Shown: positions 1-39,047 of the stretch, piece by piece
Layout of the letters: every line of letters begins with the position of its first letter
Numbering within the stretch: position 1 is the stretch's first letter
Assembly (NCBI GenBank): GCA_944386225.1
Contig: CALXAH010000031.1
Location: forward strand, 1-39,047
Direction: 5' to 3'
DNA from: an uncultured Gemmiger sp.
GTDB lineage: Bacteria > Bacillota > Clostridia > Oscillospirales > Ruminococcaceae
DNA length: 39,047 nt
The notes under the pieces: generated by a model
Told to the model about the DNA's origin: nothing
The model's database searches: none
What the model saw: only the letters and a program-made list of their open reading frames with translations
Translations under genes and position numbers: made by a program

Positions 1-548
1 GGGGACGATCAAGGAACACGGCATTATGACCCCCGCCACCGTCCGCCCGGAAAAAGACGGCAAGGGCTATGAGATTACTGCAGCGCCATCTGGACGATCG
101 ATATGCTCAAGAACAATGCACCGGATACCGCGGGCCAGTGGCGCGTCACCAGCCAGCCCGGCGGCCCGGCAACTACGGCGGCTCCTGCATGGGCATTCCC
201 GCCAGCTGCGAGCATCCCGAGGAAGCCTTTGAGGTGATCATGTGGCTGCAGAATGCCCAGAACCAGATCACCCAGCTGGAAGAAAACTCCCTGTTCCCGA
301 CCAATCTGGAAGCCCTCAATTCGGAGGAAATCCTCTCCGAAGATGAGTTCTTCGGCGGGCAGGTGGTCAACAGCCTGTTTGTGGACGCGGTCAAGAACAT
401 CCCCTCTCAGTATGTGGGCCTGAACTATGCCGCTTACCGTCAGTATTTCTACGACGAACTCCGTCTGGTACAGGATACCGGCAAGGACGTGGACGAAGCC
501 TGGGAGGATGCTCTGGCCGGCTGCTACGCCCTGGAAGAGACCCTCTGA
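1..548 (+). pseudogene. ABC sugar-binding lipoprotein, C-terminal part, frame broken twice
   Basis: This is the 3' end of an extracellular solute-binding protein (family 1 type) that would deliver a sugar to the two permeases downstream; the start lies outside the window. The reading passes through three frames. Bases 2 to about 85 read GTIKEHGIMTPATV.., bases 88 to about 164 read IWTIDMLKNNAPDTAGQW.., and bases 165-548 read GNYGGSCMGIPASCEHPEEA and onward to a TGA. Each switch is repaired by adding one base, near 80-88 and near 165-168. The last 125 residues are intact and have the usual helical C-terminal lobe. Either two base-calling errors near a contig end or a decaying gene would explain this. 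The family call rests on the C-terminal lobe and on position ahead of permeases. Confidence 0.7.
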
Positions 549-583
549 TCCTGTAAGAGCGGCCCGATCCTGAAATTTCAGCG

Positions 584-625
584 GTGTACCGCACGCAATC
601 AGCCGCGTGCGGTACACATTTTTGG
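584..625 (+). terminator. Attenuator-type hairpin between binding protein and permease
   Basis: A perfect 13-bp inverted repeat (584-596 with 605-617, 8-nt loop) is followed by ATTTTT. It sits between the solute-binding protein stop and the permease start. As in many sugar importers, it probably lets only part of the transcription through, so the binding protein is made in excess over the permeases. Confidence 0.75.
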
Positions 626-636
626 AGGTGAAACCC

Positions 637-1554
637 TTGCGTAAACAGTCAAAAACCCGTCTTTCCCGCAAGGAGCTGTTCGCCGCGATCCGCGCCAACC
701 GCCTGGTGTATCTTCTGATCAGCCCTTTCTTTATCCTGTACGGGATCTTCGGGCTGTATCTGATGCTCTACGCTCTGGCGCTTTCCTTCTTCAAATGGTC
801 GGGCAGCGGTGAGGCGGAGTTTGTGGGCCTGCTGAATTATCAGCATCTGGTTACCGACTCCCAGTTCCTTCAGGCGGTGGTCAATACCCTGATCATCTGG
901 TGCCTGTCCACCATTCCCATGGTGCTGCTGGCGCTGGTCTTTGCGTTTGTTCTCAATATGGCTACCCTGCGGGGCAAGGCGGTATTCCGGGCGCTCTATT
1001 TCCTGCCCAACGTCACCTCCACCGTGGCGGTCTCGATCATCTTTGCCACCATGTTTGCCAACAGCTATGGCCTGGTAAACTTTGCCCTCACGGCGCTGGG
1101 GCTGGAACCGGTCAAATGGATGTCCTCGCCCTTCTGGGTTCAGTTTATCATTGCCCTGATCGTGCTATGGCGCTGGACCGGCTACAACGCGATCATCGCC
1201 CTGGCCGGTTTGCAGAAGATCCCGTATTCCCTGTATGAGGCGGCCCGTATTGACGGGGCGTCCAGCTGGCAGATCTTTCGCCGCATCACCATCCCGCTGC
1301 TGAACCCCACCATCATCTTTATTGTGGTAACCTCCACCATCGGCGGCTGGCAGCTGATGGAGGAAAGCTACATGCTGGTAGGCAAAGCCGGCGGTATCGG
1401 CAAGGCCGGTATGACGGTGGTGCTCTATCTGTACAACAAGGCGTTTCTGGAACGGCAGTTCGGCTATGGTTCGGCGGTGTCCTGGGGGCTGTTCCTGATT
1501 ATCTTCGCGTTCTCGTTCCTGAACCAGAAACTGATCGCGCGGGAAACCGAGTGA
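637..1554 (+). CDS. ABC sugar transporter permease, MalF/UgpA type
   Basis: Inner-membrane half of a carbohydrate ABC importer (305 residues, usual family length). Six or so hydrophobic segments are visible, from about residue 20 to the end. The cytoplasmic EAA loop reads EAARIDGASSWQIFRRITIP near residue 195-215, which docks the ATPase. The chosen start is TTG at 637, six bases after GGAGGTG (624-630). An in-frame GTG at 607 lies inside the terminator stem and is unlikely. The gene follows the binding protein and is 16 bases from the partner permease, so the three form one importer operon. No ATPase gene is present, which points to a shared MsmX-like ATPase encoded elsewhere. Confidence 0.93.
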   Translation: MRKQSKTRLSRKELFAAIRANRLVYLLISPFFILYGIFGLYLMLYALALSFFKWSGSGEAEFVGLLNYQHLVTDSQFLQAVVNTLIIWCLSTIPMVLLALVFAFVLNMATLRGKAVFRALYFLPNVTSTVAVSIIFATMFANSYGLVNFALTALGLEPVKWMSSPFWVQFIIALIVLWRWTGYNAIIALAGLQKIPYSLYEAARIDGASSWQIFRRITIPLLNPTIIFIVVTSTIGGWQLMEESYMLVGKAGGIGKAGMTVVLYLYNKAFLERQFGYGSAVSWGLFLIIFAFSFLNQKLIARETE

Positions 1555-1570
1555 AAGGGGGAGCATTGCT

Positions 1571-2413
1571 TTGACCGGCGTAAATTCCAAAGGTGGGTTC
1601 TCCCGGATCGTATTCTACTTTTTTGTGGTGCTGTGGGCGGTTATCTCGCTGTTCCCGTTTTACTGGCTCTGCGTAATGGCTACCCGCACCTCGGCGGAGT
1701 TCTTCCGCTATCCGCCCATCATGATTCCGGGCGGTTCCCTGATCGACAAGGCCCTGGCGTTGTTCGACACCATCAATTTCCCTCTGGCCATCTGGAACAC
1801 CCTGGTGGTGGCAACCGTCAAAACGGCGGCGGCCCTGTTCTTCTGCTCCATGGCGGCGTTCTATTTCGCCAAGTTTCAGTTTCCCGGCCGTAAGCTGCTG
1901 TATACGCTGCTTCTGATGACCATGATGATCCCCACCCAGCTGCTGATGATCCCGCAGCTGATCATGATGGGCAAGCTGGGCTGGATCTCCACCCTGCGCG
2001 CCCTAATTATCCCCAATATGATCCCCGCATTCGGCGTTTTCTGGATGACCCAGTACTGTCAGGGCGCGATCCATGAAGACCTGATCAATGCCGGCCGGAT
2101 CGACGGCTGCGGTACCTTCCGCCTGTTCTGGAACATCGGGTTCCCCATCACGATCCCCGGGCTGGCCTTCCTGGCCATCCATACCTTCCTGAACACCTGG
2201 AACGACTTCCTCTGGCCGCTCATTGTGCTGAACGATCAGAAGGTGTTTACCGTGCAGGTGGCACTGGGCCAGCTGCAGGGAATGCACACCAAAACCGACT
2301 ACGGCGCGGTGATGTGCGGCACCCTGCTGGCAACCCTGCCCATTGTGGTGATCTTCCTGCTTTGCAACCGGTTCTTTATTGCCGGTATCGCGGCAGGCGG
2401 TGTCAAAGACTGA
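1571..2413 (+). CDS. ABC sugar transporter permease, MalG/UgpE type
   Basis: Second membrane subunit of the first importer (280 residues). It has an N-terminal membrane segment at about residues 10-32, several further hydrophobic helices, and an EAA-like loop around NAGRIDGCGTFRLFWNIGFP. The C-terminus IAAGGVKD is typical of MalG-type permeases. Translation probably starts at TTG 1571, eight bases after an AAGGGGGA ribosome binding site. The operon ends in a strong terminator at 2425-2467. The substrate cannot be read from sequence; the neighbouring phosphorylases suggest a beta-gluco-oligosaccharide. Confidence 0.93.
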   Translation: MTGVNSKGGFSRIVFYFFVVLWAVISLFPFYWLCVMATRTSAEFFRYPPIMIPGGSLIDKALALFDTINFPLAIWNTLVVATVKTAAALFFCSMAAFYFAKFQFPGRKLLYTLLLMTMMIPTQLLMIPQLIMMGKLGWISTLRALIIPNMIPAFGVFWMTQYCQGAIHEDLINAGRIDGCGTFRLFWNIGFPITIPGLAFLAIHTFLNTWNDFLWPLIVLNDQKVFTVQVALGQLQGMHTKTDYGAVMCGTLLATLPIVVIFLLCNRFFIAGIAAGGVKD

Positions 2414-2424
2414 TAGGAATTACG

Positions 2425-2467
2425 GGCAGGGCCCGGAGACGAAACGCTCCGGGCCCTGCCTCTTTTT
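2425..2467 (+). terminator. Rho-independent terminator of importer operon 1
   Basis: A 14-bp GC-rich inverted repeat (2425-2438 with 2447-2460, 8-nt loop) is followed by TCTTTTT, directly after the second permease. Confidence 0.92.
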
Positions 2468-2491
2468 GTATACAAAGGCTCGACATCGCCC

Positions 2492-2520
2492 TTGACAAAG
2501 AGAACCCGGATGAATATTAT
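2492..2520 (+). promoter_or_regulatory. SigA-type promoter
   Basis: TTGACA at 2492-2497, a 17-base spacer, and TATTAT at 2515-2520. This is a near-consensus vegetative promoter 32 bases ahead of the membrane protein gene, just past the previous terminator, so the 2553-3706 pair is its own transcription unit. Confidence 0.85.
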
Positions 2521-2552
2521 CTCTAACAGATATATTCAAAGGAGAGCGACCC

Positions 2553-2993
2553 ATGGATATTTTATCGATTGCGATTCTGATCTTTATTGTGATGGAATCC
2601 GCCAACGTGGCCATCCTGTACTTCTGGCCCGGCAGCCGTATGGGCAACGGGGTAGGGGTGTTCAACGCCTTTCACAACAGCGAAAATGAAGAACAGAAAC
2701 TGTTTGCCTCCTACCTGGTCAACTGGGTGGCGGGGGTGAAGCTGATCTTTATCTTCCTGCTGGCGGTGATCCTGGTTATCGGCACAGAGCCGGTGCGCCT
2801 GTGGGCGGTGGTGACCATGATCCTGTCCATTGCCACCTATTTCTGGCGCTTGCATCCCACCATCAAAAAGCTGGATGCCATGGGCTGCATCACGCCCAAG
2901 GGGTATTCCAAGGCGCTGGGCGGGATGATAGCCGGCTTTATGGCCATGTTCACACTGGCGCTGGCCGCGCATATCCTGATGAAGGTGATGTAA
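2553..2993 (+). CDS. Small integral membrane protein, function unknown
   Basis: A 146-residue protein with about four membrane-spanning helices (about residues 3-25, 53-77, 81-100 and 121-143) and a short polar loop rich in Asn/Glu (FHNSENEEQ) after the first helix. A GGAGAG ribosome binding site precedes the ATG. I do not recognise a named family. The next gene starts two bases after its stop, so the two are translated together, and its promoter is strong. No active-site pattern is evident. Confidence 0.85.
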   Translation: MDILSIAILIFIVMESANVAILYFWPGSRMGNGVGVFNAFHNSENEEQKLFASYLVNWVAGVKLIFIFLLAVILVIGTEPVRLWAVVTMILSIATYFWRLHPTIKKLDAMGCITPKGYSKALGGMIAGFMAMFTLALAAHILMKVM

Positions 2994-2995
2994 GT

Positions 2996-3706
2996 ATGAA
3001 ACAATCCGTTCGCAAAAAGCTGCTGGTTGTCGGCGGCGTGGTTCTGCTGCTGGCGGCCGTATGTGCCGGCGCGTTTTTCTGGTATGTATCCGATTACTAC
3101 CGGGCAGAAGACACAGCGCTGGCGGTACTGGCACAGGAAACCGGCATTTCCGTGCAGGACAATCTGACCATTCTGTCCCCGTCCTATCCCACCGATACGG
3201 GCGTTGTCTTCTATCCCGGCGCCAAGGTGGAGGCGGAGGCCTACCTGCCCTTGCTGGATCAGATCCGCCAGACCGGTGTGAGCTGTATTCTGGTACATAT
3301 GCCGTTCCATATGGCCATTTTCGATGCCAACGCGGCTGAAGAAGTGTTCGGGCAGTTTCCGCAGATCGAACACTGGTATATGGCCGGGCATTCCATGGGC
3401 GGCGCCATGGCTTCTCAGTTCGCGTCGCAGCACCCGGAGGAGATCGACGGCCTGATCCTGATGGGCGCCTACATCTACGGGGACTATCCGGATGAAAAGA
3501 CCCTGACCGTCTACGGCTCGCTGAACCAGAGCGTGGAGGACAACATCGACTACACCGAAAACATCGTGGAGATCGAGGGCGGCAACCATGCCCAGTTCGG
3601 CAACTACGGCCCGCAGAAAGGGGATCTTCCGGCAACCATTTCGGCGGAGGAGCAGCAGCGCCAGACCGTGGAGGCGATCACCCGCTTTTTGCAGGACGCG
3701 CAGTAA
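2996..3706 (+). CDS. Membrane-anchored alpha/beta hydrolase
   Basis: A 236-residue protein with one N-terminal hydrophobic anchor (about residues 8-30), then an alpha/beta hydrolase domain of the Abhydrolase_5 type. The nucleophile elbow reads AGHSMGGAMA and the C-terminal histidine sits in IEGGNHAQFGNYG. The ATG at 2996 directly follows the TAA of the preceding gene. In relatives, as I recall them, the strand ending YGS is followed by an aspartate (the catalytic acid) and about ten more residues. Here the segment is short (YGSLNQSVEDNIDY) and that Asp is not in its usual place. The enzyme may be altered or inactive. The substrate is unknown; cell-surface esterase or peptidase-like roles are possible. 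Confidence 0.85.
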   Translation: MKQSVRKKLLVVGGVVLLLAAVCAGAFFWYVSDYYRAEDTALAVLAQETGISVQDNLTILSPSYPTDTGVVFYPGAKVEAEAYLPLLDQIRQTGVSCILVHMPFHMAIFDANAAEEVFGQFPQIEHWYMAGHSMGGAMASQFASQHPEEIDGLILMGAYIYGDYPDEKTLTVYGSLNQSVEDNIDYTENIVEIEGGNHAQFGNYGPQKGDLPATISAEEQQRQTVEAITRFLQDAQ

Positions 3707-3741
3707 ACCGCCGGTTGCCCCGGTACAATTTCATACAGATA

Positions 3742-3777
3742 AAAAAACACACCGCAGTAAAAAACGGTGTGTTTTTT
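3742..3777. terminator. Terminator, symmetric A/T-flanked hairpin
   Basis: A 13-bp inverted repeat (3742-3754 with 3765-3777) has A-runs on the left and T-runs on the right, so it can stop transcription in both directions. It closes the hydrolase unit and insulates the phosphorylase operon. Confidence 0.9.
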
Positions 3778-3794
3778 CTGCTTTTCGGGAACGG

Positions 3795-3800
3795 TACAAT
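3795..3800 (+). promoter_or_regulatory. Possible -10 element for the phosphorylase operon
   Basis: TACAAT at 3795-3800 lies 44 bases before the first phosphorylase gene. No good -35 box is found at the right distance (only a T-run at 3772-3777). An activator-dependent promoter is plausible; this is a weak call. Confidence 0.4.
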
Positions 3801-3844
3801 GAAAATAACAAATTCCGATTCCATGTCAGAAAGGCGGCGAAGGT

Positions 3845-6493
3845 ATGAATCAGCTTAAATTCCTTAATAATTGGGGCGACTTTGTGCTGGAAAACGCACA
3901 GAAAGCGCCGGACGTGTATTTCCCGCTGGTAAATGAAGCGCATATGATCTCCAGCGTGACCCCCTGGCTGGCCGGTGACTGCAAAACCGACCAGAACACC
4001 TTCTTGCTCTGCCCCGCTTCGGAGCGCACCCTGGCCGAGCGCACGACAGGGCGCAACTTCTGGATCCGGGTACAGGGCAAGCAGCCCTGGTCGGCGGTCG
4101 GGTGCAGCGCGGCCCAGCTTGCCAAAATCAACACACCGCAGGAAGAAACCTGCACCCTGCAGGGCGGGCTTCTGTGGCAGAAGGTTCACCGTGTACAGCC
4201 GGAAACCGGGCTTTCGGTACAGGTGCTCAGCTTTGTGCCGGCCGATGAAACCCAGGTGGAGGTAATGCAGGTTCGCATCCAGAACCCCACCAAGGAAGCG
4301 ATCCGTCTGGAATGCGTCGCGGCGATTCCTCTGTACGGCCGTTCGGCGGACAACCTGCGGGATCATCGCCATGTGACCAGCCTGCTGCACCGGGCCAAGG
4401 CCGACGCGTTCGGGCTGGAGCTTACCGGCACACTCACGTTTGATGAGCGCGGCCACCAGCCGGGCCGGGACGTGTACCGGGTATGGGGCGCGGACGGCGA
4501 GACCCGCCCGCCCCGTTTCATCCTGCCCCTGACCCAGGACTTTGAGGGGGCGGGTGGCCTGCTCTGGCCGGACGGCGTGACCGGAAAGCCCAGACCGGAT
4601 GCCTCCATTCAGGAAGGGCAGTGCGCCGAGGGTGGGGAAATGACCGCGGCCCTGTACTTTGAGCCGATGGAACTTCAGCCCGGGGAAGAAACCTGTTACC
4701 AGCTGATACTGGCCATCAACAGCGATCCTTTGCCCTATCTCACCGTGCAGGGAACCGAGGACGCGCTGGAGCGCACCAAGGCGTTCTGGCGGGAAAAGGC
4801 CGAACTGCAGGTAAGCGGCGGCCAGGACGGCGACTGGCCTGCCTGGATGCGCTGGGTGGCGGTTCAGCCGGTGCTGCGCCGCATCTGCGGCTGTTCGTTC
4901 CTGCCGCATCACGATTACGGCCGCGGCGGCCGCGGCTGGCGGGATCTGTGGCAGGACAGCCTGGCCCTGATCCTCACCGAGCCGTCCATCATCCGGGAAA
5001 GCCTTCTGCAGCATTTTGCCGGGGTTCGTCCGGACGGTACCAATGCCACCATCATCGGCAACCGGCCCGGCGAGTTCAAGGCGGACCGCAACAACATTCC
5101 CCGCGTCTGGATGGACCACGGCTTCTGGCCGTTTGTCACCTGCCAGCTCTACCTGAACGAGACCGGCGACGACGGGTTCCTGTTTGAGCAGCAGCTTTAT
5201 TTTGACGACGGATTTGCCTTCCGCGGCGAGGGCGAGCGACGTCCGGTGAGCGAGCCGCGCCACGGCACCGTGCTGGAGCACCTGCTGGTGCAGAACGTGA
5301 CGGCTTTCTTTGACGCAGGGGAGAACGGCAGCATCCGTCTGCGCGGCGCCGACTGGAACGACGGGCTGGACATGGCGGTGCAGAAGGGTGAAAGCGTGGC
5401 CTTTACCGCGGCCTACGGCGGCAACCTGCTGGCGCTGGCCGACCTGACGGAGCGCCTGGCGGCCGATATGCCGCAGATCGCCCTGCATCCGTCCCTGTGC
5501 GCGCTGCTGGCCACCCGGCCGGAGCAGTTTGCATCTCCGGAGAACCGCCGGGCGGCGCTGGCGGCCTATTGCCAGGCGGCATACAGCGCGCAGCCGGTAC
5601 AGCAGGCGGATACCCGGACGGTAAGCCGCCAGCTGCGGGCAATGGGGCAGTGGATCTTTGACCATATCCGTACCCGGGAATGGGTAAGCGACGGCGGAGA
5701 CCTGCACTGGTTCAACAGCTATTACGACGACCACGGCCGTCAGGTGGAAGGCTCCACCGACCAGCAGGTGCGGATGATGCTCACCGGCCAGGTGTTTACG
5801 CTGATGTCCGGGGCTGCCACCGATTACCAGGCCCGCGAGATCGTGCGCGCGGTGAACTGGTATCTGTACGACCCGGCCCGGGGCGGCTATTTCCTGAACA
5901 CGAGCTTTGAAGAGGTCAAAACAGACCTGGGCCGTATGTTCGGCTTTGCCTACGGCACCAAGGAAAACGGCGCTGTGTTCTGCCATATGGCGGTAATGTA
6001 TGCCTACGCGCTGTACAGCCGGGGCATGGAGAAGGAAGGCTTCCAGGTGCTGCAGTGCCTGTACCAGCAGGCGCGGCAGTTCCATACAAGCCGGATCCTG
6101 TCCGGCATCCCGGAATACTTTGACCGGCAGGGCCGCGGGATGTACCCGTATCTGACCGGCGCGGCCAGCTGGCTGCTGCTGACGGTGCAGACCCGGATGT
6201 TCGGCGTCCGGGGCGAGCAGGGCGACCTGCGCCTGGCCCCCGCGCTGATGGCGGAACAGTTCGGCGCCGACCAGACGGCTTCGATCCGCTGCCGTTTTGC
6301 GGGCCGGCAGATCACCGTGGTATACGAGAATCCGGATCAGCTGGATTGCGATAAACTCACTGTGGCACAGGTGCGGGTGAACGGAACGCCCGCTGTCATG
6401 AAGGAACCCGGCCGTCTGGACCGGGCGCTGGTGGAAACCCTGCCGGATCGGGCCGAGATCCGGGTTCGGCTGAAACCGGCGGAGAACAAGTAA
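3845..6493 (+). CDS. GH94-family glycoside phosphorylase (beta-glucobiose type)
   Basis: An 882-residue cytoplasmic enzyme expected to cleave a beta-linked glucose disaccharide or short oligosaccharide with phosphate, giving glucose 1-phosphate. The N-terminal half is the beta-sandwich domain (about 1-300). The (alpha/alpha)6 barrel follows, with HHDYGRGGRGWRDLWQD near 355-375 and the ADWNDGLDM motif, whose second Asp (D506) matches the general acid of cellobiose and chitobiose phosphorylases. There is no signal peptide. The length exceeds cellobiose phosphorylase (about 810) and is close to laminaribiose phosphorylases (about 900). A beta-1,3 specificity is therefore my first guess, but it is inference. 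First gene of a three-gene run; the next starts 13 bases later. Confidence 0.88.
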   Translation: MNQLKFLNNWGDFVLENAQKAPDVYFPLVNEAHMISSVTPWLAGDCKTDQNTFLLCPASERTLAERTTGRNFWIRVQGKQPWSAVGCSAAQLAKINTPQEETCTLQGGLLWQKVHRVQPETGLSVQVLSFVPADETQVEVMQVRIQNPTKEAIRLECVAAIPLYGRSADNLRDHRHVTSLLHRAKADAFGLELTGTLTFDERGHQPGRDVYRVWGADGETRPPRFILPLTQDFEGAGGLLWPDGVTGKPRPDASIQEGQCAEGGEMTAALYFEPMELQPGEETCYQLILAINSDPLPYLTVQGTEDALERTKAFWREKAELQVSGGQDGDWPAWMRWVAVQPVLRRICGCSFLPHHDYGRGGRGWRDLWQDSLALILTEPSIIRESLLQHFAGVRPDGTNATIIGNRPGEFKADRNNIPRVWMDHGFWPFVTCQLYLNETGDDGFLFEQQLYFDDGFAFRGEGERRPVSEPRHGTVLEHLLVQNVTAFFDAGENGSIRLRGADWNDGLDMAVQKGESVAFTAAYGGNLLALADLTERLAADMPQIALHPSLCALLATRPEQFASPENRRAALAAYCQAAYSAQPVQQADTRTVSRQLRAMGQWIFDHIRTREWVSDGGDLHWFNSYYDDHGRQVEGSTDQQVRMMLTGQVFTLMSGAATDYQAREIVRAVNWYLYDPARGGYFLNTSFEEVKTDLGRMFGFAYGTKENGAVFCHMAVMYAYALYSRGMEKEGFQVLQCLYQQARQFHTSRILSGIPEYFDRQGRGMYPYLTGAASWLLLTVQTRMFGVRGEQGDLRLAPALMAEQFGADQTASIRCRFAGRQITVVYENPDQLDCDKLTVAQVRVNGTPAVMKEPGRLDRALVETLPDRAEIRVRLKPAENK

Positions 6494-6506
6494 ATGGAGG
6501 TAGCGT

Positions 6507-9500
6507 ATGTTTGATGCAGACAATCGTTTTGTGATCCGGGATTACCAGCAGGCGCCGGCGTTTTCCAGTTTCCTGTCCGGTGTGGCGGGCCCCAAAGGGG
6601 TGCCGGCCTGGGTGTACTACAACAACCGGGGGCAGGGTGTGTGCAGCTTCGGCGCCAAGGATAAGGACCACGCGATCATGGAGTTCAGCGCCGCGCATAC
6701 CGCTTACCAGAACAATGCCCGCACCGGCTTCCGCACCTTTGCCCGGGTGAACGGGGCCTATACCGAACTGTTCCGGGGAAAGTCGGACATGCATATCGGC
6801 ACTGCCGAAATGATGATCCGCCAGCAGGCGGAACCGCTCACCGCCGAGGTGCTTTACTGCGGCCTGCCCGACCATCGTCTGGCCGGCCTGATCCGGGTGC
6901 TTACCGTGACCAACACCTCCGAGGTTCCGGTGGAGCTGGAACTGCTGGACGGCATGCCCGCCGTGGTCTGCTACGGGGTGCAGCAGGATGCACTGAAGAA
7001 CATGGCCCAGCTGGCCAAGGCCTGGATGCAGGCAGAGTTCGGCGAGGATGGCACCACCCGTTTCGCGGTGCGCGCTTCCATGGCGGATACCGCCTGCGTC
7101 ACAACGGTGGAAGGGGTCAACTTCTGCCTGGCAATGGACGATACCGGCCGGCGTCTGCGTCCGCTGGTGAATCCGTCGCTGGTGTTCGGGCAGGATACCG
7201 GGCTGGAGATCGCCCGCGGGCTGGAGCAGCAGTCTCTGGCTCAGCTGTGCGCCCGTCCGCAGGTGATGCAGAACATCTTCCCCTGCTGCTTTGTGCCGGT
7301 AAGCCGCACCCTGCAGCCCGGCGAGCAGCTGTGTCTGTTCTCGCTGTACGGCCAGGCGGAAAGCCGTGCCATGCTGGAAAAGGTAACCGCCGTTGTGGAT
7401 ACCCCCGTCTGGTTCGAGGCGCAGTGCGCCTGCGCCCGTGCGCTGGGCGTTGAGCTGTCCGACGGGATCGATACCCACACCGCCGACCCGGTGCTTGACG
7501 CGTACTGCCGCCAGACCTGCGTGGATAACCTGCTGCGGGGCGGTATGCCGGTGTTCTTTGAAGGGGAGAACGGCAAAACCACGCCGTTCTATCTGTACTC
7601 CCGCAAGCACGGCGATCCGGAACGGGAATACAACTATTTCTCGGTAGGCGGCGAATACTACGCCCAGGGCAACGGCAACTTCCGGGATGTAAACCAGAAC
7701 CGCCGCTGCGACGTGCTCTTCCATCCGCGCCTCGGTGACGCCAATATCCGGATGTTCTACGAGCTGACCCAGACCGACGGATACAACCCGCTGGTGATCC
7801 TGCCCGGCACCTTCCATCTGGACGAGAGCGCCCGGCAGGCGATCCTGCAAACCCTGCCGGCCCTGTGCGCGGAGCAGGCGGCCGAACTGCTGGAGAAGGA
7901 CTTCACCCCCGGCCGTCTGGCCATGGCGGCGGAGGACTGGGGCATGGACGCTCAGCAGACCGACGCGTTCGTGGCCCGCTGCGTAACGATGGCAAACAGC
8001 GACCCCAACGCGAATTTCGGTGAAGGGTACTGGTGCGACCACTGGACCTATGACCTGGATCTGATCAAGAGCTATCTGGCGGTATACCCGGAGCGCAAGC
8101 AGGCGTTGCTGCTGGGCAGCCGGGATTACCGCTGGTATGCCAGCCAGGCTGCCGTTCTGCCGCTGGCCCGGCGCTGCTGCCTGACCGAAAACGGCCTGCG
8201 CCAGTACGCCAGCATTGATCATGACCGCCGCCAGAAATCCCAGGGGAACTGGCTGCTGGAACAGAACGGAACCGTGGCTGTCAGCACCCTGATGGAAAAG
8301 CTGCTGCTTCTGTGCGCGGTGAAGTCCGCCACGCTGGACCCGGCGGGTATGGCCGTGGAGATGGAGGGCGGCAAGCCCGGCTGGTACGACGCGCTGAACG
8401 GTTTGCCGGGCCTGTTTGGCTCCTCCATGTCGGAGAGCTGCGAGCTGGAATGCATGCTGAACTTTACCGCGGACGCGCTGGAGCAGATGCAGCAGGACGT
8501 GGAGCTGTATGAGGAGATCGCCTGGCTGCTGAAAACCGCGGCGGAGATCTCGGCCGTGCCGGAGCACTGGATCCGCTGGCAGCAGATGACTGCCCTGCGG
8601 GAGGAGTACCGTGCCCTGACCGCCGAAACGATGTCCGGCAAGCGGGTCACGATGGGCTGGGCGGAAACCGCCGCCATGCTGCGCGCCCTGAATACCATGG
8701 TGCAGGCCGGTATCCGCCGGGCCGAAGAGATGGGCGGCGGGCTGATCCCCACCTACTTCCAGTTCCGCGCCACCGGCTGGGAACAGACGGAAGAAGGGCT
8801 GATCCCCACCGGCCTTGAGCCCCAGGCGCTGCCCTATTTCCTGGAAGGGCCGGTGCGCCGTCTCAAGACCCGCATGACCCGGGAGGGAAAATGCGCCCTG
8901 GCGGACGCCGTGCAGGCCAGCGATCTGTACGACACCGCGCTGAAGATGTACAAGGTAAACGCCTCGCTGAACGATACCAGCTTCGAGATCGGCCGTGCCC
9001 GCGCCTTTACCCCCGGCTGGCTGGAAAACGAGTCCATCTGGCTGCACATGGAATATAAGTATCTGCTGGAGCTGCTCAAGAGCGGTCTGTATGAGCGCTT
9101 CTTCACCGCGTTCCAGGATGCGGCGGTGCCCTTCCTGGATCCGGCGGTCTACGGCCGCAGCCCGCTGGAAAACGTGTCCTTTATCGCGTCCAGCGTAAAC
9201 CCGGATCCCGACGCCCACGGCCGCGGCTTTGTGGCCCGTCTGTCCGGCTCCACCGCCGAATTTTTGCAGATGTGGCAGCTGATGTTCTTCGGCGCCGCCC
9301 CCTTTACGGCGGACGAAACCGGTCTGCATCTGCAGTTTGCCCCCGCTCTGCCCCAGCGCCTGATCCCGGAGGACGGCGTGGTGCGCTGCACCTTCCTGGG
9401 TCAGGTGGCGGTCACGCTGCGCTGCGGCGGCAAGCGGGACATGATCCCCGGCAGCTATACGGTCAAAAACTGGACGGTAACCTGCCAGGACGGCACGGTG

Positions 9501-9590
9501 CTGACCTGCCAGGGGCAGCAGCTGCCCGACGAACCGGCCCGCCTGGTGCGCAACGGCCTGGTCAGCGCGCTGGATGTTGAATTTGCGTAA
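6507..9590 (+). CDS. Large beta-oligoglucan phosphorylase (GH94/GH149/GH161 superfamily)
   Basis: A 1027-residue cytoplasmic protein related to phosphorylases of long beta-glucan oligomers. Family landmarks are an N-terminal GVPAWVYYNNRGQG block (about residues 31-44), YFSVGGEYYAQGNGNFRDVN (about 380-400), and GGKPGWYDALNGLPGLFGS, whose Asp (D628) fits the catalytic acid. The length matches 1,2-beta-oligoglucan phosphorylases of GH94 and the beta-1,3-oligoglucan phosphorylases of GH149 and GH161; I cannot choose among these by eye. It has a GGAGG ribosome binding site and lies 12 bases from the GH30 gene. It would shorten oligosaccharides stepwise and hand the disaccharide to the 882-residue phosphorylase. 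Confidence 0.85.
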   Translation: MFDADNRFVIRDYQQAPAFSSFLSGVAGPKGVPAWVYYNNRGQGVCSFGAKDKDHAIMEFSAAHTAYQNNARTGFRTFARVNGAYTELFRGKSDMHIGTAEMMIRQQAEPLTAEVLYCGLPDHRLAGLIRVLTVTNTSEVPVELELLDGMPAVVCYGVQQDALKNMAQLAKAWMQAEFGEDGTTRFAVRASMADTACVTTVEGVNFCLAMDDTGRRLRPLVNPSLVFGQDTGLEIARGLEQQSLAQLCARPQVMQNIFPCCFVPVSRTLQPGEQLCLFSLYGQAESRAMLEKVTAVVDTPVWFEAQCACARALGVELSDGIDTHTADPVLDAYCRQTCVDNLLRGGMPVFFEGENGKTTPFYLYSRKHGDPEREYNYFSVGGEYYAQGNGNFRDVNQNRRCDVLFHPRLGDANIRMFYELTQTDGYNPLVILPGTFHLDESARQAILQTLPALCAEQAAELLEKDFTPGRLAMAAEDWGMDAQQTDAFVARCVTMANSDPNANFGEGYWCDHWTYDLDLIKSYLAVYPERKQALLLGSRDYRWYASQAAVLPLARRCCLTENGLRQYASIDHDRRQKSQGNWLLEQNGTVAVSTLMEKLLLLCAVKSATLDPAGMAVEMEGGKPGWYDALNGLPGLFGSSMSESCELECMLNFTADALEQMQQDVELYEEIAWLLKTAAEISAVPEHWIRWQQMTALREEYRALTAETMSGKRVTMGWAETAAMLRALNTMVQAGIRRAEEMGGGLIPTYFQFRATGWEQTEEGLIPTGLEPQALPYFLEGPVRRLKTRMTREGKCALADAVQASDLYDTALKMYKVNASLNDTSFEIGRARAFTPGWLENESIWLHMEYKYLLELLKSGLYERFFTAFQDAAVPFLDPAVYGRSPLENVSFIASSVNPDPDAHGRGFVARLSGSTAEFLQMWQLMFFGAAPFTADETGLHLQFAPALPQRLIPEDGVVRCTFLGQVAVTLRCGGKRDMIPGSYTVKNWTVTCQDGTVLTCQGQQLPDEPARLVRNGLVSALDVEFA

Positions 9591-9602
9591 CAGGAGGACT
9601 GC

Positions 9603-10931
9603 ATGAAGCCGGAGTATATCGTTTCGGATTTTGAAAAGGAAAGCTATTGGCAGGCTGCTCCCGTACAGGAGGGCGATGTCAACGAGATGCGCCAGCTGAC
9701 CCTCTATCCGCAGTGTACGGGTCAGACGCTGAAAGGGTTCGGCGGCGCCTTTACCGAGGCGGCGGGCTGGTGCTGGCAGCAGCTGGATCCGGCAATGCAG
9801 GACGCCTTTGTGCAGGCGTATTTCGGCGCCGACGGTCTGCGCTATACCATGGGGCGTACCCATATCAACAGCTGCGATTTTTCGCTGGGCAACTACGCCA
9901 GCGTGGAAACCGCGGAACAGGCGGACCGGGGCGAATTTTCCTTTGAGCGGGATCACCGCTATATCCTGCCCCTGCTTGAGGCGGCAAACCGGGCGGCCGG
10001 CAAACCGCTGGGGCTGCTGCTCAGCCCCTGGAGCTCGCCCGCTTTCATGAAAAGCAACGGCCAGATGAACAACGGCGGCCGTCTGCTGCCGGAACACTGG
10101 GAGCGGTGGGCCGCCTGCATGGCCCGCGCCGCCGCGGAATACTGCCGCGCCGGCTGCGATGTGCAGATGGTTTCGGTGCAGAACGAACCGGCGGCGGTGC
10201 AGACCTGGGATTCCTGTCTGTACAGCAGGGCGGAGGAAGGCCGTTTTGCCGCCGACTGTCTGCGGGGCGCGCTGGACGCGGAAGGCCTGTCCCGGGTGGG
10301 TATCCTGATCTGGGATCACAACAAGGAGAGCCTGGTGCGCCGGGCAAGCGAAAGCTTTGCGGAACCCGGCGCCCGGGAGGCGGTAAGCGGCATTGCGTTC
10401 CACTGGTATTCCGGTGACCATTTCGGCGCGCTGCATGCCGCCTGCCGCCTGTGGCCGGAGAAGGAACTCTGGTTCACCGAAGGCTGCGTGGAGTACAGCC
10501 GTTTCGGCGATGCCAAAGGCCCGCAGAAAGCCCGTATGTATGCCCACGATATCCTGGGCAACCTGAACGGCGGCGCCTGCGCCAGCCTGGACTGGAACCT
10601 GCTGCTGGACGAGAAGGACGGCCCCAACCATGTGGGGAACTTCTGCGAAGCTCCCGTGATGCTGGCCCCCGGGGCAGGTATTGTAAAGATGCCCAGCTAC
10701 TATGCCATCGGGCATTTCAGCCGCTTTCTGACGCCCGGGTCGGTGCAGATCGCCCATTCGGTGTGGGACAGCCGCCTGGAAGCCGTCGCCTTTGTGCGGC
10801 CGGACGGCAACCGCGCGGTCGTCATGCTGAACCGGACCGGGGAGAAATGTACGGTCAAGGTGACCGAGGACGGCTCCACCGGGCTCCATGTGGAGCTGGG
10901 TGCCGGGCAGCTGGCCACCCTCTGCTGGTAA
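9603..10931 (+). CDS. GH30-family beta-glucosidase/beta-1,6-glucanase, intracellular
   Basis: A 442-residue glycoside hydrolase of family 30. The retaining pair is visible: the acid/base E195 in VQNEP and the nucleophile E293 in WFTEGCVE. GFGGAFTEA at the N-terminus and LSPWSSPAFMKSNGQMNNGG are also GH30 hallmarks. A beta-sandwich tail follows the barrel and ends at the C-terminus. No signal peptide is present, unlike most secreted GH30 enzymes, so it acts on imported sugars. Subfamilies include beta-glucosidases and beta-1,6-glucanases; next to two beta-glucan phosphorylases, trimming of 1,6-linked glucose branches is a reasonable guess. AGGAGG precedes the ATG. Confidence 0.92.
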   Translation: MKPEYIVSDFEKESYWQAAPVQEGDVNEMRQLTLYPQCTGQTLKGFGGAFTEAAGWCWQQLDPAMQDAFVQAYFGADGLRYTMGRTHINSCDFSLGNYASVETAEQADRGEFSFERDHRYILPLLEAANRAAGKPLGLLLSPWSSPAFMKSNGQMNNGGRLLPEHWERWAACMARAAAEYCRAGCDVQMVSVQNEPAAVQTWDSCLYSRAEEGRFAADCLRGALDAEGLSRVGILIWDHNKESLVRRASESFAEPGAREAVSGIAFHWYSGDHFGALHAACRLWPEKELWFTEGCVEYSRFGDAKGPQKARMYAHDILGNLNGGACASLDWNLLLDEKDGPNHVGNFCEAPVMLAPGAGIVKMPSYYAIGHFSRFLTPGSVQIAHSVWDSRLEAVAFVRPDGNRAVVMLNRTGEKCTVKVTEDGSTGLHVELGAGQLATLCW

Positions 10932-10962
10932 TCGCCAGCCGCAAAAAAGAACAAATCCACGG

Positions 10963-11005
10963 CCCCGCGCCGGTCTGTCTCTCCGTACAGACCGGCGCGG
11001 GGTTT
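10963..11005 (+). terminator. Terminator after the GH30 gene
   Basis: A perfect 16-bp GC-rich inverted repeat (10963-10978 with 10987-11002, 8-nt loop) is followed by only TTT. The stem is very strong but the tail is short. Confidence 0.75.
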
Positions 11006-11026
11006 GGCATAATGCACAAAAAATGT

Positions 11027-11064
11027 GGTGTCGTTTTTTTACAGGGGAATAAAAAAACGACACC
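11027..11064. promoter_or_regulatory. Perfect 14-bp inverted repeat upstream of importer 2
   Basis: The arms are 11027-11040 (GGTGTCG followed by seven T) and 11051-11064 (seven A followed by CGACACC), around a 10-base centre. For plus-strand RNA there is no T-run after the stem, so a normal terminator is less likely. On the minus strand it is the same. It lies about 115 bases before the binding-protein gene and could be a regulator site or an RNA structure. A second, imperfect CTACCA/TGGTAG repeat lies at 11077-11108. I see no convincing promoter here. Confidence 0.6.
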
Positions 11065-11179
11065 TTACTAAAATTCCTACCATGTTTTCCGGTCATAGCG
11101 GTTGGTAGAATTAGGACAGATCAAGAGAGAAGCGCTGCAAGACCCCAAAACCAACCAAGATTCTAAGGAGGAAAATCGC

Positions 11180-12487
11180 ATGAAACGAATCATCTCTCTC
11201 GTGGCTGCCGGTATCCTGTGCCTGTCGCTGGCTGCCTGCGGCGGCTCCGGTTCTCCGGCCGGCGGCCAGGAAGGCGACGACAAGCTGGTCGTATGGACCC
11301 TGGCGGAGGACCTGAAGGACTTTGCCGCTTACTACACCGAGAAAACCGGTGTGGAGGTTGAGGTAACGGTCATCGCGCCGGCCGACTATCCCACCAAGAT
11401 CAACACCACCCTGGGCAGCCGCAACAGCGACGTGGACGTCATTGTGGGCGAGCCTCAGATGCTGGCGGACTTCTATGACGCCGGTTTCTTTGCGGATCTG
11501 AGCGAGTTCGACGCCGCTGCCAAGGACAAGCTGGTGAACTACGTGTACGAGGCCGGCAAGGATGAGGACGGCGTGCTGCGTGCCCTGAGCTATCAGGTAA
11601 CCGCCGGTTCCGTGATCCACCGCCGTGACCTGGCCAAGGAAGTGTTCGGCACCGACGATCCCGCCGCCATCGGCGAGAAGTTCGGCACCTTTGATGCCAT
11701 CCGCCAGACCGCCGCGGAACTGGATGCGGCCGGCTACAGCATCTTCGGTGATACCGGCGCCCTGCGCTGGTTCGCCAACGCCGACTCTCCCTGGGTGAAG
11801 GACGGCGCGCTGCAGATGACCGATGCCCGTCTGGACTACTTCGACACCGCGGTGGACCTGTACCAGAACGAGTACGTGGCCTTCGCTCCCGAATGGTCTC
11901 CTGCCTGGTACGCTTCCATGGCCGGCCCGCTGCCTGTCAACGCCGGCTGGGCCGCTCTGGAAGAGCTGGATGCCAACGCGCCTACCACCCAGATCTTCTC
12001 CTACGCGATGCCCAGCTGGGGCGCGCTGATCGTCCGTGACAACGCGGCCGACAACAAGGGCAACTTCGGCGTGGCCAAGGGCGTCTGCAGCTTCTTCGGC
12101 GGCGGCACCTTCATCGGTGTGAACGAGTTCAGCGCCAACCAGGAAGAAGTCAAAAAGTTCGTGGAATTCTGCACCCTGAACGAAGAGACCGCCCAGTGGT
12201 GGCTGGAGGAATCCGACGGCGACGTGGTTTCCATGAAGAGCGTCCTGGATGCCAACAAGGATTACGAGAACCCCTCTTTCGGTAACCAGAAGACCTATGA
12301 GTTCTTCGCCGGCGAGGCCAGCGCGGTGGACTACAGCCTGGTAACCCGGTACGACACGGCCATCGGCGACGCGTTCGGTCGCGCCATCGAGTCTGTGCAG
12401 AAGGGCGAGAAGGATAAGGAAACCGCTCTGAACGACTTCTACATGGAAGTCCAGTCCGTGTATCCGGAACTGACCGTTCCGCAGTAA
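11180..12487 (+). CDS. ABC sugar-binding lipoprotein
   Basis: Extracellular solute-binding protein (family 1) of 435 residues, anchored outside the membrane as a lipoprotein. The signal peptide is MKRIISLVAAGILCLSLAAC, with the lipobox LAAC placing the lipidated Cys at residue 20, followed by a Gly/Ser linker. The start is ATG 11180 after AAGGAGGA. Two-lobed binding-protein features include VDVIVGEPQMLADFYDAGFF and GAWSP-like aromatic patches (PEWSPAWYAS) that typically stack on sugar rings. It leads the second importer, with a hairpin and then two permeases. The ligand is unknown; beta-gluco-oligosaccharides are expected from context. Confidence 0.93.
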   Translation: MKRIISLVAAGILCLSLAACGGSGSPAGGQEGDDKLVVWTLAEDLKDFAAYYTEKTGVEVEVTVIAPADYPTKINTTLGSRNSDVDVIVGEPQMLADFYDAGFFADLSEFDAAAKDKLVNYVYEAGKDEDGVLRALSYQVTAGSVIHRRDLAKEVFGTDDPAAIGEKFGTFDAIRQTAAELDAAGYSIFGDTGALRWFANADSPWVKDGALQMTDARLDYFDTAVDLYQNEYVAFAPEWSPAWYASMAGPLPVNAGWAALEELDANAPTTQIFSYAMPSWGALIVRDNAADNKGNFGVAKGVCSFFGGGTFIGVNEFSANQEEVKKFVEFCTLNEETAQWWLEESDGDVVSMKSVLDANKDYENPSFGNQKTYEFFAGEASAVDYSLVTRYDTAIGDAFGRAIESVQKGEKDKETALNDFYMEVQSVYPELTVPQ

Positions 12488-12494
12488 TCGTATT

Positions 12495-12531
12495 CCGACC
12501 CCGGGTGATCTTTCACGCGGGGTCGGCTTTT
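12495..12531 (+). terminator. Attenuator-type hairpin between binding protein and permease (importer 2)
   Basis: A 9-bp GC-rich inverted repeat (12495-12503 with 12518-12526) is followed by CTTTT. It has the same placement as the hairpin at 584-617 in importer 1. Confidence 0.7.
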
Positions 12532-12553
12532 GAAAGAAAGGCAGGGAATCAGT

Positions 12554-13330
12554 ATGGGCAAAAAAGTAGCGCCTGCAAAATATCGCAGCCCGAATGACGT
12601 GGATCATTTTGGTGCGCTGTTCTGCATCCCGTTTGTGGCTACCTTCCTGGTATTCAATATTTACCCGGTCTTGCGGACCTTCATCATGAGCTTTACCGAC
12701 TACAAGGGCTACGGCGAAGCGGACGTCGTCATGTTTGACAACTATATGCGCGCGCTCACCGACCCCCTTCTCCGGGAAGCCTTTGTCAACACCCTGATCA
12801 TGTGGGGCATCAACATTGTGCTGCAGCTGGGCCTGGCGCTGCTGCTCACCGTGCTGTTCAACGATATGAAATACCGCATGAAAGGCCTGAGCCTGTTCCG
12901 CGCGGTTTTCTATCTGCCCAACCTGATCGCCTGCACCTCGGTGGCGTTCCTGTTCAAAACCCTGCTGGACTGGCAGTACGGCAGCGTGAACCAGGTGCTG
13001 CTCAAGCTGCGGCTGATCTCCGAGCCGATCAACTGGCTGGGCGGCTCTGGCACCACCGCCCAGGCTGTTGTGGGCGTGGTCGGCGCCTGGATGTGGTTCG
13101 GCAACAGCTTTATCCTGCTGATGGCGGGCGTACAGGGCATCAGCCACGATTACTACGAGGCCGCCACCATTGACGGCGCCGGCCGCTGGACCATCTTCGC
13201 CCGCATCACCATGCCGCTCCTGCGTCCGATCATGATGTATGTGGCCATTACCAGCCTGATCGGCGGTCTGCAGCTTTATCACCTTCCGTCTGATGAACAA
13301 AAAGGAGGACTGAGCTGTGCATACGATTGA
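12554..13330 (+). CDS. ABC sugar permease (MalF type) with C-terminal region deleted
   Basis: Membrane subunit of the second importer, 258 residues instead of about 300. It is normal up to TSLIGGLQL (including the EAA loop EAATIDGAGRWTIFARITMP), then ends abruptly with a tail unlike any permease. Just downstream, in another frame, bases 13281-13313 read ITFRLMNKKED and stop, which is the usual end of such permeases. About 45-50 residues including the last membrane helix are missing, and the join near 13271-13281 is out of frame, so a deletion of roughly 140-150 bp (length 3n+2) fits. Start ATG 12554 follows GCAGGGA; an earlier TTG at 12530 lies in the terminator. Probably non-functional unless the assembly is wrong here. 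Confidence 0.85.
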   Translation: MGKKVAPAKYRSPNDVDHFGALFCIPFVATFLVFNIYPVLRTFIMSFTDYKGYGEADVVMFDNYMRALTDPLLREAFVNTLIMWGINIVLQLGLALLLTVLFNDMKYRMKGLSLFRAVFYLPNLIACTSVAFLFKTLLDWQYGSVNQVLLKLRLISEPINWLGGSGTTAQAVVGVVGAWMWFGNSFILLMAGVQGISHDYYEAATIDGAGRWTIFARITMPLLRPIMMYVAITSLIGGLQLYHLPSDEQKGGLSCAYD

Positions 13331-14162
13331 AACGGTGAAAACAAACCTGATCAAAGGCGTCCTGTACCTTGCCCTGATCCTCCTGGCGCTGCTGTGCCTG
13401 ATTCCTTTCTGGATGATGCTGGTCAACTCCACCCGCAGCGGCAACGAGATCATGACCAGCTTCTCCCTGCTGCCCGGCACCAGCCTGGCGGACAACTGGA
13501 AACTGGTTACCGACAACCTGGATATCTTCAAAGGCATGCTCAACAGCCTGTTCATCGCGGTCTGCAGCACCATCCTGGTGTCCTACTTCTCGGCGCTCAC
13601 CGCGTATGCGCTGGCCTGCTACAACTTCCGGGGCAACAAGCTGCTGTTCACCGTCATGCTGGTGTTCATGATGGTTCCCGCGCAGCTGGGCCTGCTGGGC
13701 TTCTATGACCTGTGCAACGCGCTGGGTCTGGTGAACTCCTACATTCCGCTGATCGTTCCGGCGATTGCCAGCCCGGGCACGGTGTTCTTCCTGCGGCAGT
13801 ACATCCTCTCCGTGCTGCCCAAGGCGATCCTGGAGGCCCCCCGTATTGACGGCGCCAACGAGCTGGTCATCTTCCATCGTATCGTGCTGCCCATTATGTC
13901 GCCCGGCATTGCCACCATGGCGATCGGCGCCTTCATCGGCAGCTGGAACGCCTACCTGGTTCCGTTGGTCCTGCTCAACAAGCCGGAGCTGTCCACCCTG
14001 CCGATGATGATTGCCAGCCTGAACTCGGTAAAGGATATCTCCAACAACATCGGTGCTACCTATCTGGCGGTGGCCATGTCGGTGGTGCCCATCATCGTGG
14101 TGTTCTGTTTCTGCTCCCGCTACATCATCAGCAGCATTTCGGCGGGCAGTGTGAAAGAATAA
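13317..14162 (+). CDS. ABC sugar transporter permease, MalG type
   Basis: Partner permease of importer 2 (281 residues), with an N-terminal helix at about 14-36, further hydrophobic segments, and the EAA loop EAPRIDGANELVIFHRIVLP. The C-terminus SISAGSVKE is typical. It starts at GTG 13317, six bases after AAGGAGG, which lies inside the last codons of the original upstream permease (in its undamaged frame the two genes would be 3 bases apart). This gene is intact although its partner is not, so the importer may have lost function recently. Confidence 0.92.
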   Translation: MHTIETVKTNLIKGVLYLALILLALLCLIPFWMMLVNSTRSGNEIMTSFSLLPGTSLADNWKLVTDNLDIFKGMLNSLFIAVCSTILVSYFSALTAYALACYNFRGNKLLFTVMLVFMMVPAQLGLLGFYDLCNALGLVNSYIPLIVPAIASPGTVFFLRQYILSVLPKAILEAPRIDGANELVIFHRIVLPIMSPGIATMAIGAFIGSWNAYLVPLVLLNKPELSTLPMMIASLNSVKDISNNIGATYLAVAMSVVPIIVVFCFCSRYIISSISAGSVKE

Positions 14163-14191
14163 TTGCACAAACAGATACACTGTGGTACGAT
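14163..14191 (+). promoter_or_regulatory. Possible extended -10 promoter
   Basis: TTGCAC at 14163-14168, a 17-base spacer, and TGGTACGAT (extended -10, hexamer at 14186-14191), 36 bases before the next gene. It could drive the binding protein and two-component genes separately from importer 2. Confidence 0.5.
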
Positions 14192-14226
14192 ATTATCCGT
14201 ATATAAAAAGTAAGGGGGAAGCGGCG

Positions 14227-15816
14227 ATGGCGGCGGTCTGCGTAAAACGTGGGGTCTGCGCTGTTGCCGCTTTCCTTTTTCTGCTGCTGCCGCTGGCAGG
14301 CTGCGGCCCGGTGGCGAAACGGCAGCAGGACACGGTGCTGGACTGGTATGTGAACTTTTCCTGGTTTAAGGCGCAGTGGGGACAGAATCATGTCACCGAA
14401 ACCGTTACCCGGGAAACCGGCACCCGGGTGCTGTTTTCCGTCCCGGCGGGGGACGAGGGCGAAACGCTCACCAGCATGATCCAGCAGAACGCGCTGCCGG
14501 ATCTGATCACGGTGGGCTGGTGGTCGCCCCAGGTAAGCACCCTGATTGAGGGAGGATATGTCTACCCTCTCAATGAGCTGGCAGAACAATACGCCCCGGA
14601 CTTTCTGGAAAACGCCGGCGAAGCACAGCTGGAATGGTACCGTCAGGCGGACGGCAATGTATATGGCTACCCCAGCTTTTCGGTGCAGCCCGGCCGGGAA
14701 GAGTCCGAGGACGTGTGCTCGAACATTGCGTTTGTGGTTCGCCGGGATCTGTACGAGGCGCTGGGCTGCCCGGACATGACCACGCCGGAAGGCTTCGCGT
14801 CGGCGCTGCGCCAGGCGGCCGAGCAGTTCCCCCAGGTAGAGGGCGGGCCGCTGATTCCCTTTGGTGTGTGTGACTTCAACGAATACGGAAACGCCTCCCT
14901 GAGCGATAACCTGCAGGATTTTCTGGCGATTCCCCAGGAAAAGGACGGCGCCGCCTACGACTATACCACCGATCCGGACTATATCACCTGGCTGGACACC
15001 ATCCGACAGCTGGCAGCGGACGGCACCATCAAAAGCGACTTCTTCCTGGATAAACGGCCGCAGGCGCTGGACAAGATCCAGCAGGGCCGGTATTTCTGCC
15101 TGATCTATCAGTGGCCGGATATGGAGGCCCCCCTGAAAAGCATCTACGCCGAAAAACCGGAGCGCATGTACATCGCGGTGGACGGGCCCAAGAACGCGGC
15201 CGGGGATGACCATGCCCTGTCGGCGGTGGGGATGAACGGGTGGACGCTCACCTTTATCAGCCGCGACTGTGCCGATCCGGAAAAAGCGATCCGGCTGCTC
15301 AGTTATCTTGTCAGCGAGGAAGGCAGCAACCTGGTGCGCTACGGCCTGGAAGGCGAGGACTACGTATGGCAGGACGGCCGGGCGGAGCTGATCGGCCAGG
15401 CGGCGGAGCTGTTTGAAACGGATTACCCGGCGTATGTGCAGCAGATCGGGGCGAACAATACCTACTGGATGATGCAGAGCGGTTCCACCAGTATGCCGGT
15501 GGAAGCCGTGAGCCAGATACGGGAATGGGCGTTCCCCCATACGGTGAATGTAAGTGCCTACGAGGTGTCCTTTGAGCCGGGCAGCGAAGCGGCCGCCATC
15601 GACGAGCAGACCAGGCGGCTCTGGGGGCAGACGCTGCCGGCGCTGCTGCTTGCCCCCACCCGGGAAGAATTTGACCGGATCCTCGGCGAGTATGTGGCCC
15701 AGCGGGAGCAGATGGGCTGGGATATCCTGATGCAGGCGCGCACCGAGGCGTATGCGCAAAACAACGAAAAGCTGGCGCGCCTGGCGGAGCCCGGCGAGGT
15801 GGATGATGAAAAATAA
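14227..15816 (+). CDS. Large extracellular solute-binding lipoprotein (LplA/YtcQ-like)
   Basis: A 529-residue lipoprotein. The N-terminus has a signal peptide ending in LLLPLAGC, so the mature protein is anchored at that Cys. The long two-lobed form (VLDWYVNFSWF.. at the start of the mature part, GWWSPQVSTLIEGGYVYPL further on) resembles the oligosaccharide-binding proteins that accompany YesM/YesN-type two-component systems. Start ATG 14227 follows AAGGGGGA. Its end overlaps the sensor kinase start by 11 bases, so the two are translationally coupled. It has no permeases of its own: it either shares those of importer 2 or presents the ligand to the kinase. Confidence 0.85.
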   Translation: MAAVCVKRGVCAVAAFLFLLLPLAGCGPVAKRQQDTVLDWYVNFSWFKAQWGQNHVTETVTRETGTRVLFSVPAGDEGETLTSMIQQNALPDLITVGWWSPQVSTLIEGGYVYPLNELAEQYAPDFLENAGEAQLEWYRQADGNVYGYPSFSVQPGREESEDVCSNIAFVVRRDLYEALGCPDMTTPEGFASALRQAAEQFPQVEGGPLIPFGVCDFNEYGNASLSDNLQDFLAIPQEKDGAAYDYTTDPDYITWLDTIRQLAADGTIKSDFFLDKRPQALDKIQQGRYFCLIYQWPDMEAPLKSIYAEKPERMYIAVDGPKNAAGDDHALSAVGMNGWTLTFISRDCADPEKAIRLLSYLVSEEGSNLVRYGLEGEDYVWQDGRAELIGQAAELFETDYPAYVQQIGANNTYWMMQSGSTSMPVEAVSQIREWAFPHTVNVSAYEVSFEPGSEAAAIDEQTRRLWGQTLPALLLAPTREEFDRILGEYVAQREQMGWDILMQARTEAYAQNNEKLARLAEPGEVDDEK

Positions 15817-17566
15817 GTTTCTGAGCCGCATGAGCATCCAGAAAAGGTTTGCGCTGGTGCTGCTTTTTGGCGTGCTGGTTCCGGTGATCGTGTTCTGTTC
15901 CTGGCTGCTGCACAGCTGGAAGCTTCAGCTGGTGGACCAGCAGAAAACGACCCTGTCCGAACAGCTCAACCAGATCAGCGCCGACGTAAGCCAGGTAAGC
16001 GAACTGTGCGCGCTTTCTGCGCAGGCGTTCCAGAGCAACCGCCGTCTGCAGGGGCATCTGGAGAATCTGGCGGCCGGAAACAGGGCCGACACGGCAGAGC
16101 TGTATGAGTTCTATCAGAACGACATCACCAGCCTGCAGAATATCGTGTCGGTCAACTCTTTTTTGTACCGGATTCGGGTGTATTCCGTCTGCCCGCAGAT
16201 CGACGAGATATACCCGGTTCTGTTTGGCAGCGACAGAATGGCGGACATCGGCTGGGATCAGCCCATCCCCACAGACAGCTGCTGGTGGATTGACTACAGC
16301 GATACGATGTTCGGCGCGTCGGTTTCGCACCGGATGGCCCTGCTGCAGCCCATGAAAGGGATGAACGGGCAGACCAATGCCATGCTGGAGGTGTCGGCGG
16401 ATATGCCGCGCCTGTTCCCGCTGCTGTTCGACGGGCGAAGTGCGGCCCTGCTGACCCGCCAGGGGCGTGCCGTGGGGGCGCAGCCGCTGCTGGATCAGAC
16501 GGAACTGCTGCAGCAGGGATTCGGCGAGCCGCTTGCCATCCGCCAGCTGACGGTTGAGGGCAGCCCCGTTCTGCTGGGCACGGTGTACCTGGAACAGCTG
16601 GATGCGGTGTATGCACAGCGGATGGATCTGTCGGTCATATACCGGCGGGTGGCCTGGGTGCAGTTGGTGGCCACCGTATCGATGGTGCTGCTGGGGACTG
16701 TGTTCGCCTGGGCTGTGCGCTGCCTGGTAAACGGTATGCTGCGCCAGCTGGACTACGTGGTGCAGGGGGTACGGCAGTTTTCCCAGGGCAACCTGGATGT
16801 GGAGATCCCGGTGGAGGGCCAGGACGAGATCGGCCGTTTCTCCATGCAGATCAACGAGCTGTTGGCCGGTATCCGGCAGCTGATCCATCAGAACGTGGAG
16901 AAGGAGGTTCTGGTCAAGAACACCCAGATCCGGGCCCTTCAGAATCAGATCAACGCTCACTTTTTATACAATGTGCTGGAAGCCATCAAGATGATGGCGG
17001 AGATCGACGAAGAATACGATATAGCCGACGCGGTAACCAGTCTGGGCAAGCTGCTGCGGTATACCATGAAATGGAACCGCCGCACGGTGGCGCTTCAGGA
17101 GGAGCTGGAGCACATCAATAACTACATCGCGCTGGTCAACCTGCGCTATGACGGACAGATACGCCTGAACAAACAGGTGCCCGAAGCGCTCCTGGTTCAG
17201 GAGATCCCCAAACTGAGCCTGCAGCCCATAGTGGAGAATGCGGTGGTGCACGGGGGCAGCCATGAGGAGGATCGGGAGATCCGGATCACGGTAAGCCAGA
17301 CCGGGGATGTGGTGCGCATTGCCATCCGGAACGAAGGACGGGCCATGAGCCGGGAGGCTCTGGAACATCTGCGCCGCAGTATACAGGGGCTGGAAGAAAC
17401 CCGCTCCACCGGCGGCAACGGAATCGGACTGAAGAATGTGCAGGACCGGATCTGTATGACCTTCGGGCAGGAATACGGCATTACCGTGGATTCCCGCGAT
17501 GGCGCCGGAACCACGGTCACCGTTGCCGTGCCGTTCGGCCGTATCGGGCAGGGAGAAGGTACATGA
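15806..17566 (+). CDS. Sensor histidine kinase, YesM (HisKA_5/His_kinase) type
   Basis: A 586-residue membrane kinase. The order is a first membrane helix (about 15-37), an extracellular sensor region of about 240 residues, a second helix (about 280-302), a HAMP linker, the phospho-acceptor H385 in NAHFLYNVLEAI, and an HATPase domain with LQPIVENAVVHGG and GGNGIGLKNVQDRI. The residue before the histidine is Ala where most family members have Pro (NPHFLYN). Start ATG 15806 has GAGGTGG at a good distance; an ATG three bases earlier is too close. The overlap with the response-regulator gene is four bases. The expected role is to sense an extracellular sugar and switch on the surrounding operons. 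Confidence 0.93.
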   Translation: MKNKFLSRMSIQKRFALVLLFGVLVPVIVFCSWLLHSWKLQLVDQQKTTLSEQLNQISADVSQVSELCALSAQAFQSNRRLQGHLENLAAGNRADTAELYEFYQNDITSLQNIVSVNSFLYRIRVYSVCPQIDEIYPVLFGSDRMADIGWDQPIPTDSCWWIDYSDTMFGASVSHRMALLQPMKGMNGQTNAMLEVSADMPRLFPLLFDGRSAALLTRQGRAVGAQPLLDQTELLQQGFGEPLAIRQLTVEGSPVLLGTVYLEQLDAVYAQRMDLSVIYRRVAWVQLVATVSMVLLGTVFAWAVRCLVNGMLRQLDYVVQGVRQFSQGNLDVEIPVEGQDEIGRFSMQINELLAGIRQLIHQNVEKEVLVKNTQIRALQNQINAHFLYNVLEAIKMMAEIDEEYDIADAVTSLGKLLRYTMKWNRRTVALQEELEHINNYIALVNLRYDGQIRLNKQVPEALLVQEIPKLSLQPIVENAVVHGGSHEEDREIRITVSQTGDVVRIAIRNEGRAMSREALEHLRRSIQGLEETRSTGGNGIGLKNVQDRICMTFGQEYGITVDSRDGAGTTVTVAVPFGRIGQGEGT

Positions 17567-18445
17567 ACACTGTATTGATAGTAGAAGACGAAAAGATGAT
17601 CCGCAAGGGCCTGTGCACGATGGTGCAGCGGGCCCCGGTTCAGGCGGAAAGTATCCTGGAAGCAAAAAACGGGGTACAGGCGCTGGAAATCCTGCAGCGG
17701 CAGCCCGTGGATCTGCTGATCACCGATGTGCGCATGCCGGAGATGGACGGCATTCAGCTGGTGGAACGGGTTCATCAGCTGGAATGCCCGCCGCTGGTGC
17801 TGGTGGTAAGCGGATACGACGATTTTTCCTATGCGGTAAGCATGCTGCGCAACGGGGTGCAGGATTATATCCTGAATCCGGTGGACCGGGAAAAATTTTA
17901 CCAGGCGCTGGTTCAGATCGAAAGCAAGCTGAACAGCCGCCGGGCGGCGCTGCGCTCCAGCCTGGAGCGGCATCTGGGGAGACGGGCAGGCCGCCCCGCA
18001 GTTCCGGCGTATCTGGGATTTCAAATCCCCCGAACTGTATCTGGACGAGCTGTCGGTCTGGCTGGAAACGGTCTGCCAGCGGATCGGCCAGGAGTTCGCC
18101 GACCACGAAAGCAAGCAGAAGATCCGGCAGGCGGTGCAGTATGTGCAGAAAAACTTCCGCACCCCCATCAACATGGCGATGGTCAGCAACCACGTGTCGA
18201 TGAACTATTCCCTGTTCAGCCTGCTGTTCAAGCAGTATACCGGCACCAACTTTGTCGGATATCTGCAGGGCCTGCGGATCGACGAGGCCAAACGTCTGCT
18301 TACCGAAACCGACATGCGGGTGAACGAGATCAGCGCCCGGTACGGTTTTTCGGATGAAAAGCATTTTTTGAAGGTGTTCAAGGCGGCTACGGCGCTGTCG
18401 CCCACCGAATGGCGGAAGGTCAGCCGGCAGCGTGATCAGCCGTGA
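17563..18445 (+). pseudogene. AraC-type response regulator (YesN-like), frameshifted
   Basis: This gene would encode a receiver domain plus an AraC-type DNA-binding domain, the partner of the kinase. The receiver (about residues 1-120) has acidic residues VEDE and phospho-acceptor D55 in LITDVRMPEMDG. The C-terminal domain (18134-18445) carries two helix-turn-helix motifs ending in ARYGFSDEKHFLKVFKAAT. The two parts lie in different frames. Removing one G from the GGGG at 17976-17979 restores a continuous reading (HLGDGQAAPQFRRIWDFKSP..). As written, translation leaves frame after about residue 138. The receiver's conserved Lys (normally LKPVD) is Asn (ILNPVD). A sequencing error or real inactivation are both possible. 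Confidence 0.85.
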
Positions 18446-18473
18446 CACAGCAGAAGAAAAAGGAGCGATTTCC

Positions 18474-20717
18474 ATGAAACAGGCGGTGCAAGCTGTACTG
18501 AACCAAATGACCCTGCAGGAAAAAGCGGCCCTCTGCTCGGGCCGGGATTTCTGGCACATTGCCGGTGTGCCCCGCCTGGGCATTGCCCCGGCCATGGTGT
18601 CCGACGGCCCTCACGGGCTGCGCAAACAGAACGATCAGGCGGATCACCTGGGGGTGAACGAATCCATCCAGGCGGTCTGCTTCCCCGCGGGCTGCGCCAC
18701 CGCGTGCAGCTTTGACCGGGCTCTGCTGGAGAATATGGGCCGCGCGCTGGGCGCCGAGTGCCGGGCCGAGCAGGTGGATATCCTGCTGGGGCCCGCAGTC
18801 AATATCAAGCGCAGCCCTCTCTGCGGCCGTAACTTCGAGTATTACTCCGAAGACCCCTATCTGGCCGGTCAGGCCGCCGCCACCTTTATCCGGGGCGTGC
18901 AGAGCCGGCAGGTGGGCACCAGCGTGAAGCACTTCGCCGCCAACAACCAGGAATTCCGCCGTTTGACCAGATCTTCCAATATGAGCGAGCGCACACTGCG
19001 GGAGATCTACCTGCCTGCCTTTGAGGCCGCGGTCAGGGAAGCGGGCGCCTGGACGGTAATGTGCGCCTACAACCGGATCAACGGGGTGTTCGCCAGCGAA
19101 AATCCCACCCTCCTTACCGATATCCTGCGCAGGGAATGGGGCTTTGACGGGTTCGTCATGAGCGACTGGGGCGCGGTGAACGAAAAACTCCGGGCGGTTG
19201 AAGCGGGTCTCGAACTGGAGATGCCGGGCCCCTGTGACGCCAGCGTCCAAAAGGTCGTGCAGGCGGTGGAAAGCGGCGAACTGCCGCAGGAGGTGCTGGA
19301 TCAGGCGGCGGGCCGCATTCTGGAGATCCTGCTGCGGCGGCCGGAGCCCCAGTCCGGGGAATCCTTTAACCGGCAGCGGGATCACGACCTGGCGGCCCGG
19401 GTGGAAACCGAGTGCGCTGTTCTGCTGAAGAACAACGGCCTGCTGCCCCTTTCGCGCAGCAACGACCTGGCCTATATCGGCGCTTTTGCGCAGAAACCCC
19501 GGTATCAGGGCGGCGGATCCTCCCATATCAACGCGTTCCGGGTGGAGGGCGCGCTGGAATTTGCCCCGGAAGGAACCGTGTATCTGCCCGGTTTCTCCAC
19601 CCGGCAGGACAGTCCGGATCCCCAGGCGCTGGCGGCTGCGATGGAAGCGGCAGGCCGGGCGCGGGCGGCGGTCATCTTTGCCGGTCTGCCGGACGATTTT
19701 GAATGCGAAGGGTACGACCGTACCCACATGCGTCTGCCGGAATGCCAGAATCAGCTGATCCATGCGGTGGCGCAGGTACAGCCCAATACCGTGGTGGTTC
19801 TGCATCTGGGCAGCCCGGTGGAAACGCCCTGGGCCGACGAGGTGGCGGCGGTGCTTTGCGTGTATCTGGGCGGTGAGGCCGTCGGCCGCGCCACCGATGC
19901 GCTTCTGTACGGCGATGTCTGCCCCAGCGGCCGCCTGGCGGAAAGCTGGCCGCTGAAACTGGAGGATAACCCCAGCTTCCTGAACTTCCCCGGCGACGAG
20001 GAAGGGGTGGAGTACGCCGAAGGGGTGTTTGTGGGATACCGGTACTACGACAAAAAGGAGATGGCGGTTCGCTGGCCCTTCGGCCACGGCGAAAGCTATA
20101 CCACCTTTGCGTATTCCGACGCCCGCGTGCAGGTTGAAGACGGCAAGATCCTGGCCCAGGTGCGGGTGACCAACACCGGCAGCTGCTTCGGCAAGGAGGT
20201 CGTACAGCTGTATGTGCAGGACAGAACCGGCACGGCAAACCGCCCGCCCAAGGAGCTGAAAGGCTTTGAAAAGGTGGCGCTGGAACCCGGGCAGAGCAGG
20301 ATCGTCTGCTTTATTCTGGACGAGCGCGCCCTTTCCTGGTACAGCCCCAGCGGCTGGTATGCCGCGTCCGGCTGCTACCGGCTGCTGTTCGCCCACTCCA
20401 GCCGGGATGTGCGCGCCGGTGCCGACCTGGAATGGGTAAGCAGCCGCCGCCTGCCGATGCGGGTGCATCGCAATACCACGGTGGGGGCCCTGCTGGCCAA
20501 TCCCCGCACCGCGGCGGTGCTGGAACCGCTTCTGCGGCAGCAGCACACCCAGGAGGAAAGCGAGGTTTCGCGGGAGGCGATTACCGAGGAAATGCTGCGC
20601 CAGATGCTGGTAAACTCCCCGCTGCGCAGCGTGCAGAACTACCAGGGCTATACCGATGCGCAGCTGCAGCAGCTGATCGACCGGCTGCAGCAGGCGGCGG
20701 ACGGCGCCTGCGAATAA
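18474..20717 (+). CDS. GH3-family beta-glucosidase, intracellular
   Basis: A 747-residue glycoside hydrolase of family 3 that removes terminal beta-linked glucose. The N-terminal barrel carries the substrate-binding SDGPHG and KHFAANNQE motifs and the nucleophile D231 in GFVMSDWGA. The second alpha/beta domain includes GGGSSHINAF, and a fibronectin type III-like domain follows (about 560-640) before an alpha-helical tail. There is no signal peptide and no PA14 insert. ATG 18474 follows AAGGAG; an in-frame GTG at 18432 lacks a site. It lies 28 bases after the regulator gene and 16 bases from the reductase. With the phosphorylases it completes degradation of imported beta-glucan. Confidence 0.94.
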   Translation: MKQAVQAVLNQMTLQEKAALCSGRDFWHIAGVPRLGIAPAMVSDGPHGLRKQNDQADHLGVNESIQAVCFPAGCATACSFDRALLENMGRALGAECRAEQVDILLGPAVNIKRSPLCGRNFEYYSEDPYLAGQAAATFIRGVQSRQVGTSVKHFAANNQEFRRLTRSSNMSERTLREIYLPAFEAAVREAGAWTVMCAYNRINGVFASENPTLLTDILRREWGFDGFVMSDWGAVNEKLRAVEAGLELEMPGPCDASVQKVVQAVESGELPQEVLDQAAGRILEILLRRPEPQSGESFNRQRDHDLAARVETECAVLLKNNGLLPLSRSNDLAYIGAFAQKPRYQGGGSSHINAFRVEGALEFAPEGTVYLPGFSTRQDSPDPQALAAAMEAAGRARAAVIFAGLPDDFECEGYDRTHMRLPECQNQLIHAVAQVQPNTVVVLHLGSPVETPWADEVAAVLCVYLGGEAVGRATDALLYGDVCPSGRLAESWPLKLEDNPSFLNFPGDEEGVEYAEGVFVGYRYYDKKEMAVRWPFGHGESYTTFAYSDARVQVEDGKILAQVRVTNTGSCFGKEVVQLYVQDRTGTANRPPKELKGFEKVALEPGQSRIVCFILDERALSWYSPSGWYAASGCYRLLFAHSSRDVRAGADLEWVSSRRLPMRVHRNTTVGALLANPRTAAVLEPLLRQQHTQEESEVSREAITEEMLRQMLVNSPLRSVQNYQGYTDAQLQQLIDRLQQAADGACE

Positions 20718-20733
20718 GAAAGGAAACCGCTCT

Positions 20734-21750
20734 ATGGAAACGATCCGCGAAGAACGCTACGACACCATGGTATACCGGCGCTGCGGACGCAGCGGGCTGC
20801 GCCTGCCGCTGGTATCGCTGGGAATGTGGCACAATTTCGGCGATACCGCCCGTTACGATACGGTGCGCAGCATCTGCCTGACCGCCTTCAATCACGGGGT
20901 AACCCATTTTGACCTGGCCAACAATTACGGCCCCGAGGCGGGAAGCGCGGAACGCAACCTGGGCCGGGTGCTGAAAAATGAACTGGCCGGATACCGGGAC
21001 GAGCTGATTGTCAGCACCAAAGCGGGATACGGCATGTGGCCCGGCCCTTACGGCGACGGCGGCAGCCGGAAATACCTGCTGGCCAGCCTGGACCAGAGCC
21101 TGCGGCGGATGGGGCTGGAGTATGTGGATATCTTCTACCATCACCGTATGGACCCGGAAACTCCGCTGGAGGAAACCATGGGCGCCCTGGCCCAGGCCGT
21201 GCGCAGCGGCAAAGCCCTGTACGCGGGCCTGTCCAACTACGACGGCCCCACGTTGGAAAAGGCCTGCGCCATTCTGGAGGAGCTGCACTGTCCCTTCATC
21301 CTGAACCAGAACCGGTATTCGATGCTGGACCGAACCATCGAGAAAAACGGCCTGAAGGAAACCAGCGGCCGGCTGGGCAGAGGGATCATCGCTTTCAGCC
21401 CGCTGGAACAGGGCCTTCTCAGTGACCGTTACCTGAACGGCATCCCGGCGGACAGCCGCATATGCACCGACGGACGCTTCCTGCACCGCAGTGATCTGAC
21501 CGAACAGCGGCTGGCCCAGATCCGTGCCCTCAATGAGCTGGCCGGGCAGCGCGGCCAGACTCTGGCCCAGATGGCGCTGGCCTGGGTTTTGCGGGAGCCG
21601 GCGGTCACCAGCGTGGTGGTGGGGGCATCCCGCCCGGAGCAGCTGCCCCAGAACCTGCAGGGGCTGGATCAGCTGCACTTCTCCCAGCCGGAACTGGACG
21701 CGATCGACCGGATCGTGTTCGGCAGCCTGCCGGATTCCCAGGATATCTGA
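20734..21750 (+). CDS. Aldo-keto reductase, YghZ/Gpr-like
   Basis: A 338-residue NADPH-dependent oxidoreductase that is close to E. coli YghZ (L-glyceraldehyde 3-phosphate reductase) in sequence as I recall it, sharing SGLRLP..SLGMWHNFG, HFDLANNYGP and MWPGPYG.GGSRKYLLASLDQS. The catalytic set fits D60, Y65, K96 and H137. Last gene of the sugar locus; a bidirectional terminator follows eight bases after its stop. In other bacteria it reduces toxic triose aldehydes such as methylglyoxal or L-glyceraldehyde 3-phosphate, which would protect against spill-over from fast sugar catabolism. A sugar-specific ketone reductase role is an alternative. Confidence 0.92.
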   Translation: METIREERYDTMVYRRCGRSGLRLPLVSLGMWHNFGDTARYDTVRSICLTAFNHGVTHFDLANNYGPEAGSAERNLGRVLKNELAGYRDELIVSTKAGYGMWPGPYGDGGSRKYLLASLDQSLRRMGLEYVDIFYHHRMDPETPLEETMGALAQAVRSGKALYAGLSNYDGPTLEKACAILEELHCPFILNQNRYSMLDRTIEKNGLKETSGRLGRGIIAFSPLEQGLLSDRYLNGIPADSRICTDGRFLHRSDLTEQRLAQIRALNELAGQRGQTLAQMALAWVLREPAVTSVVVGASRPEQLPQNLQGLDQLHFSQPELDAIDRIVFGSLPDSQDI

Positions 21751-21757
21751 ACAAAGC

Positions 21758-21788
21758 AAAACGGGGACGCGTTTCGCGTCCCCGTTTT
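21758..21788. terminator. Bidirectional terminator between convergent genes
   Basis: AAAACGGGGACGCG (21758-21771) pairs with CGCGTCCCCGTTTT (21775-21788). The A and T runs on either side make it work for the reductase gene (plus) and for the amidotransferase gene (minus), which ends six bases away. Confidence 0.93.
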
Positions 21789-21793
21789 ATCGT

Positions 21794-23650
21794 TTACCGC
21801 AGCACAAAGAACTGCTCATACCAGAGGATGAAGCTGTAGATGCTCCAGATCTGGGTCATGGCGCCGGGCTTGGCGGTGCCGTTCTTGTGGCTGTCCAGCA
21901 GCCGGATGCAGGCTTCGGGCACAAAGAACTTGGCGCAAACCTCGCCCTCGAACTTCTCCCGTACCATGTTGTAGTACTTGTCCTGGCGCAGCCAGTCGTT
22001 CAGCGGTACCGGGAAGCCCAGTTTCTTGCGCTTGGCCACGCTCTCGGGCAGCTGGGCCATGGCGGCGCGGCGCAGGGCGATCTTGGTCTGCTCCTTGCCG
22101 CTGCGCAGCCGGGCGGGCAGGGCGGTGGCCACCTTCAGAACCTCCCGATCCAGGAACGGAACCCGCAGTTCCAGGCTGTTGGCCATGCTCATCCGGTCGG
22201 CCTTGAGCAGAATGTCGTAGAGCATCCAGGTGTGGATGTCCACCCACTGCAGCTGGGTGGGCTCATCCAGCCCCTTCACCTGATCGAAATAGGGCTTGAA
22301 CCATTCCTCCGGCTTCTTGCTGTGGTAGTCCTTCTTCAGGTACTGATCCCGCTCGGCCGGGGTGGAGAACACATAGTTGGCCCGCATGAACCGCTGCCAG
22401 GGCTCCATGGCGCCCCGTATCACAAAGTTCTTGCCCTTGAAAGCAGGCAGGCGCCTGGCCAGTGCGGCAGCCGCCTTGCGCAGCGGGGCAGGGGTTTTGC
22501 TGTACTCGGCAAAGTGCCAGGCTGCACAGTACATGGGGTACCCGCCGAACAGCTCATCCGCGCCCTCGCCGCTCAGCACCACCTTCACATACTTGGCCGC
22601 GTTCTTGGTCAGGAAGTAGAGCGGCACCTCACTGGGGTTGGGCATCGGTTCGTCCAGATACCACTGGATGGTCTGGTTTGCCTCAAAGAACTCGTCGGCA
22701 TTCACCTTGTTGGCAATGCTGGGCACCCCGATCTCCTTGCTGAACGCCTGGGCATAGGGCAGCTCGGAGTACTTCTCCTCCTCATACCCCACGCTGAAAG
22801 ACTTCACGTGGGGGGTACCCTTGGCCACCTCGTTCACCACAAAGCTGGAGTCCACGCCGCTGGAGAGGAAACAGCCCACCTCCACGTCGGCGATCTGATG
22901 GGCGGCCACGCTCTCGCTGAACACCTCGGTGATCTTCTTCTGCCATTCCTCGTCGGTCAGGCTTTCGTCCGCCTGGAACCGGATATCAAAGTACCGGCGG
23001 GTTTCCAGCTTGCCGTCCTTCCAGCGCAGCCAGTGGGCGCCGGGCAGTTTGTACACACCCCGGAACATGGTCTCCTCGTTGGGAATGTACTCGATGGACA
23101 GGTACTCCGGCAGACGCTCCTCGTTCAGATCCTTCACAAAGCCCGGATGGGGCAGGAAACTCTTGATCTCGCTGCCGAACAGGAAATGTCCGCCCTGGTT
23201 GTAGTAGTAATAGGGCTTGATGCCGAAGATGTCCCGGGCGCCGAACAGCGTCTCGTTCTTCTTGTCCCAGAGCATAAAGGCAAACATGCCCCGCAGCTTG
23301 GCGGGCATATCCTCGCCCCACTGCTCGTAGCCGTGCAGCAGCACCTCGGTGTCCGACCGGGTGGAAAAGGTGTGGCCCGCCGCCTCCAGTTCGGCGCGCA
23401 GGGCCTGGAAGTTGTAGATCTCCCCGTTGAACACCACCACCAGGCTGCCGTCCTCGTTGAACATGGGCTGGGTACCGCCCTCCAGGTCAATGATGGACAG
23501 CCGCCGGTGCCCCAGGGCTACCCGCTCGTCCACATAGAAACCCTCACCGTCCGGCCCCCGATGGGCAATCAGGTCGCCCATTGCCTTGATGGTGGCCCGG
23601 GCCTCGGCCTGTTCCAGTTTTGCCGCGGCAAAACCCACGAATCCGCACAT
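21794..23650 (-). CDS. asnB: Asparagine-synthase-family amidotransferase (paralogue 1)
   Basis: A 618-residue glutamine-dependent amidotransferase. The N-terminal glutaminase domain starts MCGFVGF with the nucleophile Cys2 exposed after Met removal, and includes AHRGPDGEG and FNGEIYNF. The ATP-pyrophosphatase domain has SSGVDSS near residue 260 and LSGEGADELFGGYPMY. Known members make asparagine, but others amidate peptidoglycan: AsnB on meso-diaminopimelate in Bacillus and Lactobacillus, and AsnH on D-Asp cross-bridges in Lactococcus. Here it is 18 bases downstream of a D-Asp-ligase-like gene and close to murE, so a cell-wall role is favoured. Ribosome binding site GGAGGG precedes the ATG. 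Confidence 0.9.
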   Translation of the reverse strand: MCGFVGFAAAKLEQAEARATIKAMGDLIAHRGPDGEGFYVDERVALGHRRLSIIDLEGGTQPMFNEDGSLVVVFNGEIYNFQALRAELEAAGHTFSTRSDTEVLLHGYEQWGEDMPAKLRGMFAFMLWDKKNETLFGARDIFGIKPYYYYNQGGHFLFGSEIKSFLPHPGFVKDLNEERLPEYLSIEYIPNEETMFRGVYKLPGAHWLRWKDGKLETRRYFDIRFQADESLTDEEWQKKITEVFSESVAAHQIADVEVGCFLSSGVDSSFVVNEVAKGTPHVKSFSVGYEEEKYSELPYAQAFSKEIGVPSIANKVNADEFFEANQTIQWYLDEPMPNPSEVPLYFLTKNAAKYVKVVLSGEGADELFGGYPMYCAAWHFAEYSKTPAPLRKAAAALARRLPAFKGKNFVIRGAMEPWQRFMRANYVFSTPAERDQYLKKDYHSKKPEEWFKPYFDQVKGLDEPTQLQWVDIHTWMLYDILLKADRMSMANSLELRVPFLDREVLKVATALPARLRSGKEQTKIALRRAAMAQLPESVAKRKKLGFPVPLNDWLRQDKYYNMVREKFEGEVCAKFFVPEACIRLLDSHKNGTAKPGAMTQIWSIYSFILWYEQFFVLR

Positions 23651-23668
23651 ATGCGTTTCCCTCCGCTC

Positions 23669-24898
23669 TCAGTCTTTCAGACTCTTGTTGCCGAAATACC
23701 GCTTGTACTTGCGGTAGTTGTTCAGCTGGTTCTTGATGTACCAGATGCCCCTCTTCAGGCTGAAATCCTCCTTGCAGAACAGCTGGTGGCTGACCTTGCC
23801 CTCCCGGATCAGCGCTTCGGCCTGGGCCAGCAGATCCTTGTCCTTCAGATACCGGCGCAAAATGCCCGCCGGGGCGATCATCCACAGGCTGCGGGTATCG
23901 GCAATGGTCAGCTCGGCGGGCTTGTGCAGCACCACGTCGTCCACCAGCCATTTGGCCAGGTTGTAGCCGCTGGCGGTCACAAAGAAGCTGCTGCGCCCCT
24001 GCCGGGGATTCATCTCGAACATCTTGTACTGGCCGTCCCGCATGTCGTACTTCATGTCGAAGTTGGAGAAGCCTTCCCAGCCCACGTCCTCCAGGAACGC
24101 CTTCATCCGGCCCATGAGTTCCTCGTCCTTCACCGACAGGATGGCCGCGTAGTTGCCGATGCCTTCGGGGGTCTGTTCCTCCAGCAGCGGACGGCCCAGC
24201 GCCATCAGCCGCACCTTGTGATCCAGGCCGGAGTAGCAGTTCAGCACCCGCATCTGGCAGTCCTCGCCGGGGATATACTCCTGCAGCACCAGGCTGTCCT
24301 GGTAGCTGGAGGAATAGATAGCCGCCACGATCTCCTCAAATTCCTGCCGGTTGTTGGCGATGAACACCTTTTTCTTGTGGGGGAACTTGCAGTTCCAGTA
24401 GGCCACACTGTTGGAAGCCTTGATGATGCAGGGGAAATCAAAGGGCAGCTGTACCGTGCGCCAGTTTTCGGCGGTACAGCCGAAGGTGCGCGGGAAGGCG
24501 ATGCCGTGCGCCTCGCAGGCCTTGTAGAAGTTCTCCTTCATGTCCAGCTGTTCCCACAGTTCGGGGGTGGGGCAGGCGAAATGATACAGCCCCTCCAGCG
24601 CGGCCCGGTTGCGGGCCATCAGGCCGGTGTAGTTGTCGCCGCAGCTTACCAGCACCCGGGTGGTGTTCGGATGATCGGCGGCAAATTGTTTCATCACCGC
24701 CACAAAAACCTCGTCCTCTTCCAGGCGGGGCTCCACCACGGCGATCTTCACCAGCTTGGAGTTGGCGGTGGCGGCCAGCGCCCCCTTGCCGATGGCCAGG
24801 CTGGTCACGCCGTATTCCATATAAAAGCTGCGGGCCATGCCGTATACGTTGGCATCGCTGCCCAGCAGTACCGGCAAAAGATTCGTCAGCTGTTCCAT
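23669..24898 (-). CDS. ATP-grasp ligase, D-aspartate-ligase-like
   Basis: A 409-residue ATP-grasp enzyme. From memory it resembles the Enterococcus faecium D-aspartate ligase (Aslfm), which adds D-Asp to the lysine of the peptidoglycan precursor. Shared blocks are LLGSDANVYGMARSF near the N-terminus, LQEYIPGEDCQMRVLN, LLEEQTPEGIGNYAAI and GFSNFDMKYD followed by FEMNPRQGRSSFFVTASG. The last contains Mg-ATP-binding acidic and Asn residues of the ATP-grasp fold. The start is ATG at 24896-24898. An upstream ATG at 24948-24950 lies only a few bases after the predicted transcription start and has no ribosome binding site. Same operon as the following amidotransferase. The substrate is inferred, not proven. 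Confidence 0.82.
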   Translation of the reverse strand: MEQLTNLLPVLLGSDANVYGMARSFYMEYGVTSLAIGKGALAATANSKLVKIAVVEPRLEEDEVFVAVMKQFAADHPNTTRVLVSCGDNYTGLMARNRAALEGLYHFACPTPELWEQLDMKENFYKACEAHGIAFPRTFGCTAENWRTVQLPFDFPCIIKASNSVAYWNCKFPHKKKVFIANNRQEFEEIVAAIYSSSYQDSLVLQEYIPGEDCQMRVLNCYSGLDHKVRLMALGRPLLEEQTPEGIGNYAAILSVKDEELMGRMKAFLEDVGWEGFSNFDMKYDMRDGQYKMFEMNPRQGRSSFFVTASGYNLAKWLVDDVVLHKPAELTIADTRSLWMIAPAGILRRYLKDKDLLAQAEALIREGKVSHQLFCKEDFSLKRGIWYIKNQLNNYRKYKRYFGNKSLKD

Positions 24899-24961
24899 AC
24901 TTGATTCTGCCTCGATTCCCGCGCGCGCGGCGCGTGTAATAATAAGGGTCATACGGCTTTT

Positions 24962-24990
24962 ATTGTACTTCCGCCGGGGCGGTATGTCAA
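24962..24990 (-). promoter_or_regulatory. SigA promoter for the ATP-grasp/amidotransferase operon
   Basis: On the minus strand: TTGACA (24985-24990), a 17-base spacer, and TACAAT (24962-24967). This is near consensus. Transcription would begin near 24955, giving a leader of about 55 bases and supporting the ATG at 24898 as the start. Confidence 0.88.
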
Positions 24991-25001
24991 TCAAAAAGCC
25001 C

Positions 25002-25030
25002 TTTTAAAGCGGCTGTTTTCGTAGTATAAT
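25002..25030 (+). promoter_or_regulatory. Promoter for the second amidotransferase and murE
   Basis: A consensus TATAAT at 25025-25030 with a poor -35 (TTTTAA, 25002-25007, 17-base spacing). It is back-to-back with the minus-strand promoter; the two -35 boxes are 11 bases apart. Confidence 0.7.
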
Positions 25031-25111
25031 ATCAGCAGGCTGTGCGCGTTTGGGCGCGCAGGCAAACCGAGAGCGGGCCGGCGTTGTGCCCGCAGGAAAG
25101 GAATCAATGCC

Positions 25112-26941
25112 ATGTGTGGAATCACAGGTTTTACCAGTAAACGGGCGGACAAGGCTGAGATCCTCACCGCCATGATGGACGCCATCGCCCACCGGGGGCC
25201 GGACGGCGCGGGGCAGTATATCGACGAGCAGGTGGCGCTGGGTCACCGGCGCCTGTCCATCCTTGACCTGGAGGGCGGCAAGCAGCCCATGTTCAACGAG
25301 GACGGCCGCCTGGTGGTGGTGTTCAACGGCGAGATCTACAACTTCCAGGCCCTGCGCGCCGAACTGCAGGCCGCGGGCCATACCTTCGCCACCGACCATT
25401 CGGATACCGAGGTGCTGCTGCACGGCTACGAGGAATGGGGCCGGGATATGGTCACCCGCCTGCGCGGCATGTTCTCCTTTGCCATCTGGGACAAGGCCGC
25501 GGGCAAGCTGTTCTGCGCCCGGGACCATTTCGGCATCAAGCCCTTTTATTATTACCACAAGGGCGACAGCTTTATGTTCGGCAGCGAGATCAAAAGCTTT
25601 CTGGAAAATCCCGAGTTTGACAAGCGGTTTAACCCGGCCCAGCTGCAGCTGTACCTGAGCTTCCAGTATTCCCCGGGGGAGGATACCTTCTTCCAGAACG
25701 TGAAGAAGCTGCTGCCCGCCCATTGGCTGGAGTGGCAGGACGGCAAGGTAACGGTGGAGCGGTACTGGTCGCCCTCCTTTGACGCGGACGAAACCCGCAC
25801 CCTGGAGGACTGGGAAACCGACATCGAGGCCGCCATGAAGGAGAGCGTGGCCGCCCACAAGATCGCCGATGTGGAGGTGGGCAGCTTCTTGTCCAGCGGC
25901 GTGGACTCCAGCTATATGGCCTGCCTGGCCCATGTGGACAAGACCTTTACCGTGGGGTTTGCCGAGGCCCAGTACGACGAAACCCACTTTGCCCAGGACT
26001 TCAGCAAGCATATTGGGGTGAAGAACTTCGCCTACCGCATCACCCCGGAGGAATACTGGGCCAACCTGCCCAAGATCCAGTATCACATGGACGAGCCCCT
26101 GGCCGATGCCGCCAGCGCCGCACTGTATTTCGTCAACCGGGAGGCCGCCAAGCAGGTCAAGGTCTGCCTGTCCGGTGAGGGCGCGGACGAGTTTTTCGGC
26201 GGCTACAACATCTACAAGGAACCCTTTACCGTCAGCTGGTACGACCATGTGCCGCTGCCCATCCGCCGGGCGGTGGGCGCGGTGGCGGAAAAACTGCCGC
26301 CGGTGCGGGGCCTGAACTTCCTGGTGCGCCGCAGCCGCCCGCTGGAAGAGCGGTATATCGGCAACACCGACCTGATGGGGGAGCGGCGCAAAAAGCAGCT
26401 GCTGCGCCATTATATCCCCGGCGTGCTGCCCACCGGCCTGTCCCGCCCGCTGTTTGACAAGACCAAAGGGCAGGATCCGGTCACCCGGATGCAGTTCACC
26501 GACCTGCAGCTGTGGATGGTAGGGGATATCCTGCTGAAAGCGGACAAGATGAGCATGGCCAACAGCCTGGAGCTGCGGGTACCCTTCCTGGACCGGAAGG
26601 TGTTCGAGCTGGCCCGCCGCATTCCGGTGCGGTTCCGTGCCGACGCCCACAACACCAAGATCGCCATGCGCCGCGCCGCCCAGCGCAGCATTCCGCCCCA
26701 GACCGCCGACAAGAAAAAGCTGGGCTTCCCGGTACCGGTGCGCGCCTGGCTGCGGGATGAAAAGTACGCCGCCGTGGTGCGGGAGGCGTTCCACACCGAA
26801 GCCGCCCGGCAGTTCTTCCACACCGAAGCGCTGGACAAGATGCTGGATCAGCACCTGTCCGGCAAGCGGGATAACTGGCGGCAGATCTGGTGCGTGTTTG
26901 TATTTCTTGTGTGGTACAACGAATATTTTGTAAAGCGGTGA
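25112..26941 (+). CDS. asnB: Asparagine-synthase-family amidotransferase (paralogue 2)
   Basis: A 609-residue paralogue of the minus-strand amidotransferase. The glutaminase domain starts MCGITGFTSK (Cys2), with AHRGPDGAG and FNGEIYNFQ. The synthetase domain has SSGVDSS near residue 260, LSGEGADEFFGGYNIY, and DILLKADKMSMANSLELRVP. The ribosome binding site is AGGAAAGGA. Only 31 bases separate it from murE, so the two are cotranscribed. Two divergent copies around one promoter region suggest two different acceptors (for example D-Asp of a cross-bridge and the stem-peptide diamino acid), or one wall enzyme and one true asparagine synthetase. Confidence 0.9.
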   Translation: MCGITGFTSKRADKAEILTAMMDAIAHRGPDGAGQYIDEQVALGHRRLSILDLEGGKQPMFNEDGRLVVVFNGEIYNFQALRAELQAAGHTFATDHSDTEVLLHGYEEWGRDMVTRLRGMFSFAIWDKAAGKLFCARDHFGIKPFYYYHKGDSFMFGSEIKSFLENPEFDKRFNPAQLQLYLSFQYSPGEDTFFQNVKKLLPAHWLEWQDGKVTVERYWSPSFDADETRTLEDWETDIEAAMKESVAAHKIADVEVGSFLSSGVDSSYMACLAHVDKTFTVGFAEAQYDETHFAQDFSKHIGVKNFAYRITPEEYWANLPKIQYHMDEPLADAASAALYFVNREAAKQVKVCLSGEGADEFFGGYNIYKEPFTVSWYDHVPLPIRRAVGAVAEKLPPVRGLNFLVRRSRPLEERYIGNTDLMGERRKKQLLRHYIPGVLPTGLSRPLFDKTKGQDPVTRMQFTDLQLWMVGDILLKADKMSMANSLELRVPFLDRKVFELARRIPVRFRADAHNTKIAMRRAAQRSIPPQTADKKKLGFPVPVRAWLRDEKYAAVVREAFHTEAARQFFHTEALDKMLDQHLSGKRDNWRQIWCVFVFLVWYNEYFVKR

Positions 26942-26972
26942 GGGCCGCAAACCGAAAAATGGAGGTAACGCC

Positions 26973-28451
26973 ATGCTGCTGAGAGACCTTTTGAACGGAG
27001 TGGAACACACCCTCGTGCAGGGCACGACCGACCGGGAGGTCGCCGACGTGGTCTATGATACCCGCCGTCTTGTACCCGGCGCGCTCTTTGTCTGCATCGT
27101 GGGCACCAGCCGGGACAGCCATGACCTGGCTGCCGACGCGGTGGCCGCCGGGGCCGGGGTGCTGGTGATCCAGCACGATATCCCGCTGCCGGAGTCTGCG
27201 GTCACGGTGATCCGTGTGCCCTCCAGCCGCCGGGCCCTGGCGCTGCTCAGCGCCAACTGGTTCGGCCATCCCGCCCGAGAGATGACCATGATCGGCATTA
27301 CCGGCACCAAGGGCAAAACCACCACCGCCCATATGGTGCGGTCGGTGCTGCTGGCCGCCGGGCGCAAGACCGGCATCATCGGCACCAACGGCGTAGCCTA
27401 CGGGGACGTGCAGCAGGAACTGCCCAACACCACCCCCGAAAGCTATGAGCTGCAGCGGATGTTCCGGGATATGCGCAATGCCGGATGCGACAGCGTGGTC
27501 ATGGAGGTGTCCAGCCAGGGCATCATGATGGACCGGGTCACCGGCATCGAGTTTGACGTGGGCGTGTTCACCAACCTGTATCACGACCATATCGGCGGCC
27601 CCGGCGAGCACGCCACCTTTGAAGAATACCGGGACTGGAAAGGCCGGCTGTTCCGTCGCTGCAAGCTGGGGGTGGTCAACGCCGATGACCCCAACACCGA
27701 AGCCCTGCTGGCGGGCCATACCTGCAGCCTGGTCACCTACGGCGTGCACAGCAGCGCCGACTACCGGGCCGATAACCTGCAGCTGCTGCGGGCCGAGAAC
27801 TTCCTGGGCATCACCTTCCACGTCACCGGCAAGGAGGAGATGCAGGTCAAGGTGAATATGCCCGGCGAATTCAGCGTCTACAACGCGCTGGCGGCCATCG
27901 CGGTAGGCCGGGAACTGGGCCTGCCCCACGACGCCATCCAGGGCGGCCTGACCGACATCGCGGTCAAGGGCCGGGTGGAGATGGTGCCCATCAGCAAGGA
28001 ATTCACCATCCTGATCGACTTTGCCCACAACGAGGCGGGCACCGAAAGCCTGCTCACCACCCTGCGGGCCTACAAGCCCCACCGGCTGGTCTGCCTGTTC
28101 GGCTGCGGCGGCAACCGTTCCAAGCTGCGCCGGTACGGCATGGGCAAGGTGGCCAGCGAGATGGCGGATTTCCTCATCCTCACCGAGGACAACAACCGGT
28201 TTGAAAAGGTGGAGGACATCATTGCCGACATCCGGCAGGGCATCGCCCAGGGCAACCCCGATGTGCCCACCGTGGAGATCCCCGACCGGCTGGACGCCAT
28301 CCACTACGCCATCGACCACGCCCAGCCCGGCGACCTGATCTGCGTCATCGGCAAAGGCCACGAGACCTACCGGGATCGGATGGGGGTCAAAACCCCGTTC
28401 CTGGAGCGGGAACTCATTGAGGAATACGCCCGTGAAATCGGCCTGATCTGA
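26973..28451 (+). CDS. murE: UDP-MurNAc-tripeptide synthetase (MurE) with altered selectivity motif
   Basis: A 492-residue Mur ligase that adds the third stem-peptide residue to UDP-MurNAc-L-Ala-D-Glu in the cytoplasm. The N-terminal UDP-binding domain is followed by the ATP P-loop GITGTKGKTTTAHM, the central VMEVSSQGIMMDR and YHDHIG blocks, and the C-terminal domain with GKGHETYRDR. The position that selects the amino acid reads DNNR (residues 406-409), where meso-diaminopimelate enzymes have DNPR and L-lysine enzymes usually have DNPA or similar. Arg is kept but Pro is lost, so the third residue cannot be predicted safely. GGAGG precedes the ATG. Confidence 0.93.
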   Translation: MLLRDLLNGVEHTLVQGTTDREVADVVYDTRRLVPGALFVCIVGTSRDSHDLAADAVAAGAGVLVIQHDIPLPESAVTVIRVPSSRRALALLSANWFGHPAREMTMIGITGTKGKTTTAHMVRSVLLAAGRKTGIIGTNGVAYGDVQQELPNTTPESYELQRMFRDMRNAGCDSVVMEVSSQGIMMDRVTGIEFDVGVFTNLYHDHIGGPGEHATFEEYRDWKGRLFRRCKLGVVNADDPNTEALLAGHTCSLVTYGVHSSADYRADNLQLLRAENFLGITFHVTGKEEMQVKVNMPGEFSVYNALAAIAVGRELGLPHDAIQGGLTDIAVKGRVEMVPISKEFTILIDFAHNEAGTESLLTTLRAYKPHRLVCLFGCGGNRSKLRRYGMGKVASEMADFLILTEDNNRFEKVEDIIADIRQGIAQGNPDVPTVEIPDRLDAIHYAIDHAQPGDLICVIGKGHETYRDRMGVKTPFLERELIEEYAREIGLI

Positions 28452-28467
28452 TTTTCAAAAATCATAC

Positions 28468-28513
28468 ATCCCCCCTGTCTGCGCGTATGGTATAGCAGAC
28501 AGGGGGGATTTTC
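28468..28513 (+). terminator. Terminator/leader hairpin that also holds the next gene's ribosome binding site
   Basis: A perfect 15-bp stem (28468-28482 with 28495-28509, 12-base loop) is followed by TTTCT. The right arm contains AGGGGGGA, the only ribosome binding site for the penicillin-binding protein gene starting at 28515. The structure may both end murE transcripts and hide that site in read-through RNA. Confidence 0.8.
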
Positions 28514-28514
28514 T

Positions 28515-30785
28515 ATGCCATTTTTTCACCGTAACCCGGCCCGCCCGCCCCGGCGGCCCCGTCCCGCTGCGCCGCCGCCGGCCACCGCGGGGCAATCCGC
28601 CGCCATGCGGCTGCGGGTACGGATTCTGGCGGGCGCCATGGCGCTGACCGTGGCCGGGGTGCTGGTGGCGCGTCTGGCCTGGCTGCAGCTGGCCGACTCC
28701 ACCTTCTATGCGGCCCGTGCCGCCCGCCAGCAGATGCGTTCCGCCACCGTGCCCGCACCCCGGGGGGATATCTGGTCCTCGGACGGTACCCTGCTGGCGG
28801 GCAGCGTCACCTGCTGGACCATCCGGGCGGTACCCCGGGAAATGCAGGAGGAACTGCTGGACGCAGCCGCCGCCGATCTGGCGGAGATTCTGAACGAGGA
28901 TGCCGAGAACTTTGCCAAAAAGTTTGCCGACCGGAAAAGCAACGATGCTCTTTTGGCCCGCCGGGTGGACCGGGAAACCGCCGACGCGGTGCGGGCCTAC
29001 TGCGAATCCACCGGCCTTTCCGGCATCCGCATCCAGCAGGACACCAAGCGTCTGTACCCGGAGGGGGATTTTGCCGCCAGCATCCTGGGCTTCACCAATG
29101 TGGACGGGGACGGTCTGGCCGGGCTGGAACTGAAATACAACGAAACCCTCACCGGCACCGAGGGCAGCGTGCTCACCGCCCGCAATGCCTGGGGCTATGA
29201 CCTGGAACAGGCCGATAGCATTTACCAGGCGCCGGTGCAGGGCAGCAGCCTGACCCTGACCATCGACGCCAACATCCAGCACTATCTGGAACAGCACCTG
29301 ACCTACGCGGTGCAGGAGCATAGCGTCTCCGCCCGGGCGGTGGGCATCGTGATGGACGTGAACACCGGGGCCATCCTGGCCATGGCCACCAAACCCGACT
29401 ACGACCCCAACCAGCCCCGTCTGATCGCAGACGAGACTACCCGCGCGGCGGTGGACGCGCTGACCGGGGAAGAGCGCGCCGCCGCGCTGCAGCTGGCGCA
29501 GCAGACCCAGTGGCGCAACAAGGCGGTGAGCGACCTGTACGAGCCGGGTTCGGTATTCAAGTTGATCACCGCCTCCGCCGCGCTGGACTGCGGCGCGGTG
29601 CAGCCGCTGACCCAGTTCACCTGCGGCAAATCCTACAAGGTGTCCGGGGTGGCGTTCCACTGTGCCAACAACAAGGCTCACGGTCTGCTCACGGTGCAGC
29701 AGGCGGTGGCCCAGTCCTGCAACCAGTCCCTGATCCAGATCGGCCAGCTGCTGGGCAAGGAGCGGTTCTACCAGTATTTCGAGGCGTTCGGCCTGACCGG
29801 CGCCACCGGCATCGACCTGCCCGCCGAGCCCGCCCGCAGCGAATACTATACCGCCGAGCGGATGGGCCCGGTGGAGCTGGCCAGCTGTTCCTTCGGCCAG
29901 TCCAGCAAGATTACCCCCATCCAGATGATCACGGCGGTGGCGGCGGTGGTCAACGGGGGCAGGCTCATGCAGCCCTATGTGGTGGCCAAGGTCACCGACG
30001 CGGCGGGCAATACAGTCAGCGAAACTCAGCCCCAGGTGCGCCGCCAGGTCATCAGTGAACAGACCAGCGCCGCCATGCGGGAGATACTGGAGCTTACCGT
30101 ATTGGAGGGCGGCGGCAAAAACGCCTATGTGGCCGGGTACCGGGTGGGCGGAAAATCCGGTACCAGCCAGAAGCTGGACTCGGAGGACGAGAAAGCCCGC
30201 ATCGCCAGCTTTGTGGGGGTGGCCCCCATCGACGATCCCCAGATTGCCGTGCTGATCTGCCTGGACGAACCCCACAGCTTCACCACCGCCGGCGGCAGCC
30301 TGTCCGCCCCGGTTGTGGCCCAGGTCATTGAGGATACCCTGTCCTACTGGGGTGTGCCCCGGGTGTATTCCCAGGAGGAACTGGACGCCATGCAGACCAC
30401 CGTGCCCGGCCTGGCAGGCTCCGCGCCGGACAAGGCGCTGGAACGGCTGGCGAACAACGGCCTTACCGGCAAGGTGGTAGGGGAGGGGGAGACCATCCTG
30501 CGCCAGTACCCGGAGGCGGGCCAGGCCCTGCCCCGGGGCTCCACCGTGCTGCTCTATACCACCGATGCGCAGCCCCTGTCGGTCACGGTTCCGTCGCTGG
30601 CCGGGCAGAGCTATGACCAGGCGGTGGCCGCGCTGCGGGCCGCCGGACTCAACCTGTGCGCCGAGGGCCCCGCCTGGTCCCAGGGCGCGGTGGCGGTATC
30701 CCAGAGCCTGACCGAGGGCCAGAACGTACCGATGGGCAGTGTGGTCACCGCCCGGTTCTGCGATTATTCCGCGGTAGACGATTAG
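28515..30785 (+). CDS. Class B penicillin-binding protein with PASTA domains (FtsI/SpoVD type)
   Basis: A 756-residue transpeptidase of septal wall synthesis. The order is a Pro/Arg-rich cytoplasmic tail (1-30), one membrane anchor (about 33-55), the PBP dimerisation domain, and the transpeptidase with acyl-enzyme S346 in GSVFK, S401 in SCN and K547 in KSGT. Two PASTA repeats follow (about 630-690 and 695-752; TVPGLAGSAPDKALERL and TVPSLAGQSYDQAVAAL). It lies 63 bases after murE and 61 bases before ftsW, whose product it should partner. PASTA domains are typical of SpoVD and Gram-positive PBP2x. SpoVD (sporulation) versus vegetative FtsI cannot be decided from sequence. Confidence 0.93.
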   Translation: MPFFHRNPARPPRRPRPAAPPPATAGQSAAMRLRVRILAGAMALTVAGVLVARLAWLQLADSTFYAARAARQQMRSATVPAPRGDIWSSDGTLLAGSVTCWTIRAVPREMQEELLDAAAADLAEILNEDAENFAKKFADRKSNDALLARRVDRETADAVRAYCESTGLSGIRIQQDTKRLYPEGDFAASILGFTNVDGDGLAGLELKYNETLTGTEGSVLTARNAWGYDLEQADSIYQAPVQGSSLTLTIDANIQHYLEQHLTYAVQEHSVSARAVGIVMDVNTGAILAMATKPDYDPNQPRLIADETTRAAVDALTGEERAAALQLAQQTQWRNKAVSDLYEPGSVFKLITASAALDCGAVQPLTQFTCGKSYKVSGVAFHCANNKAHGLLTVQQAVAQSCNQSLIQIGQLLGKERFYQYFEAFGLTGATGIDLPAEPARSEYYTAERMGPVELASCSFGQSSKITPIQMITAVAAVVNGGRLMQPYVVAKVTDAAGNTVSETQPQVRRQVISEQTSAAMREILELTVLEGGGKNAYVAGYRVGGKSGTSQKLDSEDEKARIASFVGVAPIDDPQIAVLICLDEPHSFTTAGGSLSAPVVAQVIEDTLSYWGVPRVYSQEELDAMQTTVPGLAGSAPDKALERLANNGLTGKVVGEGETILRQYPEAGQALPRGSTVLLYTTDAQPLSVTVPSLAGQSYDQAVAALRAAGLNLCAEGPAWSQGAVAVSQSLTEGQNVPMGSVVTARFCDYSAVDD

Positions 30786-30846
30786 CGGCCCGTCTGTCTG
30801 CGCACACTGATACGGGGCCCTGCGCCCTCAAGGAGGATTTCCTGTC

Positions 30847-31992
30847 ATGCGTCTGCGTTCTGTGAAAGAGAGGCTGTTCCCCGCCGGGCTGCCGGGGATG
30901 GACCTGCCTTTTTTCCTTCTGGTGCTCACCCTGCTCTGCTTCGGCCTGGTCATGCTGTACAGCGCCAGCTGCGCGGTGGGGCAGTACCGGTTCGACGATC
31001 CCTATACCTACATCCGCCCGCAGCTGCTCTTTGCGCTGGTGGGACTGGCCGCCCTCTGGGTTGCCAGCCGCCTGGACTACCATATTCTGCACGCCTGGGC
31101 CTGGCCGCTGTTTGGCCTGTCGCTGGTGCTGCTGGTGGTGGTGCTGTTCATGCCGGAATACAACGGCTGCCGCCGCTGGATCGTGATTCCGGGCCTGGGC
31201 ACTCTGCAGCCCAGCGAGATTGCCAAATTCTCGGTGATCGTGCTGTTCAGCCATCTGATTTCCCTGAACCATCCCAAAATGAAAAGCTTTTCGGTGGGGG
31301 TGCTGCCCTTTGCGCTGATCCTGGGCGCGGTGACGGTGCTCATGCTGCTGGAGCCGCACCTGTCCGGCACGCTGCTGATCCTGGCCATCGGGGCGGTGCT
31401 CATGTTTGTGGGCGGCACCGGCCTGCGCTGGTTCGCGCTGGCGGGCGGCGGGGCACTAGCCGCTTTGGCCGGGGCGCTGATCCTGCTGCCGGATCTGGTA
31501 CCCTATGCGGCCAGCCGCCTGTCCAGCTGGCTGGACCCCTTTGCCGATCCGCTGGGCGCGGGGCACCAGACCATCCAGAGTCTGTACGCCATCGGCTCGG
31601 GCGGTGCGCTGGGCATGGGGCTGGGCAACAGCCGCCAGAAACACCTCTACGTGCCCGAACCCCAGAACGATTTTATCTTTTCCATCCTCTGCGAGGAACT
31701 GGGCTTTGTGGGCGCAACGCTGGTGATCCTGTTGTTTGTGCTGCTGCTTACCCGGGGGCTCGCCATTGCGCTGCGGGCCGCGGATAAATTCGGCGCGCTG
31801 CTCACGGTGGGTTTTACGGTGCAGGTGGTGCTGCAGGCCGCCCTGAACATGGCGGTGGTCACCAACACCATCCCCAATACCGGTATCAGTCTGCCCTTCT
31901 TTTCCTCCGGCGGCACCAGCCTGATGATGCTGCTGGGGGAGATGGGCCTGGTGCTCTCGGTGGCCCGTCAGGGGGATCGTCCCGGCATGTAA
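30847..31992 (+). CDS. ftsW: SEDS-family glycosyltransferase FtsW
   Basis: A 381-residue polytopic membrane protein that polymerises lipid II at the septum with its class B PBP partner. About nine to ten hydrophobic helices are visible. The large loop reads WLDPFADPLGAGHQTIQSLYA, then GLGNSRQKHLYVPEPQNDFIF, which includes the catalytic aspartate of SEDS enzymes. The last helices contain NTIPNTGISLPFFSSGGTS, the FtsW/RodA signature. AAGGAGG precedes the ATG. The partner PBP lies immediately upstream and murA downstream. Confidence 0.92.
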   Translation: MRLRSVKERLFPAGLPGMDLPFFLLVLTLLCFGLVMLYSASCAVGQYRFDDPYTYIRPQLLFALVGLAALWVASRLDYHILHAWAWPLFGLSLVLLVVVLFMPEYNGCRRWIVIPGLGTLQPSEIAKFSVIVLFSHLISLNHPKMKSFSVGVLPFALILGAVTVLMLLEPHLSGTLLILAIGAVLMFVGGTGLRWFALAGGGALAALAGALILLPDLVPYAASRLSSWLDPFADPLGAGHQTIQSLYAIGSGGALGMGLGNSRQKHLYVPEPQNDFIFSILCEELGFVGATLVILLFVLLLTRGLAIALRAADKFGALLTVGFTVQVVLQAALNMAVVTNTIPNTGISLPFFSSGGTSLMMLLGEMGLVLSVARQGDRPGM

Positions 31993-32076
31993 TACCCCGG
32001 ATGGCACATTTTTTGAACCAAACCGCCCTTCTTTTCATACATTGGGGTACAAAACAAGCAAACGGGGGCGGTAACA

Positions 32077-33351
32077 GTGGGGGAGATCTTGCGGGTACGG
32101 GGCGGCAGGCCCCTGGAAGGTACAGTGCGCCTGCCCAGCGCCAAAAACAGCGTATTGCCGATCCTGGCGGCGGCGGTGCTGGCCGACGGGCCGGTGGTGC
32201 TGCGGGACGTGCCGGATCTGGCCGACGTGCACGCCAGCGTGACCATCCTGCGGGCACTGGGGCTTACGGTGCGCCGCCGGGGCGGGGATCTGCATTTGTT
32301 GCCTGCCCCGGTGCCGGGCTGGCAGCTGCCGGAAGCTCCTGCCCGGGCCATGCGCAGCTCGGTGTTTTATCTGGCCCCGGTGCTGCACCGGGCGGGCCGT
32401 GTGCGGATGGCGATGCCCGGCGGCTGCCGCCTGGGCCCCCGGCCCATCGACATCCATCTGGACGGACTGTCCCGCATGGGGGCACAGACCCTTTGGGAGG
32501 ACGGCTGGCTGGAACTGCGCACCTCCGCCCGCCTGCAGGGGATCGACTACACCCTGCGCCTGCCCAGCGTGGGCGCCACCGAAACCCTGCTCATGGCAGC
32601 GGCCCTGGCCAAGGGGGATACCGTGCTGCGGAATGTGGCCCGGGAACCGGAGATCCGGGACCTGGCGGATTTCCTCAATGCCTGCGGCGCGCGGATCGAG
32701 GGCGCGGGTCAACCGGTCATCCGGGTGCAGGGCAGGGCGTCCCTGCACGGGGCGCGGCACCGCCCCATTCCGGACCGGATCGTGGCGGCCACGGTGGCGG
32801 CGGCGGTGGCGGGCTGCGGCGGCTGTGTAACCATGCTGGGCACAGGGGAAGACCCCTTTGGCTCGGTAGCCGACGTACTGGAGCGGGCAGGCTGCCACAC
32901 CGACCACCCCGCGCCGGAAAGCTGGCGGGTGCAGCGGCAGGATCGCCTGCAGGGGGTAGGGCTTGTGCGCACCGGCGTATGGCCGGGCTTCTCCACCGAT
33001 GCAGCCCCGGTGGTGGCGGGCGGCCTGCTGGCAGCCCAGGGGGATACCGTGGTGGAGGACACCGTTTTTGAGGACCGGTTTGCCTGTGCCGAGGGCTTTG
33101 CCCAGCTGGGCGGGCAGGTCTGCCGCCGTGGCCGGACACTGGCGATGCACGGCCCGGTGCAGCTGAACGGGGCCCGGGTACGGGCATCGGATCTGCGGGG
33201 CGGCGCGGGCCTTGCGGTGGCAGCGCTGGCCGCGGCAGGGGAGAGCGTGGTGGAGGGCGCGGAGTATGTGCGCCGGGGCTACGCCGACCTGGCGGGGATG
33301 TTCCGGGCACTGGGGGCGGATGTGTGCGCCGGCCGTGAAAACAGGGCATGA
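32077..33351 (+). CDS. murA: UDP-GlcNAc 1-carboxyvinyltransferase
   Basis: A 424-residue enzyme of the first committed step of peptidoglycan synthesis, moving enolpyruvate from PEP to UDP-GlcNAc. The fold has the internal repeats of the EPSP-synthase family. The active-site KN pair is in SAKNSVLPIL (usually GAKNAALPIL), and the catalytic Cys is C117 in PGGCRLGPRPIDIH, so it should be sensitive to fosfomycin. The start is GTG 32077, with a GGGGGCGG site upstream; TTG 32089 is a possible shorter start. The C-terminus ends in CAGRENRA. In Clostridia murA often lies in this cluster, between ftsW/murG and ftsQ/ftsZ; murG and ftsQ are not here. Confidence 0.92.
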   Translation: MGEILRVRGGRPLEGTVRLPSAKNSVLPILAAAVLADGPVVLRDVPDLADVHASVTILRALGLTVRRRGGDLHLLPAPVPGWQLPEAPARAMRSSVFYLAPVLHRAGRVRMAMPGGCRLGPRPIDIHLDGLSRMGAQTLWEDGWLELRTSARLQGIDYTLRLPSVGATETLLMAAALAKGDTVLRNVAREPEIRDLADFLNACGARIEGAGQPVIRVQGRASLHGARHRPIPDRIVAATVAAAVAGCGGCVTMLGTGEDPFGSVADVLERAGCHTDHPAPESWRVQRQDRLQGVGLVRTGVWPGFSTDAAPVVAGGLLAAQGDTVVEDTVFEDRFACAEGFAQLGGQVCRRGRTLAMHGPVQLNGARVRASDLRGGAGLAVAALAAAGESVVEGAEYVRRGYADLAGMFRALGADVCAGRENRA

Positions 33352-33705
33352 CCATTCGCTTTTCACAAAACTGCCCGGCGCAATTAGCGGTTTTGCACAA
33401 ACACCCGCGGCCAAAAGATGCCGCACATCCCAAAATACGGATTTTCAGGGCGAACCATAGCCGGTGCGCCCTGCTTTTCTGCGTCTTCGCGCAATTTGTC
33501 TATATTTTTGCCGTTTCTGCCACCCTTCCATACTTGAATTTGCCCGTCAAATCTGGTACTCTTATTACCAGTAGTACCACTTGGGACGAACTATGCCCTT
33601 TTAAGGTGCCGCCGCCGGGTCTGCACAAGACGGTGTTTGCCTTGAACCAGGGCTGTCTGATATTGTTTGCTTGGGCAGGAAAAAAGTTTTAGGGGGATTT
33701 GAAAC
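33352..33705 (+). promoter_or_regulatory. 354-base non-coding region upstream of ftsZ with overlapping palindromes
   Basis: No convincing gene is present. The stretch is visibly less GC-rich than its surroundings. A possible promoter is TTGCCC at 33539-33544 with TATTAC at 33563-33568 (18-base spacer). Two overlapping inverted repeats cover the -10: CTGGTA/TACCAG (33553-33558 with 33566-33571) and TGGTACT/AGTACCA (33554-33560 with 33573-33579). They may be a regulator site. The 120-130 base leader before ftsZ has no structure I can name. An open frame from 33348 to 33692 overlaps the murA stop but has no ribosome binding site or coding-type base use. Confidence 0.5.
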
Positions 33706-34848
<1,143 letters not shown>

Positions 34849-34880
34849 TCCGTTTGGCCGCGCTAGGGAGGTGAACCCCC

Positions 34881-35831
34881 ATGGCAGTACCGGAACAGCG
34901 CGAGGGGTTCAAAACCTCGCTGATCGGCTTTAATAAGGCGGACGTGCTGGCCTGCATCGATGCGCTCAGCGCCCAGGCCCGCCAGCAGCAGGAACAGCTG
35001 CGTACCCAGGCGGAACAGACCCAGGCACAGCTGCAGGCCCGTCTGGACGCACTCCAGGCGGAAAAAGCCCAGCTGGAGCAGCAGGCGGTACAGATGCAGC
35101 AGGAGATCGGGGCTGAACGCCAGCGGGCGGACGCCGCCCAGCAGCGCGCCAACGATCTGGGCCAGAAGCTGGCCCGGGAGCAGTCCAACGCCGAGAATTT
35201 CCGCCGCCGCCTGTTCAACCGGGAAAAAGAAAACCGGGAACTGCGGGAGGCGAACGCCCGTCTGACCAGCGAAGCCCAGGCCACCGGCCGGGAACTGGAT
35301 CAGGCCCGCCGCACCGAGCAGGAGCAGCAGCTTCAGCTGGCGCAGCGGCAGCTGCAGATGGACAAGGAAGCCGCCGAAGCCCGTGCCCGTCTGGCGCAGG
35401 AACGGCAGGCCGAACAGCAGCTTATGACCCGCAGCGCCCAGGACATCTCCGATTCGGTGGCCCGCCTGCGGGACGAGCTGGCCCGTGTGGACGAGCAGAT
35501 CGCCCGCGCCCAGGCGCAGCTGACCCAGGCAACCGGCGCGATCTACGCCGCCCTGGGCGAAACCGATCAGCACCTGCAGCAGCTGGGGGCCCAGGCCCGC
35601 AGCTTCCCCAACCCGCCGCCGCAGCCGGTGGAATCCCCCGAACCGCCGGAAGTGTCCGTACCTGCGCCGGAACCTGCCCGGCCGGAACCCCCGGCGCCCG
35701 CCGCACCGGTGGCGCCGTCCAAACCGGAAGTGCATGCCGCTGCGCCGCTGCGCCGTCCCCGTCCTCAAGGCCGCCGCCGCACCCGCGCCGAGCAGCTGCT
35801 GGATGTGATCGACCGGTTCCTGGGCGTATAA
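34881..35831 (+). CDS. DivIVA/GpsB-like coiled-coil division protein
   Basis: A 316-residue protein. The N-terminal segment GFKTSLIGFNKADVLACIDAL matches the DivIVA-type membrane and curvature-sensing motif. It is followed by a long Gln/Glu/Ala-rich coiled coil (about residues 28-220). A Pro-rich linker (about 235-285) and an Arg-rich end (RRPRPQGRRRTRAEQLLDVI) complete it. GGGAGGTGA gives a strong start. It follows ftsZ in the same unit and ends in a terminator, so a role at the septum or pole is likely. The Pro/Arg tail is unlike typical DivIVA and may bind a partner. Confidence 0.8.
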   Translation: MAVPEQREGFKTSLIGFNKADVLACIDALSAQARQQQEQLRTQAEQTQAQLQARLDALQAEKAQLEQQAVQMQQEIGAERQRADAAQQRANDLGQKLAREQSNAENFRRRLFNREKENRELREANARLTSEAQATGRELDQARRTEQEQQLQLAQRQLQMDKEAAEARARLAQERQAEQQLMTRSAQDISDSVARLRDELARVDEQIARAQAQLTQATGAIYAALGETDQHLQQLGAQARSFPNPPPQPVESPEPPEVSVPAPEPARPEPPAPAAPVAPSKPEVHAAAPLRRPRPQGRRRTRAEQLLDVIDRFLGV

Positions 35832-35850
35832 CAGCTGAATATTCATACAG

Positions 35851-35888
35851 AAAAGCACCGGAGGACCCGTCGGTCCCCGGTGCTTTTT
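35851..35888 (+). terminator. Terminator after the ftsZ unit
   Basis: AAAAGCACCGG..GGACC (35851-35867) pairs with GGTCC..CCGGTGCTTTTT (35872-35888), with one bulged base, and ends in a T-run. Confidence 0.9.
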
Positions 35889-35928
35889 CATCCCCGCGGC
35901 GGCGGGTCAATTTCCCTGCCGCGGTTGT

Positions 35929-35957
35929 TTTACAAATCCCCGGTTTGGTGGTACAAT
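35929..35957 (+). promoter_or_regulatory. SigA promoter for ftsK
   Basis: TTTACA at 35929-35934, a 17-base spacer, and TGGTACAAT (extended -10, hexamer 35952-35957). A CCGCGG-flanked inverted repeat lies just upstream (about 35895-35924). The leader to the ftsK start is about 90 bases. Confidence 0.85.
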
Positions 35958-36054
35958 ATATAAGTCTATCTATGTGCATTTCTCCGGCCCGGTCTGTGCC
36001 GGAGTGGGGCGGATACCGCCCTTTGCCGATTGTTTTGAGGGAGTTACAGGGACT

Positions 36055-38676
36055 ATGGCACAAACAAAACGCAATACGACCACGGCCCGTTCGGGCACGG
36101 GAAAATCCGCGGCGGGTACCAAGCGCACCACCACCCGCAGCAAAAAGAAGCCGCCGGAACTGGATAAGAGCTGGAGCATCCTGCTGTTCGGCGTGGGGCT
36201 GCTGCTCTGCGCCATGGCGTTTGTTCCCGGCGAATCCGCCTGGAAAGCCGTCCGTACTGCCCTGTTCGGGGTGTTCGGGATGCCGTTCTATCTGCTGGGG
36301 CTGTTTCTGATCTACTGGGCGGTGCTGGTGGCGCTGGAACAGCCCATCCGTGCCCGCTGCCTGCGCGCACTGGCCTTTTTCATCATGCTCTGCGGCTGTC
36401 TGGTAGCCTTTTCGCCGGTGCAGCTGTTCGGGCTGGATCTCAAGGGCGTCATGGCGGCGCTGTTCCAGAACGGCCAGAACCTGTTCGGCGGCGGTGTGCT
36501 GGGCGGTCTTGTGGGCGGCAGCCTGCTGCTGCTCTGCGGCCCCATTGCGGCCCGTATTATTCTGATCATCCTGCTGCTGGCCAGCGTCATGCTGATCACC
36601 GGCGTGACCCCCGGCGATGCCTGGCAGTTCCTGGCCGACCTGTTTGGCGACTGGCAGGCCGATCATGAGGAACGCCAGGAGGAGCGGGAAGCCCGCCGCC
36701 AGGCCCGGGAAGAAGCCCGGGAGGAGGCCCGCCGCCGTCAGATGGAAGAACAGGCTGCGGAACCCCGTGTTCCCGCCCGGGTACGCCGCCGCTCGGTGGA
36801 CGTGGATCTGGGCCCCGATCCGATCAACGAAACCGCCGGCGAAGCGGTACGCCCCGAACCGGATGAACCGGTGGTGGGCCCGGGCGGTACCTTCGGGCAG
36901 TTCCCCGCCGCCGCCCCTGCCGAGCCGGAAGAGGTCTTTGAAACCACCATCACCCTGCCCGGTTCGGAGCCGGAGATGCCCGCCCCGCCGGACTTCTCCT
37001 TCCTGAATCCGGAAGAAACCGCCCAGCCGCAGCAGCCCGCCGAACCGGCGCCTGCCGCACAGCCCCAGGCCGCGCCCGCTTCCGGCGGCGAGCTGGATCA
37101 TCTGGTGCGCAAGGCCATGGCGGAACCCTCGCTCACCCCGGCCAAGGTCACCGGCGAACCCGGCGACCAGATGCGGATGGCCCCCGCTGTTGCCGGCGAG
37201 CCGGAAGCCTATCACTACCCGCCGCTGACCCTGTTCCAGGCCGCCCCCGCCGGGGAGGATACCGGCGTGGAGGACGAACTGCGCAAGAACGCCGAGGTTC
37301 TGGTGGGTACGCTGGAAAGCTTCGGCGTCAAGACCCGGGTGCTGGATATCTGCCGCGGCCCCTCGGTCACCCGGTATGAACTGCAGCCCCTGGCCGGTGT
37401 CAAGATCAGCCGTATCACCAGCCTGGCCGACGACATTGCCCTGAACCTGGCCACCGCCGGTGTCCGCATCGAGGCCCCGATCCCCGGCAAACCCGCCGTG
37501 GGCATCGAGGTGCCCAACCGGCACAGTTCGCCGGTGTTCATCCGCAGCATCTTTGAAACCCCGGTCTATACCAAGAGTGCCTCGCCGCTGACCCTGGCCC
37601 TGGGCAAGGACATCGCGGGCACACCCCAGGTGGCGGATCTGTGCAAGATGCCCCACCTGCTGATCGCCGGTTCCACCGGCAGCGGTAAGTCGGTCTGCGT
37701 CAACAGCATTATCATCAGTTTCCTGTACAAGTCCAGCCCCGAGGATGTGAAACTGATCCTCATCGACCCCAAGGTGGTGGAGCTGGCCGAGTACAACGGC
37801 ATCCCGCACCTGCTCATGCCGGTGGTCACCGAGCCCCGCAAGGCAGCAGGTGCACTGGGCAGCGCCGTGGCCGAGATGGAGCGCCGCTACCGCCTGTTTG
37901 CTGAGAACAACGTGCGCGATATCAAGAGCTACAACCGAATGGCCGCCGAAGCCGGCGACGTGGACAAGCTGCCCTATATCGCCATTATCATCGACGAGCT
38001 GGCCGACCTGATGATGGTGGCGGGCAAAGAGGTGGAGGACTACATCTGCCGCATTGCCCAGAAAGCCCGTGCCGCGGGCATGCACCTGATCGTGGCCACC
38101 CAGCGTCCCAGCGTGGACGTGATCACCGGCCTGATCAAGGCCAACATCCCCAGCCGCATCGCCTTTGCAGTATCCAGCCAGGTGGACAGCCGTACCATCC
38201 TGGACTCCGGCGGCGCGGAAAAGCTGCTGGGCATGGGCGATATGCTCTTCATGCCGGTGGGCGCCTCCAAGCCGGTGCGTATTCAGGGCACCTATGTAAA
38301 GGATGAAGAGATCGCCTCGGTGCTGGAGTTCATCAAGAAGGATAACAGTTCCCAGTACAACGAAGAGATGATTGCCGAGATGGAAAAGCGCGCCGTGCCC
38401 GAAAAAGGCGCGGAGAGCGGCGGCGACGAGGACGGCGGCCACGACCCGATGCTGCGCCAGGCCGCCGAGGTGGTCATCGACGCGGGCCTGGCATCCACCA
38501 GCCTGCTGCAGCGGCGGTGTAAGCTGGGCTATGCCCGTGCCGCCCGCATTATGGACGAGCTGGAGCAGCTGGGCATCATCGGCCCCTATCAGGGCGCCAA
38601 GCCCCGTGAGGTGCTGATGACCCGCCAGCAGCTGATCGAAATGACCATGAACAACCCGGAAAGCACCGAAGCCTGA
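36055..38676 (+). CDS. ftsK: DNA translocase FtsK/SpoIIIE
   Basis: An 873-residue septal DNA pump that clears chromosome from the division plane. The N-terminus has a basic Thr/Lys tail and about four membrane helices (about 43-185). A charged and Pro-rich linker (about 200-380) precedes the alpha/beta motor domains: Walker A GSTGSGKS with K545 and Walker [12 protein letters not shown] with D647. The C-terminal gamma winged helix ([20 protein letters not shown]) recognises chromosome orientation signals. The ATG at 36055 has GAGGGA upstream; an earlier in-frame start at 35974 lies within the leader and lacks a site. FtsK versus SpoIIIE naming is not decidable here. Confidence 0.95.
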
Positions 38677-38689
38677 CCGGGACTGTGCA

Positions 38690-38720
38690 CCGCGCCGACC
38701 CGCCCGCCGGGGCGGCGCGG
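38690..38720 (+). other. GC-rich hairpin between ftsK and the ygiQ-like gene
   Basis: CCGCGCCG (38690-38697) pairs with CGGCGCGG (38713-38720). There is no T-run after it, so termination is uncertain. Confidence 0.4.
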
Positions 38721-38754
38721 TATTGCCCTGTGAGGCACATAAGGAGCGATGTAT

Positions 38755-39047
38755 ATGTATACAGAATTTTTGCCCATCAGCCGCCAGGACATGGAGAGCC
38801 GGGGCTGGGACCAGGTGGACTATGTGCTGGTCACCGGCGACGCCTACGTGGACCATCCCAGCTTCGGCGCGGCCATCATCAGCCGGGTACTGGAAGCGGA
38901 AGGATTCCGGGTCGGCGTGCTTAGCCAGCCGGACTTCACCGCCTGCGAAAGCTTCAAGGAATTCGGCCGTCCCCGCTACGGCTTTTTCATCGGCGGCGGC
39001 AACGTGGACAGCATGGTGGCCCACTATTCGGTGGCCAAGGTGCGCCG
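38755..39047 (+). CDS. YgiQ-family radical SAM protein, N-terminal fragment
   Basis: The first 97 residues of a protein that runs off the window. [36 protein letters not shown] and VLSQPDF match the N-terminal domain of the YgiQ radical SAM family (E. coli: [27 protein letters not shown]). The radical-SAM cysteines lie further downstream, outside the window. The reaction of this family is not established. AAGGAG sits eight bases before the ATG at 38755. Confidence 0.9.
   Translation, partial: [97 protein letters not shown]

Follow-up and report, generated by a model that had tools for sequence, protein, structure and literature searches.

What do a D-Asp-ligase-like ATP-grasp protein and two asparagine-synthase paralogues do when they are packed against murE in an uncultured Gemmiger sp.? 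The original prediction took them for a linked peptidoglycan system that sets both cross-bridge and amidation. We compared the window, by which we mean the whole stretch of 39,047 nucleotides analysed, with related genomes, and the results partly support that view. The linked genes very probably attach D-Asp to a wall building block and amidate two different acids; a ligase and two classes of AsnB are indeed found together, although the racemase is unlinked and lies on another contig (G000:C3).

Organization of the locus

All of the genes named beforehand (ATP-grasp, two amidotransferases, murE, PBP, ftsW and murA) are present. AsnB1, murE, PBP, ftsW and murA follow in this order on the plus strand, with the ATP-grasp ligase and then AsnB2 on the minus strand. 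The gene content proposed for positions 23669-28451 was right, although AsnB2 falls outside that range.

21794..23650, minus strand: AsnB2, N-type glutamine amidotransferase (DEPMPN), predicted to convert D-Asp to D-Asn (TIGR01536, clade, co-occurrence)
23669..24898, minus strand: ATP-grasp ligase, predicted D-aspartate ligase (AslA/Aslfm-like), 409 aa
24899..25111, no strand: divergent spacer, 213 bp, two opposed sigma-70-like promoters (box search)
25112..26941, plus strand: AsnB1, D-type glutamine amidotransferase (DEPLAD), predicted mDAP amidotransferase (loop residue, murE adjacency)
26973..28451, plus strand: MurE, mDAP type by motif (TEDNNRFE, GKGHE; NCBIfam NF001126, motif panel)
28515..30785, plus strand: penicillin-binding protein (PBP), SpoVD-like (best models all under their cut-offs)
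30847..31992, plus strand: FtsW/SpoVE-type protein (TIGR02614, 332 bits against a cut-off of 337.5)
32077..33351, plus strand: MurA (NF006873, above cut-off)
33706..34848, plus strand: FtsZ

Intergenic gaps measure 18 bp between ligase and AsnB2, 31 bp between AsnB1 and murE, and 63 bp between murE and PBP. In a mechanical list of open reading frames the ATP-grasp frame spans 23669-24994 with a TTG start. The loci of two relatives (L003 and L004) have a stop codon inside the upstream part of this frame, and L003 begins at the equivalent ATG; we therefore placed the ligase gene at 23669-24898 (409 aa).

Promoter-like boxes occur on the minus strand (TTGACA at 24990 and TACAAT at 24962, matching 11/12 consensus positions) and on the plus strand (TTTAAA at 25003 and TATAAT at 25030, 10/12). 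Both elements are kept in An120, and a second Gemmiger genome keeps all except the plus-strand -35 box. The back-to-back promoters described earlier thus correspond to a conserved, opposed pair of sigma-70-like elements, both within the spacer, but their number (two) is not above that of shuffled sequence (mean 1.0, sd 1.0). In a gene-neighbourhood survey, 17 loci besides the window had murE-asnB1 diverging from ligase-asnB2, a recurrence that exceeds chance. The asnB1 and ligase frames, taken stop to stop, range from overlapping to 4.2 kb apart across these loci, and this variable spacing rules out the single control region that had been proposed for ligase and amidotransferases as a conserved unit.

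An ATP-grasp protein of the D-aspartate ligase type

The ATP-grasp protein is very probably a D-aspartate ligase, as predicted from its relatives. Its homology to proteins of D-Asp-bridge genera is near full length (Lysinibacillus 49-50% identity, Enterococcus and Vagococcus 42-43%), with 49-50% across Lysinibacillus, Ureibacillus and Kurthia and 36-43% across Lactobacillaceae, Enterococcus and Vagococcus; the comparison covered genera with known walls, and this link runs via them. In a tree of 88 ATP-grasp proteins, in which the contrast consists of only two other ATP-grasp proteins, the ligase falls in one 86-row set with racemase-linked ligases, including that of Lysinibacillus, and this speaks against clustering with unrelated carboxylate-amine ligases. 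The ligases of Lysinibacillus, Kurthia, Enterococcus, Vagococcus and lactobacilli form a 35-row set apart from it (SH-aLRT 96), and therefore its substrate could differ from theirs.

The AlphaFold2 model (pLDDT 93) has an ATP-grasp fold, with Foldseek matches in the PDB such as the CPSase-like 2pn1, the L-amino acid ligase 3vot and PylC (4ffl). A PDB sequence search matched only carbamoyl-phosphate synthetase (6.7e-5 and 6e-6), and a viral fold search returned nothing but generic ATP-grasp proteins.

In a genome scan anchored on the ligase, the best 80 of 551 relatives had RacD within 5 kb in 54 loci, AsnB in 56 and MurE in 28, counts that are biased because of the anchoring; the surveys of racemase and AsnB in 148 genomes of the taxonomic family were not anchored in this way and are free of that bias. 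Among 41 relatives, eight had ligase matches, the eighth of which (G034; 24% identity, E 5e-8) was not counted as a D-Asp-type ligase, leaving seven. FemAB bridge enzymes were found in 0/7 of these and in 18/34 of the other relatives (p 0.012), or in 1/8 and 17/33 if the weak G034 match is counted as a ligase. Two relatives, G014 and G020, have neither FemAB nor ligase.

The RacD gene (G000:C3:23175-23900) is probably the supplier of D-Asp to the ligase, a prediction consistent with its distribution: the racemase is present in 24/24 ligase-bearing and 11/124 ligase-less genomes of the family survey (Fisher 1.5e-19; this and the other Fisher tests of co-occurrence count related genomes as independent). 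Since the racemase scores 208 with an NCBIfam model that bears the name cysteate racemase (cut-off 190), and the ligase has no curated family above cut-off in Pfam or NCBIfam (Pfam matches lie only below cut-off), ligase, racemase and AsnB2 might instead add another D-amino acid, for example D-cysteate, or act on a molecule outside the wall. We consider this improbable. Racemases from Lysinibacillus, Ureibacillus and Kurthia also pass that model, and the wall of Lysinibacillus, from which the genus takes its name, contains Lys and Asp (PMC6971209). The best solved relative of the racemase is an aspartate racemase (1jfl), and the ligase is linked to murE and to wall-type amidotransferases, all of which favours D-Asp.

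Two classes of amidotransferase

Both AsnB1 and AsnB2 exceed the TIGR01536 cut-off and are the sole full-length Asn_synthase matches in the genome, so that one of them could be a housekeeping asparagine synthetase whose linkage is accidental. This seems very improbable: AsnA is present in the genome and asparagine supply need not depend on either protein, the linkage of AsnB is clade-wide, and neither protein has the D and R that the E. coli enzyme carries in DVTTIR. Farther on, both are about 80 residues longer than the E. coli enzyme. These may be the marks reported for mDAP-amidating AsnBs, namely missing Asp-binding residues and an extra loop (PMC8554201), with positions that we infer; being common to both proteins, they cannot separate mDAP enzymes from D-Asp enzymes. 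Two NCBIfam names, "XrtA/PEP-CTERM system amidotransferase" and "lasso peptide cyclase", were under their cut-offs and were set aside.

What does distinguish the two is a loop that reads DEPLAD in AsnB1 and DEPMPN in AsnB2. The AsnB of Listeria, shown to amidate mDAP (PMC8554201), reads DDPLAD and has the same D residue as AsnB1, from which AsnB2 differs; this D-type reference is one proven enzyme, with the gene taken from strain NCTC7974 and the published work done in ScottA. Beyond the AsnB1 clade, the other AsnBs linked to a ligase share the N residue of AsnB2. In the AsnB tree (15 of 104 rows dropped, comprising 12 near-copies or truncated copies and 3 wrong starts; E. coli added), the AsnB2 clade has 34 rows, every one linked to ligase or racemase, and the D and N states require only two changes each. 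AsnB2 lies outside the clade of ligase-linked AsnBs from Enterococcus, Vagococcus and Lactobacillus, and was thus perhaps recruited in parallel.

AsnB2 orthologues (at least 63% identity) were restricted to ligase-bearing genomes among the 148 surveyed, being present in 17/24 of these and in 0/124 of the others (Fisher 4e-17). The D/N site was found on a first sequence set and then read in survey genomes that had not been used for its discovery. AsnB matched in 77 survey genomes, of which 13 were already in the first set (G000, G001, G003, G005, G006, G008, G012, G014, G015 and G020-G023, with G001 and G003 entered there as L023 and L013) and 64 were read out of sample; among the latter, 45/45 ligase-less genomes had D only and 19/19 ligase-bearing genomes had N (1.1e-16), two of these N calls (G084 and G188, both read by eye) carrying DQP instead of DEP. 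D-type AsnBs therefore occur independently of D-Asp, being present in 53 ligase-less survey genomes (8 in the first set and 45 out of sample), and no ligase-less survey genome had an N-type AsnB. In G014 and G020, where no ligase was found, asnB1 also adjoins murE. The two amidotransferases beside one ligase, as first described, therefore split into a class tied to the ligase and a class that occurs with or without it.

AsnB1 is probably an mDAP amidotransferase and AsnB2 a D-Asp amidotransferase, as predicted from one residue and linkage. With specificity drawn from so few features, and with both AsnBs within the ligase cluster in Acutalibacter-type loci, the ligase might act on mDAP while the two roles are swapped or one enzyme amidates both sites. 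That D-type AsnBs occur without a ligase and N-type AsnBs never do in the survey makes this a very slim prospect, and we retain the predicted assignment. Among titles and abstract openings of the open-licence literature, we found no paper on the D/N site, nor any on Gemmiger or Oscillospirales having a D-Asp ligase.

MurE and the acceptor of D-Asp

MurE, the genome's sole MurE match at E 1e-20, passes the NCBIfam mDAP-ligase model NF001126 (463 bits, cut-off 373), does not reach the other mDAP models and fails the L-lysine model (304, cut-off 536). Its motif DNNR keeps N and R of the mDAP-carboxylate-binding motif but has lost Pro; according to PMC3829189, N and R belong to that motif, and specificity is not set by the motif alone. 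The corresponding stretch is DDP[RAG] in Lysinibacillus, Kurthia, Enterococcus and Vagococcus where read, and DNP[GD] in ligase-bearing G012 and Faecalimicrobium, G012 also having DNPR, which suggests that the ligase often accompanies loss of the mDAP motif. The panel left out a third copy in G050, a second copy in G052 and fragments in G057 and G058, and MurF-like second matches in L029 and L035 were excluded by eye.

The link to precursor genes that had been noted thus stands in the adjacency of asnB1 and murE, but the mDAP type of MurE had been missed. It would set the acceptor of the ligase apart from the Lys precursors on which known D-Asp ligases act (PMC4155827). An ordinary A4-alpha/beta wall should be weighed, in which MurE inserts Lys or Orn, D-Asp is attached to it by the ligase, AsnB2 amidates that D-Asp and AsnB1 acts elsewhere, for example on D-Glu. 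Lys is also the substrate in Lysinibacillus, the motif Pro is lost, and MurT, for D-Glu amidation, is missing here (as from 36/41 genomes), which leaves a role that AsnB1 might fill. We nevertheless judge this arrangement unlikely. MurE keeps N and R and passes the mDAP model rather than the Lys model, AsnB1 has the loop residue of an enzyme proven to amidate mDAP, and the 53 survey genomes without a ligase carry D-type AsnBs. Nor do D-type AsnBs have a clear tie to MurT, which is present in 1/14 relatives with a D-type AsnB and 4/27 of the rest. Faecalibacterium, placed in the same family by NCBI taxonomy, has mDAP (PMC8166934), and a review enters it as "DAA: mesoDAP" and gives no cross-link type for it (PMC11382707); Gemmiger is nowhere named in that review. 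The genome also has dapF. If a Lys-type acceptor is a defining trait of the AslA/Aslfm family, the window ligase, encoded near a MurE whose motif points to mDAP, would be a variant of it.

Proposed pathway

We regard it as fairly probable that the locus serves an mDAP-type wall by producing a peptidoglycan precursor with a D-Asp branch and two amidations. The scheme draws on gene identities, linkage, RacD co-occurrence, the AsnB D/N split and the MurE mDAP motif, which are read from the genomes, and on characterised relatives, from which we infer each reaction. RacD, encoded elsewhere in the genome, would convert L-Asp to D-Asp, and MurE would add mDAP to UDP-MurNAc-L-Ala-D-Glu, the free carboxyl of mDAP then being amidated by AsnB1. 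The ligase would use ATP to activate the beta-carboxyl of D-Asp for coupling to the diamino acid at the side-chain amine. AsnB2 would amidate the remaining alpha-carboxyl to give D-Asn, and PBP would cross-link through the D-Asp/D-Asn bridge. Of these steps, mDAP as the acceptor of D-Asp is the new part and the least certain. For Oscillospirales more widely (Gemmiger, Fournierella, Acutalibacter and kin), we see even chances that walls combine amidated mDAP with an amidated D-Asp branch and that the AsnB Asp/Asn switch sets the target.

If the scheme is true, the mDAP wall of abundant gut bacteria would be bridged by D-Asn and contain amidated mDAP, an unusual mixed type in a Gemmiger relative, and the D-Asp ligase family could use mDAP. 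Amidation of mDAP abolishes its recognition by NOD1 (PMC11382707). Two wall-amidating enzymes annotated as asparagine synthase would follow a one-residue D/N rule, and the amidation chemistry of uncultured bacteria could thus be read from the genome by a single AsnB Asp/Asn switch.

Comparison with known systems

The AslA/Aslfm, RacD and AsnH systems of Lactococcus lactis and Enterococcus faecium, whose genes are often adjacent (PMC4155827), have the same ATP-grasp ligase, aspartate racemase and asparagine-synthase-type D-Asp amidotransferase. Their acceptor is L-Lys, whereas the window has a MurE of the mDAP type, an AsnB2 whose clade is separate from that of the Enterococcus, Vagococcus and Lactobacillus AsnBs linked to a ligase, and an unlinked racD. 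The ATP-grasp fold is also that of PylC in pyrrolysine synthesis (12% identity in the fold alignment, and another pathway), which attaches a D-amino acid to lysine at the epsilon-amine; the title of one PylC structure entry names L-lysine-Ne-D-ornithine. Peptidoglycan of the A4-gamma type, found in some actinobacteria, has mDAP with D-Asp or D-Glu bridges and likewise places a dicarboxylic D-amino acid on mDAP, in another phylum and likened here by wall type alone.

The AsnBs of Listeria and Bacillus are mDAP amidation systems, and the D-type loop of the Listeria enzyme is shared by AsnB1. In Lactiplantibacillus plantarum, AsnB1 amidates mDAP and its gene adjoins murE, as in the window (PMC4155827). 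That species is described in the same source as having direct mDAP cross-links and no aslA, whereas the window holds both systems together.

Organisation of the ligase locus

The original prediction, a peptidoglycan tailoring module in which a D-Asp-ligase-like ATP-grasp protein and two amidotransferases adjoin murE, named a gene set that we found to be present once the ligase bounds and the position of AsnB2 had been corrected:

23669-24898, minus strand: ATP-grasp protein (409 aa), predicted D-Asp ligase
21794-23650, minus strand: AsnB2, 18 bp behind the ligase
25112-26941, plus strand: AsnB1, with murE 31 bp behind
Gene order from AsnB1, plus strand: murE, PBP, ftsW, murA, ftsZ

As contig C31, the window belongs to a 3.38 Mb, 99.8% complete genome (G000), whose closest named relatives are Gemmiger sp. 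An120 (99% identity in the ligase) and other Gemmiger and Fournierella. Positions 69-21750 hold two groups of sugar-type ABC transport genes, a histidine kinase and response regulator, GH94-like, GH30, GH3 and aldo/keto reductase enzymes, and a 1027-aa protein (6507-9590) without any Pfam match.

Ligase and racemase

Pfam matches to the ligase were to ATP-grasp only and all below threshold, and its AlphaFold2 model (43 sequences, pLDDT 93) resembles PDB ATP-grasp ligases. The protein shares 49-50% identity with its counterparts in Ureibacillus, Kurthia and Lysinibacillus, the last a genus reported to be named for its Lys-Asp wall (PMC6971209); with the ligases found in lactobacilli, Enterococcus and Vagococcus the figure is 36-43%. 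In L. lactis, aslA (ligase) and racD (racemase) are described as one operon, with D-Asp amidated by AsnH (PMC4155827). Among the best 80 of 551 relatives in our genome scan, counting loci truncated by contig ends, a RacD-like gene lay within 5 kb of the ligase in 54, an AsnB in 56 and a MurE in 28. Common arrangements include (AsnB1)-ligase-RacD-AsnB2, seen among Acutalibacter-like genomes, and ligase-RacD, seen among Lysinibacillus. In Vagococcus lutrae the order is AsnB-MurE-ligase-RacD.

In the window's genome the racemase is unlinked to the ligase (G000:C3:23175-23900), 4 kb from murI and, by eye, with a metG-like frame directly downstream. Among proteins of solved structure, aspartate racemase 1jfl is its best match (1e-41). 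It also exceeds the NCBIfam cut-off for "cysteate racemase", as do the racemases of Lysinibacillus, Ureibacillus and Kurthia, so that this name is not decisive. We sampled 148 genomes of the family evenly (ligase called at E 1e-40, racemase at E 1e-20). Of these, 24 carried the ligase, and the racemase was present in all 24 versus 11 of the 124 others.

Several loci stood out in other ways. A bin named Faecalibacterium sp. UBA1360 (L026) has the whole divergent locus, and a Patescibacteria bin (L073) and an Eggerthellaceae bin (L068), far outside Bacillota, hold AsnB-ligase-racemase or ligase-racemase-AsnB2 clusters, which could be due to transfer or mis-binning. Two Paenibacillus loci (L081, L086) have AsnB-ligase and, about 2-3 kb off, a second cluster made up of a racemase, a DNPK-type MurE and a further ATP-grasp protein (24-25% identity).

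Two classes of amidotransferase

Both AsnB1 and AsnB2 begin with MCG. The D and R present in DVTTIR of the E. coli protein are missing from both, and a later segment that is 51 residues long in E. coli spans 132-133 residues in them. PMC8554201 gives marks of mDAP-amidating AsnBs, for which we take the missing D/R and the longer stretch. AsnA is encoded in the genome, so asparagine need not depend on either protein.

In a tree of 89 proteins plus E. coli AsnB, all 34 rows of the AsnB2 clade were linked to a ligase or racemase, whereas of the 34 rows in the AsnB1 clade 18 were murE-linked, 9 belonged to ligase clusters and 7 were unlinked. Two of the murE-linked members (G014, G020) come from genomes for which our search gave no ligase. 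AsnB2 orthologues (at least 63% identity) occurred in 17 of 24 ligase-bearing versus 0 of 124 other survey genomes. Since a separate clade holds the AsnBs that accompany the ligase in Enterococcus, Vagococcus, Lactobacillus, Kurthia and Paenibacillus, AsnB2 need not be an AsnH orthologue.

One residue separates the two proteins, in a loop that reads DEPLADAA in AsnB1 and DEPMPNPS in AsnB2. At this site a 94-row tree had 35 D, 50 N, 8 without the motif and 1 other. The D rows were the AsnB1 clade and Listeria AsnB, for which mDAP amidation is reported as demonstrated (PMC8554201). Of the N rows, 44 adjoined a ligase or racemase; the other six were L077 (AsnB-MurE-ligase), L085 (ligase in the locus, opposite strand), L156 (from G037, ligase elsewhere) and three plasmid-collection records (L218-L220). 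In 64 previously unused survey genomes, all 45 without a ligase had D only and all 19 with one had N (17 by pattern, G084 and G188 as DQPQSN). With 13 read earlier, the site was covered in every survey genome that had an AsnB match at E 1e-100 (77 in total), giving D only in 53/53 ligase-less and N in 24/24 ligase-bearing genomes. The tree has only 2 and 2 state changes at the site, so the link is a strong association of clades with few independent switches.

The diamino acid

In the mDAP-type MurE motif DNPR, N and R are reported to bind the mDAP carboxylate (PMC3829189); the window's MurE has DNNR. Among 25 ligase-bearing genomes reached via their loci, DN[NSP]R was the sole type in 14. In Eubacterium ramulus, Mordavella and Paenibacillus a further MurE-like protein accompanied DNPR. 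Among the copies read, DDPR was the motif in Ureibacillus, Kurthia and two Lysinibacillus, one Lysinibacillus also having DNPR; Vagococcus and two Enterococcus had DDP[GA], and Faecalimicrobium DNPD. Four ligase-less genomes (G014, G020, G172, G176) also have DNNR and the asnB1-murE pair, which is thus independent of the ligase in this group.

A dapF is present in the genome, and Faecalibacterium, of the same family in NCBI taxonomy, is reported to contain mDAP by TLC (PMC8166934). The placement of asnB1 beside murE has a precedent in L. plantarum (PMC4155827). FemAB-type bridge enzymes were found in 0 of 7 ligase-bearing relatives versus 18 of 34 others (G034, which gave a weak match, not being scored as ligase-bearing), and MurT was not found in the window's genome.

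Further MurE and DapF variants were seen. Lachnospiraceae and kin (L076, L082, L083, L085, L087, L089-L091, and L185 of G037) place a second MurE-like protein (GKG.ETRQ) beside the ligase, in most cases together with the racemase; those looked at (L082, L090, G037) have a normal MurE as well. One genome (G012; L173, L175, L176) has a DNPR MurE in the division cluster and a DNPG MurE about 9 kb from the ligase, which suggests two putative precursor types in one genome. On C6 of G000 (L117:4303-8337, minus strand) a 1344-aa protein fuses the carbamoyl-phosphate synthase large subunit (CarB) to diaminopimelate epimerase (DapF); many relatives likewise show DapF matches within open frames 1274-1432 aa long, and a separate dapF lies on C12.

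Given the MurE motif, dapF, the Faecalibacterium mDAP and the L. plantarum precedent, the simplest reading would be a wall built on mDAP in amidated form, to which the ligase would add D-Asp for AsnB2 then to amidate. MurE might instead add Lys or Orn, with D-Asp ligated to that, which we consider unlikely. A quick tree of 88 ATP-grasp proteins bears on this: 86 formed one set, opposed to two second ATP-grasp proteins of Paenibacillus, and within it a set of 35 (SH-aLRT 96) held the ligases of Lysinibacillus, Kurthia, Enterococcus, Vagococcus, lactobacilli, Paenibacillus and Lachnospiraceae, with the window's ligase outside. This setting apart of ligases from Lys-Asp bacteria makes the main reading slightly less sure and the Lys or Orn reading slightly more probable.

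In conclusion, the locus is probably a module that pairs a D-Asp ligase with two amidotransferases from different classes, and the MurE, dapF, AsnB1 and relatives of its host point to mDAP. We did not meet this combination of parts, or the one-residue D/N rule, in the open-licence literature searched (titles and abstract starts); the component genes themselves are of known kinds.
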